Source: Verrucomicrobiia bacterium
GTDB lineage: Bacteria > Verrucomicrobiota > Verrucomicrobiia > Verrucomicrobiales > Akkermansiaceae
Assembly: GCA_030431475.1 (NCBI GenBank)
Contig: JAUIJD010000012.1
Location: 1-64,000, forward strand
Reading direction: 5' to 3'
DNA length: 64,000 bases
Shown: in pieces, positions 1 to 64,000 of the stretch
Layout: each line of letters opens with the position of its first letter
Position numbering within the stretch: the stretch's first letter is position 1
Program-made: the position numbers and the translations under genes
Notes under the pieces: model-generated
Told to the model about the DNA's origin: nothing
The model's input: only the letters and a program-made list of their open reading frames with translations
Databases searched by the model: none

Positions 1-656
1 CCACACCCCGTTGAGAACAGATCCACCAGCCACATCGAGAGGCACCACGCGGCCATCACCGCGAACGCCAGCCCGGCGGGAGCCTGGATCAGGTCGCCGT
101 CCCACCACAGCGTGAGCACCTGGCTCCACTCGCCGGCCGCCGAGCCGGGAACGAACAACAGGCCGGTGAAGAACAGCGTGACCGCCAGCCAGAAGCTGAG
201 GAACACCCGCCACATCGCGAGCATGATCAGGCTCGAATCCCCGCGCCTCATCAGGATCCGGCACCGGGCGGAGTAGTCCTTCCCCCGCAGCCCCTCGAGG
301 TCCTCGACGGGCATCGTCAGGGGTCGCCACGGCGAGAACCGGGCCCACACGACGCGATAGAAGAATCGTCGCCCGATCGACCTCGGAAGTTCCCGCCACA
401 GCTCCCGCCAGCCGGGCCGGTCGCCGAACAGCATCCGGCTCAGTTGGAACAGCGCCATCCGCGACGCGACCGGCACCCACCACCAGAACAGGAAGGCATA
501 CCAGAAGGGATGCCGCCACATCAGCGGAAGCAGGAGCAGCATCGGCAGCATGCCCAGCCACCAGGCGCCGGAGAGCCGCCAGAAGTCGCGCCGCACCAGC
601 GCCAGCCCGAGATCCACCGCCTCCCAGTCGCTCCTCGGCCGGAGTTCAGCCGTCAC
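1..656 (-). CDS. Membrane protein of RDD/SpoIIM cluster (3' partial)
   Basis: Reading leftward from a GTG at 656 the frame stays open to the window edge, giving about 218 residues with the C-terminus missing. It starts MTAELRPRSDWEAVDLG, followed by a Trp-rich hydrophobic segment (LPMLLLLPLMW, then FWYAFLFWWWVPVA). A soluble stretch comes next, then two more hydrophobic segments near the visible end (WLAVTLFFTGLLFVPG and AGLAFAVMAAWCLSMWLV), so it is an integral membrane protein. It begins 4 nt after the stop of the SpoIIM-like gene and is surely co-transcribed with it. I do not recognise a named domain. RDD + SpoIIM + one further membrane protein is a recurrent cluster in this phylum, often near MoxR/DUF58 genes, which here lie about 13 kb away. 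GTG is chosen because the upstream SpoIIM stop leaves little room for another start. Confidence 0.75.
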   Translation of the reverse strand, partial: MTAELRPRSDWEAVDLGLALVRRDFWRLSGAWWLGMLPMLLLLPLMWRHPFWYAFLFWWWVPVASRMALFQLSRMLFGDRPGWRELWRELPRSIGRRFFYRVVWARFSPWRPLTMPVEDLEGLRGKDYSARCRILMRRGDSSLIMLAMWRVFLSFWLAVTLFFTGLLFVPGSAAGEWSQVLTLWWDGDLIQAPAGLAFAVMAAWCLSMWLVDLFSTGC

Positions 657-660
657 CCCC

Positions 661-1629
661 TCAAGCCTCACGCGCCCCCCTTCCCAGCATCAGAAAATAC
701 CCGACGTGCAGCACCCAGAACGCGATCCCCACGCCGTACTTCAGATCCGCCGGCAAGCGCTGGGCCGACCAGAACCCCTCGATGAAGGCCGCGAGCACCG
801 TCATCCCCGCCGCCCCCAGAATCAGCGGCAGCGACTTCTTCGCCGCCGCGCCGATCGCCTTGCCGCGGGTCATGCGACCGGGCTTGAGCACCGCCAGCCC
901 CAGCCGCATGCCGGCCACCCCGGCGATGACCATCCCGATCAACTCGAAGGACGAATGCCCGGCGACGAAGGTCCAGAAGGACTCGGGATTGCAGGCGTAG
1001 GTGACGTAGCCGGCGGACGCGCCGATCGCCAGGCCGTTGTAGACCAGGAAGAAGATGGTGCCGAGACAGGCGACGATGCCACCGGCGAAGATGCGGAAGT
1101 CGATGCTGACGTTGTTCTGGATGTAGTGGCCGAACATCATGAAGTTCGACCCGAACTCCTCGCGCAGGTGGGCGATCTGCTCTTCCTCTCCCCCGTACAT
1201 GGCCTCGAGGCCGGCCATTCCCTGCGGACCGAGGATGGCCTGCACCCAGTCGAGATCGACCCACGCCATCGCCATCATGGCGAAGAACGGCACCCAGAAC
1301 ATCGCGCTGCACAGCCAGAACAGCCGCCACTCCCGCCGCACGGCCGCGGGAAAGTCCGCGACCAGGAAACGGACGAACGATTCGGCCCCCTTCCGGCGTG
1401 AGCGGTAGAGGAGCTTGTAACCGCGGATCACCAGTTCGTTGAGCCGCCCCACCATCTGGCCGCGGTACATCCGGTGACTGGCCAGGGCCAGGTCCGAGCA
1501 AAGTTCGCGGAAGCGCCTCGGCAGCTCGTTCACGCCAGCCTCCGGCTTGCCCTTCTCCACGCTCGCCACGAGGCGCTCGTAGTCATCCCACGCCTCCCGG
1601 CGCCGTTCCTCGAATCCTCCCTCCTTCAT
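661..1629 (-). CDS. Stage II sporulation protein M-like (DUF95) membrane protein
   Basis: 322 residues. A cytoplasmic-looking N-terminal third is followed by several hydrophobic segments: LFWLCSAMFWVPFFAMMAMA, then a glycine-rich pair around FAGGIVACLGTIFFLV, then a conserved block HSSFELIGMVIAGVAGMRLG and the C-terminal AAFIEGFWS. The HSSFEL...GxxGxRLG and FIEGF motifs are what identify the SpoIIM/DUF95 family. The ATG at 1629 overlaps the upstream RDD stop as ATGA; an in-frame start 24 nt earlier is less likely. In endospore formers SpoIIM works in septal peptidoglycan remodelling, but family members are widespread in non-sporulating bacteria, so this says nothing about sporulation. Pairing with an RDD protein suggests a role in envelope or membrane organisation (inference). 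Confidence 0.85.
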   Translation of the reverse strand: MKEGGFEERRREAWDDYERLVASVEKGKPEAGVNELPRRFRELCSDLALASHRMYRGQMVGRLNELVIRGYKLLYRSRRKGAESFVRFLVADFPAAVRREWRLFWLCSAMFWVPFFAMMAMAWVDLDWVQAILGPQGMAGLEAMYGGEEEQIAHLREEFGSNFMMFGHYIQNNVSIDFRIFAGGIVACLGTIFFLVYNGLAIGASAGYVTYACNPESFWTFVAGHSSFELIGMVIAGVAGMRLGLAVLKPGRMTRGKAIGAAAKKSLPLILGAAGMTVLAAFIEGFWSAQRLPADLKYGVGIAFWVLHVGYFLMLGRGAREA

Positions 1630-2378
1630 CGTCGGTCCCGATCCTGCAGCCAATGCGCCATCGCCATCAGCCGCGATACCCCCGCCGGGCCGCTGCTTCC
1701 ACTCAATTCACGGGCATGGTCCGCGATCTCCTCGCGCCGCCCCTCCGACCACAGGCCCGCCCGGTCGCGGAACGCCGCCAGCGCCCTCACCTCCTCGGGT
1801 CGCAACGCCACCGAGGGTGCGGTCGATTCGATCGGCGGCGGCGCCGGCACCTCCGGCTCGGCCACCAGCTTGTCGTAGACGACCACGGTCCGCGCGGCGA
1901 GGTCACCCAGGCGCTGGAAACGACGCGTCGCCACCACCGTGGCCAGGGCAAATCCGAAGGTCGGAATCCCGAAGAAGCCCAGCCCGAGAAAGGGCAACCC
2001 GTCCGCGTAGCGGAGGAAGTTCCGCAACACCGCCTGACCGAAGGTGATGGGCGACCCGGAGGTCTGGACCACACGCAGACCCACGATTTTTTTCCCCGGA
2101 GTCGCGCCCCATCGGCCCGCCTCGAAAAACACCGGATACCACCACCAGACGAAGAACCAGAGGAGACTGATCATCCCGACCGAGGTCTGCCCGCCGACCA
2201 CCGTCCCGGTCAGCATCAGCACGAAGCCGACCAGCAGGATCACCGCCCACTGGATGACGAGATCCAGCGCCAGCGCCCCGCCCCGCAGGAGGGGCCCGGC
2301 GACCCGCAGCCGCACCTCGACCCCTTCGGCGAGTTCGATCGCCTGCAGCGTGTCCAGTCGTGCTCCGCGTCCCTCCAT
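1626..2378 (-). CDS. RDD family membrane protein
   Basis: 250 residues from the ATG at 2378; a GTG 9 nt upstream is possible. An RGGALALDLVI segment opens the first transmembrane helix, followed by WAVILLVGFVLMLTGTVVGG and a second hydrophobic stretch ending in a WWWYPVFFEAGRWGATPGKK block. The E-x-x-x-W-G-A-T-P-G-K-K motif and following VGLRVV are diagnostic of the RDD fold. The C-terminal 90 residues are soluble and charged, beyond a minimal RDD domain. It heads a three-gene minus-strand cluster with 4-nt overlap and 4-nt spacing. RDD proteins are membrane proteins of mostly unknown role; some are proposed transporters. Confidence 0.85.
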   Translation of the reverse strand: MEGRGARLDTLQAIELAEGVEVRLRVAGPLLRGGALALDLVIQWAVILLVGFVLMLTGTVVGGQTSVGMISLLWFFVWWWYPVFFEAGRWGATPGKKIVGLRVVQTSGSPITFGQAVLRNFLRYADGLPFLGLGFFGIPTFGFALATVVATRRFQRLGDLAARTVVVYDKLVAEPEVPAPPPIESTAPSVALRPEEVRALAAFRDRAGLWSEGRREEIADHARELSGSSGPAGVSRLMAMAHWLQDRDRR

Positions 2379-2507
2379 GAAATCCACGCCAAACTAACGG
2401 CCGAGGGCGTCGCGTAAATCCAGAACTCCGCGGGATCCCCCTCCTGCCGTCCTCCACGCAGCCGACGGGCTTCGGGATTGCCAAGAGACGTCGCCCCGGT
2501 GCTTCAT

Positions 2508-4877
2508 ATGGCAGCATCGATGACTCCCGAGATCGCCGCCGTCCTCGCCATCCTCATCGGCTCGCTCGTCCTGTTCATCACCGAGAAGCTGTCCATGGAC
2601 GTGGTCGCCCTGCTGGTGCTCGGGCTGCTCGCCGTCACCGGCCTGGTCACGCTCGAGGAATCGCTCGCCGGCTTCAGCAACCCGGCGGTGGTGACGATCT
2701 GGGCGATGTTCATCCTCAGCGCCGGGCTCACCGCCACCGGCGTCGCCGACTTCCTCGGCCGAAAGGTGCTGGCGCTGGCGGGCACCGGCGAGGTGCGGAT
2801 GATCCTGGTGATCATGTTCACCGCCGGCGTGCTGTCGGCCTTCATGAACAACATCGGGGTGGCCGCGCTGATGCTGCCGGTGGTCATGGACATCGCCCGC
2901 CGCACCGACACCGCCCCGTCGCGACTGCTGATGCCCATGGCCTATGCCTCCCTGCTGGGAGGCCTCACGACCATGGTCGGCACCCCGCCCAACCTCGTCG
3001 CCTCCGGCATCCTGCGCGAGGCCGGCTACGAGGCGTTCCGGCTCTTCGAGTTCGCCCCGATCGGGGTCCCGGCGCTCTGCTTCGGAGCCCTGTTCATGGT
3101 GCTCGTCGGGCGCCACTTCCTCCCCTCGGAAATGCCCGAGGCGATGAAGGCCCCGACTCACTCCGGCAAGCTGCGGTTCAGCTACGATCTGGAGGAACGC
3201 CGCTTCCGTCTCCGGGTCGCCGCCGATTCGCCGCTGCACGGGCTGCCGCTGAAGGACGGCGGACTGGGACGCCTGCTCGGCCTCACCGTTCTCACCATCG
3301 AGCGCGACGGTCGATACCTGACCCACATCGACGGTGAAACGCCGGTGCGGTCGGGCGACCTGCTCGATGTCCAGGGCAGCCTCGAGGACTTCCGGGAGCT
3401 GCGCCGCTGGCAGGCCTTCGAGATGGCGCGTGGCCGCGAAATCTACGAGGTGCTCTCCCGCGAGAAGGTCGCGGTGGTCCATGCCACCCTCAGCCCGGAG
3501 TCCTCCCTCGCCGGGCTGACCATCGGCGAGAGCGACTTCCGGCGGCGCTTCCACCTGCACATCCTGGGAATCCGCCGGGCGGGACGGATCGTCCGGGACT
3601 CGCTCGCCGACATCCGCCTCAAGGGGGGCGAACAACTGCTGCTGCAAGGGCGCCGCGAAGCTGCACTCGCGCTGAAGGACCACCCCGAGTTCGACGCGCT
3701 CGAGTGGATCGCCGAGGAGGAGCTCCCCGATCTTGTCTCGCCGTCCGACGCCCTGGTCGAACTGATCATTCCCGAGGACTCGCAGTGGGTCGGCAAGACG
3801 ATCGCCTCGAGCGGCTTCCACGAACGGATGGACCTCCGCATCATCGGCATCGCCCGCAAGGAACGTCCGATCTACTTTCCCGACGCTGGCGAGGTGCTGC
3901 GCCGCGGGGACCAGCTGCTCGCCATCGGCCCGCCCGAAGCCGTGGAGCGACTCCAGACTATCCAGGGGCTGGCATTCGTCGACGGACATGAAACCCGCCA
4001 GCAGACGAACCACGGATCCAACGGGCTCGCCGAAGTCACCCTCTCCCCGTCCAGCGAGCTGGTCGGCCGCTCGCTTCGGGACCTCGACTTCCGCCGCCGC
4101 TACGGGATGGTCGTGCTCGCCGTCTGGCGCCGCGGCCAGTCGTTCCGCTCCCACCTCCCGCAGATCCGCCTCGAGCTCGGCGACTGCCTGCTGGTGTACG
4201 GTCCGCGCGACAAGGCCGAGGCGCTCGCGGAGGACTCCGACTTCATCGTCCTCACCCGGGCCTTCTCCAAGGAAACCGCCCGTCAGGGCCCCGCCCGGGC
4301 GTGGATCTCGGGCGGACTGATGGTCGCCTTCGCCGTCACGGTCCTGATGGGATTCCTTCCCATCCCGGTCGCCGCCATCACCGCGGCGGGCCTCATGGTC
4401 GCCCTCCGTTGCCTCTCGATGGAGGACGCCTACCGGGCCATCGAGTGGAAGTCGGTCTTCCTCATCGCGGGCATGATTCCCCTGGGCACCGCGATGCAGA
4501 CCAGCGGGGCCGCCTCGTGGCTGGCCGAGGGAGTCACGGCCGTGGCCTCCCCCTTCGGTCTGTGGGGCATCCTGATCGCCCTCTATCTGCTGACTTCGAT
4601 CGCCACCACCATCGTGCCCACCACCGCCCTGGTGCTGATCATGGGACCCATCGCGATCGAGGCCTCCCTCGCCCAGGACATCGATCCCAAGCTGCTGGTC
4701 ATGACCATCGCGATGGCGGCCTCGGCCAGCTTCACCAGCCCCATCTCCCACCCCGCCAACGTGCTCGTGATGGGACCTGGCGGATACCGCTTCGTCGACT
4801 TTGTCCGGGTCGGCATCCTGCTCGCCCTCGTCGTGATGATCACGGTGCTTCCGCTCATCCTCCTCAAGTACGGCTGA
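2508..4877 (+). CDS. SLC13/DASS-family permease with four RCK_C domains
   Basis: 789 residues from the ATG at 2508; another in-frame ATG lies at 2520. About 210 N-terminal residues form transmembrane helices beginning IAAVLAILIGSLVLFITEKL, with NNIGVAALMLPV and GTPPNLVASGIL matching the conserved ion/substrate hairpins of the DASS/ArsB superfamily. A soluble insert of about 380 residues contains four successive RCK_C-like repeats, each ending in a pattern such as GDLLDVQG, GEQLLLQG, GDQLLAIG and GDCLLVYG. The C-terminal membrane half carries IVPTTALVLIMGPIAI and TSPISHPANVLVMGPG. The family moves sulfate, dicarboxylates or other anions with sodium; the substrate here cannot be told. Relatives I know of usually carry two RCK_C domains, so four is notable. 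It is convergent with citrate synthase, 17 nt apart. Confidence 0.9.
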   Translation: MAASMTPEIAAVLAILIGSLVLFITEKLSMDVVALLVLGLLAVTGLVTLEESLAGFSNPAVVTIWAMFILSAGLTATGVADFLGRKVLALAGTGEVRMILVIMFTAGVLSAFMNNIGVAALMLPVVMDIARRTDTAPSRLLMPMAYASLLGGLTTMVGTPPNLVASGILREAGYEAFRLFEFAPIGVPALCFGALFMVLVGRHFLPSEMPEAMKAPTHSGKLRFSYDLEERRFRLRVAADSPLHGLPLKDGGLGRLLGLTVLTIERDGRYLTHIDGETPVRSGDLLDVQGSLEDFRELRRWQAFEMARGREIYEVLSREKVAVVHATLSPESSLAGLTIGESDFRRRFHLHILGIRRAGRIVRDSLADIRLKGGEQLLLQGRREAALALKDHPEFDALEWIAEEELPDLVSPSDALVELIIPEDSQWVGKTIASSGFHERMDLRIIGIARKERPIYFPDAGEVLRRGDQLLAIGPPEAVERLQTIQGLAFVDGHETRQQTNHGSNGLAEVTLSPSSELVGRSLRDLDFRRRYGMVVLAVWRRGQSFRSHLPQIRLELGDCLLVYGPRDKAEALAEDSDFIVLTRAFSKETARQGPARAWISGGLMVAFAVTVLMGFLPIPVAAITAAGLMVALRCLSMEDAYRAIEWKSVFLIAGMIPLGTAMQTSGAASWLAEGVTAVASPFGLWGILIALYLLTSIATTIVPTTALVLIMGPIAIEASLAQDIDPKLLVMTIAMAASASFTSPISHPANVLVMGPGGYRFVDFVRVGILLALVVMITVLPLILLKYG

Positions 4878-4894
4878 GGCGCCCCGTTACTCCT

Positions 4895-6178
4895 TCAGCG
4901 CTCGGCCACCGGCACGTAGTCGCGCTTGGCCGGACCGGTGTAGATCTGGCGCGGACGATAGATGCGGCTCTTGCCGTCGTGCACCTCCTTCCACTGCGCG
5001 ATCCACCCGGGCATGCGGCCGATGGCGAACATCACCGTGAACATGTCCTTCGGGATCCCGATCGCCCGCAGCAGGATGCCCGAGTAGAAATCCACGTTCG
5101 GGTAGAGGTTGCGGCTGACGAAATAGTCGTCGTTGAGCGCATGCTCCTCCAGTTGCTTGGCGATCTCGAGAAGCGGATCCGGCGCCCCCAGCTTGTCCAG
5201 CACCTTGGTCGCGTGCTCGCGCAGGATCACGGCCCGCGGGTCGTAGCTCTTGTAAACCCCGTGCCCGAAGCCGAACAACTTCTCCTCCTTCCGCTTCACC
5301 TTCTCGATCAGGTCGTCGACCTTCAACCCCTCACGGTGGATGCGTTCGAGCTGGTCCATCACCGCGACATTGGCGCCACCGTGAAGCGGCCCCCACAGGG
5401 CACAGACGCCCGCCGCGCAGGAGGCGAAGAGGTTCGCCCCCGACGACCCCACCATCCGCACCGTCGAGGTCGAGCAGTTCTGCTCGTGATCGGCGTGCAG
5501 GATCCAGAACATCGACAGCGCCCGGACCACATCCGGATCGAACTCGGCATCGAGCTCCGGATCCGAGAACATCATGTGCAGGAAGTTCCGGCAGTAGCTC
5601 AGGCTCGGCCGCGGGTAGAGCAGCGGCTTGCCCATCGCGGTCCGCATCGAATAGGCCGCGACCGTCCGTATCTTCGAGATCAACCGCGCCGCTGCATTCT
5701 CGAAATCCTCGTCCACCTCCGGCGCCAGCACCTCCTCGTTGTAGCACGCCAGCGTGTTGATCATCGCCGACAGGATGGCCATCGGATGACCGTGCGGAGG
5801 AAATCCCTGGAACGACTTCCGGGTCCCCTCGTGCAGCGACTCGTGCTGGTTGAGAAGCTCCCGGAAGTGGAGCACATGCTCCTCGGTCGGAAGCTCGCCG
5901 TAGATCAACAGCAGCGCGGTTTCGATGAAGGTCGATTTCTCGGCCAGCTGCTCGATCGGGATGCCGCGGTAGCGCAGGATGCCCTCTTCGCCGTTGATGA
6001 AGGTGATCGAGGACTTCACCGAGCCCGTGTTGCGATAACCCTCGTCATAGGTGATCCACCCCGTGTCCGAGCGCAGCTTCCGGATATCGACCGCGCGTTC
6101 GTTTTCGGTTCCCACCACAAGTGGAAGGTCGATCTTCTCGCCTTCCACGACGAATTCGGCAGCATCGGAGGGTTTCAT
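4895..6178 (-). CDS. gltA: Citrate synthase (type II, hexameric)
   Basis: 427 residues from the ATG at 6178, close to the usual length of about 430; in-frame starts at 6205 and 6247 would add residues outside the conserved fold. It condenses oxaloacetate and acetyl-CoA in the TCA cycle. Visible active-site blocks are [16 protein letters not shown] with the first catalytic histidine, [11 protein letters not shown] with the second, and the [14 protein letters not shown] region; [13 protein letters not shown] near the C-terminus is also typical. A GGGGAGAA-like ribosome-binding stretch about 12 nt upstream supports the chosen start. It stands alone on this strand, with the DUF6922/AbiEii pair divergent upstream. 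The other TCA genes in the window, sucCD, lie about 37 kb away. Confidence 0.95.
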
Positions 6179-6424
6179 GAGCTCACGGGGTTCTCCCCCG
6201 GACATCGAGGGGTTCACAAGCACACCAGAGAGCACCGAGTGTGCCAAGCCCGGGCCGGCTCATCCACGGCAGGAGCTCGGGAAAACTGTTGCAGGCGAAG
6301 GGGGGCGAAACATCGTCCGAGTTCCCAAATCAACCGAATCGCAGCTCTCAAGCAGCAAACCCACGCGCAATACGCGGGTCTGAAACCGTCGGTTCGGAGC
6401 ATTCGAGGCATCTCTCGCGGGCCG

Positions 6425-6709
6425 ATGAGGCAGCTTGAGTTCTGGACACGGCCATGGTTCCATGGATTCGTGCCACCGCTCTCCCCGCATCTTTTCTGGG
6501 ACACCGATCCGGCCGGGGTCGATCCGGAGCGGCACGCCTCGTGGCTGGTCAAGCGGGTGCTCGAATACGGCCGCTGGCGGGATTGGCAGGTGCTTGTGAA
6601 GCACTACGGACGCGAGCGCCTCGCGGAGATCGCATCGGGCATCCGCTCGCTCGATCCCAGGGCCGCTGCCTTCGCACATGCCTATCTGTCCACGGCAGCC
6701 CCTCACTGA
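6425..6709 (+). CDS. DUF6922-like small protein, probable partner of AbiEii-type toxin
   Basis: 94 residues, reading MRQLEFWTRPWF then LSPHLFWDTDPAGVDPERHA, SWLVKRVLEYGRWRDWQVL and KHYGRERLAEI. The L-S-x-x-L-F-W-D-x-D, E/R-H-A-x-(F/W), V-L-E-x-G, W and Y-G spacing matches what I remember of DUF6922, a small protein commonly encoded just upstream of AbiEii-family nucleotidyltransferases. The stop is followed after one base by the ATG of that nucleotidyltransferase gene, which strongly supports a two-gene unit. By context this is the antitoxin or regulator position (inference). Base composition is like the surrounding chromosome. Confidence 0.75.
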   Translation: MRQLEFWTRPWFHGFVPPLSPHLFWDTDPAGVDPERHASWLVKRVLEYGRWRDWQVLVKHYGRERLAEIASGIRSLDPRAAAFAHAYLSTAAPH

Positions 6710-6710
6710 G

Positions 6711-7322
6711 ATGCTGCATTTCGACTCGGTTCCCGAAGCTGTCGCTCGAGCGCTGCGATCCCTCGCTCCGGACCCCGCACTGGACTCCTTCGCACTCGGC
6801 GGCGGCACCTCCCTCGCCCTCCGGTTCGGCCACCGGCTCTCGGTCGATCTCGACTTCTTCACCCGGGAGGACTTTGACCCGGAGGAACTCCTTCGGGAGA
6901 CCGGGTTTCCGTGCGAGCCGACGGTGCTTGGCCGGTCGAAGGGATCACTCACGCTCGATTGCGGCGGGGTCAAATTCGAGTTCCTGCAGCATCGCTACCC
7001 GCTGCTGGAGTCGGTGGAGCGAGTCGGCGCCATCCGTTTGCTGTCCCTTGCGGATGTCACGGCGATGAAGCTCAACGCCATCGCCAATCGTGGATCCAAG
7101 AAGGATTTCTTCGACCTTGTCCGGATCCTTGACGAAGTGAGCCTCGAAGAGGCGTTGGGACACTTCGAGCGAAAGTATTCAAACACCGACCGATTCGTGG
7201 CAATCCGCAGTCTGGGGTGGTTCGAGGATGCCGAGCACGAACCCGATCCTGTGGCACCGGCTGGGCCGACATGGGCCGAGGTGAAACGATGTGTCACCGC
7301 GGCTCTTGTTGACCTGTCGTAG
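6711..7322 (+). CDS. AbiEii/AbiGii-type nucleotidyltransferase toxin
   Basis: 203 residues. The nucleotidyltransferase core is visible near residues 22-45: FALGGGTSLALRFGHRLS followed by VDLDFFT, giving the GG(T)S glycine-rich motif and the D-x-D metal ligands. A third acidic/basic block follows in the middle (DVTAMKLNAIANRGSKKDFF), with the K-L-N-A...R-x-x-K-D-x-x-D motif of this toxin family. Type IV AbiE-like toxins transfer nucleotides, in studied relatives onto tRNA, and cause growth arrest or abortive phage defence. It starts 1 nt after the DUF6922-like stop. At 203 residues it is shorter than classic AbiEii (about 300), like many genomic single-domain members. Confidence 0.85.
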   Translation: MLHFDSVPEAVARALRSLAPDPALDSFALGGGTSLALRFGHRLSVDLDFFTREDFDPEELLRETGFPCEPTVLGRSKGSLTLDCGGVKFEFLQHRYPLLESVERVGAIRLLSLADVTAMKLNAIANRGSKKDFFDLVRILDEVSLEEALGHFERKYSNTDRFVAIRSLGWFEDAEHEPDPVAPAGPTWAEVKRCVTAALVDLS

Positions 7323-7511
7323 GGCCTTGACCGAGGAGCCCGCTCTTTCTCAACGCTTTCCCTGATCCATTCTTCCGGTCTATTATCGACCCATGTTGAC
7401 GCGCTCCCAGCAGACGGAAAGCACACGACTCGTTCAGGCCCGATCGCACCTCGTCCACCCATGAGAGGCTTGTCGGCTTCGGGTGGGTCGCGGCAGCCGA
7501 AACCCCTCCCT

Positions 7512-7529
7512 CCTTCGCTGAAGCTTCGG
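7512..7529. repeat. Short interspersed repeat, copy 1 (shared with hsdS)
   Basis: The 18-mer CCTTCGCTGAAGCTTCGG lies between the AbiEii gene and tmRNA and recurs exactly at 59525-59542 inside hsdS. Its core TTCGCTGAAGCTTCGG contains the self-complementary GAAGCTTC. The surrounding 7323-7585 stretch shows no gene. Confidence 0.55.
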
Positions 7530-7585
7530 CGGGCAGCTGTCGTCAAGGCCCTGGCTTGCCAGCCGAAGCCCCGCGGATGCGGGAC

Positions 7586-7943
7586 TGGTGGAGGCGAGGG
7601 GAGTCGAACCCCTGTCCGAAACGCTATCAGCGCTGGCATCTACACGTTTAGCCGGCGTTCGGTGGTTTCGGATGGGATCGGCCCGCCGGCCGCGTCCCCC
7701 AACCTAGGATCCTGTTGAATCTCACCACCGGGTCCGGATCCCCGACCCGATGGCCAGCCTGCTAGGTAGTCGCCTTTCCCCTTAACAGGCGTCCGGGGTC
7801 GGGCGTTGCTGTCAATTAAGCAGCAAGTGCGAGCTCGTTAGAGTCTGCAATTATTTGTTTTGGACGGCTTTTTAGGAGGCCAACCGACCAACCTCCACGT
7901 GCAGCCAGCGCGTCGAACATCCCGTCGAAACCAGAACGCCCCC
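7586..7943 (-). ncRNA. ssrA: Transfer-messenger RNA (tmRNA)
   Basis: About 358 nt on the minus strand. The 5' end reads GGGGGCGTTCTGGTTTCGAC, and the 3' end has a T-arm with GTTCGACTCCCCT, an acceptor strand CGCCTCC and an encoded CCA (at 7586-7588). Acceptor strands GGGGGCG and CGCCTCC pair with one G-U. The mRNA-like part carries the tag reading frame at 7816-7848. It rescues ribosomes stalled on truncated mRNAs by trans-translation. This is a one-piece tmRNA; I see no permuted form. Downstream of its 3' end is non-coding DNA. Confidence 0.95.
7816..7848 (-). other. tmRNA proteolysis tag reading frame
   Basis: Codons GCA GAC TCT AAC GAG CTC, then GCA CTT GCT GCT TAA, encode ADSNELALAA and a stop. 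The ALAA ending is the usual degradation signal recognised by ClpXP-type proteases. The frame is open further upstream, so the resume codon GCA is assigned by analogy with other tags (inference). Confidence 0.85.
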
Positions 7944-8001
7944 GTTTGCTGGGTGAGCTCAGATTCTACCCCGGAACCGACCGGAATCAACCGGGAAAAG
8001 C

Positions 8002-8064
8002 GGAGCGCCGGACTCCAGTCCGGCACCAGGTCTTGAGAGAAGCCGGTCCGAAGACCGGCGCTCC
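8002..8064. repeat. GGAGCGCCG/CGGCGCTCC interspersed element, copy 1
   Basis: 63 bp between tmRNA and the carbonic anhydrase stop. The left end is GGAGCGCCGGACTCCAGTCC followed by GGC; the right end is GCCGGTCCGAAGACC followed by GGCGCTCC. Each half can form its own small hairpin and the outer GGAGCGCCG/CGGCGCTCC ends are inverted repeats. It belongs to the same family as the copies at 11723, 34283, 40582 and 42299. Confidence 0.7.
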
Positions 8065-8073
8065 TCCCCTCCC

Positions 8074-8673
8074 CTACCGCGGCCCGCGGATCGCCTTGGC
8101 CACCGGCGAGATCCGGCCGGTGCCGAGTCCGTAGATCCAGCTGTGGATGTCCAGGGGCTGGCCCCGGTCCCACGCATCCTGGACGATGGTCGTCCGGGCC
8201 ACATTCTCCGCGTTGGCGACCACGTTGAGCTCGCACAGGCGGTCGAGCGCCTTCGCCGGGTCGAGGTCGCCCAGCTCTTCCTCGCGCCGCCGCGCGATGT
8301 TCTGGATGTGGCGCAGCCAGTTGTCGATCAGGCCGTGCCGCTGGTTCTCCAGCGCCGCCTTCACACCACCGCAGCCGTAGTGGCCGCAGACGATCACGTG
8401 CTTCACCTTGAGCACGTCGATCGCGAACTGCATCACCGAGAGGATGTTCATGTCGGTCTGCACCACCACGTTGGCGATGTTGCGGTGGACGAAGACCTCG
8501 CCCGGGGCCAGGCCGGTGATCTGGTTGGCCGGCACCCGGCTGTCGGAGCAACCGATCCAAAGATACTCGGGCGCCTGTTGCTTCGCCAGACGGGCGAAAA
8601 ACTCCGGGTCCTCGGCCACCTTGTCGGCGGCCCATTTCTGATTGTTGTCCAGCAGCACCTTGAGGCTCTCCAT
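8074..8673 (-). CDS. Beta-class carbonic anhydrase
   Basis: 199 residues from the ATG at 8673. Zinc ligands and catalytic dyad are in place: C42-S-D44-S-R46 in GCSDSRVPANQI, then H98 and C101 in VIVCGHYGCGGV. The gene product interconverts CO2 and bicarbonate in the cytoplasm. The length fits the shorter clade of bacterial beta enzymes. An in-frame upstream extension exists but lacks homology-like content, so the ATG immediately before ESLKVLLDNNQKWA is preferred. It is divergent from rarA, whose GTG is 58 nt away, so the two promoters must share this short region. Confidence 0.93.
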   Translation of the reverse strand: MESLKVLLDNNQKWAADKVAEDPEFFARLAKQQAPEYLWIGCSDSRVPANQITGLAPGEVFVHRNIANVVVQTDMNILSVMQFAIDVLKVKHVIVCGHYGCGGVKAALENQRHGLIDNWLRHIQNIARRREEELGDLDPAKALDRLCELNVVANAENVARTTIVQDAWDRGQPLDIHSWIYGLGTGRISPVAKAIRGPR

Positions 8674-8730
8674 GGCGGAAATCCCAAATCCGAAATCGTC
8701 TTTCGGCAATCCCCAATCTTCAATCCCGCC

Positions 8731-10089
8731 GTGGCCGACCTCTTCGCCAGCGCCCCGGACCCCGAATCCCCCACCGAACCCTCCGCCGAGGAACCGCTGG
8801 CGGCCCGGATGCGACCGCGCACCCTCGACGAGATCGCCGGCCAGGATCACATCCTCGGCGAGGGCAAGCTGCTGCGCCGCGCCATCGAGTCGGACCGATT
8901 CACCTCCCTCATTTTCTACGGCCCGCCCGGCACCGGGAAAACCACGCTCGCCAGCGTCATCGCCCGCTCGACCGGATCCCGCTTCGAGGCCCTCAACGGT
9001 GTCGAATCCAACGTCGCCGAGATTCGCGCCAAGATCGACCAGGCCCGCACCTACCGCGACCTCCGAAAGCAAACGACCGTTTTATTCATCGATGAGATCC
9101 ACCGTTTCAACAAGGCGCAGCAGGACGTGCTGCTTCCCCACATCGAGCGCGCCACGGTCCGTTTCATTGGCGCCACCACCCACAATCCCTACTTTTATGT
9201 CAACTCGCCCCTGGTTTCTCGGTCGCAGATCTTCCAGCTAGAGAGTGTTTCAACTGATTGTTTGATTCCGGTTTTGGAACGCGCGATTCAAGACGAGGAA
9301 CGAGGGCTGGGCGGGATGCGGGTCGAGTGCGAGACCGAGGCCCTGCACCACCTTGCCGAGATGTCGGACGGCGACGTCCGCAAGGCGCTGACCGCTCTTG
9401 AGCTGGCGGCACTGACGACACCGCCGAACGACGAAGGCGTCGTTTCCATCACCTTGTCGGTGGCCGAAGAGTCGATCCAGCGCAAGGCGATCGCCTACGA
9501 CGCCGATGGCGACGCGCACTACGACACCGCCTCCGCCTTCATCAAATCGATCCGCGGCTCCGATCCCGATGCCGCCCTCTACTGGCTCGCGAAGATGCTC
9601 CACGCCGGAGAGGATCCACGATTCATCGCCCGGCGGCTGGTCATCTCCGCCAGCGAGGACATCGGGCTGGCGGACTCCAACGCGCTCCGCGTCGCCATGG
9701 ACGCGCACCAGGCCTTCGAGTTCATCGGCATGCCGGAGGGCCGCATCCCGCTGGCCCACGCCACCGTTTACCTGGCGACCGCCCCGAAATCCAACAGCGC
9801 CTACGCCGCGCTCGGCGAGGCGATGCGGGACATTGAGAAGGGCCGCACGCTCGCCGTGCCCGAGCACCTGCGGACCAAGACCCGCAAGAAACTGGCGGCC
9901 GGCAGCGGCACCGACGACGAGAAGCTGAAATACCTCTACTCCCACGACTACGAGGGCGGCTACGTGCCGCAGGCCTACCTGCCGGAGGGCCGGAAATACT
10001 ACACCCCCACCGCGAACGGCCTCGAAAAGCGGATCAAGGAGCGGCTGGATTACTGGCGGCAGCAGATGGAGGCAGGCTCGGAGAAATAG
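8731..10089 (+). CDS. rarA: Replication-associated recombination protein A (AAA ATPase)
   Basis: 452 residues from a GTG at 8731 (MADLFASAP...). It has Walker A FYGPPGTGKTTLA at residues 64-71, Walker B VLFIDEIHRF, sensor GATTHNPYF with SRSQIF, and the RarA C-terminal clamp-loader-like domain including ALYWLAKMLHAGEDPRFIAR and the signature ASEDIGLAD. RarA/MgsA acts at stalled replication forks with SSB and the beta clamp. The frame is open upstream, but the MADLF start, with a family-typical N-terminus ahead of PLAARMRPRTLDEIAGQ, is the natural one. GTG initiation is inferred. A short stretch of GGTCCTAT-like repeats follows the stop. Confidence 0.93.
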   Translation: MADLFASAPDPESPTEPSAEEPLAARMRPRTLDEIAGQDHILGEGKLLRRAIESDRFTSLIFYGPPGTGKTTLASVIARSTGSRFEALNGVESNVAEIRAKIDQARTYRDLRKQTTVLFIDEIHRFNKAQQDVLLPHIERATVRFIGATTHNPYFYVNSPLVSRSQIFQLESVSTDCLIPVLERAIQDEERGLGGMRVECETEALHHLAEMSDGDVRKALTALELAALTTPPNDEGVVSITLSVAEESIQRKAIAYDADGDAHYDTASAFIKSIRGSDPDAALYWLAKMLHAGEDPRFIARRLVISASEDIGLADSNALRVAMDAHQAFEFIGMPEGRIPLAHATVYLATAPKSNSAYAALGEAMRDIEKGRTLAVPEHLRTKTRKKLAAGSGTDDEKLKYLYSHDYEGGYVPQAYLPEGRKYYTPTANGLEKRIKERLDYWRQQMEAGSEK

Positions 10090-10142
10090 GTCCTATAGGT
10101 CCCATACGTCCTATTCCCCATCCGTTCGCCTCCAAAAATAGA

Positions 10143-10192
10143 TGGTATTTTAGCTATTCTTGGCTACTTTAGCTCCTGTGGACAAAATACCA
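10143..10192. promoter_or_regulatory. Candidate HipB operator (spaced inverted repeat)
   Basis: TGGTATTTT at 10143-10151 and its exact complement AAAATACCA at 10184-10192 are separated by 32 nt around the hipB start. The block is AT-rich within GC-rich DNA. HipB-type antitoxins autorepress by binding inverted repeats at this position, so this is a likely operator; if so it also favours the downstream GTG start or an operator overlapping the start codon. Confidence 0.5.
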
Positions 10193-10486
10193 CCTTTCCA
10201 ACTCCGCAATCCAACCTACCTGATCCGGCAGATCGGGCAGCGGATCCGCGAGCACCGGAAGGCGCGTGGCTGGACCCAGGCGGAACTGGCCGAGCGCTCG
10301 GGGATCTCGCTTTCGACCCTCAAGCTCCTCGAGCGCGAGGGCAAGGGCTCGCTGCAGCGGCTGGCCAAGGTGGCGGTGATCCTGAATCTCGACGGTGAGC
10401 TGCGCGAGCTCTTCGCCGCGACGCCGGCCTACGCCTCGCTCGATGAAGTCGAGGCGACCCACCGCAGCTCCGGCAACGCACGATGA
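10178..10486 (+). CDS. hipB: HipB-like XRE-family antitoxin
   Basis: 102 residues from the GTG at 10178 (MDKIPPFQLRN...); a TTG at 10160 would add six. The helix-turn-helix lies around residues 18-70: LIRQIGQRIREHRKARGWTQ, then AELAERSGISLSTLKLLERE. It is a DNA-binding antitoxin that would neutralise and, with HipA, autoregulate the operon. Its TGA overlaps the ATG of hipA by 4 nt (ATGA). The C-terminal LDEVEATHRSSGNAR tail is disordered-looking. Start choice is uncertain because the candidate operator overlaps both options. Confidence 0.85.
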   Translation: MDKIPPFQLRNPTYLIRQIGQRIREHRKARGWTQAELAERSGISLSTLKLLEREGKGSLQRLAKVAVILNLDGELRELFAATPAYASLDEVEATHRSSGNAR

Positions 10487-11712
10487 AGCTGGACGTCCGA
10501 TACCTTGGACTGCCCGGCCAGCCCCGCATCGGCGGACTGGCCGACGACGCGCAAGGGAGGATCTATTTCCAATACGATCCCGAATGGCAGACGCTCGGCA
10601 TCGAACTGTCGCCGCTTCATCTGCCGCTTTCAATCACCGGACCGATCGCGACCTCCACGCCGGAGTTCAGCCCGCTGTTCGGACTCTTCGACGACTCGAT
10701 GCCGGACTGGTGGGGCCAGCGGATCATGCGCCACCACTTCGCCGGAATGAACCTGCCATGGAATCAGGTTCGCCCGCTGGAAAAACTCGCCTGCCAGGGG
10801 GCGTTCAGCATCGGTGCGCTGGCCTACGAGCCGGATCTTTCACCGGCATCCTTCCGCGAGACGCTGGCCACCGAGGTTACCGAGCTGGTCGACGCAGCCC
10901 GACAGATCCTCGAAGGCAACCCGAAGGAACTCCTACCCGCCCTCGTCCGCGGCGGTCTTTCGCCGGGAGGTGCCCAGCCGAAGGCGCTGGTGGCCTTCGA
11001 CGATGACTTTTCCCACGCCGTGGCCGGTGGCGGCCCCGTGCCGGAGGGCTTCACCTCCTGGATGGTGAAATTCCAACTCGATCCCGATGACCCGGTCGGC
11101 TGCGAGGAGTACGCCGTCACCCGGATGGCCGCGGCCGCCGGCATTCGCACGCCCGAGACGCGGCTTTTCGACACGCCCGACGGCCTCGCACATTTCCTGA
11201 CGAAGCGCTTCGACCGCCAGCCGGGCACGCTGCCGAAGCACCTCCACAGCTTTGCCGGGCTCACCCACACGCCGGTCCGCGAAACCCTCGACTACCGCAA
11301 CCTGCTCGGACTCACGCGGGAGCTCACGCTCCACGAGGCGGAGGTCGAAGAAGCGTTCCGGCGTGCCGTCTTCAACATCGCGATCGCCAACGACGACGAC
11401 CACTCCCGCAACCATGCCTTCCTGCTGGAGCCCGACCGTGGCTGGAAACTCTCGCCCGCCTACGACCTTACCCGCACCTCCTACCCGCTCGGTTCGGGTT
11501 TCCGCGCCGCCGGAATCGACGGCCGTTTCTCGGGGCTGACCCCCGATCACCTCCGGCAACTCGGCAAAGAACAGTCCATTCGCCAGCCCGACGAAAAAAT
11601 CAGCCGGGTCCTCGAAGCCGTCCGCCGCTGGCCCGAGTTCGCCGCGGACGCCGGACTGCGCGAGGGCCACGCCGCCATGCTCGCCAGCGAAATGCCGGCC
11701 TGCAGGTGGTAG
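10483..11712 (+). CDS. hipA: HipA-family serine/threonine kinase toxin
   Basis: 409 residues, near the usual 400-440. The N-terminal subdomain includes SPLFGLFDDSMPDWWGQRI. The ATP-site glycine-rich segment is GGLSPGGAQPKALV at about 157-170; the catalytic loop is N303-DDD-H-S-R-N310 in IAIANDDDHSRNHAFL, and the metal-binding AYDLT follows at 326-330. HipA toxins phosphorylate proteins such as glutamyl-tRNA synthetase in E. coli and trigger dormancy. The catalytic loop here reads NDDDHSRN rather than the common N-x-D-D/H-H-x-K-N, with Arg in place of Lys. It is coupled to hipB by an ATGA overlap. The gene is followed by an interspersed hairpin element. Confidence 0.92.
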   Translation: MKLDVRYLGLPGQPRIGGLADDAQGRIYFQYDPEWQTLGIELSPLHLPLSITGPIATSTPEFSPLFGLFDDSMPDWWGQRIMRHHFAGMNLPWNQVRPLEKLACQGAFSIGALAYEPDLSPASFRETLATEVTELVDAARQILEGNPKELLPALVRGGLSPGGAQPKALVAFDDDFSHAVAGGGPVPEGFTSWMVKFQLDPDDPVGCEEYAVTRMAAAAGIRTPETRLFDTPDGLAHFLTKRFDRQPGTLPKHLHSFAGLTHTPVRETLDYRNLLGLTRELTLHEAEVEEAFRRAVFNIAIANDDDHSRNHAFLLEPDRGWKLSPAYDLTRTSYPLGSGFRAAGIDGRFSGLTPDHLRQLGKEQSIRQPDEKISRVLEAVRRWPEFAADAGLREGHAAMLASEMPACRW

Positions 11713-11722
11713 GAGCGCGGCT

Positions 11723-11779
11723 GGAGCGCCGATGACGGAGTCGGCCCGCCGACCCCGCTGATTTCATCATCGGCGCTCC
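11723..11779. repeat. GGAGCGCCG/CGGCGCTCC interspersed element, copy 2
   Basis: 57 bp just after the hipA stop. The outer ends GGAGCGCCGATGACGGAGTC and ATTTCATCATCGGCGCTCC are inverted relative to each other. The inner sequence is diverged from the copies near the photolyase gene. Confidence 0.65.
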
Positions 11780-11832
11780 ATCTCCCAGCGATTTGACACA
11801 TCCTCCACCCTCTCTAACCTCCCGCCATCTCG

Positions 11833-13017
11833 ATGCCCGACGACCTCCTCGAATTCCGCTCCCACGCCCCCGGCTACTGGCCCGACTCGGCGATGGACCA
11901 CTGGCATGACCCGAAGTGGCAGCTCAAGAACCGCATCAACTCGCTGGCCGACCTCGAGCAGCACCTCGACCTGACCGACGAGGAGCGTGCGGGGGTCCTG
12001 CTCGCCGGCCGCAAGCTGGCGATGTCGATCACGCCGCACTTCTTCAGTCTCATCGACCGGGATGATCCCGATTGCCCGATCCGGCGCCAGGTGATCCCGC
12101 GCCTCGAGGAAGGCTGGACCGCCCCGGAGGAAATGGCCGATCCCTGCGGCGAGGACTCCCACATGCCGGTGCCCGGGCTGGTGCACCGCTACCCGGATCG
12201 GGTGCTGTTCCTCGTCACGGATCGCTGCGCGTCCTACTGCCGCTACTGCACCCGTTCGCGGGTCGTCTCGGGCGTCGGCGAACAGCAGCTCGAGATCCAG
12301 TGGGAAGCCGCATTCCAGTATCTTGAGAAGACCCCCCAGGTCCGCGACGTGCTCCTGTCCGGCGGCGACCCCTTGCTCCTTTCCGACGGCAAGCTGGAGA
12401 AGATCCTCTCCCGCCTCCGCTCCATCCCGCACATCCAGTTCGTCCGCATCGGCTCGCGCATTCCGATCTTCCTGCCGCAGCGCATCACCCCCGCGCTGTG
12501 CGACATGCTGCGCAAGTACCACCCGCTCTTCATCTCCATCCACAGCAACCATCCGAAGGAGCTCACCACCGAGGTCCGCGACGCGCTGGGCCGCCTGGCC
12601 GACGCGGGAGTGCCGATGGGCAATCAGTCGGTGCTGCTGCGCGGGGTGAACGACTCGCCCGCCGTCCAACAGGCGCTCGTCCACAAGTTGCTGATGTGCC
12701 GCGTGCGGCCCTATTACCTCTATCAGTGCGACCTCATCAGCGGCTCGTCGCATCTCCGGACCTCGGTCGCCGAGGGGCTCGAGATCATCGAGAACCTTCG
12801 CGGCCACACCACCGGCTACGCCATTCCACAGTTCGTGATCGACGGGCCGGGCGGCGGCGGAAAGATCCCGCTCAACCCCGACTACGTGCTCACCCGGGAC
12901 GACGACAAGACGGTGCTGCGGAACTACGAGGGCGAGACCTTCGAATATCCCGAGCCCACGTCCGCACCGGCCGAGGCCCTCGCCGAGCTCAAGGACCGTT
13001 CGGCGTGCTGCTCCTGA
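11833..13017 (+). CDS. KamA-family radical SAM protein (lysine 2,3-aminomutase-like)
   Basis: 394 residues. The radical SAM cluster motif C132-x3-C136-x2-C139 is seen in TDRCASYCRYCTRSR. Family blocks follow: DVLLSGGDPLLLSD, RIGSRIPIFLPQRIT, ISIHSNHPKELT, NQSVLLRGVNDS and PYYLYQCDLISGSSHLR. These match lysine 2,3-aminomutases (PLP plus 4Fe-4S plus SAM), which convert alpha- to beta-lysine. Members include fermentative KamA and EpmB acting on elongation factor P; no epmA or kamD-type partner is nearby, so the substrate is open. The C-terminus ends with adjacent cysteines (SACCS). The DUF5069 gene follows 93 nt later. Confidence 0.88.
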   Translation: MPDDLLEFRSHAPGYWPDSAMDHWHDPKWQLKNRINSLADLEQHLDLTDEERAGVLLAGRKLAMSITPHFFSLIDRDDPDCPIRRQVIPRLEEGWTAPEEMADPCGEDSHMPVPGLVHRYPDRVLFLVTDRCASYCRYCTRSRVVSGVGEQQLEIQWEAAFQYLEKTPQVRDVLLSGGDPLLLSDGKLEKILSRLRSIPHIQFVRIGSRIPIFLPQRITPALCDMLRKYHPLFISIHSNHPKELTTEVRDALGRLADAGVPMGNQSVLLRGVNDSPAVQQALVHKLLMCRVRPYYLYQCDLISGSSHLRTSVAEGLEIIENLRGHTTGYAIPQFVIDGPGGGGKIPLNPDYVLTRDDDKTVLRNYEGETFEYPEPTSAPAEALAELKDRSACCS

Positions 13018-13110
13018 CGGCGATGTCCCTCTGCCGCCCGGGGTTGGCGCGACGACGTCGCACACTCCTGCCTGCCGGCATTTGAAATCCAATTCTCGGA
13101 ATTCCCACTC

Positions 13111-13623
13111 ATGACCTGGAACGACCAATTTCTCGACCTCTTCAAGCGCTGTGTGAAGCGCTACCGCAGCGGCGACAAGCACTTCGACAGCTACTACGAG
13201 GACGAGGATCTCGAGCTGCTGCGGACGATCGGCTACCGCAAACGCGAGTTTTTCGACTTCGTCGAGGACTACTGCGACGACGGCACGCCGTCGCCGTCCG
13301 ATGCCCTGCTCGTGGCCTCGGCGCGGCGCGACTACTTCCGCGTCGTCATGGAGGGCGAGTTCCGTCCGGCGACGGTCACCCGTGACAACATCCCGACCTT
13401 CGGCGACGCGCTCGACGGCATCCACTACCTGCCCCGCATCCTGGCCAAGGCACGGGCCAAACTCCGTGGCGAACTCGATCCCGACCTGATGTTCGGCTGC
13501 GGCGGCGACCGCAAGTTCCTGCGCGACCACGGCGACGTCCACCCCGCCGATTTCCTGCGCCATGTCTGGGCCGCCGGCGACGAGGACTACAAGGTCGTCC
13601 GCTGGCTCTGCGACCGGGATTGA
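13111..13623 (+). CDS. DUF5069 domain protein
   Basis: 170 residues. The C-terminal half, with YLPRILAKARAKLRGELDPD, then LMFGCGGDRKFLRDHGDVH and a final DYKVVRWLCDRD, matches the DUF5069 pattern (I/L-P-R-x-x-x-K-A-R-A...F-x-x-x-R-F/K-L) as I recall it. The N-terminal half, DQFLDLFKRCVKRYRSGDK and EDEDLELLRTIGYRKREFFD, is charged and alpha-helical. There is no signal peptide or membrane segment, so it is cytoplasmic. Function is unknown; the domain is particularly common in Verrucomicrobiota, which supports the phylum call. Confidence 0.7.
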   Translation: MTWNDQFLDLFKRCVKRYRSGDKHFDSYYEDEDLELLRTIGYRKREFFDFVEDYCDDGTPSPSDALLVASARRDYFRVVMEGEFRPATVTRDNIPTFGDALDGIHYLPRILAKARAKLRGELDPDLMFGCGGDRKFLRDHGDVHPADFLRHVWAAGDEDYKVVRWLCDRD

Positions 13624-13642
13624 GGGGCGGGTTGCCGCAGGC

Positions 13643-13665
13643 GGACCGCGTGGCTCCTGCCGCGC
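13643..13665. repeat. GGACCGCGTGGCTCC repeat, copy 1
   Basis: A 23-bp block beginning GGACCGCGTGGCTCC and ending GCCGCGC lies just after the DUF5069 stop. It recurs with one mismatch at 31927-31949, also right after a coding sequence. Confidence 0.5.
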
Positions 13666-13752
13666 CTCAGCAGGGATGGAACGACGGTTCCGGGGCCCTT
13701 GTCACGGCCATCCGCCGCTCCCCCACGTCCCGGTGGAACCGGGACAATCCCA

Positions 13753-13771
13753 CGCAAAGCGGAGCTTTGCG
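13753..13771. repeat. CGCAAAGC hairpin repeat, copy 1
   Basis: CGCAAAGC GGA GCTTTGCG is a perfect 8-bp-arm hairpin upstream of moxR. A copy with a TCT loop occurs at 46967-46985 upstream of xseA. Confidence 0.5.
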
Positions 13772-13891
13772 CCACACCCTCCACCCTCCGAATTTCCCCA
13801 GACACCCGCCCGCTCCCGCATCGCTTTCCCCGAGCCGTCCGGATTCCCGCTGGCGCTCGGGCATCGGCGTGTCAAGCTGTCCACCAACCAC

Positions 13892-14878
13892 ATGATGACC
13901 ACTGAAGAACTTCAGGATCAGATCGCCGCGAGCAGCGGCTGGATCCATGCCGTGAAGAGCGAAATGGCCCAGGTCCTCGTCGGCCAGGAGAGCCTCGTCG
14001 ATCGCCTGATCGTCGGGCTTTTGTGCAACGGCCACATCCTTCTCGAAGGGGTGCCCGGTCTCGCCAAAACCCTGGCCGTCAAGGCGCTTTCCGGATCGCT
14101 CGACGCCTCCTTCGCCCGCTTCCAGTTCACCCCGGACCTCCTGCCCGCCGACCTCGTCGGCACCATGGTCTACAATCCCCAGGAGGCCTCGTTCGCGCCC
14201 AAGCTGGGTCCGATCTTCAACAACCTCATCCTCGCCGACGAGATCAACCGCGCGCCGGCCAAGGTCCAGTCGGCCCTGCTCGAGGCGATGCAGGAGCGCC
14301 AGGTCACGCTCGGCGACAAGACCCACCGTCTCCCCGAGCCCTTCCTCGTACTCGCCACCCAGAACCCCATCGACCAGGAGGGCACCTACCAGCTTCCCGA
14401 GGCCCAGCTCGACCGTTTCCTGCTCAAGGTCAGCGTGGGTTACCCGACCAAGGACGAGGAACTCACCGTGCTCGACCGGATGGCGACCTCCGCCCCGACC
14501 TACGAAACGCAGACGGTCGCCAGCCCGCAGCAGGTCGCCGGAGCGCGCGACCTGGTCAACCAGATCTACATCGACCCCGCCGTGCGCGAGTATGTGGTCG
14601 ACCTGATCCGCGCCACGCGCCAGCCGGCGAAGGTCGACGGCGGGCTCAAGCACCTCATCCGGGCTGGCGCCTCGCCGCGGGGCACGATCAACCTCGCCCT
14701 CACGGCCCGCGCCCACGCCTTCATCGCCGGGAGGGCCTTCGTCACCCCGCAGGACATCAAGGACATGGCCCACGACGTCCTGCGCCACCGTATCCTTCTC
14801 AGCTACGAAGCGGAGGCCGAGGAGATCTCCACCGACCAGATCCTCGACCGCATCCTCAACAAGGTACCGGTGCCCTGA
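13892..14878 (+). CDS. MoxR-family AAA+ ATPase
   Basis: 328 residues from the ATG at 13892; a second ATG follows at once. Walker A is GVPGLAKT at residues 53-60, Walker B is LILADEINRA, and sensor/arginine-finger blocks follow in LATQNPIDQEGTYQLPEAQL with DRF. The C-terminal lid contains GASPRGTINLALTARA. MoxR proteins act as chaperone-like ATPases with the VWA proteins encoded next to them. It opens a seven-gene plus-strand cluster (moxR, DUF58, small membrane protein, BatA, BatB/C, BatD/E, cyclophilin). A 160-nt gap holding a 137-bp inverted-repeat element separates it from the DUF58 gene, so the operon may be attenuated or interrupted there. Confidence 0.93.
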   Translation: MMTTEELQDQIAASSGWIHAVKSEMAQVLVGQESLVDRLIVGLLCNGHILLEGVPGLAKTLAVKALSGSLDASFARFQFTPDLLPADLVGTMVYNPQEASFAPKLGPIFNNLILADEINRAPAKVQSALLEAMQERQVTLGDKTHRLPEPFLVLATQNPIDQEGTYQLPEAQLDRFLLKVSVGYPTKDEELTVLDRMATSAPTYETQTVASPQQVAGARDLVNQIYIDPAVREYVVDLIRATRQPAKVDGGLKHLIRAGASPRGTINLALTARAHAFIAGRAFVTPQDIKDMAHDVLRHRILLSYEAEAEEISTDQILDRILNKVPVP

Positions 14879-14892
14879 AGGCCCGTCCTTTC

Positions 14893-15029
14893 GGAGTGCG
14901 GAGGCTTGCCTCCGCTTTCGAACCACCTCCGGCCACCGCAGACATCCCAACCACTGCCCGGCCCCTCTCACCTCTTCCCAAAGTCCTCATCACCCGTCGT
15001 CCCAAAGCGGAGGCAAGCCTCCGCACTCC
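14893..15029. repeat. 137-bp element with 26-bp perfect inverted ends
   Basis: The left end GGAGTGCGGAGGCTTGCC plus TCCGCTTT (14893-14918) is exactly complementary to AAAGCGGAGGC plus AAGCCTCCGCACTCC (15004-15029). Each end is itself a hairpin (GGAGGC TT GCCTCC). It fills nearly the whole moxR-DUF58 gap and resembles the GGAGCGCCG family in architecture. I see no ORF inside. Confidence 0.75.
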
Positions 15030-15038
15030 AAAGCTCCC

Positions 15039-15938
15039 ATGAGCCAACCGTCCGAAGAAGAAATCGAGGAAATGCTCGCCCGGGTTCGAAAGCTCGAACT
15101 CAAGGCGAAGCGTCTCGTGCGGGAATCCTTCTCGGGCGAGTATCAATCCTCCTTCCGCGGCCAGGGGCTCGATTTCGACGACTTCCGCGAGTACCAGCAC
15201 GGCGACGAGATCCGCTTCATCGACTGGAACGTGACCGCCCGGATGAACGCCCCCTTCATCCGCAAGTTCCGCGAGGAACGTGAACTTTCGGTCGTCCTGG
15301 CCGTCGATGTGTCGGGCTCGTCCGACTACGGCTCGGTCCACTTCAGCAAGCGCGAGGCCGCCGCCGAGGCCGCCGCCATCCTCGGCTTCAGCGCCCTGGG
15401 CAACGGCGACAAGGTCGGCCTGCTGGTCTTCGCCGACGAACCGCTGCTGTTCGTCCCGCCCGGCAAGGGCACCCGGCACCTGCTCCGCATGGTCCGCGAG
15501 ATCCTCCTCGCCCGACCCGAGAACGGCGGCACCTCCATCGCCGGCGCCTGCGATTTCCTCATCCGCACGCTCCGCCGCCGCGCGGTGGTGTTCATGATCT
15601 CGGACTTCCTGGCCGACCCGCTCGACAAGCCCCTCGGCAAACTCGCGCGGAAGCACGAGACCCTGGCCCTCGAGGTGACCGATCCGCTCGAGGAAAAGCT
15701 GCCGAAGGCGGGCCGCGTCGTCCTCAGCGATCCGGAGACCGGCTGGGAGGTCTCGGTCAACACCAACAACCCGAACTTGCGCATGGGCTACGAGAAGCTG
15801 ATGCGCCGCCAGCACGAGGGCATGCAGCGGATCTGCCGCAAGCACGGCATCGATCTCGCCCGGCTTTCGACCGACCGCGACCGGCTTCGGGATCTCCACC
15901 GCATGCTCAAACGCCGCGCCCGCAAACGCACCCGTTAG
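15039..15938 (+). CDS. DUF58 domain protein (MoxR-associated)
   Basis: 299 residues. The DUF58 signature is present at about 43-75: FRGQGLDFDDFREYQHGDE and IRFIDWNVTARMN. A VWA-like core follows with VVLAVDVSGSSDYG (a MIDAS D-x-S-x-S), GLLVFADEPLLFVPP and VVFMISDFL. The protein is soluble with a basic C-terminus (MLKRRARKRTR). In Bat loci DUF58 proteins are partners of the MoxR ATPase; their exact role is unsettled. The next gene begins at the base directly after the stop. Confidence 0.92.
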   Translation: MSQPSEEEIEEMLARVRKLELKAKRLVRESFSGEYQSSFRGQGLDFDDFREYQHGDEIRFIDWNVTARMNAPFIRKFREERELSVVLAVDVSGSSDYGSVHFSKREAAAEAAAILGFSALGNGDKVGLLVFADEPLLFVPPGKGTRHLLRMVREILLARPENGGTSIAGACDFLIRTLRRRAVVFMISDFLADPLDKPLGKLARKHETLALEVTDPLEEKLPKAGRVVLSDPETGWEVSVNTNNPNLRMGYEKLMRRQHEGMQRICRKHGIDLARLSTDRDRLRDLHRMLKRRARKRTR

Positions 15939-16454
15939 ATGGAAGGCGACGCACTCCAACTCCGGGACCTCGTGCCCGCCGAATCCCTGCTCTCCCATCC
16001 GGGACTGCCGTGGTGGGCGTGGGCCCTGATCGGCGCCGGCGCCACCCTGCTGGTCCTCGCCGTGGTCGGACTCGTCCGGAGGAAGAAGCGGCAATCGCCC
16101 CCGCCGCTGCCGGTCGATGCCGACCTCGCCTACCGCGAGGCCGTCGGGGTGATCGAGGAAAGTGCCGGGCTGCCGCAGCGCGAGGCCGCGATGAGGGCGT
16201 CCGGAGCGATCCGCCTGTATCTCGCGAAGGTCTGCGAGGATCCCTCGCTCTACGAGACCCATGAGGAATTCCTCGCCCGCCACCAGTCCCTCGAGCGCTT
16301 TCCGGAAACCACCCGCGAGCAGGTATCCATGCTGCTCACGCAGCTTGCCGCCCTCAAGTACGACCGCCCGGTGAGCCCGGGGGCCCACGCCGATTTCGCC
16401 GAGCGCCCGCTCGCGGTTCTCCGCCAACTTCACCAACAGCGACACGCGGCATGA
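15939..16454 (+). CDS. Bat-locus small membrane protein (DUF4381-like)
   Basis: 171 residues with one transmembrane helix near residues 26-45 (WWAWALIGAGATLLVLAVVG), a basic stop-transfer VRRKKR, and a cytoplasmic alpha-helical domain including SGAIRLYLAKVCEDPSLYET and HEEFLARHQSLERFP. The position between DUF58 and BatA genes and this topology match the small DUF4381-type proteins of Bat operons (inference by synteny). It starts immediately after the DUF58 stop and its TGA overlaps the next ATG by 4 nt. Confidence 0.75.
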   Translation: MEGDALQLRDLVPAESLLSHPGLPWWAWALIGAGATLLVLAVVGLVRRKKRQSPPPLPVDADLAYREAVGVIEESAGLPQREAAMRASGAIRLYLAKVCEDPSLYETHEEFLARHQSLERFPETTREQVSMLLTQLAALKYDRPVSPGAHADFAERPLAVLRQLHQQRHAA

Positions 16455-17452
16455 GCGAACTCATCGAGCACTTCCGTTTCGCCCAGCCCCAGTGGCTGCT
16501 GCTGTTCGTGCCGCTGGTGCTGCTCCTGCTGCTGCGGCGCGGACGCGGTGCCGAGGCCGCCCTCTCCTTTTCCTCGCTCTCCATTCTCGTCAGCCTCGGC
16601 GCCAAGGTGCGCCGCACCGCGTTCTCCCTCGGGGTGCCCCTCCTCTTCCTCGCGCTGGTCCCCGCCATCCTCGGCATGGCGCGCCCGGTCTGGCGGAACG
16701 AGTACCAGGCGAAGACGGCGAGCGGCATCGACATCGTCGTCGCCCTCGACGTGTCGCTGTCGATGAGCATCGACGACTTCTTCCAGCCGGACGGACGACC
16801 GCTCCGCCGCATGGATGCCGCCAAGGCGGTGGTTCGCGACTTCATCAAGGGACGACCGGACGACCGGATCGGCCTCGTGATCTACTCGGGCCAGCCGTAC
16901 ATCTCCGGGCCCATCACCCTCGACCACGACTGGCTGCTCACGCGGCTGCGCGAAGTCCGCCTCGACATCCTCGAGGAACAGGGCACCGCCATCGGCTCGG
17001 CGCTCGCCGCCTCCGCCGACAAGCTCAACGCTCGCGATGCCAAGAGCCGCATCATCGTCCTGATCACCGACGGGGCCTCGAACTCCGGGAAACTCTCGCC
17101 GATCGAGGCCGCCGAGCTTTCCAAGCGTCTCGGCATCAAGATCTACACCGTGGCGATCGGCACCATGGAGGGCCGGGTGTCGCGGGGCATCCAGCGCTTC
17201 CCCCGCCAGGAGTTCGACCGCCCGACCCTGCGCAAGATCGCCTCACTCACCGGGGCGGAGCACTACTGGGCGCAGAACGTCGCCGAACTGGCCGACACCT
17301 TCCAGACGATCGACCGTCTCGAGAAGTCCGAGAGCCAGCCGAACACGGTGATCGACGACACCGAGCTGTTCACCTGGTTCCTCGCCGCCGCCGGATTGAT
17401 GGCCCTTTTCGGCGCCATCGTCATCGCCCTCAACCCGCCGCCGAGCCCATGA
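16451..17452 (+). CDS. batA: VWA domain membrane protein, BatA-like
   Basis: 333 residues. The N-terminal membrane anchor has LLFVPLVLLLLLRRGRG and a second helix around SLGVPLLFLALVPAILGMA. The VWA domain follows with MIDAS motif DIVVALDVSLSMSIDDFF (D-x-S-x-S), IGLVIYSGQPYISGPIT and the third MIDAS loop IIVLITDGASNSG. A C-terminal helix, TWFLAAAGLMALFGAIVIAL, completes the N-in/C-in topology typical of BatA. It is linked by ATGA overlaps on both sides. BatA is thought to form an envelope complex with BatB-E that affects stress or oxygen tolerance. Confidence 0.9.
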   Translation: MSELIEHFRFAQPQWLLLFVPLVLLLLLRRGRGAEAALSFSSLSILVSLGAKVRRTAFSLGVPLLFLALVPAILGMARPVWRNEYQAKTASGIDIVVALDVSLSMSIDDFFQPDGRPLRRMDAAKAVVRDFIKGRPDDRIGLVIYSGQPYISGPITLDHDWLLTRLREVRLDILEEQGTAIGSALAASADKLNARDAKSRIIVLITDGASNSGKLSPIEAAELSKRLGIKIYTVAIGTMEGRVSRGIQRFPRQEFDRPTLRKIASLTGAEHYWAQNVAELADTFQTIDRLEKSESQPNTVIDDTELFTWFLAAAGLMALFGAIVIALNPPPSP

Positions 17453-19518
17453 CCCTCGCCGAACCCCGCTGGCTTCTGCTGCTCCTGCTGCTGCCCCTCC
17501 TCGCGACGGGTGCGGTGGTGGTCGCGCGCCTGCGTTCGGCGCGCTGGCAGTCCTTCGTCGCCGAACGCCTGAGGCCGCGGCTGATCCGGCGCACGAGCCC
17601 CATCCCCCGCTGGATCGCCTTCGCCTGCCTGCTGCTCGCGCTGGCGCTCTTCATCATCGCCCTCGCGCGGCCCCAGAGCAACCGGGGGACCCGGGTCGAG
17701 TCGATGATGGGCCGGAACATCCTGATCGCGCTCGACCTTTCGCGCAGCATGATGACGCCCGACGTGAAGCCCGACCGGCTCACCCAGGCCAAGGCCACCT
17801 GCTACGAACTGCTCGAGTCGTTGCCCAACGACCGCATCGGCCTCGTCGGCTTCGCCGGCACCGCCTACCTCTTCGCGCCCCTGACCGTCGATCATCACGC
17901 CGTCCGCGAAACGATCGACGAGGTGGAGATCGACTGGATCCCCACCGGCGGCTCGAATCTGGTCGCCGGCCTCGAACTCGGCGTGAACACCCTCAAGGAG
18001 ACCGGCACCCGACAGAACGCCCTCATCCTCATGAGCGACGGCGAGGAACACGTCGGGCGCATCGCCGAGGTCGCGGCGGATGCGAAGGCCGCCGGAATCG
18101 AGGTCATCACGATCGGCTTCGGCACGACCGAGGGAGACTTCGTGCCGGATCCCGACATGGTCGACGGGCGTTTCCGCGACCGCAACGGCAGTGAAGTGAT
18201 CAGCCGGCTCGAACCCCGCCCGCTGGAGCGCGTCGCCACGGTGACCGGCGGACGATTTGCCATCGCCACATCCGGTGCTGATATTCCCGCCATGGTGGAG
18301 TCCGCCGTCGCCGATCTCGATCGCGTCCAGTTGGAAGGACGCGAGCGCACGGTGGTGGTCGATTACTATCAATGGTTCCTGCTTCCCGCGATCCTGCTGC
18401 TGATCGCCTCGATCGTCGCCGCCACCCGCTGGCGGGGGCTCGGCCCGGCTCCGTCCGCGACCACCGCCCTGCTGGTCGTCTTTTTCGCGCTCTCCGGCCG
18501 GCTGCCCGCCTCGACCTACGGCGATGCACGCCGGGCGCTCGAGGAGGGGCGCTTCCCCGATGCGGCCGCGGCCTTCGGCTCGCTCGCCGAGCGACACAAG
18601 GACGCGGAGAAGGGCTTCGGCTACCGACTCGCCGAGGGCACCGCCGCCTACCGCTCCGGTGACTACCCGAAAGCGCGCCGGGCTTTCAGCGAAGCGCTGC
18701 GCTCGGCACGCCCCGAGGTGGTGCGGGCCGCCCACCACGGTCTTGGCAACACGCTGTTCCAGATCGGATGGCAGCGCCTCGCCGACGGGCTTTCCTACCC
18801 CGAGGTGCCTGCATCCGAAGAGGCGGAGGAGGACGAGGAGAACGCGGCCTTCGAGCGGCTGTCCGACGCCTTGCTGGAAATGCCGGAGGACGAGGACCTC
18901 GACGAACTCGATCTGGGACGCTTCGAGAAGATGGCCAAGGAGCGCCTCGCCGAATGGATGACGGAGGAAGGCGACGAGGAGGGTGAGAGCCGTGGATTCC
19001 AGCGCTTCAACTCACTGCTGACCGACTGGATCGACTCGGTCCGTCACTTCGACGGCGCCGGGGAGTTTGCGGACTCTCAGCACAACCGCGAGCTGACCGT
19101 CACCCACCTGCGGAAGCTGCGGGAGATTTTCGAGGATCTCGAGGAGAACGCCCAGCAGATCCAGGCCATCCCCCAGCCCGCGCCCGGCGAAAGCGGCGAG
19201 GGAGAACCCCAACCCGGGGAAGGTGACGGGGAGGAGCAGGAGGGCGAGGGCGAGCCGCAGGAAGGCGGCGACCAGGACGGCGAAGGCGACGAGGAGTCGG
19301 ACGGCGAGGGCGGCGACGAAGATCAGGAGGACGGCGAAGGCAATCAGGGCGACGAACCGGATGAATCGTCGGAAGGCGAGAACGAGGGCAAGGAGCCCAA
19401 ACCCGGCGAGACCCCGGAGGAAGCCGCCCGCCGGATCCTGAGGGAGAACGCGGACCTGCAGCGGGGCGCCCTTTCCCCCGGCCGCATCGAATATCGACGA
19501 CCTGAAAAAGACTGGTGA
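17449..19518 (+). CDS. BatB/BatC-type fusion: VWA domain plus TPR and acidic tail
   Basis: 689 residues. Residues 1-320 resemble BatB: an N-terminal helix LLLLLLLPLLATGAVVVARL, a second helix ending ALARPQSNRGTR, a MIDAS motif ILIALDLSRSMMTPD, and a helix after VDYYQWFLLPAILLLIASIV. From about residue 355 a TPR region follows (DARRALEEGRFPDAAAAFGS, GTAAYRSGDYPKARRAFSEA, HHGLGNTLFQIGWQ) as in BatC. A Glu/Gly/Asp-rich low-complexity stretch then precedes the conserved PEEAARRILRENADLQRG end. Separate BatB and BatC genes appear fused here. ATG overlaps the BatA stop; its own TGA overlaps the next ATG by one base. Confidence 0.88.
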   Translation: MTLAEPRWLLLLLLLPLLATGAVVVARLRSARWQSFVAERLRPRLIRRTSPIPRWIAFACLLLALALFIIALARPQSNRGTRVESMMGRNILIALDLSRSMMTPDVKPDRLTQAKATCYELLESLPNDRIGLVGFAGTAYLFAPLTVDHHAVRETIDEVEIDWIPTGGSNLVAGLELGVNTLKETGTRQNALILMSDGEEHVGRIAEVAADAKAAGIEVITIGFGTTEGDFVPDPDMVDGRFRDRNGSEVISRLEPRPLERVATVTGGRFAIATSGADIPAMVESAVADLDRVQLEGRERTVVVDYYQWFLLPAILLLIASIVAATRWRGLGPAPSATTALLVVFFALSGRLPASTYGDARRALEEGRFPDAAAAFGSLAERHKDAEKGFGYRLAEGTAAYRSGDYPKARRAFSEALRSARPEVVRAAHHGLGNTLFQIGWQRLADGLSYPEVPASEEAEEDEENAAFERLSDALLEMPEDEDLDELDLGRFEKMAKERLAEWMTEEGDEEGESRGFQRFNSLLTDWIDSVRHFDGAGEFADSQHNRELTVTHLRKLREIFEDLEENAQQIQAIPQPAPGESGEGEPQPGEGDGEEQEGEGEPQEGGDQDGEGDEESDGEGGDEDQEDGEGNQGDEPDESSEGENEGKEPKPGETPEEAARRILRENADLQRGALSPGRIEYRRPEKDW

Positions 19519-21962
19519 TGAACGAGAATTTCCCGACATCCATGCTCCGGAGGGTGCTGCTCGTGCTGCTGATGAGCGCGACCACCGCCCTCGCCCGCGT
19601 CGACGTCCAGATCTCCTCGCAGTTCCTCGTGATGGGAGAAACCGCCTACCTGGAATATGTGGTTTCCGGACGCATCGACCCGAGCGCCCGACTCACCCTG
19701 CCCGAGGTCGAGGGCCTGAGCATCCGCCGCAACGGCATCGGCGCGGAACCCCGGCGCGGCTACGGACGCCGGCCGGAGTATGTCTTCCGCTACGCCGTCA
19801 CCAGCTACGAGCCCGGCACCTACCGGATTCCGTCGGCGGTGGTCGAGTCGAGCAGCGGCAGCGAGCGGACCGATGCGATCGAGATCCAGGTGATCCGCGA
19901 GACGGACCTCGAGTGGCAGACCGTCGATGTCGGAGGCAAGACGCTCCGCTACGCCGCTGCTTTCCGGATCATCGAGGAGCGGCCGTTCCTCAAGCAGGTG
20001 GTTCCCACCGAACTCAAGCTCTACATCCCCTACGAGGAGCGCGTCGAGGACTGGGGAATTCCCGAGTTCGAGCGCGACGGGGTCGCCGCCTGGCGCTTCG
20101 AGCCGCGTCCGTCCCTCGGTCGCGCCAACCTGCTCGGCCGCGCCTACCGGGCGGTCAGCTATCCGAGCACGCTCTCTCCCACCCGCGAGGGTCTCGTCCG
20201 CCTCGGTCCGGCCAAGCTGCGCCTGGTCACCGTACAGACCTCGGTGCGGGACTTCGGGAGCGCCTTCTACGCCCCGGCCCACCTCACGATCCCGACGCTG
20301 GAAATCGAGGCGCGCGCGCTGCCGCCGGGCGCCCCCGAGGGCTTCGCCGACGCCGTCGGCTCGTTTCAGCTCAGCGTGTCCGCCGCCGAAACCGAGGTCC
20401 GCGAGGGGGATCCGGTGAGCCTCAACATCCTGATCAGCGGCAGCGGCAATCTCGACACCCTCGACTGCCCCGAACCGGTCAGCAAGGAGGGCTGGAAACT
20501 CTACCCGCCAAGCAGCGTCGAACTCAGCGAACGACGCTCCATCACCGGGGTCGCCTCGTTCCGCCAGTTCATGCGGCCACTGGTCCCTCAACCGCAGATT
20601 CCTCCCTTCCAGCTCGTCTATTTCGACCCGGATCAGGAGGAATACGTCCGGCTCGTCAGCGAACCGATCTCGCTGAACCTGCTTCCCTCCACCGATCCGA
20701 CGCGCGGAATCGCCGCCGTCCCCCCCGCGCTGTCGATGCCGATCGAGGAGATGACCGACATTCTCGGACTGGTCGATCGCGGGGCCGGGCTCCTCCCGGC
20801 ATCCGACCGTCTCGATCTCCACCGCTGGTGGCATGCCCTCCCGGCGGCGATCGCGGTGCTCCTGCTCGCGATTGCCTTCCATCAGCACATCAGCCCCCGC
20901 TTCCGGCGCGATCCGGGAGAACTCGCCCGGCGCAAGGCCGTCCGCCAGCTGGAAAAGGCTCCCAACGACACCGCCGGCTTCTACCGGGCCGCCGGTCACT
21001 TCGTCGAACGCTGGCTCGGCGGCCGGGACGACGATCTCACGCGGGACGTGCTCGCCAAACGGGACCAGACCTGCTTCACCAACGAAGTGGAATCGCCCCC
21101 GCTCAACCGCTCCGAACGCCAGCGCGTGCTGCGTGGGCTGAGGCGTCTGGCACTCCCCATCGTCCTGCTCGCCGGCGGCTTGCTCGCCATCCCGACCAGC
21201 CACGCGGTCGAGGAAAGCCCGGCCCTCCCGGACCCGCAGGTCGCGTATGACGAAGGTCGCTACGCCGAGGCCGCGGAGGGTTGGCTCGAAAGCGGGCCGT
21301 TCGAACGCCTCCCCGCCGACACCCTCTACAACATCGGCAACGCCGCCTACCGGCTCGGGGTTCCCGGGGAAGCCGCTCTCTACTGGCGCCGCGCCCTGGC
21401 GCAGGATGCCACGCATGCCGAAGCTCGTCAGAACCTCCGCTTCTTCGAACGCAAGTTCGGCTCGATCACCATCGAGCGTCCCGAATACCAGTACACCATC
21501 GCCAAGCTGCCGCTGGCGACCTGGACCAACCTGATCTGGGCCGGCATCTGGACCGCCGGACTCGCGCTGCTGGTCTTTCCCGCCACCCATGCCGGCGCCC
21601 GGCTGCGCATCGTCGCGGTGGCCGCCCTGGTTTCCTCCCCCCTGATGGTCGGGGCGGGAATCTGCGGCTGGTACTACTACCCCGACGACGCGCGCTTCGC
21701 GCCTCTTGAGGAGCAGGGCGTGGTCGTCGCCGACCGCGCCTCGGTGCGTACCGACGCCGCCCGCAACGCCCCGCTGGTGATCGAGGCCCCGGCCGGATCC
21801 CTCTGCCGCGTCCTCAAATGCTCGGGCGACTGGAGCTACATCGCCTTCACCAACGATACCCGGGGCTGGGTTTCGGACGAACAGATCGAGCCCATCGTTC
21901 CCGACTCCCCCCCCGCACCGCCGGAGATCCCCGACCAGGAGGATCAGGGACGCAGTGCCTGA
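19518..21962 (+). CDS. BatD/BatE-type fusion: BatD ectodomain, TPR and SH3b
   Basis: 814 residues from the ATG at 19518; a GTG overlaps at 19515. A signal-like start [18 protein letters not shown] leads into the BatD (oxygen tolerance) beta-rich ectodomain with [12 protein letters not shown] and [20 protein letters not shown] transmembrane helix follows at about 440 ([18 protein letters not shown]). After another hydrophobic segment ([20 protein letters not shown]) comes a TPR pair ([40 protein letters not shown]), two helices, and a C-terminal SH3b-like domain ([20 protein letters not shown]). This is BatD joined to BatE. The protein is envelope-located. Confidence 0.85.
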
Positions 21963-21997
21963 CCCCCGTTCATTCCAACCACCAAACATCCACGACC

Positions 21998-22645
21998 ATG
22001 AAACGACGCATCGCCATCGCTCTCGCCCTCTTCGCTCCCCTTGCTTTCGGGGCGGACGAGGAAACCAAGAAGGAAGACGCCAAGCCCGCCGAGGTGAAGG
22101 ACATCAAGATCAAGATGGAAACCACCAAGGGCACGATTGAGGCGACCATGTTCGCCTCGAAGGCGCCGATGACGGTCGCCAATTTCCTCAACCTCGCCAA
22201 ACGCGGCTATTACGACGGCATCGCCTTCCACCGGGTCATCGACAAGTTCATGATCCAGGGTGGGGATCCGACCGAAAGCGGCCGCGGCGGCCCGGGCTAC
22301 AAGTTCGCCGACGAGTTCCACCCCAGCCTCAAGCACACCAAGCCGGGGCTCTTCTCCATGGCCAATGCCGGTCCCGGCACCAACGGTTCCCAGTTCTTCA
22401 TCACCATGGTCCCCACCCCCTTCCTCGACAACCGCCACTCGGTCTTCGGCGAGGTCACCAAGGGCCAGGACGTGGTCAACCAGATCGTCGGCAAGCTCAA
22501 CACCGGCGAGCCCAACGTGAAACACGACGGCAAGGGCGACAAGATCAAGAAGATTGAGATCCTCGACTCCACCGACGCCCTGTTCAAGGCGCAGAAGGCG
22601 AACCTCGACAAGTGGAACAAGATTCTCGACGCAAAGAAGGGCTGA
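21998..22645 (+). CDS. Secreted cyclophilin-type peptidyl-prolyl isomerase
   Basis: 215 residues. The signal peptide [19 protein letters not shown] is followed by a Lys/Glu linker and the cyclophilin domain. Active-site segments are [16 protein letters not shown] (catalytic Arg), the [20 protein letters not shown] block, and [19 protein letters not shown]. It catalyses proline isomerisation during folding of exported proteins. A C-terminal extension ending [15 protein letters not shown] is not part of the usual domain. It is 35 nt after the BatD/E stop and is followed by a strong terminator, so it probably ends the Bat operon. Confidence 0.92.
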
Positions 22646-22668
22646 GTGCTGCCCGCTCCCCTCTCTCC

Positions 22669-22701
22669 AGCCGCCGTCCCCATTCCGGGGCGGCGGCTTT
22701 T
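22669..22701 (+). terminator. Rho-independent terminator of the Bat-cyclophilin operon
   Basis: AGCCGCCGTCCC, loop CATT, and CCGGGGCGGCGGCT form a strong stem followed by TTTT. It sits 24 nt after the cyclophilin stop. The stretch from here to 22952 shows no gene. Confidence 0.8.
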
Positions 22702-22952
22702 CATTGGGAGGACGCCCTGCCGTCCGCCGCACCGTGACTGCCGGGACCTCTCCGGATGGCCCTTTCTCACGCGTGTCTTCGATCGGTGACGAGCTGAAGG
22801 AAGCGACCGCCGAAAGTCTCAGGGTCGAACGTCCGAGCCTCCCGCCCGGCACCGAGGCCGGCCGGGGCGTCCGACCCTACCAGGGCCGTGCGAAAGCACT
22901 GGAGCCAAGGGACCTCCCGATCGAAACCGCCCTCAAGGAAAGGCCACCCAGA

Positions 22953-23279
22953 CTAAGCCGGATTCACCTTCTTCACGAAGCAGGCCTTCAGGCCGATCGA
23001 GATCCCGTTCATCCGGCAGGAGATTTCGTGATCGCCGTCGACCAGCCGGATCGGCTTCGACTTGGTGCCGGACTTCAACACGTCGGAACTGCCCTTCAGC
23101 TTGATGTCCTTGATCATCGCCACCACGTCCCCGTCGGAGAGCACATTGCCATAGGCGTCCTCGACCCTCCGCTCCTCCTCGGGCTTCTCCCACTCGTGCC
23201 CGCAGGTCAGGCATTCGAACTTGTCCTCGTGCTCGAGGACTTCTTCCAGGGTGCAAAGGGAGCAGGCGATCTCGCTCAT
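22953..23279 (-). CDS. PhnA-family zinc-ribbon protein
   Basis: 108 residues from the ATG at 23279; an in-frame start five codons earlier is less likely. N-terminal zinc ribbon: CSLC at residues 6-9 and CLTC around 24-27, followed by the PhnA domain, recognisable from DAYGNVLSDGDVVAMIKDIK, LKGSSDVLKSGTKSKPIRLV, DGDHEISC and FVKKVNPA. The name comes from an old association with alkylphosphonate use, but the family is conserved in organisms without phosphonate genes and its role is unclear. It lies downstream of eno on the same strand, beyond the eno terminator. Confidence 0.88.
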   Translation of the reverse strand: MSEIACSLCTLEEVLEHEDKFECLTCGHEWEKPEEERRVEDAYGNVLSDGDVVAMIKDIKLKGSSDVLKSGTKSKPIRLVDGDHEISCRMNGISIGLKACFVKKVNPA

Positions 23280-23324
23280 GAGGCACGGATTCAACCGGGC
23301 CCGCCGGCTCGGCGCAAGGCCGGC

Positions 23325-23360
23325 AAAAAAAGAGGAGGCAGGACCCGGGTCCTGCCTCCT
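23325..23360 (-). terminator. Terminator downstream of eno
   Basis: A perfect 28-nt palindrome at 23333-23360 (AGGAGGCAGGACCC and its complement) is followed, reading leftward, by C and a run of seven T (seen as AAAAAAA at 23325-23331). It is positioned 26 nt after the enolase stop. The palindrome has no loop bases, so a tetraloop would form by opening the centre. Confidence 0.85.
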
Positions 23361-23386
23361 TCTGAATTCGGTAGGGTGTCGCCTCC

Positions 23387-26526
<3,140 letters not shown>

Positions 26527-26597
26527 CGGCGCGACGTTGCGAATCCCGCCCGGAAAACGCAAGGCCCATCCCGGCCATTTCTTTGAGATGGCGCGGC

Positions 26598-27416
26598 TCA
26601 GCCCTCGTCGCGCTCCGGTTTCGGAGGCGTGACCACCCGCGGGCGCGGCTCCCTCGGCCGCCAGTCCTTGTGCTTCGACCGGTGCAGGGTGCGCAAAAGG
26701 GCCCCCACCGTGCAGCGCCACTCGTCCGGAACGGCGAATCGGCCATCCTTCTTCAGCGGTCCGTCGAAAAGCACCACGCCCTCGCTGTCCTCGATCCGCA
26801 CCATCGCCTCGTCGCTCTCGTAGCGCAGGCGGACGACGCTGCCGTCGTGACGCGTGATCTCGGCCGTGCGGTCCTTCGGATACACCACCTGCCGAGGCAT
26901 CCCCGGCACGCCGCTCGGGTAGATCGGAATCTCGGTCGGGTCCAGTTCACCCTGCCTCCGGCCTTTCGGCGTCTCTCCGAGTTTCAACGTCACTTTCTCG
27001 GGTTTCCCCGCCCGGTGGAAGGTGATGCCGACCTCATCGCCGGGAGACTTCATCCGGATCAGGGTGCCGAACTGGGCTTCGTTGACCAGCAGCTGATCCT
27101 CGAACCTCCAGAGAATGTCGAATCGACGCAGTCCGGCCGCCTCCGCCGGCCCGCCTTCCTCGACCGAGGTCACGACGAACCCGACCCCCTCCGGCACGTC
27201 GGAAACATGCGCCCTCATCGCTTCGGTCAGCTTCGCCACCTCAAGCCCGATCCACGGGGCCGGCGATGCCTCCCGACCGGGCGGGGACGGGCGGAGTTCC
27301 TCCGAAGGCTCGGCCCGCTCCGGACGATCCCCGGCCTGCGGAGCCTCATCCGGGGAGTCCGCCGCCAGCGGCAGCCCCCCCATCAGCCCGATCATGAGAT
27401 ATACGGCAGGTTTCAT
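26598..27416 (-). CDS. Secreted PDZ-domain protein
   Basis: 272 residues. A signal peptide (MKPAVYLMIGLMGGLPLAA) is followed by a Pro/Glu-rich linker, then a PDZ domain from about 55 to 145 with GVGFVVTSVEEGGPAEAAGL, RRFDILWRFEDQLLVN and LIRMKSPGDEVGITFHRAGK. No protease triad is visible, so this is a PDZ-only adaptor or a sensor rather than a HtrA protease. It is third in a minus-strand set after an ECF sigma factor and its putative anti-sigma factor (11 nt gap), so it may act in envelope-stress signalling or be a target of that sigma factor (inference). The C-terminal tail is basic and Pro-rich. Confidence 0.78.
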   Translation of the reverse strand: MKPAVYLMIGLMGGLPLAADSPDEAPQAGDRPERAEPSEELRPSPPGREASPAPWIGLEVAKLTEAMRAHVSDVPEGVGFVVTSVEEGGPAEAAGLRRFDILWRFEDQLLVNEAQFGTLIRMKSPGDEVGITFHRAGKPEKVTLKLGETPKGRRQGELDPTEIPIYPSGVPGMPRQVVYPKDRTAEITRHDGSVVRLRYESDEAMVRIEDSEGVVLFDGPLKKDGRFAVPDEWRCTVGALLRTLHRSKHKDWRPREPRPRVVTPPKPERDEG

Positions 27417-27427
27417 CGTTCCCGGGG

Positions 27428-27886
27428 TCAGAAGGTCGAAACCGGCACCAGGACCAGTTCGTCACTCGGCTGTACCACCCGGACTTCGTGCCCGGTCTCG
27501 GCATCGCGAAAGCGCTCCTCACTCACAACCTGCAGGTGCCACGCCCGCAGCAGGTTGCCCTCGTCGTCGCTCCTCAGCTCGTCGTCGGCTTCGGCCGAAA
27601 TCACGCCGACGCTCTCCGACAGCAGCTCCACCGCCTCGTCCGGCGCCTGCGCCAGCACCGCCGGCGCATCGGACGGGGCACCGGTCGGCCAGCAAATCAC
27701 GGCCGCGATCCCACCCGTCACCGCGGCGGCGACCGCCGCCCAGGGCCAACGCCGGCGTCCGGAAGAATCCTCCTCCGCCGCCAGATCATCGATCAGCGCG
27801 TCCATCGCCTCGCTCCCGCGGTCGGTGAACCCGCGCGGGATCAGACGTTCGCCCAGCAGGCGTTCGATTTCGTCAACTCCGGCCAT
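27428..27886 (-). CDS. Putative anti-sigma factor (single-pass membrane protein)
   Basis: 152 residues. The cytoplasmic N-terminal ~47 residues (MAGVDEIERLLGERLIPRGF...) precede one transmembrane helix (WPWAAVAAAVTGGIAAVICW) and a periplasmic domain of about 85 residues ending EVRVVQPSDELVLVPVSTF. No canonical zinc HxxxCxxC motif is seen, so this is not a ZAS-type anti-sigma factor. The call rests on topology and on the 14-nt overlap with the ECF sigma gene upstream. It would hold the sigma factor at the membrane until an envelope signal arrives (inference). Confidence 0.6.
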   Translation of the reverse strand: MAGVDEIERLLGERLIPRGFTDRGSEAMDALIDDLAAEEDSSGRRRWPWAAVAAAVTGGIAAVICWPTGAPSDAPAVLAQAPDEAVELLSESVGVISAEADDELRSDDEGNLLRAWHLQVVSEERFRDAETGHEVRVVQPSDELVLVPVSTF

Positions 27887-28403
27887 CGCGCACCTCCTTC
27901 AGCGGACGCATCGTCCGCGCCAGTTGTTCCAATGCGTAGCGGTACCTCGACGCCGCCGTGTTCGGCGAGATCGCGAGGCTCTCTGAAATTTCGGCGAAGG
28001 TGAGCCCGCCCCACACCTTCATCGTGACCACTTCCCGCAGCTTCGGACTCAGGTCCTCGACGGCCTGACGCAGGATCAGCGCCTCCTCGTCGTCCTCCAG
28101 CGCCGGATCCAGCCACACATCCTCGAAGTCGTTGAGGTAGACCACCGATTCCTCCCGTCGACGCCGGCGCTTGTCCGAGCGGTGGCGGTTGAGGCCGCAG
28201 AAGCGGATGGTGGAAAACACCAGCGGCAGGTCGGGCGGTCCTCCCCCCTTCTCCTTCTGGAGCTCCCAGAGCCGGATGATCGCCTCCTGGACGAGGTCCT
28301 CCGCGTCCGCCTGGCCGGGCGCCCATCCGCGGGCGTAGGCGAGCAGCCGGTGACCGTTGTCACCGAGCCATCGCTTCCATTGTGCGGATTTCGCCCTCTC
28401 CAT
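27873..28403 (-). CDS. ECF-type RNA polymerase sigma factor
   Basis: 176 residues. Sigma region 2 is LLAYARGWAPGQADAEDLVQ with EAIIRLWE; region 4 is LSPKLREVVTMKVWGGLTFA followed by EISESLAISPNTAASRYRYA, a helix-turn-helix typical of sigma-70 ECF factors. The linker contains a very basic RHRSDKRRRRREE. It heads the minus-strand run sigma - anti-sigma - PDZ protein and overlaps the anti-sigma start by 14 nt. It may direct its own operon. Upstream, 28404-28629 holds the divergent promoter region shared with the fasciclin gene. Confidence 0.9.
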   Translation of the reverse strand: MERAKSAQWKRWLGDNGHRLLAYARGWAPGQADAEDLVQEAIIRLWELQKEKGGGPPDLPLVFSTIRFCGLNRHRSDKRRRRREESVVYLNDFEDVWLDPALEDDEEALILRQAVEDLSPKLREVVTMKVWGGLTFAEISESLAISPNTAASRYRYALEQLARTMRPLKEVRDGRS

Positions 28404-28629
28404 TCACACGAACAATGCCGTCCACCCCCCCATTTGTCTCCGAAAAACTTCCCCGTCCCCGCCCCTCCCCGGAAAGCCGAACGGGCAGATTGTACGGGCT
28501 GGTGGAGCTGTCATCCGAAATTCGCCTCTCGAAGGTTTTTCGCATGCGCCTCGTGACAGCCCGACTCAGGTGAGGCGTCCACAGAAAACCGGGACCCGGA
28601 CATCCCTCCAATCCTAGAAGAACAACATC

Positions 28630-29124
28630 ATGAAAACGACACTGAAAGCCATCATGACCGGCATCACGCTGACCGCCTTCGCGCTCCCCGCCCATGCTGA
28701 GGAAGCGAAGAAGAACATCGTCGAGACGGCGGTTGCGTCCGACTCGTTCACCACCCTGACCGCGGCGCTCAAGGCCGGCGGCCTGGTGGAGGCCCTGCAG
28801 GCCGACGGACCGTTCACGGTCTTCGCCCCCACCGACGAAGCCTTCGAAAAGCTTCCGGAAGGCACGCTCGAGTCGCTGCTGAAGCCGGAAAACAAGGAGA
28901 AGCTCGTCGCCATCCTGAAGTACCACGTCGTGAGCGGCGAGGTGATGGCGGAAAAGGCGATGACCCTCACCGAGGCGGAAACGCTGAACGGTGAGAACGT
29001 CTCGATCGAGAAGAAGGACGACGGCCTCTACGTCGGCGGCGCCAAGGTGGTGAAGGCCGACCTTGAGACCGAGAACGGCGTGATCCACGTGGTCGACTCG
29101 GTCATCCTGCCGCCGTCGGAGTAA
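28630..29124 (+). CDS. Secreted fasciclin-domain protein
   Basis: 164 residues. The signal peptide MKTTLKAIMTGITLTAFALP ends near AHA. One fasciclin (FAS1) domain follows: DSFTTLTAALKAGGLVEALQ, DGPFTVFAPTDEAFEKLPEG, LKYHVVSGEVM, and the H2-like end ENGVIHVVDSVILPPSE. FAS1 domains mediate adhesion or matrix interactions outside the cell. An AGAAGAAC Shine-Dalgarno-like stretch precedes the ATG. It is divergent from the ECF sigma gene, 226 nt away, so it could be a target of that sigma factor (inference). Confidence 0.9.
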   Translation: MKTTLKAIMTGITLTAFALPAHAEEAKKNIVETAVASDSFTTLTAALKAGGLVEALQADGPFTVFAPTDEAFEKLPEGTLESLLKPENKEKLVAILKYHVVSGEVMAEKAMTLTEAETLNGENVSIEKKDDGLYVGGAKVVKADLETENGVIHVVDSVILPPSE

Positions 29125-29149
29125 TCCACGACCCGCACCGATCCACACA

Positions 29150-29180
29150 CCCCGCGCGCCCTCCGGGCCGCGGGGTTCTT
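29150..29180 (+). terminator. Probable terminator of the fasciclin gene
   Basis: CCCCGCG at 29150-29156 pairs with CGCGGGG at 29169-29175, with additional GCCC/GGGC pairing inside, followed by TTCTT. The T-tract is short, so confidence is moderate. Confidence 0.55.
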
Positions 29181-29257
29181 CGCGTCGGCGTCCTGCGTGA
29201 AAATCCGCACCGTCCCACGCTGGCCAGTTGGCCGCATTCCTGCTCCAGTCACCGCGC

Positions 29258-31912
<2,655 letters not shown>

Positions 31913-32214
31913 GGCGGCCTTCGAAAGGACCGCGTGGCTCCCGCCGCGCATCGCCCGGTTCAAGCCGTCCGCCCCCAAGACGGGACGCGCGACGCCGTCG
32001 CGCATCGCCAGCTCAGGCCGTTCGCCCCGGCCTCAATCGCCCGGCACCCCATCCCCTTACCGAGCTTCGGCGTTCCACCGTCCGGCATCCCGACCGAGCC
32101 GGTGCAATTCGCGCCTCCCCTTCGCTCCGTTCGCAAGCCTCTGTGGAAACACCCCACCGCAGAAGGGCACCTGGAAGGAGCCCCTCCTTGATCCCCCGCC
32201 GTGCCCGCAAAGGC
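31913..32214. other. Intergenic region without recognisable gene
   Basis: About 300 bp between the convergent GH63-like and YyaL-like genes. It contains the GGACCGCGTGGCTCC repeat at its left end and Pro/Arg/Ser-coding noise in all frames. No terminator with a T-tract, tRNA or plausible small ORF was seen. Confidence 0.6.
31927..31949. repeat. GGACCGCGTGGCTCC repeat, copy 2
   Basis: 23 bp matching 13643-13665 with a single T/C difference, again starting within 20 nt of a stop codon. Confidence 0.5.
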
Positions 32215-34233
<2,019 letters not shown>

Positions 34234-34282
34234 GCCCCGACCCTGAACCCGCGCCCCCGGCCTGTCGCCCGAAATCCGAAAT

Positions 34283-34305
34283 GGAGCGCCGGTTATGAAA
34301 CCGGC
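34283..34305. repeat. GGAGCGCCG-type half element, copy 3
   Basis: GGAGCGCCGG TTATGAAACCGGC between the YyaL-like start and the 1215-residue gene's stop. Only the left half is present; no CGGCGCTCC partner is seen nearby. Confidence 0.6.
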
Positions 34306-34388
34306 ATCCGCCCGCTCTTGCGCTCCCTCATTCCCCAGCAGCCCGCTCCGTCAACCCAATGAACCTCTGCTGCCGGGTTCCAGGCGAT

Positions 34389-37300
34389 TCAGAAGGATGA
34401 CTTCCCCACCGGATCACCACTTTCCGAAAGCACCTTCCGCATCGTCTCCCCGCGGTCGGGGGAAAAGTAGAGCCCGTCGGTGTAGAGGAACCACCACTTC
34501 TCTCCTTCCTGCAACTCGCCGGTGGTCGCGATCAGGCCGCCGCCGGGGACGTCGCCCTCGATGTCGATCCAGTCCCAGGAGCGGCCGAAGGACTGGAGGC
34601 TTCGCGACACGCGGCCCGGCGTCTCCGGATCCAGCGCCTGGGTGAACAGGACCCCGCTGTTCTTCTTGTGCGGCACCCTCGAGCCATGGATCGCGGTGAT
34701 CGGGCGCATCCATTCCACATGCTTGTAGATCGGGACGCCCCACAAGTCGCCGCCGTAGTTGTGCTTCAGCCCGTGCGAGGTGGCGATGCGCCAGTTGCGA
34801 TCATGGTTCATCATCTTCGAGAAGCTGAGATTGTAGAAACCATCGACCTCACTGAAGTGATAGGTATGCATCTGCGCCCGCTGCTTGTCGAGGAACAGGG
34901 TTCGGCCGCCCTCTCTCCCGGTCAACTGCGCCGGCTCGCCGCGCCCGAGGTATTTCATGAAGGAGTCGCCGCAGTTGGTCGCTGAAACACTGTACTTCCA
35001 AGGCGAGACAACCACCGAGGTGTAGCGCCCCCCATCCTTGGTCCGGCGGTGTTCCCAGGTCTCGCCTCCATCTTCGCTGATGAAGAAGCCCTTGGACTCG
35101 GTTCCGGCGAAGATGCGGTCATCGTCTTCGCGATCGAAGACCAGCACCTCCCCGCACAGGGCCGAGGGCCCGTCGCCATCGAAGTCCCCCGGGAAATCGA
35201 GCGCCTTCCAGCTCTTTCCTCCATCGACGGTCTTCCACAGACCGCTCACCAGCTTGCCCTCCTCGCTCCGCCCCGCGGCACGGAGCATGATGTCGGGATT
35301 CTTGCGATGGATCGCCACGCTACGCACCGCATTGGCATGCCCCTTGAGGTCACCATTGATCGCGCGCCAGGTTTTTCCTCCATCCGTGGTGCGTCCGAGA
35401 CCCATCGCGGATGACCGGACGACCACGACATCCGGGTCGGAATCCGCCATCACCACGCCGGTGAGGCGGTCGCCTCCGGTTCCCTCGGCCACCGGGGGGT
35501 CGGGATAGCCGCTGCCATCCGCCACACCCTGCTCAACCACCAGATCGGAAACCTTGCAGCGATAGAAGCCGTCCGACTCGCCCTTGGTCCGAATGAAGAG
35601 TCCTGCATGCATCCGCTCACTGAGGTTCTGCTGATAGGTTCCGCCGGGAACCCACTGCTTGCCGTCCTCCGAAGTCCACCCCATGAGCAGGCCACCCTGC
35701 CGGGTGATCCGCAGCCAGGAATGCTCCTCGGGAAGACGGAAGGACGACTTGCGGGAGCCCCCGAGATCGGCGCTGTCGGCCGAGGCTCGAAGCCCGTCGC
35801 CGGAGGTCTGCACCACGTAGTAGCCCTTGCCGAAATTCCAGTTGCGCCCGTCGCTCCGCTCGAAGGCGGCCAGCCCCACCCAGGCATCACGGTGCACGCC
35901 CGAGGTGGCGTAGTCGTTGATGCGGCCGGTGACGGTGAAGTCGCCATCCACCGGCTTCATGACGCCGTGCATGCCATGGCCGACGAAACTGAAATCTCCC
36001 GGACCCGTCTGCGAGAAGCCCGTCATGACGTCCTCGGCTCCCAGGTTGAGCACCATCCACTCGTCGGCGACCGGCTTCGCCCTCACCGTGAGGGTCTCAA
36101 GATCGCCGTAATCGACGGTTTTCCCGCCGTCATACCGGATCCGCACGCCAAGGCCATGCTCGCCCCCGGGCAGGGGACCCTCATAACTCAGCACCGCCTC
36201 TTCTCCGCTGGTGAGCTTCTTGTCGCTCAAGATCAGCGTCGCCTCGTCGATCTTGTGACCTCGGGGATCGACGACGGCCCGCACCACCCCTTTGCCGTCT
36301 TCGGCAATCCGAGCTTCCAGAGCAACTTGCGGCGTCCGGTCGCGATCGAGCACCTTGAACGCACTCGAGCGCATGGGCCGTCGCTCCATCCCCGGTCCCT
36401 CCCATTCCAGATCGAAGTTGCTGCGGATGGGATGGGCCGCGAGGTGGGACAGCCGGAAAGGGACGAGCCCCTTGCCCAAGGGGACCACCGCGCTGTGTTG
36501 CTTCGTTCCCGCGTTGCGATCGCGGACGATCCGCTCCTCGCCGTCGATCTCGAGGCGGTAGTTGCCGTCGATCTGGGTGTGGAAAAGATAGACCCCAGCC
36601 TGCGGGACATCGATGAAACCCTCGAACTCGAGGCCATAGTGCTGCCCGTCCACGCCATCCTTGACCCCCCGCCGCGGATACGCCGCCAGTCCCTTTCGAA
36701 CCAGCTTCCCGGTCGGGATGTCATCGAGACTCTCCCAGCAATCCTTGCCATGGCCGCGGACATGGACCGTGTAGCTGACGCCGGAGAACAGTCCCTCACT
36801 CGGAAGCGCCTCCGCCTCGGGAACCGCGACCGGTTCCGCCCGGACCACCACCGGCTCGGCCTGCTGGTCGAAAATGTCCCACGCCGTCATGCGGATGGTC
36901 GGCTGCCTCACTTCGACATCGATAAGGAGGTGACGAACGTTCGGCATGCGCTGGTGGGCGACCGCCTCCGGCGTCCCGGCGCATTCCGGATTGTCGAAGA
37001 CCTCGATCTTGTAGGCAAAGAAGGGCGTGGCGGTTCTCGGCACATCCCAGGAAACGACGACCTGCCCCTTTGTGGCGATGGCCCGCACCTTCTCCACCCC
37101 GGGCTCGCCCAGCACGGGTGCGGCGGGCTGTTTCGCCTCCTTCACAATGCGCTCGTTGCCGGGCAGAATCTCGGCCCCCTTCAGTCCCCAGGGCAGATGC
37201 TTCCGGGTCTGGGCGTACTCGATCGCATGATACTCGTGATCGCCCTCGGGCACCACCTCCATCACGACGTGGCTGCGCCGGTCGATCACCAGCTTGTTGG

Positions 37301-38036
37301 AACGGCGCCACTCCCCCTCCTTGCGGTAGTAGCCGAAACGCCGGTCGAGCGGGCGCGGCATGTCGCCCGCGCCGAAGGGCTCGATGAAGCCCTTGTTTTC
37401 CCCGAACCCCTCGGCCCGGAAGGGCACCCTGAGAATCGCCACCAGGTGCCACTCGTTGCGATGCACATCCTTGATCCAGCGCGCGCAGTAGGAATGCTCC
37501 GCCTCCGGATCGAGAGGGCGCCAAAGCCTCGCGACCTGGGTGTACCAACGCTTCCGGGTCATGAACGGCCAGGCCCCGCCCCTCGCCTTCAAGGAAGCAC
37601 TGCAGCCCTCGCCGGCCGACTCGTTCACGATGCCCAGGCTCTCGGCGCAATCGACATACAGCGGCACGCCGCCATCCTTCGCACCGCCCCACCAGGACCA
37701 GACGTTTCCGGGCACGTAGGCGTCCTGCTCGGCCTCGCTCGGATTGGGAATCAGGTCCGGCCCGGCTTTGAGCGACGAAATGAACCCGCCATAGAAAGTG
37801 ACGCTGCCCTCCTCGTTCCCGAAACCCGTGTTCCAGTTGGCATAGTAGGTGCCCACGGGCCAGTACGGCCAGCGCAGGTCCATCATGAGAATGTCCGCCC
37901 CCGGCTCCATGACCTCCTCGTACCAGGTGGCATGGGCCGTCTGGGGCGCGATGGCCCCGCAAAAGAGGGCGCCAAACGACAGATTCAGCGCCAGTGATCG
38001 AAGGGACCGCATGGTCAGTTGGATCCGGTCGGACAT
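34389..38036 (-). CDS. Secreted multidomain protein: DUF3472, PA14, BNR/sortilin-like repeats
   Basis: 1215 residues. A membrane-targeting N-terminus (LRSLALNLSFGALFCGAIAP) is followed by a DUF3472-like domain (DLRWPYWPVGTYYANWNTGF, TFYGGFISSLKAGPDLIPNP). Then come a fibronectin-III-like segment (VRAIATKGQVVVSWDVPRTA), a PA14-like domain (GLEFEGFIDVPQAGVYLFHT, DGNYRLEIDGE), and a DUF1349-like concanavalin region (DFTVTGRINDYATSG, WVGLAAFERSDGRNWNFGKG). The C-terminal third has BNR-type blades with repeated S/T-x-D-G-G-x-T-W motifs: TTDGGKTW, TVDGGKSW and SEDGGETW. It is an extracellular carbohydrate- or surface-binding protein; no catalytic residues can be assigned. GH16 lies next upstream. 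Domain order is read by eye and approximate. Confidence 0.72.
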   Translation of the reverse strand: MSDRIQLTMRSLRSLALNLSFGALFCGAIAPQTAHATWYEEVMEPGADILMMDLRWPYWPVGTYYANWNTGFGNEEGSVTFYGGFISSLKAGPDLIPNPSEAEQDAYVPGNVWSWWGGAKDGGVPLYVDCAESLGIVNESAGEGCSASLKARGGAWPFMTRKRWYTQVARLWRPLDPEAEHSYCARWIKDVHRNEWHLVAILRVPFRAEGFGENKGFIEPFGAGDMPRPLDRRFGYYRKEGEWRRSNKLVIDRRSHVVMEVVPEGDHEYHAIEYAQTRKHLPWGLKGAEILPGNERIVKEAKQPAAPVLGEPGVEKVRAIATKGQVVVSWDVPRTATPFFAYKIEVFDNPECAGTPEAVAHQRMPNVRHLLIDVEVRQPTIRMTAWDIFDQQAEPVVVRAEPVAVPEAEALPSEGLFSGVSYTVHVRGHGKDCWESLDDIPTGKLVRKGLAAYPRRGVKDGVDGQHYGLEFEGFIDVPQAGVYLFHTQIDGNYRLEIDGEERIVRDRNAGTKQHSAVVPLGKGLVPFRLSHLAAHPIRSNFDLEWEGPGMERRPMRSSAFKVLDRDRTPQVALEARIAEDGKGVVRAVVDPRGHKIDEATLILSDKKLTSGEEAVLSYEGPLPGGEHGLGVRIRYDGGKTVDYGDLETLTVRAKPVADEWMVLNLGAEDVMTGFSQTGPGDFSFVGHGMHGVMKPVDGDFTVTGRINDYATSGVHRDAWVGLAAFERSDGRNWNFGKGYYVVQTSGDGLRASADSADLGGSRKSSFRLPEEHSWLRITRQGGLLMGWTSEDGKQWVPGGTYQQNLSERMHAGLFIRTKGESDGFYRCKVSDLVVEQGVADGSGYPDPPVAEGTGGDRLTGVVMADSDPDVVVVRSSAMGLGRTTDGGKTWRAINGDLKGHANAVRSVAIHRKNPDIMLRAAGRSEEGKLVSGLWKTVDGGKSWKALDFPGDFDGDGPSALCGEVLVFDREDDDRIFAGTESKGFFISEDGGETWEHRRTKDGGRYTSVVVSPWKYSVSATNCGDSFMKYLGRGEPAQLTGREGGRTLFLDKQRAQMHTYHFSEVDGFYNLSFSKMMNHDRNWRIATSHGLKHNYGGDLWGVPIYKHVEWMRPITAIHGSRVPHKKNSGVLFTQALDPETPGRVSRSLQSFGRSWDWIDIEGDVPGGGLIATTGELQEGEKWWFLYTDGLYFSPDRGETMRKVLSESGDPVGKSSF

Positions 38037-38342
38037 GAGAGGAGCCTCGAGTTTCGGGGTGGTTCGATGAATCTCGCGGTCACCGCACGACCATCAGGCA
38101 AGGACGCGAACGTTCCGGACATGGTCGGCGCAATCTTCATGAGGCGAAGATCCATACAGCGATCTGGAACGAGACATTTCCTCAAATGTGTCACCACCGC
38201 GGCGCCGAGCGAGGGGATCTCTCGCCTCGCGGAGCGAACTCGACCACACGGACCCGGCACCCGCCAGCGAGCTCCTTCCACGCCTGCCGATACGACCGCG
38301 GCGATGACCCGACTCGGAAACTTCCGATGATCGACAGGCAGA
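38037..38342. other. Intergenic region upstream of the 1215-residue gene
   Basis: About 305 bp between two minus-strand genes. It is of mixed composition with a somewhat AT-richer middle (near 38100-38200) that could carry the promoter of the large secreted protein. No hairpin with T-tract, tRNA or ORF with family resemblance was seen. Confidence 0.5.
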
Positions 38343-39257
38343 CTACTCGGCGAAAGGCAGCTTGCCTTCGCCTCGTGCCGACGTTTCGCCGGCCCCACCC
38401 TCCTTTTCGTAGACCCGGACGTAGTCGACTTCCATCTTCGCGGGGAAGTTCGTGGACTCGTCGGGGTTGCCCAGGAACTGGCCGCCGACGGCGAGGTTGA
38501 GCAGCAGGTGGAAGGGCTTGTCGAAGGGCGCCGGCCACGGATTCAGGTCGTCCTCGGAGGCCGGCTTCACCCCGCCCTGGGCGTCGCGCTGCGAGCTGCT
38601 CCACCAGAAGGTCTTGGTCGAGTAAAGCTGGTCGTCGACGTACCAGCGGATCGCGCCGGGTTCCCACTCGATGGCATAGGTGTGGAAGTGGTCGATGCCC
38701 TTCCCCTCCGGAAAGGTGAACTCGCCGCCCGAGTGCTCGTTGGCCGGCCAGCCGCCGCCGTAGTGGATGGTGCCGAGCACCTTGCCCGGCTCCTGGCCGC
38801 GCGCCTCCATGATGTCGATCTCGCCCGACGCCGCCCAGCCGCCGTATTCCTCCCCCTCCGGCAGCATCCAGATCGCCGGCCACAAGCCCTGCCCCACCGG
38901 CAGCTTCGCCCGGATCTCGAAGCGCCCGTAGCGCTGCGCGAAGAGGGCTTTTCCGTCCCGGGTCACCGTCCGCATCCGCGCCGAAGTGTAGCCACAGCCG
39001 TGCAGCGATTCCTTCTTCGCCTCGATGACGAGCTTGCCGTCCTTCAGCGTGGCGTTCTCTTCGGTGTAGTACTGGAGTTCGTTGTTGCCCCAGCCGTGGA
39101 TCCACTGGTTGGCGTCGTAGTTGTAGAAGCCATTGCCCACCTGGAAACCCCACTTGGAACGGTCGATCTCCTTGCCGTCGAACTCGTCACTCCAGACGAG
39201 ATTCCAATCGGCGGCGGCGAGCGAAGGGACGAGGGCGAGCAACAGGAGTGTTTTCAT
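38343..39257 (-). CDS. Secreted GH16 family beta-glucanase
   Basis: 304 residues from the ATG at 39257, chosen because it gives a clean signal peptide, MKTLLLLALVPSLAAA; an ATG at 39272 adds five residues. The GH16 fold starts WNLVWSDEFDGKEIDRSKWG; the catalytic motif is SGEIDIMEARG with two catalytic glutamates in E-I-D-I-x-E; the closing strand is NFPAKMEVDYVRVYEKEGG. Substrates of such enzymes are laminarin (beta-1,3-glucan), lichenan or related marine/plant glucans. With the neighbouring large secreted protein and the GH63-like enzyme it points to polysaccharide use. Confidence 0.93.
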   Translation of the reverse strand: MKTLLLLALVPSLAAADWNLVWSDEFDGKEIDRSKWGFQVGNGFYNYDANQWIHGWGNNELQYYTEENATLKDGKLVIEAKKESLHGCGYTSARMRTVTRDGKALFAQRYGRFEIRAKLPVGQGLWPAIWMLPEGEEYGGWAASGEIDIMEARGQEPGKVLGTIHYGGGWPANEHSGGEFTFPEGKGIDHFHTYAIEWEPGAIRWYVDDQLYSTKTFWWSSSQRDAQGGVKPASEDDLNPWPAPFDKPFHLLLNLAVGGQFLGNPDESTNFPAKMEVDYVRVYEKEGGAGETSARGEGKLPFAE

Positions 39258-39342
39258 CGAAGGAAGCGTCATGACGATCGGCCGAGCAGCCCAGCGCGCG
39301 GGCGGTTTTACGTCCACCCCCCAACCGGGCTGTCAACCGCGC

Positions 39343-40530
39343 TCACGAATACACGGCCACCGGGCCGGTGTTGCCTCCCTGCACGCGACGAAGCTTCTCG
39401 ACCGACGCCACCACCGCCTCGGCCGCCTTCTCGATCTCCTCCATCGTCACCAAGTGCGAGATCCCGAAGCGCAGGCTGCTCCGCGCCTTGGCATCGGAGA
39501 AGCCCATCGCCTTCTGCACGTGACTCGGCTTCTGCTTGCCGGTCATGCACGCACTTCCCGCCGAGCAGGCGACGCCCCGGTCCTCCAGAAGGATGAGCAG
39601 ACCCGCCGCCTCGCAGCCCGTGAAGGACAGATGACTGGTCCCCGGCAGCCGGTGAATGAGGTCGCCGTTCACCGAAACGCCGTCGAGCCGCTCGACGACG
39701 ATCGCTTCCAAGCGGTCGCGCAACCTACCGATGAGATGACCGTCCCGGTCATGACCCAAACGCTCCCCCGCCATTTCCGCCGCTTTCCCCATCGCGACGA
39801 TCCCGGCGACGTTCTCCGTGCCGCTTCGTCGATCCCCCTCCTGCCCCCCTCCGCGGATCATCGGTTCGAAACGGCAGCCCTTCTTCACATACAGGGCCCC
39901 CACTCCCTTCGGCCCGTGGAACTTGTGGGCGCTGAGCGAGAGGAAATCCACCGGCACCTCCTTCACATTCACCGGGATCTTCCCGACCGCCTGGATCGCA
40001 TCGGTGTGAAAAGCGAGCCCGCACTCCTTCGCGATCGTCGCCGCCTCGGCGAGCGGCTGGATCACGCCGCTCTCGTTGTTCGCCCACATCAGCGACGCGA
40101 AGCCTCCGCCCTCGCTCGCCCCCTCGCAGGCCTGCCGGAAGGCGTCGAGTTCCAGCCTTCCGCCCGCATCGACGCCCACCCGTTCCACGGCGAAGCCCAC
40201 CTTCTCGAAGGTCTCCACCGGCCGCAGCACCGCGCTGTGCTCGATGGCCGAAGTGATCACCCGGCCCTCCTTGCGCCCGACCAAGCGCGACAGCCATTTC
40301 AGTGCCATGTTGGTGCTCTCCGTTCCACCGCCGGTGAAGACGATCTCCTCGGGATCCGCCCCGATCAGCCTCGCCACCTGCCCGCGGGCGTTCTCGACCG
40401 CCCTGCGCGCCTCCTTCGCCGGACCGTAGGCCGAGTTCGGATTGTGGAAATGGTCGCGCAGCCACGGAAGCATGGCATCGACCACCTCCGGCAGCACCGG
40501 GGTGGTCGCATTGGCATCGAGATAGATCAC
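39343..40530 (-). CDS. Cysteine desulfurase (NifS/IscS family)
   Basis: 395 residues from a GTG at 40530 (M-IYLDANATTPVLPEVV), which matches the family N-terminus; an ATG 12 codons upstream is the alternative. It is PLP-dependent: the lysine lies in SLSAHKFHGPKGVGALY, the conserved TGGGTESTNMALKW and HTDAIQAVGK blocks are present, and the active cysteine is in GVACSAGSACMTGKQKPSHV. The short active-site loop with SAC is like class I NifS/IscS. It delivers sulfur to FeS assembly or tRNA thiolation. No isc/suf partner is adjacent; the nearest FeS client in the window is the photolyase-type gene next door. Confidence 0.93.
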   Translation of the reverse strand: MIYLDANATTPVLPEVVDAMLPWLRDHFHNPNSAYGPAKEARRAVENARGQVARLIGADPEEIVFTGGGTESTNMALKWLSRLVGRKEGRVITSAIEHSAVLRPVETFEKVGFAVERVGVDAGGRLELDAFRQACEGASEGGGFASLMWANNESGVIQPLAEAATIAKECGLAFHTDAIQAVGKIPVNVKEVPVDFLSLSAHKFHGPKGVGALYVKKGCRFEPMIRGGGQEGDRRSGTENVAGIVAMGKAAEMAGERLGHDRDGHLIGRLRDRLEAIVVERLDGVSVNGDLIHRLPGTSHLSFTGCEAAGLLILLEDRGVACSAGSACMTGKQKPSHVQKAMGFSDAKARSSLRFGISHLVTMEEIEKAAEAVVASVEKLRRVQGGNTGPVAVYS

Positions 40531-40581
40531 GGGGAGGAGAGTAGGGTGCGGAACCGACACCATCAAGCGGTGGAACCCTGA

Positions 40582-40707
40582 GGAGCGCCGATTATGAAAT
40601 CGGCCCCGTCTACTCTCCTTCGCCCCGTGCTCGCCCAGCGAAGCGGGCGCCTCTACGACTCTCTCACCAGCAGCTCATTCACCTGCCGATTTCATAATCG
40701 GCGCTCC
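40582..40707. repeat. GGAGCGCCG/CGGCGCTCC element, copy 4 (upstream of photolyase gene)
   Basis: The left end GGAGCGCCGATTATG plus AAATCGGC (40582-40604) and right end GCCGATTTCATAATCG plus GCGCTCC (40685-40707) are perfect inverted repeats of 23 bp, 80 bp apart. It lies between the cysteine desulfurase start and the photolyase-type gene. Confidence 0.8.
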
Positions 40708-40753
40708 CTCCATTCCCCGTTGGACAGCGGGCCGACCGACACTACTCCTGCCC

Positions 40754-42283
40754 ATGCGGCACCTTCTCCTCATCCTCGGCGACCAGCTCGATCCCGAGAG
40801 CCCGGTCCTCGCCGACATCGATCCGGACCAGGATCTCATCTGGATGTGCGAGGCGTCCGAAGAGTCCACCCACGTCAAATCCCACAAGCAACGCATCACC
40901 CTGTTTCTCTCCGCCATGCGCCATCACCGCGACTGGCTGCGCGAGAAGGGCCATCCGGTGGACTACACCCCCCTCGACGCCGATGGCCACAGCGGCACGC
41001 TTTCCGGCGAGCTCACCAAGGCCATCGAGAAACACCGGCCCGGGCGCGTGCGGGTGGTTGAGCCCGGAGAGCACCGGGTCCGTCAGGCGCTCGAAGGCGC
41101 GTGCCGTCGTCTCTCGGTGCCGATCGATGTGCTCACCGATTCCCACTTCTTCTCGACCGTCGAGGATTTCCGCGCCCACGCGGAAGGCCGCAAGTCGCTG
41201 CGCATGGAGTTCTTCTACCGCGAGATGCGCAAGCGCCACGGCATCCTCATGGACGACGGCGAGCCGGTCGGCGGCGACTGGAACTATGACAAGGAGAACC
41301 GCAAAAGCTTCGGCAAAAGCGGGCCCGGCGAGCTGCCCGAACCCACCCACTCCGAGCCCGACGGGATCACCCAAGAGGTGATCGGGTTGGTCGAGGAGCA
41401 GTTCCCCGACCATCCCGGGGCGCTCGAGAGTTTTCGCTGGCCGGTCACCCGCCGCTCCGCCCTCGCTCACCTCCGATCCTTCATCGACGACCGCCTGCCG
41501 GACTTCGGCGACTATCAGGACGCCCTCTGGACCGATGAGCCCTTTCTCTATCACTCACTCATCTCCTCCTCCCTCAACCTCAAGCTGCTCAATCCCCGGG
41601 AGGTCATCGAGGCCGCCGAGCAGTCCTACCGCGATGGGCACGCCCCGCTGGCCGCCGTCGAGGGTTTCATCCGCCAGATCCTCGGCTGGCGGGAATACGT
41701 CCGCGGCATCTACTGGCTCCACATGCCTGAATACCTGGAGCGCAACGCGCTCGGCGCCGACCAGCCGCTGCCCGATTTCTACTGGACCGGCGAGACCGGG
41801 ATGAACTGCCTGCGTCAGGCCATCGGCCAGACGCTCGAGCACGGCTACGCCCACCACATCCAGCGGCTCATGGTCACCGGCCTCTACGCACTGCTGCTGG
41901 GGGTCCGCCCGCAGGAGGTGCACGAGTGGTATCTCTGCATCTACGTCGATGCGGTCGAGTGGGTCGAGCTGCCGAACACGCTCGGCATGTCCCAGTTCGG
42001 CGACGGCGGCGTGATGGCCTCGAAGCCCTACTGCGCCTCCGGCAAGTACATCCAGCGCATGAGCAACTACTGCGCCGGCTGCCGCTACAACCCGGCCAAG
42101 CGCACCGGCGACGACGCCTGTCCGTTCACCACGCTCTACTGGGATTTCCTGCTACGGAACGAGGACCGGCTCCAGGGCAACCCGCGCATGACGATGCAGC
42201 TCCGCAACCTCAAGAGACTCGGCGACGACGACAGGGAGGCCATCCACGATCAGGCCGAAATGATCCGCTGCGGCGGGAGATGA
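40754..42283 (+). CDS. FeS-type photolyase/cryptochrome-related protein
   Basis: 509 residues. It starts with the Rossmann-like domain RHLLLILGDQLDPESPVLAD and continues into the FAD-binding helical domain with PLAAVEGFIRQILGWREYVR and LIGVRP-type LLLGVRPQEVHEWYLCIYVD, then TLGMSQFGDGGVMASKPYCA. The FeS-BCP cysteines are visible: one in PYCASGKY, two in NYCAGCRYNP, and one in DDACPFTTLYW. These are the 4Fe-4S ligands of PhrB-like (6-4) photolyases. It repairs UV photoproducts or acts as a light sensor. Perfect 23-bp inverted repeats of one family flank the gene on both sides. Confidence 0.93.
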   Translation: MRHLLLILGDQLDPESPVLADIDPDQDLIWMCEASEESTHVKSHKQRITLFLSAMRHHRDWLREKGHPVDYTPLDADGHSGTLSGELTKAIEKHRPGRVRVVEPGEHRVRQALEGACRRLSVPIDVLTDSHFFSTVEDFRAHAEGRKSLRMEFFYREMRKRHGILMDDGEPVGGDWNYDKENRKSFGKSGPGELPEPTHSEPDGITQEVIGLVEEQFPDHPGALESFRWPVTRRSALAHLRSFIDDRLPDFGDYQDALWTDEPFLYHSLISSSLNLKLLNPREVIEAAEQSYRDGHAPLAAVEGFIRQILGWREYVRGIYWLHMPEYLERNALGADQPLPDFYWTGETGMNCLRQAIGQTLEHGYAHHIQRLMVTGLYALLLGVRPQEVHEWYLCIYVDAVEWVELPNTLGMSQFGDGGVMASKPYCASGKYIQRMSNYCAGCRYNPAKRTGDDACPFTTLYWDFLLRNEDRLQGNPRMTMQLRNLKRLGDDDREAIHDQAEMIRCGGR

Positions 42284-42298
42284 GGCAATAAGCGCAAT

Positions 42299-42383
42299 GG
42301 AGCGCCGATTATGAAATCGGCATCCGCGTTGTGTCGGGACATCCGCACCAAGCCGGGGATGCCGATTTCATAATCGGCGCTCC
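42299..42383. repeat. GGAGCGCCG/CGGCGCTCC element, copy 5 (downstream of photolyase gene)
   Basis: The left end (42299-42321) and right end (42361-42383) are the same 23-mers, in the same orientations, as in the copy at 40582-40707, with a different 39-bp centre. It lies in the gap between convergent genes and could also serve as a terminator-like hairpin. Confidence 0.8.
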
Positions 42384-42387
42384 ATCC

Positions 42388-42765
42388 CTACGCCCGCGCA
42401 TAGATCGGCGCGAAACTCGCCACGCCGAGGAAAGCCAGCACGATCAGGATCTGCTTCGAAAGCACCACGGTTTCCGGCAACGCAAAGATCCCGAGAATCA
42501 GGCAGCCCTCGGCCAGCGCCATGCCCACGATCGCCGTCGAGATCAGCTTCTGCCCCCTCATCTTCGGGACGACCCCCCAGCGAATCACGAAGCTCGCCAG
42601 AAACGCGCCGAACGCCGCGAGGAAGATGGGGCTCGCGAACGACACCGGTTCGCCTTCGCCGGACGGCCATCCGCCGCCGACAAACATCAGGATGAAGCCC
42701 ATGCCCGAAAGCAGGGCAAGCCAGATCACCCACAGAACCTGAGGCGGGGCCGGGTTGCGATTCAT
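42388..42765 (-). CDS. Four-helix membrane protein of unknown function
   Basis: 125 residues from the ATG at 42765, 4 nt after the sucD stop. Four hydrophobic segments are visible: VLWVIWLALLSGMGFILMFV, FLAAFGAFLASFVIRWGVV, IVGMALAEGCLILGIFALP and ILIVLAFLGVASFAPIYA. I do not recognise a family. The spacing says it is the third gene of a sucC-sucD operon. The same frame is open upstream through sucD in part, but that is shadow. Confidence 0.7.
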   Translation of the reverse strand: MNRNPAPPQVLWVIWLALLSGMGFILMFVGGGWPSGEGEPVSFASPIFLAAFGAFLASFVIRWGVVPKMRGQKLISTAIVGMALAEGCLILGIFALPETVVLSKQILIVLAFLGVASFAPIYARA

Positions 42766-42769
42766 TGGC

Positions 42770-43666
42770 TCACTTTCCCCAGCGCTCGAGCAGGGTGGTC
42801 GCCATGTCGCTCGGCGTTTCCGCCACCGCGATGCCGCACTCGGCGAGGATCTTCTTCTTCGCATCCGCCGTGTCCTCGTCGCCACCGACGATCGCACCGG
42901 CGTGACCCATGCGACGACCGGGAGGCGCGGTCGCGCCGGCGATGAAGCCGCAGATCGGCTTCTTGCAGTGGTCCTTCGCCCAGCGCGCGGCCTCGGCCTC
43001 GGCGTTGCCGCCGATCTCGCCGATCATGATGATCGCTTCGGTCTCCGGGTCGTCGTTGAACATCTTCAGCGTGTCGAGGTGCGAGGTCCCGTTGATGGGG
43101 TCGCCGCCGATGCCGACGCAGGTGCTCTGGCCGTAGCCGAGCGTGGTAAGCTGATAGACCGCCTCGTAGGTGAGCGTGCCGGAGCGCGAAACGACGCCGA
43201 CGTTGCCGCGCTGGTGGATGTATCCCGGGGCGATGCCGATGCGGCAGCCACCGTGGCTTTTCTCACCGGTCCCCGGCGTCACGACGCCCGGGCAGTTCGG
43301 ACCGATCAGGCGCGACTTCGAGCCCTTCATCGCTTCCTTCACCCGCATCATGTCCATCACCGGAATGCCCTCGGTGATCGCGACCACGAGATCCACACCG
43401 GCATCGACCGCCTCGAGGATCGCATCGGCGGCGAAGGGCGGCGGCACGAAGATCGCCGAGGCCGTCGCACCGGTCTCCGCGACCGCCTGGGACACCGTGT
43501 CGAACACCGGCACCTTGTCTTCAAAGGTCTGCCCGCCCTTGCCGGGCGTCACGCCCGCCACGACCTGGGTGCCGTAGTCGAGGGAGAGCTTCGCATGACG
43601 GCCGCCGAAGCTGCCGGTGATGCCTTGGATCAGGACCTTGGTGTTTTCGTCGATCAGAATGGCCAT
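42770..43666 (-). CDS. sucD: Succinyl-CoA ligase alpha subunit
   Basis: 298 residues. N-terminal CoA-binding domain: [20 protein letters not shown] with [20 protein letters not shown]; the phosphorylated histidine lies in [13 protein letters not shown]; the block [14 protein letters not shown] is a family signature. With SucB/SucC it converts succinyl-CoA to succinate with nucleotide phosphorylation in the TCA cycle. It is 35 nt downstream of sucC. All key residues appear intact. Confidence 0.96.
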
Positions 43667-43701
43667 TGCCTTGAGAGGTTGGAGATTGGAAAAATGGAGG
43701 T

Positions 43702-44883
<1,182 letters not shown>

Positions 44884-44949
44884 GACACGGGAAATGCGCG
44901 GCGCGACGCTGGGTCGGACGGCGGGGAGGGTCAAGGACACGTTCCGATT

Positions 44950-45531
44950 TCAGGCGGATTGTGCCGGACCCGTCCGCAAGGCTTCCGCGAGCAGCAAATG
45001 GTACTCGTCCCGCGGCACCTCGTGGCCGCCGAACTGTCGCAGGTGGTCGGTCATCCACTGGGTGTCGAGCAGCACCACCCCTTCCTCCCGCAGCCACTCG
45101 ACCAGATGCACCAGCGCGATCTTCGAGGCGTCCGTCCTGCGTGAGAACATGCTCTCGCCGAAGAAGGCCCGGCCGAGCCGCACTCCGTACAATCCGCCCT
45201 GCAGGCCCTCGTCGTCCCAGCACTCGACCGAGTGGGCGTGCCCCAGCTCGAAGAGGCGGACGTAGCTGGCGACGATGGTATCATCGATCCACGTCTCGTC
45301 CCGGTCGGCGCAGGCCCTCATGACGTCCTCGAAGGCCGTGTCGCGCCGGATCTCGAACGGGCGCTTCTTCAGCGACCGACGCAGTCCCTTGGGGAGGTGG
45401 AAGCGGTCGTCGAGCGGGATCAGCCCGCGCATGACCGGCGAAAACCAGGAGAGCCCCTCGTCATCCGCCATCGGAAACACGCCCTGGGCGTAGGCCGACA
45501 GCAGTACCTCGGGAGGGATGGGATCGCTCAT
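44950..45531 (-). CDS. aat: Leucyl/phenylalanyl-tRNA-protein transferase
   Basis: 193 residues. Family blocks: LLSAYAQGVFPMADDEGLSW with FSPVMRGLIPLDDRFHLPKG, then RDETWIDDTIVASYVRLFEL, GHAHSVECWDDEGLQGGLYG and VRLGRAFFGESMFSRRTDAS. It adds Leu or Phe to proteins with N-terminal Arg or Lys, making them N-degron substrates of ClpS/ClpAP. The length is on the short side but core motifs are complete. ATG overlaps the xseA TGA by 4 nt, so it follows xseA in one transcript. Confidence 0.95.
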   Translation of the reverse strand: MSDPIPPEVLLSAYAQGVFPMADDEGLSWFSPVMRGLIPLDDRFHLPKGLRRSLKKRPFEIRRDTAFEDVMRACADRDETWIDDTIVASYVRLFELGHAHSVECWDDEGLQGGLYGVRLGRAFFGESMFSRRTDASKIALVHLVEWLREEGVVLLDTQWMTDHLRQFGGHEVPRDEYHLLLAEALRTGPAQSA

Positions 45532-46895
45532 CGCGCCTCCGATTTCCGCACTTCACTCAGCACCTCGCCATCACGCACCTTGGTCCTCAGCTCCGAGCCG
45601 GGTTCGACCTGATCGACCGAGCGCAGCACCCGCCCCTGGTCGTCCATCGTGATCGAGAAGCCGCGCTCGAACGCCGAATCCGGACCCAGGGCCCGCAGCA
45701 GTCCCCGGAGGCGATCCAGCTTCTCTCCCCGTCCGGCCATCTCCTGCTCGATCGCACGGAACAAGCGCCGGGCCAGCCCCTCCGCCTCTTCGCGCTGACG
45801 CGCCAGCCGGCGCGCCGGGCGAACGGCTTCCAACGATCGCGCCGCCGAACGAAGCTCGAGCACCCGCTCGCGCCAAGCTGCCTCCACCGCACCGCGAAGG
45901 CGGTCGCGCAGGCCGTCCACCCGCATCGAGGGATCGCGCAGGAGCCGCTCGCCACCGCGTGACAGCACCCCCCGCCGGGCATTCTCGAGCAGCAACTCGA
46001 GCCGATCGATCCGGTCCTCGACCCGGCGCTCCAGGCGGCGGCGCATCGCTTCCACGCGCTCCTTCAGTTCCCGCCCTGACGGCGCCGCCAGCTCAGCCGC
46101 CGCACTCGGCGTCGGGGCCCGCAGATCGGCCACAAAGTCGGCGATGGTGAAGTCGATCTCGTGTCCGACCGCCGAGATCACCGGGATCGGGCAGTCGGCG
46201 ATCGCCCGCGCCACGACTTCCTCGTTGAAATTCCACAGGTCCTCCAGCGATCCGCCACCGCGCCCCACGATCAGGACATCACAAGGGGGAATATCCTGCC
46301 CGGACTCCCCCATCCGTCGGATCGCCTCGGCGATTTCCCGCTCCGCGCCCTTTCCCTGAACCCGCACCGGGAACAGCACCGGCTCGACCCACGGAGCCCG
46401 GCGCTCGAGCACGTTCAGAATGTCACGGATCGCCGCTCCGGTGCCCGAAGTCACCAGACCGATCCGCATGGGAAACGCGGGAATCGTCCGCTTGCGCTCC
46501 GCGGCGAACAGCCCCTCGGCATCCAGCTTCCGCTTCAAGGCCTCGAAGCGCGCCTGCAGTTCGCCGACCCCCGCCAGCTCGACCTTCTGCACGATGACCT
46601 GCAGCTGGCCCCGCGCCTCGTAGACGCTCGGCTCGGCGAACACGCGCACCTTCACCCCGTCCTCCAGCACCTCCGCGCCCGGTCGCCGACGTGCGCCGAA
46701 CATCGCGCAGGAAATCTGCGCCCGCTCGTCCTTCAGCGAGAAATACCAGTGCCCGCTGCCCTGCTTGCGCAGGTTCGACACCTCGCCCTCGACCCATTGC
46801 TCGCCCAGCTCGACCTCCAGCAGGTTCTTCACCCGCCGCACGAGCTGGGTCACGCTCAGGGCCTTCTTCTCCTTGCCGTCGCCGAAAAGCTCCAC
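45528..46895 (-). CDS. xseA: Exodeoxyribonuclease VII large subunit
   Basis: 455 residues. N-terminal OB fold: VTQLVRRVKNLLEVELGEQW, VEGEVSNLRKQGSGHWYFSL and KDERAQISCAMFG. The catalytic domain includes GLVTSGTGAAIRDILNVLER, VLIVGRGGGSLEDLWNFNEE and VISAVGHEIDFTIADFVADL, followed by a long Arg-rich coiled coil and the C-terminal FERGFSITMDDQGRVLRSVD. ExoVII degrades single-stranded DNA with the small subunit XseB, whose gene is not adjacent. It is translationally coupled to aat. Confidence 0.96.
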   Translation of the reverse strand: MELFGDGKEKKALSVTQLVRRVKNLLEVELGEQWVEGEVSNLRKQGSGHWYFSLKDERAQISCAMFGARRRPGAEVLEDGVKVRVFAEPSVYEARGQLQVIVQKVELAGVGELQARFEALKRKLDAEGLFAAERKRTIPAFPMRIGLVTSGTGAAIRDILNVLERRAPWVEPVLFPVRVQGKGAEREIAEAIRRMGESGQDIPPCDVLIVGRGGGSLEDLWNFNEEVVARAIADCPIPVISAVGHEIDFTIADFVADLRAPTPSAAAELAAPSGRELKERVEAMRRRLERRVEDRIDRLELLLENARRGVLSRGGERLLRDPSMRVDGLRDRLRGAVEAAWRERVLELRSAARSLEAVRPARRLARQREEAEGLARRLFRAIEQEMAGRGEKLDRLRGLLRALGPDSAFERGFSITMDDQGRVLRSVDQVEPGSELRTKVRDGEVLSEVRKSEAR

Positions 46896-46966
46896 GGGCC
46901 GATGATGGCCAGCCTCGGGGCCGACTCAACGGCAATTCCACCTTCCCGGATCGACAGCAACCGTGG

Positions 46967-46985
46967 CGCAAAGCTCTGCTTTGCG
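46967..46985. repeat. CGCAAAGC hairpin repeat, copy 2
   Basis: CGCAAAGC TCT GCTTTGCG, the same arms as at 13753-13771, in the gap between xseA and vapC. The rest of 46896-47111 shows no gene. Confidence 0.5.
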
Positions 46986-47111
46986 AGCCGATGCACGATG
47001 GCTCCGCCTCGTGCCGAGCCACCCCAGCGCCTCGCCTCACGCCTCAACAGTTGGCCACACCTGCGATCAGGAAATGCGTTGCCCCCTTCAGGGGGGCCTC
47101 GCTGCAGCCAC

Positions 47112-47489
47112 TCAAGCCCCGGTCGCCTTTCGGATCATCTCAAAATGGCGGTCGCGTTCCAGCAACTCGACTCCGTGACGTCTGGCACAGGCGAAGATCA
47201 AAATGTCGCCCAAAGGAACATTCACTCCGGCCCGGAGACAGCGCCGACCGAACTCCGCGGCTGCCATCCAGCACTCGTCATCGAAATCCAGCCACACGCT
47301 CAGCTCCCGCCAGCCCTGAAGGTTCTCTTCCTCCCTGAGCCCCCGCGCTCCTTGGTGCAGCTCCAGCCAGACCGGCCAAGCCATCGCGCAATCTCCGCCC
47401 TCCAGCAGATCGCCGACTTCCTTCTGCAGAGACTCCTCGCCTCCCTTGCGAGAGACCTCCACCCACACCGAGCTGTCGATCAGGATCAC
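47112..47489 (-). CDS. vapC: VapC-like PIN-domain toxin
   Basis: 125 residues. The PIN fold has acidic residues at expected places: ILIDSSVWVE (Asp5), WPVWLELHQGAR (Glu in the middle), PLGDILIFACARRHG and the final ERDRHFEMI. VapC toxins cut tRNA or rRNA. ATG overlaps the vapB stop by 4 nt. The usual T-x-D third position appears as L-G-D. Codon use matches the chromosome. Confidence 0.9.
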   Translation of the reverse strand: MILIDSSVWVEVSRKGGEESLQKEVGDLLEGGDCAMAWPVWLELHQGARGLREEENLQGWRELSVWLDFDDECWMAAAEFGRRCLRAGVNVPLGDILIFACARRHGVELLERDRHFEMIRKATGA

Positions 47490-47722
47490 CGGGCTTGCGG
47501 CTCCAGCCCCTCACGCTCGGCGATCTCCGCGAGATCTCCGCACTCGATCTCCTCGTTGCTGGCGAAATCGAGCGTACCGAAGTTTGCCACGAGATCCTTC
47601 ACCCGCTGCTGACGATTGTAGGCCTCCAGAGCCTTCACCACCGCCTCGCGCTTTGTTTTCGCCCCGGAAAAGCGCATGGCATCCGCCAAGGTCTCATCGG
47701 GAATATCGATCGTCGTTTTCAT
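47486..47722 (-). CDS. vapB: VapB-like ribbon-helix-helix antitoxin
   Basis: 78 residues. MKTTIDIPDETLADAMRFSG with AKTKREAVVKALEAYNRQQR is a typical VapB family 2-type N-terminus: short beta strand then the RHH helices. The C-terminal acidic tail (FASNEEIECGDLAEIAEREG) would wrap the VapC active site. It precedes vapC with a 4-nt overlap, the standard gene order for autoregulated pairs. Confidence 0.9.
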   Translation of the reverse strand: MKTTIDIPDETLADAMRFSGAKTKREAVVKALEAYNRQQRVKDLVANFGTLDFASNEEIECGDLAEIAEREGLEPQAR

Positions 47723-47752
47723 GGATTCCAGAATACCTCTTTATCGGAATCC
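47723..47752. promoter_or_regulatory. Candidate VapB operator
   Basis: GGATTCC (47723-47729) and GGAATCC (47746-47752) form an inverted repeat with a 16-nt spacer abutting the vapB ATG. On the coding strand the spacer holds AGAGG and TATTCT. It is a plausible autoregulatory site; the short arms keep confidence low. Confidence 0.35.
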
Positions 47753-47927
47753 CTCAAGTCGGGACTCGCAAGGCGCTTGTGGCCGCGCCGCACCCGGCAG
47801 CCGTCGCCGTGGCTGCGCCTTCAAGGCGCAGGCCGTTACAGCGGCTTCCAGCCGCCCCGCTTCACGAGGCCGCCCGATTGGGATTCTCAAAACGCCGCCT
47901 CCACGCCGGTAGTTCCGGCGTTCCCGA

Positions 47928-50900
47928 TCATCCCACCTCCCGATACACGCTCCGGCCCTCCTCCGGATACTTCTCCAGCACGTGCTGGAACAGCACCCCG
48001 CACTTCTGCTCGAAAAGCTCCGCCGTGTATTTCTCCGGCAATCCGGCATCCAGCATCTTCTCGATCTCCACCCGCACCGCCGCCCGTGTGGTCCGCTTGT
48101 TCCGCCATGCCAGCACCAGCAGCTCGGTCTTCAGTTTCGCCAACAGCTCCTTGCAAACCTTCTTGATCGCCTCTTCCTCCTTCGGATCGAGCTCCGGACC
48201 GGGACGCGTGAGAATGTCGAACACCGCCAGCTCCTCTTCGCTGACGTTCTCGCGCAGGTGCCGCTGCTCCTCCTCGTTGAGGTCCTTGGAAAACTTCACC
48301 AGCTCCTCGAACAGCGCCTCGATGCTCAGCGCGCCGCTGTTGTAGGCCTCGATCATCTTCTGGAAGCGGTCGAGGTAGTCGTAGCGGCTCGCGTTCAGGC
48401 GGATCAGGTTGTCCAGCTTCCGCTCGATCAGCGCCCGCAACTGCTGCGCCTCCAGGTTCTTGGTCTTCGACTTGGCGAACTTTCGCTCCAGCACATCGAA
48501 GTCCACTTGGCTCAGGTCGATCACCTTCGCCTTCGCCCCCGGTTCGACGTGTGGCTCGGCAAGGATAGCCTCGTCCAGCTTCTTCCCGATCTCCTCCATC
48601 ACCGCGGTGATGTCCACCGGATCGGCCTGCGCGCGGATCGCCTTCTCCAGCTCGCGCACCACCTGCGCCTTCGGTGCCAGCTTCGGGATGATCGGGTCCG
48701 GCATCACTGCCTTGTAGAGCCGCTGCACGTCCCGCGCATGACCGAGGAACTCGTCCTTCACGTCGTCCGTCCGCATGAGCTGGTTCACCGCCGGCACGAA
48801 GTGCTTCACCGGCTCCCTCGCCACCGCTTCCAGATCCACGTTCTGCTTCCGGCAAAACTCCGCCACCTGCTCCAGCGCGATCTTCAGCGCCTCGATCAGC
48901 TCGGTCTTGTCCTTCACCGGCAGCTCGCCGCCGCTACGGCCGCTGCCGTAGATCGCCAGCGCCTTCTCCAGCTCCTGAAAAACGTTCGCGTAGTCCACGA
49001 TCAGGCCGTTCACCTTGTCTCCATACACCCGGTTCGCGCGGGCGATGGTCTGCATCAGCGTGTGCCCGCGCATCGGCTTGTCGAGGTAGAGCGTCGAGCA
49101 ACTCGGCGCATCGAAACCCGTCAGCCACATCGCGCAGACGAAGACGAGACGGAACTTGTCCTCCGGATCCTTGAACTTCGTCTCCAGGTCCTCCTTCACC
49201 ATCCGCTCGCGGTGCGGGAGGATGTCGAAACCCTTCGCCTTCATCTCGGCGATCTCGTTCTGCCCCGGCGACACCACCACAGCCATATCCGTCTCGGTCA
49301 GGTTGCGCAGCCGCTCGATCAGCGCCGGATAGTCCGGATGCTGCGGGTTCAGCCCGTCCAGCGCCGACCGCACCCGCGCCGTCTCCGCCTCCCACTCGGC
49401 CCGCACCTTCTCGTACATCTTCAGCGTGGTCAGCTTGTCGATCGAGACCACCATTGCCTTCCCCTGATACCCGCGGTTCAGGAAATGGTGCACGATGTCC
49501 TTCGCCACCGCGTCCAACCGCTCCTCGCGGGTGATCAGGTGGTAGCGCTTGCCCAGCACCTGCTTGAGCTTATCCTCCTGGTTGTCGTCCAGCCCGGCCT
49601 CGTCGATCACCTGGTAGATCTCGTCGTTCAGCTCCGGGTTGGTGATTTCCAGCTCCGGCGTCCGGTTCTCGTAGAAAAGCGGCACCGTCGCGCCATCCTC
49701 CACGCTCTGGCGGAAGTCGTAGATGCTCACGTAGTCGCCGAAGACCTCCCGCGTCCGCTCCTCGCCGGCGATCAGCGGCGTGCCGGTGAAGGCCACGAAC
49801 TTCGCGTTCGGCAGCGCCGTCCGCATGTTCATCGCCAGCGTGTCGTATTGGCTGCGGTGCGCCTCGTCGGTGAGCACGATGATGTCGTCCCGCTCGCTCA
49901 GCACCGGATGCAGCGTCCCCGGCTCGGTGCGGAACTTGTGGATGAGGGTGAACACGTAGCGGTGGTCCTCGCCCAGCAGCTTGCGCAGGTGGCTCGTGCT
50001 CGTCGCCTGGCAATGCCCCTCCGTCGCCGCCCCGCAGGTGGCGAAGGTCCGGTAGATCTGCGTGTCCAGCTCCTGCCGGTCCGTGATCACCACGAAGGTC
50101 CAGTTCCCCGCCAGCTTGCGGAACACCTTCTCGGCAAAAAACACCATCGAGTAGCTCTTGCCGCTCCCCTGCGTGTGCCAAAACACACCCACGCGTCCGT
50201 CCTTCACTGTCTTCAGCGCCTCAACCGCGCGGTTCACGCCGAGGAACTGGTGGTTTCGAGCCACCAGCTTGCCCACCGCTCCCTTGCTCTCCGAGAAACG
50301 GCAATAGTTCTCCAACAGGTCCAACAACCGGCTCTTCTCACAGGTTCCCCGCAACAGCGTGTTCAGCGAAATGTCCGGCGTCTCGTCCTCCGCCGCCACC
50401 TTCTTCCAATCGGCGAAATGCTCCCACGCCGCCGTCAGGCTGCCGATCTTGCTCTGCACCCCGTTCGAGACGAGGACAAACCCGTTGTAGTGGAAAAGCT
50501 GCGGGATCGATTCCTGGTAGTCGGCCAGGTTCTTGTCGAAGGCCTCGCGCACGTGCACCCCCGGCTTCTTCAGCTCGATCAACACCAGCGGCAACCCATT
50601 CACGAAGCCGATCAGGTCCGTCCGCCGCGTGTAGAGGTCGCCGCTGATCCAGAACTGCGAGACCAGCAGGAAATCATTCGCCGCCGGGTCGTCCCAATCG
50701 ATCACCCGCACCACCTCCGTCCGCTGTCCGCCGCGCTCGCGGTCCGGGATGGTCACCTTCACCCCGCCGCGCAGTAGCTTGTCGGTCTCCCGGTTCGCCT
50801 CCACCAGGCTCAATGCCGAGCGATCCCGCGTCAGCTCCTCCACCGCCGCATCCAGCGCCTCGGCGGGAAGGTCCGGGTTCAACGATTGGAGCGCCGGCTT

Positions 50901-51062
50901 CAGCCGCCCCATCAGCACCACCTCCCGCTTCGCCTCGCGGCCGAGGTTGCTCACGCCCGAAGTCCACTCGTCATAGGCATTCACCGAGTCCCAGCCCAGC
51001 TCATGCTCCAAGAGCTGGATCGCCGGTTGCTCGATCAGGTGGTCTTCGGTGTAGCCGCTCAT
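47928..51062 (-). CDS. hsdR: Type I restriction endonuclease, R subunit
   Basis: 1044 residues. The N-terminal PD-(D/E)xK nuclease has Asp149 in RRTDLIGFV and E163-L-K165 in LVLIELKKPG. The translocase has Walker A GSGKS at 299-303, DEAH at 399-402 (VLTDEAHRSQYDT), FVAFTGTPLIAGE, and motif VI-like MQTIARANRVYGDKVNGLIV. A helical C-terminal domain follows. It cuts DNA lacking the cognate methylation together with HsdM and HsdS. ATG overlaps the PD-(D/E)xK gene's stop by 4 nt. Its first ~350 bp are repeated at 55353-55700, about 4.6 kb upstream. All motifs look intact, so restriction should be functional provided HsdM and HsdS are. Confidence 0.96.
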   Translation of the reverse strand: MSGYTEDHLIEQPAIQLLEHELGWDSVNAYDEWTSGVSNLGREAKREVVLMGRLKPALQSLNPDLPAEALDAAVEELTRDRSALSLVEANRETDKLLRGGVKVTIPDRERGGQRTEVVRVIDWDDPAANDFLLVSQFWISGDLYTRRTDLIGFVNGLPLVLIELKKPGVHVREAFDKNLADYQESIPQLFHYNGFVLVSNGVQSKIGSLTAAWEHFADWKKVAAEDETPDISLNTLLRGTCEKSRLLDLLENYCRFSESKGAVGKLVARNHQFLGVNRAVEALKTVKDGRVGVFWHTQGSGKSYSMVFFAEKVFRKLAGNWTFVVITDRQELDTQIYRTFATCGAATEGHCQATSTSHLRKLLGEDHRYVFTLIHKFRTEPGTLHPVLSERDDIIVLTDEAHRSQYDTLAMNMRTALPNAKFVAFTGTPLIAGEERTREVFGDYVSIYDFRQSVEDGATVPLFYENRTPELEITNPELNDEIYQVIDEAGLDDNQEDKLKQVLGKRYHLITREERLDAVAKDIVHHFLNRGYQGKAMVVSIDKLTTLKMYEKVRAEWEAETARVRSALDGLNPQHPDYPALIERLRNLTETDMAVVVSPGQNEIAEMKAKGFDILPHRERMVKEDLETKFKDPEDKFRLVFVCAMWLTGFDAPSCSTLYLDKPMRGHTLMQTIARANRVYGDKVNGLIVDYANVFQELEKALAIYGSGRSGGELPVKDKTELIEALKIALEQVAEFCRKQNVDLEAVAREPVKHFVPAVNQLMRTDDVKDEFLGHARDVQRLYKAVMPDPIIPKLAPKAQVVRELEKAIRAQADPVDITAVMEEIGKKLDEAILAEPHVEPGAKAKVIDLSQVDFDVLERKFAKSKTKNLEAQQLRALIERKLDNLIRLNASRYDYLDRFQKMIEAYNSGALSIEALFEELVKFSKDLNEEEQRHLRENVSEEELAVFDILTRPGPELDPKEEEAIKKVCKELLAKLKTELLVLAWRNKRTTRAAVRVEIEKMLDAGLPEKYTAELFEQKCGVLFQHVLEKYPEEGRSVYREVG
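50709..51055. repeat. hsdR 5'-end direct repeat, copy A (within intact hsdR)
   Basis: About 346 bp of the hsdR start (codons ~3-118). It aligns without large gaps to 55353-55700; I count about 28 mismatches by eye, roughly 92% identity. Both copies have the same orientation. Confidence 0.88.
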
Positions 51063-52138
51063 GGTGACATGATTAGGTCGATCGTCTTCGCGAACTCTTC
51101 GAAAGCATCTAGCGACCCCGGGACATTCGAAAGAGGCTCCTGCAACTCAATGAGAGGGAGCCCCGCCCCGTCATTACCCATTCGCGCCGGGCAGATCGCG
51201 GATAAGCGGTCGACCAATGGCTGGACACGAGCATGCTCCAAGCGTCGGCAAAAGACGCACAAACGAATGTCAGCGAGATACTCGCCCGTTCGGAACCATA
51301 CGATCTCCATGTCTCCCCAATGTGGGTAGCTGGCCCCAATCGCCCACTCCTGAGGCCATCGAAGAACCCGCACCGAGGGGTCAGCCTTGCCTGTGGCCGC
51401 CGTCATTCTTCGGCGGATCTCTTCGACCATCACAGACCCATAACGCACCGACAGCGCCTTGAGGCGTTCGACCTCGACAAAGTTTTCCTCAATCAACTGA
51501 ATCTCCGGATCCGTCATGGCGGGTGTGCAAAGTGTCTCAAGAATGTGCCTGATGAACTCCTTCGCGAAGATGCCCCATCTTGAGGCGCAGGGATCCGGGA
51601 ACGTTTCCGCGAGAGCGCTTCGAATCCTTCCAAAGAGCGTCCCGTAGGAAAGTCCAATCCAACCCTGGGCATGCGCCTCACCCTGCGGCGACAAGATCAC
51701 CAGGATGGGATCTGCGGCTCCCAAATGGGTCCGCACGTAGCGCTCGTACTCATCGAATGGGTTGTTCTGCTCGTGATAGACCTTGTTCTCGATGACCATG
51801 GCCCAGCCGCGCCCTTGGAGGAGCAGGTCGATTCGTTTCCCAGTATCCGTCGGCCATTCCCGGTCCACCGACGTTTTCTCGAGGCGAAGTCCGGACTTCG
51901 AAACACGGGACGCACCGCCTTCGTTTGCCAGCGAATCGAACAAGGCCTCCAGAAACAGAGTGCCCAATTCATGCCCTGCATCGGGCCGGAGAAAGAAGGC
52001 CAGCAGATCAGAGGTCGGGTTCTCGTAGTATCCGCGGCCCCCGATGGAAAACAGGGTCGGCTCACGCCGCGTTTCCTTCAGCTCCCGAATCCTCTCCAAA
52101 AGCTGGAGCGGCACCCGATCTTCGACCTCGGCGCTCAT
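51059..52138 (-). CDS. PD-(D/E)xK nuclease-superfamily protein
   Basis: 359 residues. It has ENPTSDLLAFFL early (residues 40-50), then the nuclease-like core: D104 in GKRIDLLLQGRG and E117-N-K119 in WAMVIENKVYHEQ, followed by FDEYERYV. This arrangement is like the PDDEXK_4 family of prophage/defence-associated proteins. The C-terminal 200 residues are unassigned. It sits directly before hsdR with ATGA overlap, and across a divergent 141-bp region from the DUF1778 gene. It could add a DNA-cutting activity or help the restriction complex (inference). No cysteines or membrane segments stand out. Confidence 0.75.
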   Translation of the reverse strand: MSAEVEDRVPLQLLERIRELKETRREPTLFSIGGRGYYENPTSDLLAFFLRPDAGHELGTLFLEALFDSLANEGGASRVSKSGLRLEKTSVDREWPTDTGKRIDLLLQGRGWAMVIENKVYHEQNNPFDEYERYVRTHLGAADPILVILSPQGEAHAQGWIGLSYGTLFGRIRSALAETFPDPCASRWGIFAKEFIRHILETLCTPAMTDPEIQLIEENFVEVERLKALSVRYGSVMVEEIRRRMTAATGKADPSVRVLRWPQEWAIGASYPHWGDMEIVWFRTGEYLADIRLCVFCRRLEHARVQPLVDRLSAICPARMGNDGAGLPLIELQEPLSNVPGSLDAFEEFAKTIDLIMSP

Positions 52139-52151
52139 GATTGACCTCCTA

Positions 52152-52205
52152 TTTCACGAAAAATCCCACTTTCACCGTGCGGTGAAACACCCCAAAAACG
52201 TGAAA
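52152..52205. promoter_or_regulatory. TTTCAC/GTGAAA palindrome array, candidate antitoxin operator
   Basis: The central palindrome TTTCACCG TG CGGTGAAA (52170-52187) is flanked by TTTCACG (52152-52158) and its complement CGTGAAA (52199-52205). It occupies the divergent promoter region between the PD-(D/E)xK gene and the DUF1778 gene. Ribbon-helix-helix antitoxins of TacA type bind such palindromes, so the DUF1778 protein is the likely ligand (inference). Confidence 0.6.
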
Positions 52206-52279
52206 CTTTCCATGCCACCTCCTCCGTCTTCTCTAATTCCCGCTTGCGAATTGGGTGACGCTGTGGCACACATTTCCCC

Positions 52280-52573
52280 ATGAACACGGCCACCAAGAAG
52301 GCGAAATCCGAGCGTCTCGTCGCCCGGATTAGCCCGGACGACAAGGAAACCATCGAGCGTGCCGCCGAAATGGAAGGCCGCTCGCTGGCTGCCTTCACCG
52401 TCGAACACCTGCTCGCCAAGGCCCGCGAGGTCATCGAGGAACGCACCGTCATCCGGCTCAACGAAGAGGAATCCCGTCGCTTCGTGGAAATCCTCAACAC
52501 CCCCCCACGCAAGCCGACGAAGGAGATGCTCGATGCCTTGAAGCTGTATCGGGAGACGGTCATCGAGCATTGA
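52280..52573 (+). CDS. DUF1778 (TacA-like) antitoxin
   Basis: 97 residues: a basic N-terminus MNTATKKAKSERLVARISPD, then DKETIERAAEMEGRSLAAFT with VEHLLAKAREVI. The R-x-S-P-D-x-K-x-x-I-E-x-A-A...G-R-S-L-x-x-F motif is the DUF1778 ribbon-helix-helix signature. The C-terminal RTVIRLNEEESRRFVEILN and PPRKPTKEMLDAL resemble the toxin-neutralising tail of TacA antitoxins. It is the only plus-strand gene between 47.9 and 62 kb and runs tail to tail with the GNAT gene, their stops overlapping by 14 nt. In known pairs the two genes are co-directional. Confidence 0.9.
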   Translation: MNTATKKAKSERLVARISPDDKETIERAAEMEGRSLAAFTVEHLLAKAREVIEERTVIRLNEEESRRFVEILNTPPRKPTKEMLDALKLYRETVIEH

Positions 52574-53075
52574 GGAGTTCGGCCACCGCCTGCATCGGCA
52601 GGAACATTCGCTGCGGAGTCAGCGGCTCGAAGCCGAAGCGCTGGTAAAAGGACGCCGCCGCCTCGTCCTTCGGATCGGTCACGAGGGCGATCGAAGCAAC
52701 ATCCGCCGCCGCGTCGGCACTTCGCCGCATGGCGCTGAAAAGCAGACGCGTCCCCAGACCCTGACCGCGAAAGTCGAGGGATACCGCCAGCCGCCCCAGC
52801 AAGGTCGCCGGGAGTTCGGGATAACGAGGCAGCTTCTTGAGCAGCTTTTCCGGTAGCGACGCCCGCTCGATCGTCGCCGCCGACAACGTGTAGTATCCTA
52901 CGATCCGCGAGCCGCCCTCCTCCTCCGTCGCCACGAAACACGCCGCTACTCCCGAGGCGACATCCTTTCGCGCACGCTTGGAGAGGTATTCGTTGAGTGC
53001 ACCCACACCGCAGTCGAAGCCTTCGCGGTCGTGAAGCGAGGGATTGAGGGGGTAAACATGGAGGATGTTGCTCAT
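52560..53075 (-). CDS. GNAT acetyltransferase, TacT-like toxin
   Basis: 171 residues from the ATG at 53075. It has LHDREGFDCGVGALNEYLSK with RARKDVASGVAACFVA, RIVGYYTLSAATIERASLPE, and the acetyl-CoA binding motif RLAVSLDFRGQGLGTRLLFS with R-G-Q-G-L-G. The F-D-C-G...L-N-x-Y-L and Y-T-L-S-A blocks are characteristic of TacT-family toxins that acetylate aminoacyl-tRNA. The YQRFGFEPL end is intact. It follows the DUF4268 gene with a 4-nt overlap and its 3' end overlaps the convergent DUF1778 gene by 14 nt. The antitoxin is therefore on the opposite strand from its probable toxin. Confidence 0.88.
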   Translation of the reverse strand: MSNILHVYPLNPSLHDREGFDCGVGALNEYLSKRARKDVASGVAACFVATEEEGGSRIVGYYTLSAATIERASLPEKLLKKLPRYPELPATLLGRLAVSLDFRGQGLGTRLLFSAMRRSADAAADVASIALVTDPKDEAAASFYQRFGFEPLTPQRMFLPMQAVAELLNAR

Positions 53076-54232
53076 TCTTCGATCTCCTCCTGCGGCGCTC
53101 CGGTGGTTTGGAACTCTGTCTTCAGCTTCTGCCCGAGGGGTTTCAGGCGGGCTCCAAAGGCCTTCTCCAGCCGCTTCACGTGCTCGACCAGCCACTCGAT
53201 CATCTCCGGCCAGTTGTCCGGGTCGTAGCCGTCGAACTCCTTCCGATGACGGATGCCCGAGGCCTTCTTGTCGTCAAGCCGCAGCCACTCGAACTCGGCT
53301 CCGAAGTCCGCTTCGATCGCCTCCCTCTGCTCGTGAAGGCGGTCGAACAGCCACTTGTTCTCGGCCTTGCTGCCCCGCCCAATCGAGAGATCCGCCCGGG
53401 CCTCCTTCTGCGAAAAGATCATCGTGTAAGGCACGCCGCTCAGCCCGGACCCCGCATTCAGCCAGTGGTCCTTGCTCGGGCTGACATTGGTGTAGAGCGA
53501 CACTCCGGCATCCTCCAGAGCCGACAGCACCTTTTCCCAGAAGGCCAGCCGCAGCTTCTCGCGCTTCACCAGCCCGCGCTCGGTGCTTTGCTGCTCCTTC
53601 TCCTTCTCCGCCATGCCGATCATGAAATCCTCCGCCTCCGGGATCGGGATGATCTGCTCCACGTTGAGGAAGAGCTCACCCGCGCTGTCGAAGACCGTCG
53701 CCCGCATGCACTGGACCCGGAGGCCGTGCTGGAGCAGCCAAAGCACCGTGGCCGTCACCTCCCGGCGGAAGTTCGCCGCCACCAGAATGACTCGCTGGTC
53801 GATCCCCGAGTTCAGAATCACGTCCTCCTCTTCCTCCTTCTCGAGGAAGTCGCTGATCACCTTCCGCGCGTCGCCGCCGCCGTTCCGGCTCAGGTAGCTC
53901 TGGAAGATCTCCACGATCTGAGCCGTCTTGAGTGAGGAACAGTAGGCCGCATACTTGAGCGACTGCCACACCACGTCGCGGCCGGAGTCATCGAGCTTGT
54001 TCTCGATCACCACCACGTTGCCCGCCTTGTCGAGGGCCAGTAGGTCGAGCCGTTCACGGGTCTCGTCGAAGCCGTCGAACTCCTTCTGGATCACCAGCAG
54101 CTCCTCACCCAGGCATTCCGGACACTTGGCGATCCACTCCTGCAAATGCGCCCGCTCCTTGAAGCCGAGTTCGCCGAAACCCTTCGCCGATACCGCCGTG
54201 ATGGCGTTGGTTGTCTTGTCGATGTGATACAT
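53072..54232 (-). CDS. DUF4268 protein with PD-(D/E)xK-like N-terminal domain
   Basis: 386 residues. A nuclease-like core lies in residues 60-90: D63 in RERLDLLALDKAG and E77-N-K79 in VVVIENKLDDSGRDVVWQSL, followed by YAAYC. The C-terminal region (KLRLAFWEKVLSALEDAGVS, PSKDHWLNAGSGLSGVPYTM, then ENKWLFDRLHEQREAIEADF) matches the DUF4268 pattern often linked to restriction systems. Overlaps the GNAT start by 4 nt; 20 nt downstream of the 365-residue gene. It is part of the cargo between hsdS and hsdR. The partner or target is unknown. Confidence 0.8.
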   Translation of the reverse strand: MYHIDKTTNAITAVSAKGFGELGFKERAHLQEWIAKCPECLGEELLVIQKEFDGFDETRERLDLLALDKAGNVVVIENKLDDSGRDVVWQSLKYAAYCSSLKTAQIVEIFQSYLSRNGGGDARKVISDFLEKEEEEDVILNSGIDQRVILVAANFRREVTATVLWLLQHGLRVQCMRATVFDSAGELFLNVEQIIPIPEAEDFMIGMAEKEKEQQSTERGLVKREKLRLAFWEKVLSALEDAGVSLYTNVSPSKDHWLNAGSGLSGVPYTMIFSQKEARADLSIGRGSKAENKWLFDRLHEQREAIEADFGAEFEWLRLDDKKASGIRHRKEFDGYDPDNWPEMIEWLVEHVKRLEKAFGARLKPLGQKLKTEFQTTGAPQEEIEE

Positions 54233-54252
54233 GATCTGATTCCAAAAAGTCT

Positions 54253-55350
54253 TTATCGAGTTCCACGGCTAACAATCGCTTCCGTCAATTCGCGTCCGAG
54301 CTTGCTATGCTGCTCACCCAGCATCTTCATGAGCTTCCGCAGCGCGTTTCTTCCTCCGGGAGCCAGCACCAGCCGGTTCACTTCCGCTCGCATTCCGAAC
54401 TGGTTTCTTATCGCATTGACCGGATCGCCGCCCTTCGTGCCCACCTTGAGCCAGCCGATGGAGAACTGTACAGCGGTGTCGCCTGGGGGACTCAAGGCGG
54501 AATACGAATCGAGATGCTGGGAGATCCCCTTCAACCGCTTCTCGTGTGCGAGCACCTTTTTGGTATCCTCTTCGCCAAGGTCCCGTTCGAGCTGGCCGAT
54601 CCACTCGCGGACACTTTGGAATCGGTCCCGCATCTGAATCGCCGTCTCAACAAACCTAGAGAGGTCCGAGGACGCCTCGATCACTTCGACCACGATCGGA
54701 GGGAGCTGAATATTGGCGACGTACCCCGGCCGGTCGATCTGACGGGAAATCTTCAATCGCTCGGAACTGACGAATCTCTCCAGGCGCCCAAGGGCCTCAG
54801 GTCCATACAGACACCCCGCGCGTTCGAAAAGCGACTGCCGCAATGGGTGAGCTGAGTAGGGAAGCTTGAAGTAATCCGCACGTGCTAGCATTCCGGACCC
54901 TCCCCACACCAACTGCGAAAACAAAGAATCCGGGCTGGTCTGATCTTTTGACCACTGCCTCTTATTCGCTCGATGAGCTTTCCGGAGAGAGGCATTCACA
55001 CACAAGGCGTCGCCCATTGCTTCCCGGGCAGGAATCCACTCGTCGGCGTAGGACTTGAACGGCTTCTGCACGACCACACGCTCAGACTTGGCCTTGGATA
55101 GGGAGGAATTGTCCGCCCAACCACCTCCGAAGTTTTCATCGACCCAGACCTCGTCCGCCAGGACAAGGTGATTCAGGATCTGGCAGAGGGCGGCGAAGCG
55201 CACCAAGTCCGCCAACACGTCCTTGTAACCGTAGCCGTCTCCCTTGTCAGGAATCACAAGCTCCCGCGCATCGTCTCCGTCGAGACCCTGCTCCAGAAAC
55301 TCTGCCGCGTTCTGAAAAGTCCAATTGTCCGCCAGAATCCGCGTCTTCAT
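54253..55350 (-). CDS. Unknown 365-residue protein in type I restriction locus
   Basis: I do not recognise this protein. It starts MKTRILADNWTFQNAAEFLE and continues with LADLVRFAALCQILNHLVLA, DEVWVDENFGGGW, a central Arg/Lys-rich stretch (RKAHRANKRQWSKDQTSPDS) and a C-terminal VNAIRNQFGMRAEVNRLVLA followed by PGGRNALRKLMKMLG. There is no signal peptide, membrane segment or obvious nuclease motif. The early acidic/aromatic cluster could be a binding surface. Its ATG overlaps the stop of the truncated hsdR copy (ATGA), and DUF4268 follows 20 nt later, so it is translated within the operon. GC is a little below the chromosome. Confidence 0.65.
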   Translation of the reverse strand: MKTRILADNWTFQNAAEFLEQGLDGDDARELVIPDKGDGYGYKDVLADLVRFAALCQILNHLVLADEVWVDENFGGGWADNSSLSKAKSERVVVQKPFKSYADEWIPAREAMGDALCVNASLRKAHRANKRQWSKDQTSPDSLFSQLVWGGSGMLARADYFKLPYSAHPLRQSLFERAGCLYGPEALGRLERFVSSERLKISRQIDRPGYVANIQLPPIVVEVIEASSDLSRFVETAIQMRDRFQSVREWIGQLERDLGEEDTKKVLAHEKRLKGISQHLDSYSALSPPGDTAVQFSIGWLKVGTKGGDPVNAIRNQFGMRAEVNRLVLAPGGRNALRKLMKMLGEQHSKLGRELTEAIVSRGTR

Positions 55351-55703
55351 AACACCACCTCCGTCCGCTGCCCGACGCGCTCACGGTCCGGGATCTTCAC
55401 CTTCACCCCGCCGCGAAGCAGCTTGTCGATCTCCCGGTTCGCCTCCACCAGGCTCAGCGCCGAGCGATCCCGCGTCAGCTCCTCCACCGCCGCCTCCAGC
55501 GCCTCGGCGGGAAGCTCCGGGTTCAAGGATTGGAGCGCCGGCTTCAGCCGGCCCGTCAGCAGGACCTCCCGCTTTGCCTCGCGGCCAAGGTTGCTCACGC
55601 CCGAGGACCACTCGTCGTAGGCGTTCACCGTGTCCCAACCCAACTCATGCTCCATGAGCTGGATCGCCGGCTGCTCGATCAGGTGGTCTTCGGTGTAAGC
55701 CAT
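55347..55703 (-). pseudogene. Truncated second hsdR N-terminus (118 codons)
   Basis: MAYTEDHLIEQPAIQLMEHE and LGWDTVNAYDEWSSGVSNLG continue the intact HsdR almost residue for residue to GQRTEVV, then end at TGA overlapping the next ATG. The missing part includes the whole nuclease and helicase, so this is a remnant or a duplicated start. It can be translated as a short polypeptide that might feed the coupled downstream gene. Nucleotide identity to the hsdR start is about 92% over ~346 bp. Confidence 0.88.
55353..55700. repeat. hsdR 5'-end direct repeat, copy B
   Basis: Direct repeat of 50709-51055. The two copies bracket about 4.3 kb of cargo: the PD-(D/E)xK, DUF1778, GNAT, DUF4268 and unknown genes. 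Homologous recombination between them would remove the cargo and leave a single hsdR start. Confidence 0.88.
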
Positions 55704-55717
55704 TATTCGCAATTTCC

Positions 55718-57229
55718 CTAGTTAGAGGAACCAATTCTCCCCAAAACATCGGACAGGCATTCTGCTTCGGCGCTTCCTTCGTCCGCAGATTCCAGCATCC
55801 CAATCACATCCATTCCTTCAAACTTCAGGGTGTCTTGCTTAATTTCGACTACGATTCGATCCCACTCAGCTACGACCTTCTCTTCCGATTCCTGTGTGAC
55901 CTCCCAATCGTTTGCCTCTAGCCCTGCAATCTGTGCGAGGGGTTCCAAATCGACCTTCAAAGAGAGTTTCAAGGACTCAGGCGTCATCCGAAATAGTTTG
56001 AGTAGTTTCAATAGGAGCTCGGGTCTACCAAACCAATCAACATCAAGCTGTAATTCACGCGTGAGATCTCCACGGTCCTTCGAGCCAAGCTTTATCGAGT
56101 AGGAAATGCTTCCACCGGGGAAATACAAAACACCACCGTTGGTTGAGATATCAGATGGGTTGAATCCAAACTCCCTCCTCAAGCGAGGGCGCCACTTGTC
56201 AAAATCCTCTTTCGTGTAGCCCGCCATCGCTTCCGATGAATTCGCCGCGTATTCCAACTGCTCTATCGGTCGAGAGCGATTCGACCACTCGGTGAGAATT
56301 GAACTCGTGTACTCATCAAAGCTGTCCTCAAGAAACAACCACGACAGGGGAAATCCCTGAATCTCCGAAAGGTCGCTTGAGCTCCCAAGAACTTGACTAA
56401 AATCACCGAGCACAACGACACCCGTGACCTCTTCAAACAGAGTTGGCGTCTGCTTGATTCTCCTGGACCGACAATTTCGGGCAACCTCCTCGTTTACGTA
56501 GCCAAATAGGGAATGCAGCGTGAGAATCTGGTCGTCCAGCGCGTCGGGATGGCCCCTAAGCCCCTGAAGAAGGTAGTGAGTAAATAGACTCAACTTCGGA
56601 TTGGGCGATTCCTCATGCGAAGCCTGATCAGCAGCGCTAGAGCAGATTACCGCCAACCCATTGGTATCAGCAATGTGTTTGGAGAAGGACTTCTTTGAAA
56701 ACTTCGAGGGGTGAAGTTTAGGGCCAATCTTAACAGGACCACTCAAGCATGCATCAACCACTACGATGCACTGCTTTGCCAATGAACCCTTGAGAATCGC
56801 AATGACCTCGTTCATTGACACGAGGGCTTTCGGATTATCCGCTGAGTATGAGTCGGAGACCACCAGGTAGTGATCATCATCCCCAGCAATTCGATGGCCA
56901 TGACCACTAAAGTAAAAGAGGATACGATCATTTGGTCCGGCTTCTTCCGCCAAAGTCTGAATCTGGTCGAGAATATGACCAATGGTTGGCGGTGTTCTCT
57001 TCGTATGCGTCGTCACGAGCTTCAGATTCTCGGGGTCGGCATTCAGCTGATGTGTGTCACGAAACGCAGCGTGAACCTGCAAAGCATCCTCAGAGCATCG
57101 CTTCAAATTGGAAAAATTGGACTTGGAGAGGTAATCATCTACTCCGACGGCAAGTACTCGAATCGGCCCATTAGCTTCGGCAATCGCAAGGTCGGCTTTC
57201 TGGACTGTTGTCAGGCTTTCACTCATCAT
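55718..57229 (-). CDS. Caspase-like (peptidase C14) protein
   Basis: 503 residues from the first of two tandem ATGs at 57229. The caspase fold occupies roughly residues 22-270: strand IRVLAVGVDDYLS, then catalytic His110 in ILFYFSGHGHRIAGDD and catalytic Cys161 in CIVVVDACLSGPVKIG, followed by AVICSSAADQASHEESPNPK and LSLFTHYLLQGLRG. The C-terminal ~230 residues are unassigned and could be a regulatory domain. Bacterial caspases in defence loci are protease effectors that cleave partner proteins on phage sensing. GC is near 50% by eye, well below the chromosome, indicating transfer. It follows the HEPN-like gene by 37 nt. Confidence 0.9.
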   Translation of the reverse strand: MMSESLTTVQKADLAIAEANGPIRVLAVGVDDYLSKSNFSNLKRCSEDALQVHAAFRDTHQLNADPENLKLVTTHTKRTPPTIGHILDQIQTLAEEAGPNDRILFYFSGHGHRIAGDDDHYLVVSDSYSADNPKALVSMNEVIAILKGSLAKQCIVVVDACLSGPVKIGPKLHPSKFSKKSFSKHIADTNGLAVICSSAADQASHEESPNPKLSLFTHYLLQGLRGHPDALDDQILTLHSLFGYVNEEVARNCRSRRIKQTPTLFEEVTGVVVLGDFSQVLGSSSDLSEIQGFPLSWLFLEDSFDEYTSSILTEWSNRSRPIEQLEYAANSSEAMAGYTKEDFDKWRPRLRREFGFNPSDISTNGGVLYFPGGSISYSIKLGSKDRGDLTRELQLDVDWFGRPELLLKLLKLFRMTPESLKLSLKVDLEPLAQIAGLEANDWEVTQESEEKVVAEWDRIVVEIKQDTLKFEGMDVIGMLESADEGSAEAECLSDVLGRIGSSN

Positions 57230-57266
57230 CGCGGCAGCTTAGAAGTCTATATTCGATCGGGGTGGA

Positions 57267-58214
57267 TCAATCGTTTCCGTACTCGGGCTCAAATTCCATT
57301 TCCCGAAGTTCCTCGCGAACGAACTCAGCGGGAAGGTCTGCCGCCTGGACCTCTTCAGAACCGTCCAAATAGAGAGTGCAGGTCGGGCAGTAGAATACCC
57401 TGCTGACGTAGGTTGATCGCACCTTCTCCTCCATCCAGTTTTCCGGATCTTCGTGCTCAAGAACCTCCTCATCCCACAGCGCGCCGGCTATTGGAGCATT
57501 GCATCCGCATGCGGGGCAACTCACGAAGTCCTCGCAATCAATATCGCCTCCAAAGAACTTCTGGACGTCCCACCAGCCGAGTTTGTCGGCATCGTCTTTG
57601 GCCTTTTGCAGCTTTGCGGGGTTCCTGTGCTCCTTCTCGAAATCAGCCTTTCTCCTGGAAATCCGATCCTTCACCTCCCACGCCCTCGCTTCGGCAGCTT
57701 TTGTGACAACTTCTTGAGGGGCTTTTGCCTTTTCAGCGCCTAGCCACGATTCCAGGGACTCTCCCTGAATTTGAAGAATACAGTCAACCGCACTCCAGAA
57801 TTGTCTTTCCCATGCCTCCGGGGCCATTCCTGAAAAGGGAGACTCTCCTGAATGAAGTTCCGCATTGCGACGAAGAGACATCTGCTCACAGAATTTTTGG
57901 TGATCCGAGTCGAACTGCTTGCCCAAATGGGTGAGCCTAACAAACAAGGTCTTGGCTGTGATGGTCTTTGTGTCGGCAGAGATTGTCCGGCCACAGGCTG
58001 CGAAGAGGGATTCAAAGTGTTGCGGATCCGCAACCAAGGCTGGATGCACCCCCGCCAAAGCCGCCTTCCCGAGCAACTCGAGAGCGAGCGACGCCCATAG
58101 CTGATACTCTTCTCGGTCGCCGGAATCCAACGCCCTAAATCCCCGGAGGATGTAAACCTGGGATTTGCCGTAGAGGGCTTCAGCCTGAAGGGATGGAATC
58201 GTGTGATGGCTCAT
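57267..58214 (-). CDS. HEPN-like domain protein with C-terminal zinc ribbon
   Basis: 315 residues. The N-terminal helical domain contains LWASLALELLGKAALAGVHP followed by LFAACG, and the motif R116-NAEL-H121 in MSLRRNAELHSGE. The Rx4H spacing is that of HEPN nucleases and RNA-binding domains. A Lys/Glu-rich coiled segment (DRISRRKADFEKEHRNPAKL) links to a zinc ribbon with CPACGC near residue 233 and YCPTC further on. A nuclease or nucleic-acid sensor role is inferred from this combination. Coupled to the upstream oxygenase gene by an ATGA overlap at 58211-58214. GC is lower than in the host genes. Confidence 0.6.
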   Translation of the reverse strand: MSHHTIPSLQAEALYGKSQVYILRGFRALDSGDREEYQLWASLALELLGKAALAGVHPALVADPQHFESLFAACGRTISADTKTITAKTLFVRLTHLGKQFDSDHQKFCEQMSLRRNAELHSGESPFSGMAPEAWERQFWSAVDCILQIQGESLESWLGAEKAKAPQEVVTKAAEARAWEVKDRISRRKADFEKEHRNPAKLQKAKDDADKLGWWDVQKFFGGDIDCEDFVSCPACGCNAPIAGALWDEEVLEHEDPENWMEEKVRSTYVSRVFYCPTCTLYLDGSEEVQAADLPAEFVREELREMEFEPEYGND

Positions 58215-58879
58215 TGGACAAGGATTCGCAGTAATTCTCGGTTTAGGTCGGGCGTCACGGCAGGCTCTCGACCATGGATAATCCGCCAGTTGTCGAGGAT
58301 CAGGATGTCATTCTCGGTCCAAACATGGCGGTGCACCTCCTCGCTCGATCTACGGCTAGAAAACAACTCCAGTAACTCATGTCCTCCCGGGCGGATCGGC
58401 CTCATGCACCCAGGATCCATGCGGAGAAACTCGCGCTTCCGCGAGAGGATCGTGCTGAAGAAGGAAGCTCTTCCATTGATGACTCGAAAGGGCTCGGTAA
58501 AGAGCCGGTCGGTTTCATCAGCCTCGATAGGCACAGCCTTAGAATCCAAGACGAGAGTCGCCCGTCTTGCATCCCCCGGATTCACGCATCCCAACACGAT
58601 GTAGCGGCAAGGAGTGATCCAATGGGCGGTGTCAGTGTGCAAAGGAAAGGCACCAGTCGCATGTAAACCGCTCAAAGAACGTGCCCGTGCGTTGCATCGC
58701 TCCACCGGTTTTAGCGATTCGACCACAGTGTCACGATTGCGACCGCCAACTGGGTTGCCTAGCAGCGTCGCGATTTTCTTCATGCGAGTGTCCAATCCAG
58801 CCGAACCAGTGTGGGATTCAATAACCCATCCCCTTGCTTCGATCTGGGAAGCCACCTCAGTTGAAAGCAAATCAATCAT
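58211..58879 (-). CDS. TauD/TfdA-like 2-oxoglutarate/Fe(II) oxygenase
   Basis: 222 residues. The metal site H-x-D...H is seen as H81-T-D83 in GAFPLHTDTAHWITP and H202 in LDNWRIIHGREP, with an Arg (about 214, in NREL) placed to bind 2-oxoglutarate. The second half has VLDSKAVPIEADETDRLF and FRVINGRASFFST. It is shorter than TauD (about 280). The start overlaps the hsdS stop by 8 nt and its stop overlaps the HEPN-like gene. Putting an oxygenase first in a set with a HEPN-like protein and a caspase suggests modification of a nucleotide, amino acid or a protein residue (inference). The substrate is unknown. Confidence 0.75.
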   Translation of the reverse strand: MIDLLSTEVASQIEARGWVIESHTGSAGLDTRMKKIATLLGNPVGGRNRDTVVESLKPVERCNARARSLSGLHATGAFPLHTDTAHWITPCRYIVLGCVNPGDARRATLVLDSKAVPIEADETDRLFTEPFRVINGRASFFSTILSRKREFLRMDPGCMRPIRPGGHELLELFSSRRSSEEVHRHVWTENDILILDNWRIIHGREPAVTPDLNRELLRILVQ

Positions 58880-60070
58880 TGCCCATTAGCAGTTTGGGGA
58901 GGAGCAGGTCGCGAGTTTGGCGAAGGTTTTGGTTTCTCCGTTGTAGGGTTTCTCTTTGGGAATGGAGAGGCCCGGCGACGCGACCGTAACGACGAACTAG
59001 CTCGAGCGGCGGGATTACAATCTCAAACCGGCAAATCGCATCTTTCGTCAATGCTTCCCTGGTCGCCCCGCCCTGGGCGAGGTTGAATAGCCTGCGCTTA
59101 TTCTCATCGCTGTTGATGGAATCCAGCAGGAAGTGCGCATCCATCAGATCCGGATTGGCACGGATGATGGCCACATGCTGGTTGACGCGGGCGGGAACCA
59201 AATACGACGGAATCATCGCACAGCGACAAACCGAGGCTCCAGTAATGTTGAGAAGGACGTCACCCGCTTCCAACGAGACATTCGCAAGCTGCTCGGCCTG
59301 CTGAGAATCGATGAAAGCCAGATCGCCGAACTCGAAGTTGTAGTCGTAGATGTTCATGCTCCGCACAAGCGGGACACCTTCGGTCTTGTAGCTCTCCTTG
59401 CCACCACGTGGAGTTGCCCCACTTCCGACTTTCGTCGTGAGGCTCCCGATCTCAGAAGCCTCCCACCCTTCCGGGATGGGGCCGAGGGGGGAGTCGACGA
59501 GGGGGACGGATTCGTGGCCGCCCGCCTTCGCTGAAGCTTCGGACGGGTCGCGAGGGAAGCGGAAGTGGACGAACCACTCGCGGTAGAGGGATTGCGCCAT
59601 CTCCTCCAGGATCCGGATGCGCCGCAGGTTGTTCTCGATCAGGTCGTCGTAGGCCGAGAGGATCCCGGCAATCCGGCGTTGGGTGGGGAGGTCGGGACAG
59701 GGAATCTCCTCCTCTTTCAGATACTTGAAGTGCCGTTCGTAACCAAAGTGCTCCAGCTCTAGGGTGCAGAGGGCATAGTAGAAATATCGCTGATCAAAGC
59801 GTTCGTCCCCTCTCAGTAGCTGCGTTCCGTCAGCGCCGACAGCGAATGGACTGTCCACCCACTTGAGGATTCTTGTGTGATCGCCAAAGATCGTGAGCGG
59901 CAACGGACCAGCGTATCGGAGTTCGGGATTGTCTGTGTAGCCAGCAATGTAGTCTTTCCCTTGATCGATTACGGGAAAGGCACCGTCGGGCTGGTAAGCG
60001 GATTTCTTAACCTTGGCTTGCCGCGGAATCTTCTCGAGCGATTCGCCCACCTTGACTGGAGTGCTTCCGT

Positions 60071-60074
<4 letters not shown>
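58872..60074 (-). CDS. hsdS: Type I restriction specificity subunit S
   Basis: 400 residues with the expected two-TRD layout. First [23 protein letters not shown] and [12 protein letters not shown]; its conserved helix [20 protein letters not shown] with [20 protein letters not shown]. Second TRD starts [20 protein letters not shown] and ends with [20 protein letters not shown] and a final helix. It sets the DNA target with HsdM. In the central linker, between FVHFRF and [12 protein letters not shown], lies [12 protein letters not shown], whose DNA (59521-59552) is the same repeat as at 7512. It overlaps hsdM by 4 nt and the oxygenase start by 8 nt. Confidence 0.93.
59525..59542. repeat. Short interspersed repeat, copy 2 (inside hsdS)
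   Basis: CCTTCGCTGAAGCTTCGG exactly as at 7512-7529. Here it is read through in frame and encodes part of the residues [12 protein letters not shown] in the linker before the second TRD. Confidence 0.6.
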
Positions 60075-62095
<2,021 letters not shown>

Positions 62096-62611
62096 GCGCG
62101 GTGGATTTCTACCAGATCCAGCCATGACGGCAAGAAATGGACCCGCACGATCATTCCGCGAAACCCGGCACCCTTTCCCTTCTCGAACCGCGGCCGGGAA
62201 TCGCCCCCCGCTCGTCTGCCGTAGCAGGCTCCGCCGCCAGATGTGGCACTCCGTGCCGAGAACGCGAAAGGCGCGGATGAATCCGCGCCTTTCCAGCTCC
62301 TCCCTCGTCTCCCGATCATTGGCCTGATCGAGCTTCTTCCTTCGCTCATCCGGGTCTTTCCACGAACGCCGCTCAAGTATCCGATTCACGACCCTCCAAC
62401 TTCCGTGGCGACTCGGCCTCGCCTCGATTTCCGCCAGCCGCGCCTCGGCCTCGGGAATGGAGACGGTACCCGCCGGCCTGAAAGGTCGGAAGAAGCCTTC
62501 TCGCGACCCTTCAGGCCGCATGCCCGGCCCCTACCTCGAAACCCGGGGCGATGCCCCGGGCTTCGTTCTTATGACCCTGCGGGCCATCGACGCCGCCGCC
62601 CCCACGATGCC
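62096..62611. other. Intergenic region upstream of hsdM with strong hairpin
   Basis: About 515 bp between hsdM and rtcB starts/stops. It contains a perfect 13-bp-arm hairpin GAAAGGCGCGGAT GA ATCCGCGCCTTTC at 62266-62293 with no T-tract, next to TGGCACTCCGTGCC. The hsdM frame stays open to 62521, but the content is Arg-rich and not family-like, so I call it non-coding. The hsdM promoter should be here. Confidence 0.55.
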
Positions 62612-64000
62612 CTACCACTCGCGCATCTCCTGGTTCACCCGGCGGCGCTCCTTGCGGTGCTGGATCTGGCGCTTCTGCTTCGGGCTCAGCTCTTCCTCCC
62701 GGGAAAGCCACGGCTTCGGCAGGTCGCCGGCCATGATGCATCCGAGCGGACGGATCTCCGCCACCACCTCGGCCAGACCGAACTCCCGGATCTGCGCCTT
62801 CACGCTCGCCGCGTCCTTGTAGGCGACCGGCGTTTCGCTGAGGTCCGGCTTGCCGCAGTACCAGCGAATGTCGAGTCCGTCGGTCGACCGTTCGATCTCG
62901 TGCCGCCTCGACGCCTCGTCCGGGAACTGACGCTTGAGCGCGGTGCGCGACAGGTTCCGTCCCGCCCCGTGCGGCGCGAACGAAAGGAACTCGTCGCGGT
63001 CGCCGCCGAGCACCAGCAGGATGGGCTCCGCCATGTTCAGCGGGATCAGGCCGAGCTGCGGGCGCCCGTCCGGATCCCGCCACGCCGGGGTCGCCCCCTT
63101 CCCGTGCAGGAACAGGTCACCGCGACGCCACACGAAGTTGTGCTCGTTGCCGACCTCGGCCGCCGACACACCGCCGATCCGGTCGAGGAAACGGCGGTGG
63201 ATCACCCGGTGGTTTGCCTTCGTCCACAGCGCGACGTATTCGAGCGCCTCCCAGTAGTCGCGGCCGGTGCCCGATTTCATGTCGAGCCACGCCGCGGCCG
63301 GCGGAATGCGGTCCGCCTCGCGAGCCGTGTGCTTCAGCGCCGCCGTCTGGCCGCGCTTGAAGACCGCCGCGCCGAGACCCCGCGAGCCGTGGTGCGTCAC
63401 GAGGACCCGATAGCGGCCGGCGCTCAGGCGACCCGCGAGGACGTCGTGGCCGGAAAGCCGCAGCATGGCCCGCATCGGCTCGTCCACCTCGACCTCGCCG
63501 ACATAGGCAAAGTGGTTGCCGTCGCCCTGGTCGGCGAGATGCGCGTGGGCCCGGTCCTTCAGTCCCTTGAGGAAGGGATTCAACCAGACGTCGTGGTCGA
63601 GCACCGGGTCGTGCACGAGGTCGTCGAGGTGACGATGCCCCATTCCGAAGCGCGTCGCCGTGGTCAGGGCATCGAGTTCCTTCGCCACCGTGCTCCGCGC
63701 CTCGTAGAAGGTCGCGAACATCGAGCAGCAGATGTCCGCCGAATGGGCGGAGGGGATCACCGCGTTCTCAACCGCGATCGCCCCGCCCACCGGAATCACC
63801 GCCCGGCCCGGACCCGCCGGGCAGGCGTCGGGCAGGATCGCCCCGCTGCGGATCACCGGCACCTTGAGAAGCTCGCCCATGCGGTCGCGCACCGCCCGCA
63901 CGTTCGCCTTCTCCTCCTTCGTCACCGGGCGGATCGCCTCGGCCAGCGGCGCCGGCTTCTTGCGCATCACCGACTTCGGCGGCGGCGGCTCGAAGTCGCG
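62612..64000 (-). CDS. rtcB: RtcB-family RNA ligase (5' partial)
   Basis: The frame is open to the window end, with DFEPPPPKSV ahead of the first ATG (63967), so the true start probably lies beyond the window. At least 462 residues are seen. Motifs: IPVGGAIAVENAVIPSAHSA and DICCSMFATFYEA (metal-binding Cys region), then DQGDGNHFAYVG, LVTHHGSRGLGAAV, GNEHNFVWRR, FLHGKGATPAW and FAPHGAGRNLSR with the active-site histidine. RtcB joins 2',3'-cyclic phosphate RNA ends to 5'-OH ends using GTP and manganese; it repairs tRNAs cut by toxins. It is separated from the defence operon by 516 bp on the same strand. Confidence 0.92.
   Translation of the reverse strand, partial: RDFEPPPPKSVMRKKPAPLAEAIRPVTKEEKANVRAVRDRMGELLKVPVIRSGAILPDACPAGPGRAVIPVGGAIAVENAVIPSAHSADICCSMFATFYEARSTVAKELDALTTATRFGMGHRHLDDLVHDPVLDHDVWLNPFLKGLKDRAHAHLADQGDGNHFAYVGEVEVDEPMRAMLRLSGHDVLAGRLSAGRYRVLVTHHGSRGLGAAVFKRGQTAALKHTAREADRIPPAAAWLDMKSGTGRDYWEALEYVALWTKANHRVIHRRFLDRIGGVSAAEVGNEHNFVWRRGDLFLHGKGATPAWRDPDGRPQLGLIPLNMAEPILLVLGGDRDEFLSFAPHGAGRNLSRTALKRQFPDEASRRHEIERSTDGLDIRWYCGKPDLSETPVAYKDAASVKAQIREFGLAEVVAEIRPLGCIMAGDLPKPWLSREEELSPKQKRQIQHRKERRRVNQEMREW

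What the first reader, a model, noticed from the sequence alone, without database searches (positions are those of the whole stretch)
50709..55703. Cargo block bracketed by two copies of the hsdR start
The first ~346 bp of hsdR recur at 55353-55700 in direct orientation with about 28 mismatches by eye. Between them lie PD-(D/E)xK, DUF1778, GNAT, DUF4268 and an unknown gene. The second copy is cut exactly where the unknown gene's ATG begins. This looks like cargo acquired by recombination at the hsdR 5' end, perhaps from a related locus, and predicts loss by recombination between the repeats.
Basis: partly seen in the sequence, partly recalled or inferred. Interest (0 to 1): 0.75.

Follow-up and report, generated by a model that had tools for sequence, protein, structure and literature searches.

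The report
Old restriction-gene stumps between stacked genes
Between the parts of a bacterial DNA-cutting defence operon sits the broken-off start of an older copy of its cutting gene, and many other bacteria carry similar stumps, which suggests that new defence genes are stacked behind the old gene start each time the operon is rebuilt.

Summary
The repeat is real. Codons 1-118 of hsdR (50709-51056) recur in direct orientation at 55353-55700: 28 differences in 345 nt, 91.9%. The second copy ends 2 nt before the unknown gene's ATG. It is not a copy of the present hsdR: it matches the hsdR of two relatives equally well (92.2%, 91.6%), so it is the start of another allele.

It is not unique. I catalogued 59 such hsdR 5' stumps in 49 loci, mostly Verrucomicrobiota; 30 have an intact hsdR in the stretch held, and all 30 lie upstream of it on the same strand. 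They run from about codon 1 to codon 19-155, with up to three in one locus. The gene before a stump often has a homologue directly before an intact hsdR elsewhere (23 of 56, against 2 of 117 control ORFs); here it is the caspase gene.

Best reading: cargo is added in layers. A new [cargo-hsdR] block joins behind the start of the old hsdR and leaves a stump. Similar 'sequential displacement' is published for type VI secretion and Rhs loci; my searches found none for hsdR.

The parts
60071..62521 (-). hsdM, 816 aa ORF, interrupted in frame by a DUF559-like segment at about 60842-61288 (DUF559 is my recalled label)
   Evidence: ORF; PADLOC MTase_I; hsdM of L028, L034 and L045 lacks the segment
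58872..60074 (-). hsdS, specificity subunit
   Evidence: PADLOC Specificity_I E 4.7e-81
58211..58879 (-). TauD-like gene, older cargo layer
   Evidence: Pfam TauD E 5.1e-12
57267..58214 (-). 315-aa protein, no Pfam match, older cargo layer
55718..57229 (-). Caspase (Peptidase_C14) gene directly before the stump; its homologue precedes an intact hsdR in L073
   Evidence: Pfam E 2.7e-21; 50.6% over 476 aa, directly before hsdR in L073
55353..55700 (-). hsdR stump: codons 1-118 of another hsdR allele, 91.9% identical to 50709-51056; ORF 55347-55703
54253..55350 (-). 365-aa protein of unknown fold, start overlaps the stump's stop by 4 nt; same junction in L051/L135
53072..54232 (-). DUF4268 protein, PADLOC candidate PDC-S11
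   Evidence: Pfam E 1.2e-36; PDC-S11 E 8.4e-167
52560..53084 (-). GNAT acetyltransferase, probable toxin of a TacAT-type pair (pairing inferred from the neighbouring TacA)
52280..52573 (+). TacA/DUF1778 antitoxin, opposite strand
   Evidence: Pfam TacA1 E 1.5e-21
51059..52138 (-). PDDEXK_4 nuclease, PADLOC candidate PDC-S26; stop overlaps the hsdR start by 4 nt
47928..51062 (-). Intact hsdR, 1044 aa; 50709-51056 is the other copy of the repeat
   Evidence: Pfam HSDR_N, SWI2_SNF2, T1RH-like_C

Best explanation
The 55353-55700 copy is a scar. An older operon hsdM-hsdS-cargo-caspase-hsdR received a block [unknown gene ... PD-(D/E)xK-hsdR] whose left end was joined about 350 bp inside the old hsdR. 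The body of the old hsdR was lost or displaced, its first 118 codons stayed behind the caspase gene, and the operon again ended in one intact hsdR. Such events recur in type I operons of the order M-S-cargo-R, so cargo is laid down in layers with the newest next to hsdR and some layer boundaries marked by an hsdR 5' stump. Shown here: the stumps, their orientation, their different-allele origin in most cases, stacking, the association with long cargo, and caspase-hsdR order elsewhere. Inferred: recombination anchored on hsdR as the route, either one-sided homologous joining with an illegitimate left end, or single crossover of a circularised [cargo-hsdR 5'] fragment. Once made, a stump|cargo junction can travel with its cargo.
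For: (1) Orientation: of 59 stumps not at an end of the stretch held, 30 have an intact hsdR in it, and 30 of 30 are upstream on the same strand (one of them, L146, abuts the intact gene within 24 nt and may be a local duplication). (2) Specificity to the 5' end: in 56 named loci with a full hsdR, nine segments of that hsdR were searched against the rest of the locus. Codons 1-120 gave 13 matches in 8 loci, all upstream and same strand; the other eight segments gave one (36%, L070). (3) Association with cargo: stumps in 0 of 12, 1 of 18, 11 of 25 and 5 of 9 loci as the hsdM-hsdR gap rises through <2.5, 2.5-4, 4-6 and >6 kb. Some of those loci were fetched because they held stumps; my count by hand from that list, named loci only, is 8 of 21 at 4 kb or more against 1 of 26 below (p 0.006), or 8 of 23 against 1 of 27 if three named contigs held as G copies are added (p 0.007). 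(4) Ancestral order: the gene before the stump has a homologue directly before an intact hsdR of another locus for 23 of 56 stumps (22 at 30% identity or more), against 2 of 117 control ORFs. (5) The locus's own hsdR is the best nucleotide match for only 10 of 31 stumps and never exceeds 93.2%. (6) Window and L051 align without a gap across the stump|unknown-gene junction while the neighbouring genes on both sides differ. (7) Two or three stumps in one locus (L053, L057, L063, L145).
Against: No recent event was seen: no locus pair with and without one layer at otherwise matching flanks, so polarity rests on homology at 23-93%. The window's stump is an intact ORF, and 49 of 60 stumps have an open frame, which could also mean a function; the window stump's own private changes (3 nonsynonymous, 2 synonymous) are not unusual (p 0.65). 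For 33 of 56 stumps no ancestral neighbour was found, and 29 of the 59 have no intact hsdR in the stretch held. Two of 28 stumps with hsdM in the stretch have it downstream (L145). A mosaic test of the stump was negative. A prediction of the single-crossover version, discordant ancestry of hsdR start and body, was only weakly seen: same nearest neighbour in 4 of 22 stump-bearing against 24 of 57 stump-free loci, p 0.066, with partial loci included. Nothing explains why stumps end before about codon 155. Many loci are related, so counts are not independent events.
Confidence: 0.76

Rival explanations
1. Tandem operon fusion: a second whole type I operon landed next to the first, then a deletion ran from inside the first hsdR through the second hsdM and hsdS, leaving a stump and the second cargo-hsdR.
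For: L145 has a partial hsdM behind its third stump and further down an hsdR body without a start (31% identical to codons 288-1009 of the window's). L140 and L160 have an hsdS-tail-like peptide right behind the stump (2 of 65 scanned, motif recalled). It explains why stumps keep codon 1 next to an intact upstream gene.
Against: Only these three loci show relics of a second hsdM or hsdS. Random deletion ends should also give stumps longer than 155 codons, and none were found in 56 loci.
Confidence: 0.3
2. The stump is a functional small HsdR-N protein or a translated leader that couples translation from the upstream gene to the next cargo gene, kept by selection.
For: Open frame in 49 of 60 and in-frame start codon in 54 of 60 stumps. 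4-nt stop/start overlap with the unknown gene in both window and L051. Pairwise dN/dS of the window stump is 0.10-0.27, though most of that divergence may predate the truncation.
Against: Ends range from codon 19 to 155; 11 of 60 are broken. Private changes pooled for two stumps are 12 nonsynonymous to 4 synonymous against 16 to 28 in full hsdR starts (p 0.010; 0.045 with L046), but that signal comes from L051's stump (9 to 2 against 16 to 23, p 0.037); the window's own (3 to 2, p 0.65) says nothing. L051's stump has lost residues invariant in alignment A1 (P63, N90, K102).
Confidence: 0.13
3. A mobile element or integrase inserts cargo site-specifically into hsdR and restores its start, as islands do at tRNA or trmE genes (comparison recalled).
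For: In the catalogue the joint lies in the hsdR 5' part (codons 19-155), and the gene is intact downstream where one is in reach.
Against: No integrase or transposase family among the window cargo genes searched, though two of them match no family. Break points vary from codon 19 to 155.
Confidence: 0.05
4. Assembly artefact or chance.
For: The window lies in a 109-contig assembly.
Against: The copies differ at 28 positions, the same junction occurs in an independent genome (L051), and stumps occur in many assemblies including a single-contig genome (G002).
Confidence: 0.01

Closest known systems
Sequential displacement in type VI secretion effector-immunity loci, and Rhs C-terminal displacement as cited there (PMC5361080, passages read)
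   Same: A conserved gene part anchors recombination; new modules arrive; pieces of the old gene and old partner genes stay as ordered layers; homology-facilitated illegitimate recombination is proposed; arrays then spread by homologous recombination.
   Different: Mirror image: there the conserved 5' part stays and old 3' ends and immunity genes pile up downstream. Here the intact gene is last, and old 5' ends pile up upstream inside a restriction operon.
Genes embedded between hsdS and hsdR (PMC12255303, passages read: DarTG2 and another gene pair; site called a potential recombination hotspot), and PrrC inside a type IC locus (PMC12707154, passages)
   Same: Same site in the first case and the same kind of cargo; two window cargo genes match PADLOC candidate families PDC-S11 and PDC-S26.
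   Different: The passages I read do not mention hsdR stumps or a layering mechanism.
Truncated hsdR in broken systems (PMC6918075, PMC10886032, PMC8088579, PMC12660161; passages read)
   Same: hsdR is cut short.
   Different: They describe an incomplete or inactive system, a plasmid copy or a laboratory strain, not a stump between cargo genes ahead of an intact hsdR.
Integron cassette array (recalled; also compared in PMC5361080)
   Same: New genes enter at one end and push older ones away.
   Different: No integrase family found in the window block, and no fixed break point.

Membership tests
Sequential displacement locus (T6SS/Rhs type) | Truncated pieces of the constant gene, in fixed order and orientation | tested here: met
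   30 of 30 upstream, same strand
Sequential displacement locus (T6SS/Rhs type) | Old partner genes retained next to the truncated piece | tested here: met
   23 of 56 against 2 of 117 controls; window caspase against L073
Sequential displacement locus (T6SS/Rhs type) | Several layers in one locus | tested here: met
   L063 and L145 three stumps (one of L145's partly masked), L053 and L057 two
Sequential displacement locus (T6SS/Rhs type) | One homologous and one illegitimate end in a single event | not testable with these tools
   No recent event with matching flanks found
Type I restriction-modification operon | hsdM, hsdS and full-length hsdR on one strand | tested here: met
   hsdM carries a DUF559-like insert, so activity is not assured
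Integron or integrase-borne island | Recombinase gene in the inserted block | tested here: not met
   No recombinase family among cargo genes from PDDEXK_4 to TauD; two match no family
Integron or integrase-borne island | Fixed break point | tested here: not met
   3' ends spread over codons 19-155
Functional HsdR N-terminal protein | Conserved length | tested here: not met
   Ends at codons 19-155
Functional HsdR N-terminal protein | Purifying selection after truncation | tested here: inconclusive
   L051's stump looks relaxed (9 N to 2 S, p 0.037); the window's own (3 to 2) is uninformative; 49 of 60 frames open

The most novel reading that the evidence does not exclude
The hsdR start acts as an integrase-free landing pad. 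Each stump is a portable homology arm: a [stump-cargo] unit can leave and re-enter any related type I operon by ordinary RecA recombination, so these operons behave as open cassette arrays for defence genes, in several phyla. The shared stump|cargo junctions (window/L051, L063/L072, L082/L123) and L145, where two RhuM-family genes (57% identical) each follow a stump, would be units that have moved or multiplied this way.
Probability: 0.3. Interest if true: 0.82.

Novelty: new variant of a known kind. Interest (0 to 1): 0.62.

Why it matters
Genes embedded in type I operons are used to predict new defence systems, but how they get there is little explained in what I read. Stumps mark layer boundaries, so they could date cargo relative to hsdR, show which genes arrived together, and give a sequence tag for finding candidate defence genes. 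They also make a mechanism testable in laboratory strains.

Tried and rejected
Self-duplication of the present hsdR: rejected, because the stump is as close to two relatives' hsdR as to its own and own hsdR is best in only 10 of 31 cases. A mosaic test of the stump, looking for the end near the junction to resemble L051's stump and the start to resemble the local allele, showed no such trend. hsdR start/body ancestry was suggestive only (p 0.066). Fold of the unknown 365-aa protein: mean pLDDT 46 from five sequences, too poor to search; not pursued. An hsdS tail behind stumps as a general rule: only 2 of 65 (background 2 of 625 random stretches). A length limit set by the nuclease active site: by the best-matching query all 30 paired stumps end before E163/K165 and one (L075) passes D149, but a short-length bias for any reason gives the same; the active-site assignment is my motif reading. 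Stump length was scored with 220-codon queries and anything reaching codon 190 was called full, so longer stumps are excluded only where looked (56 loci). Literature: searches listed no title or abstract on hsdR stumps among cargo. Four listed papers that hold the words 'truncated hsdR' and the one that holds 'hsdR fragment' (an engineered deletion) were opened at those passages and describe other things. The rest were seen as listings only, and the library lacks most subscription journals. Rows dropped before counts: duplicates of one contig (L058, L065, L135; also L046, L047, L049, L061 where the G copy was used); L174, L176 and L043; stumps within 150-250 nt of a stretch end, the limit differing by script, hence n of 59, 60, 65 and 31. 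The ancestral-order test first gave 26 of 65, but that list held contig-edge pieces and one distant full-length hsdR; on the 59 catalogued stumps it is 23 of 56, the figure used. The 59 include weak cases (L043 at 36%; L151, L169, L148, L146 and one of L144's two do not begin at codon 1). L106 and L110, near-identical, were both kept.
Full report
What is there. The window holds a type I restriction-modification operon on the minus strand in the order hsdM, hsdS, cargo, hsdR. Between hsdS and hsdR lie a TauD-like gene, a 315-aa unknown, a caspase gene, a piece of hsdR, a 365-aa unknown, DUF4268, GNAT with an opposite-strand TacA antitoxin, and PDDEXK_4. The piece is 55353-55700, the first 118 codons of hsdR. 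It starts at the start codon, not before, and ends 2 nt from the next gene's ATG; the stump ORF's stop and the next gene's start overlap as ATGA.

Where it comes from. The stump is 91.9% identical to its own hsdR, 92.2% to that of G002 and 91.6% to that of G008/L046. So it is a third allele from the same clade, not a duplication of the present gene.

It is a recurring feature. A search of 97 genomes (own and relatives) with the stump protein found other short copies near full ones. A profile of hsdR starts was searched in 384 genomes of the class and used to fetch 79 named loci. A second hsdR subfamily, 38% identical to the first over residues 10-206, shows the same feature, including on another contig of the window's own genome (C31, L037). 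After removing duplicates I catalogued 59 stumps in 49 loci, not at a stretch end; 30 share the stretch with an intact hsdR, and all 30 lie upstream on the same strand. Of the 28 with hsdM in the stretch, 26 have it upstream on the same strand; the two exceptions are both in L145, which holds relics of a second operon. Records labelled Deltaproteobacteria, Chlorobiaceae, Armatimonadetes and Gammaproteobacteria carry stumps too; they are metagenome bins, so labels may be wrong.

Specificity. In 56 named loci with a full hsdR I searched nine segments of that hsdR against the rest of the locus. The first 120 codons gave 13 matches in 8 loci, all upstream and same strand; the other eight gave one weak match, and nothing lay downstream or on the other strand. 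Of 60 stumps, 55 begin within 4 codons of the hsdR start, and the 3' ends run from codon 19 to codon 155 of a protein of about 1044.

Link to cargo. Among 64 operons with hsdM and hsdR in reach, stumps occur in 0 of 12 with a gap under 2.5 kb, 1 of 18 at 2.5-4 kb, 11 of 25 at 4-6 kb and 5 of 9 above. Because some of those loci were fetched for their stumps, I recounted the named loci by hand from that list: 8 of 21 at 4 kb or more, 1 of 26 below (Fisher p 0.006); with three named contigs held as G copies, 8 of 23 and 1 of 27 (p 0.007).

Order of events. A stump sits behind its upstream gene as an hsdR does: where a gene ends within 260 nt (56 of the 59), 48 of 56 are 50 nt or less away. For 23 of those 56 the upstream gene has a homologue directly before an intact hsdR in another locus, against 2 of 117 control ORFs downstream of hsdR. 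For the window it is the caspase gene, whose homologue (51% over 476 aa) directly precedes the intact hsdR of L073. L072 has stump-Fic-hsdR; L063 has stump-Fic-stump-cargo-hsdR, one more layer on the hsdR side (Fic by Pfam). So older cargo lies towards hsdS and newer cargo next to hsdR.

Shared junctions. Window and L051 (another family of the class) are homologous from the stump's start through the unknown gene (75% over 1395 nt), with no gap at the junction (one 3-nt gap at the stump's start codon), while genes on both sides are unrelated. L063/L072 (Fic) and L082/L123 (an AAA_21 ATPase) also share a junction; a set with RhuM-family cargo (L145 by Pfam; L160, L165, L166 by homology) shares its cargo and part of the junction. 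AbiEi-like cargo follows stumps in L028, L032 and L057, but there the stump ends differ. Junctions can therefore outlive their first locus. A third relative, G204/L134, carries the unknown gene in a type I operon without a stump before it, and in two more (L136, L137) I recognised no hsd gene among the ORFs listed beside it.

Scar or gene. Of 60 stumps 49 have an open frame and 54 an in-frame start, so a translated role cannot be excluded, and the window's stump is an intact ORF. But ends vary eightfold. Private changes pooled for two stumps are 12 nonsynonymous to 4 synonymous against 16 to 28 in full hsdR starts. That signal comes from L051's stump (9 to 2, p 0.037); the window's own (3 to 2) is uninformative. 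I read them as scars, perhaps with a leftover role in translational coupling.

Mechanism. The common outcome is M-S-old cargo-stump-new cargo-hsdR. Three routes fit: one-sided recombination anchored on hsdR with an illegitimate left joint; circularisation of a donor fragment [cargo-hsdR 5'] and single crossover (circularisation and single crossover of linear DNA is reported in E. coli, abstract of PMC3240628); or fusion of tandem operons by deletion. L145, L140 and L160 favour the third in those loci. I cannot separate them for the window.

Against the literature. Genes embedded between hsdS and hsdR are known, and the site has been called a potential recombination hotspot (PMC12255303, passages). 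Stepwise displacement with remnants is described for type VI secretion loci and cited there for Rhs (PMC5361080, passages). Searches listed no account of hsdR stumps as layer marks, and the five papers opened for 'truncated hsdR' or 'hsdR fragment' describe other things. I therefore call it a new variant of a known kind.

The ancestral-order count was cleaned from 26 of 65 to 23 of 56, the selection test was split by stump and weakened, and the cargo labels were checked with Pfam. The odds for a functional stump rose from 0.12 to 0.13; the rest stand.

Noticed in passing
window 60842-61288 (-): DUF559-like segment (recalled label) inserted in frame in hsdM, bounded by [12 protein letters not shown] / [13 protein letters not shown]; hsdM of L028, L034 and L045 lacks it. 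Similar segments occur in seven other loci held (L028, L036, L051, L057, L070, L118, L166); in L028 one ends the hsdR homology at about codon 284.
   Followed up: partly
L028:8143-8199, L029, L031, L032, L053, L057, L034/L046 (hsdR about codon 33): A short repeat (reading like SPRLRRTGW or LRQGYEGQ) is inserted at nearly the same hsdR codon, after NAYDEW, in several stumps and in frame in two full-length hsdR genes (L034/L046, L057): a possible insertion hot spot.
   Followed up: partly
L037 (own genome, contig 31, 79314-84436): A second type I operon of the same genome also has an hsdR stump (codons 1 to about 79, about 90% identical) and an hsdR split into two overlapping frames near 81941. 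The cargo behind this stump joins a deaminase domain and a RecG-C-terminal-like HATPase_c_4 domain.
   Followed up: partly
L145: Three stumps between cargo genes including two RhuM-family genes (57% identical), then a partial hsdM and an hsdR body without a start (807-aa ORF): a decayed multi-layer operon.
   Followed up: partly
window 47112-47722 (-): Genes that look like a VapBC toxin-antitoxin pair (my reading of the translations) directly downstream of hsdR; a relative of the VapB-like gene lies between hsdS and hsdR in L038.
   Followed up: no
window 7586-7943 (-): tmRNA gene, the only Rfam match at gathering threshold in the window; ordinary.
   Followed up: no
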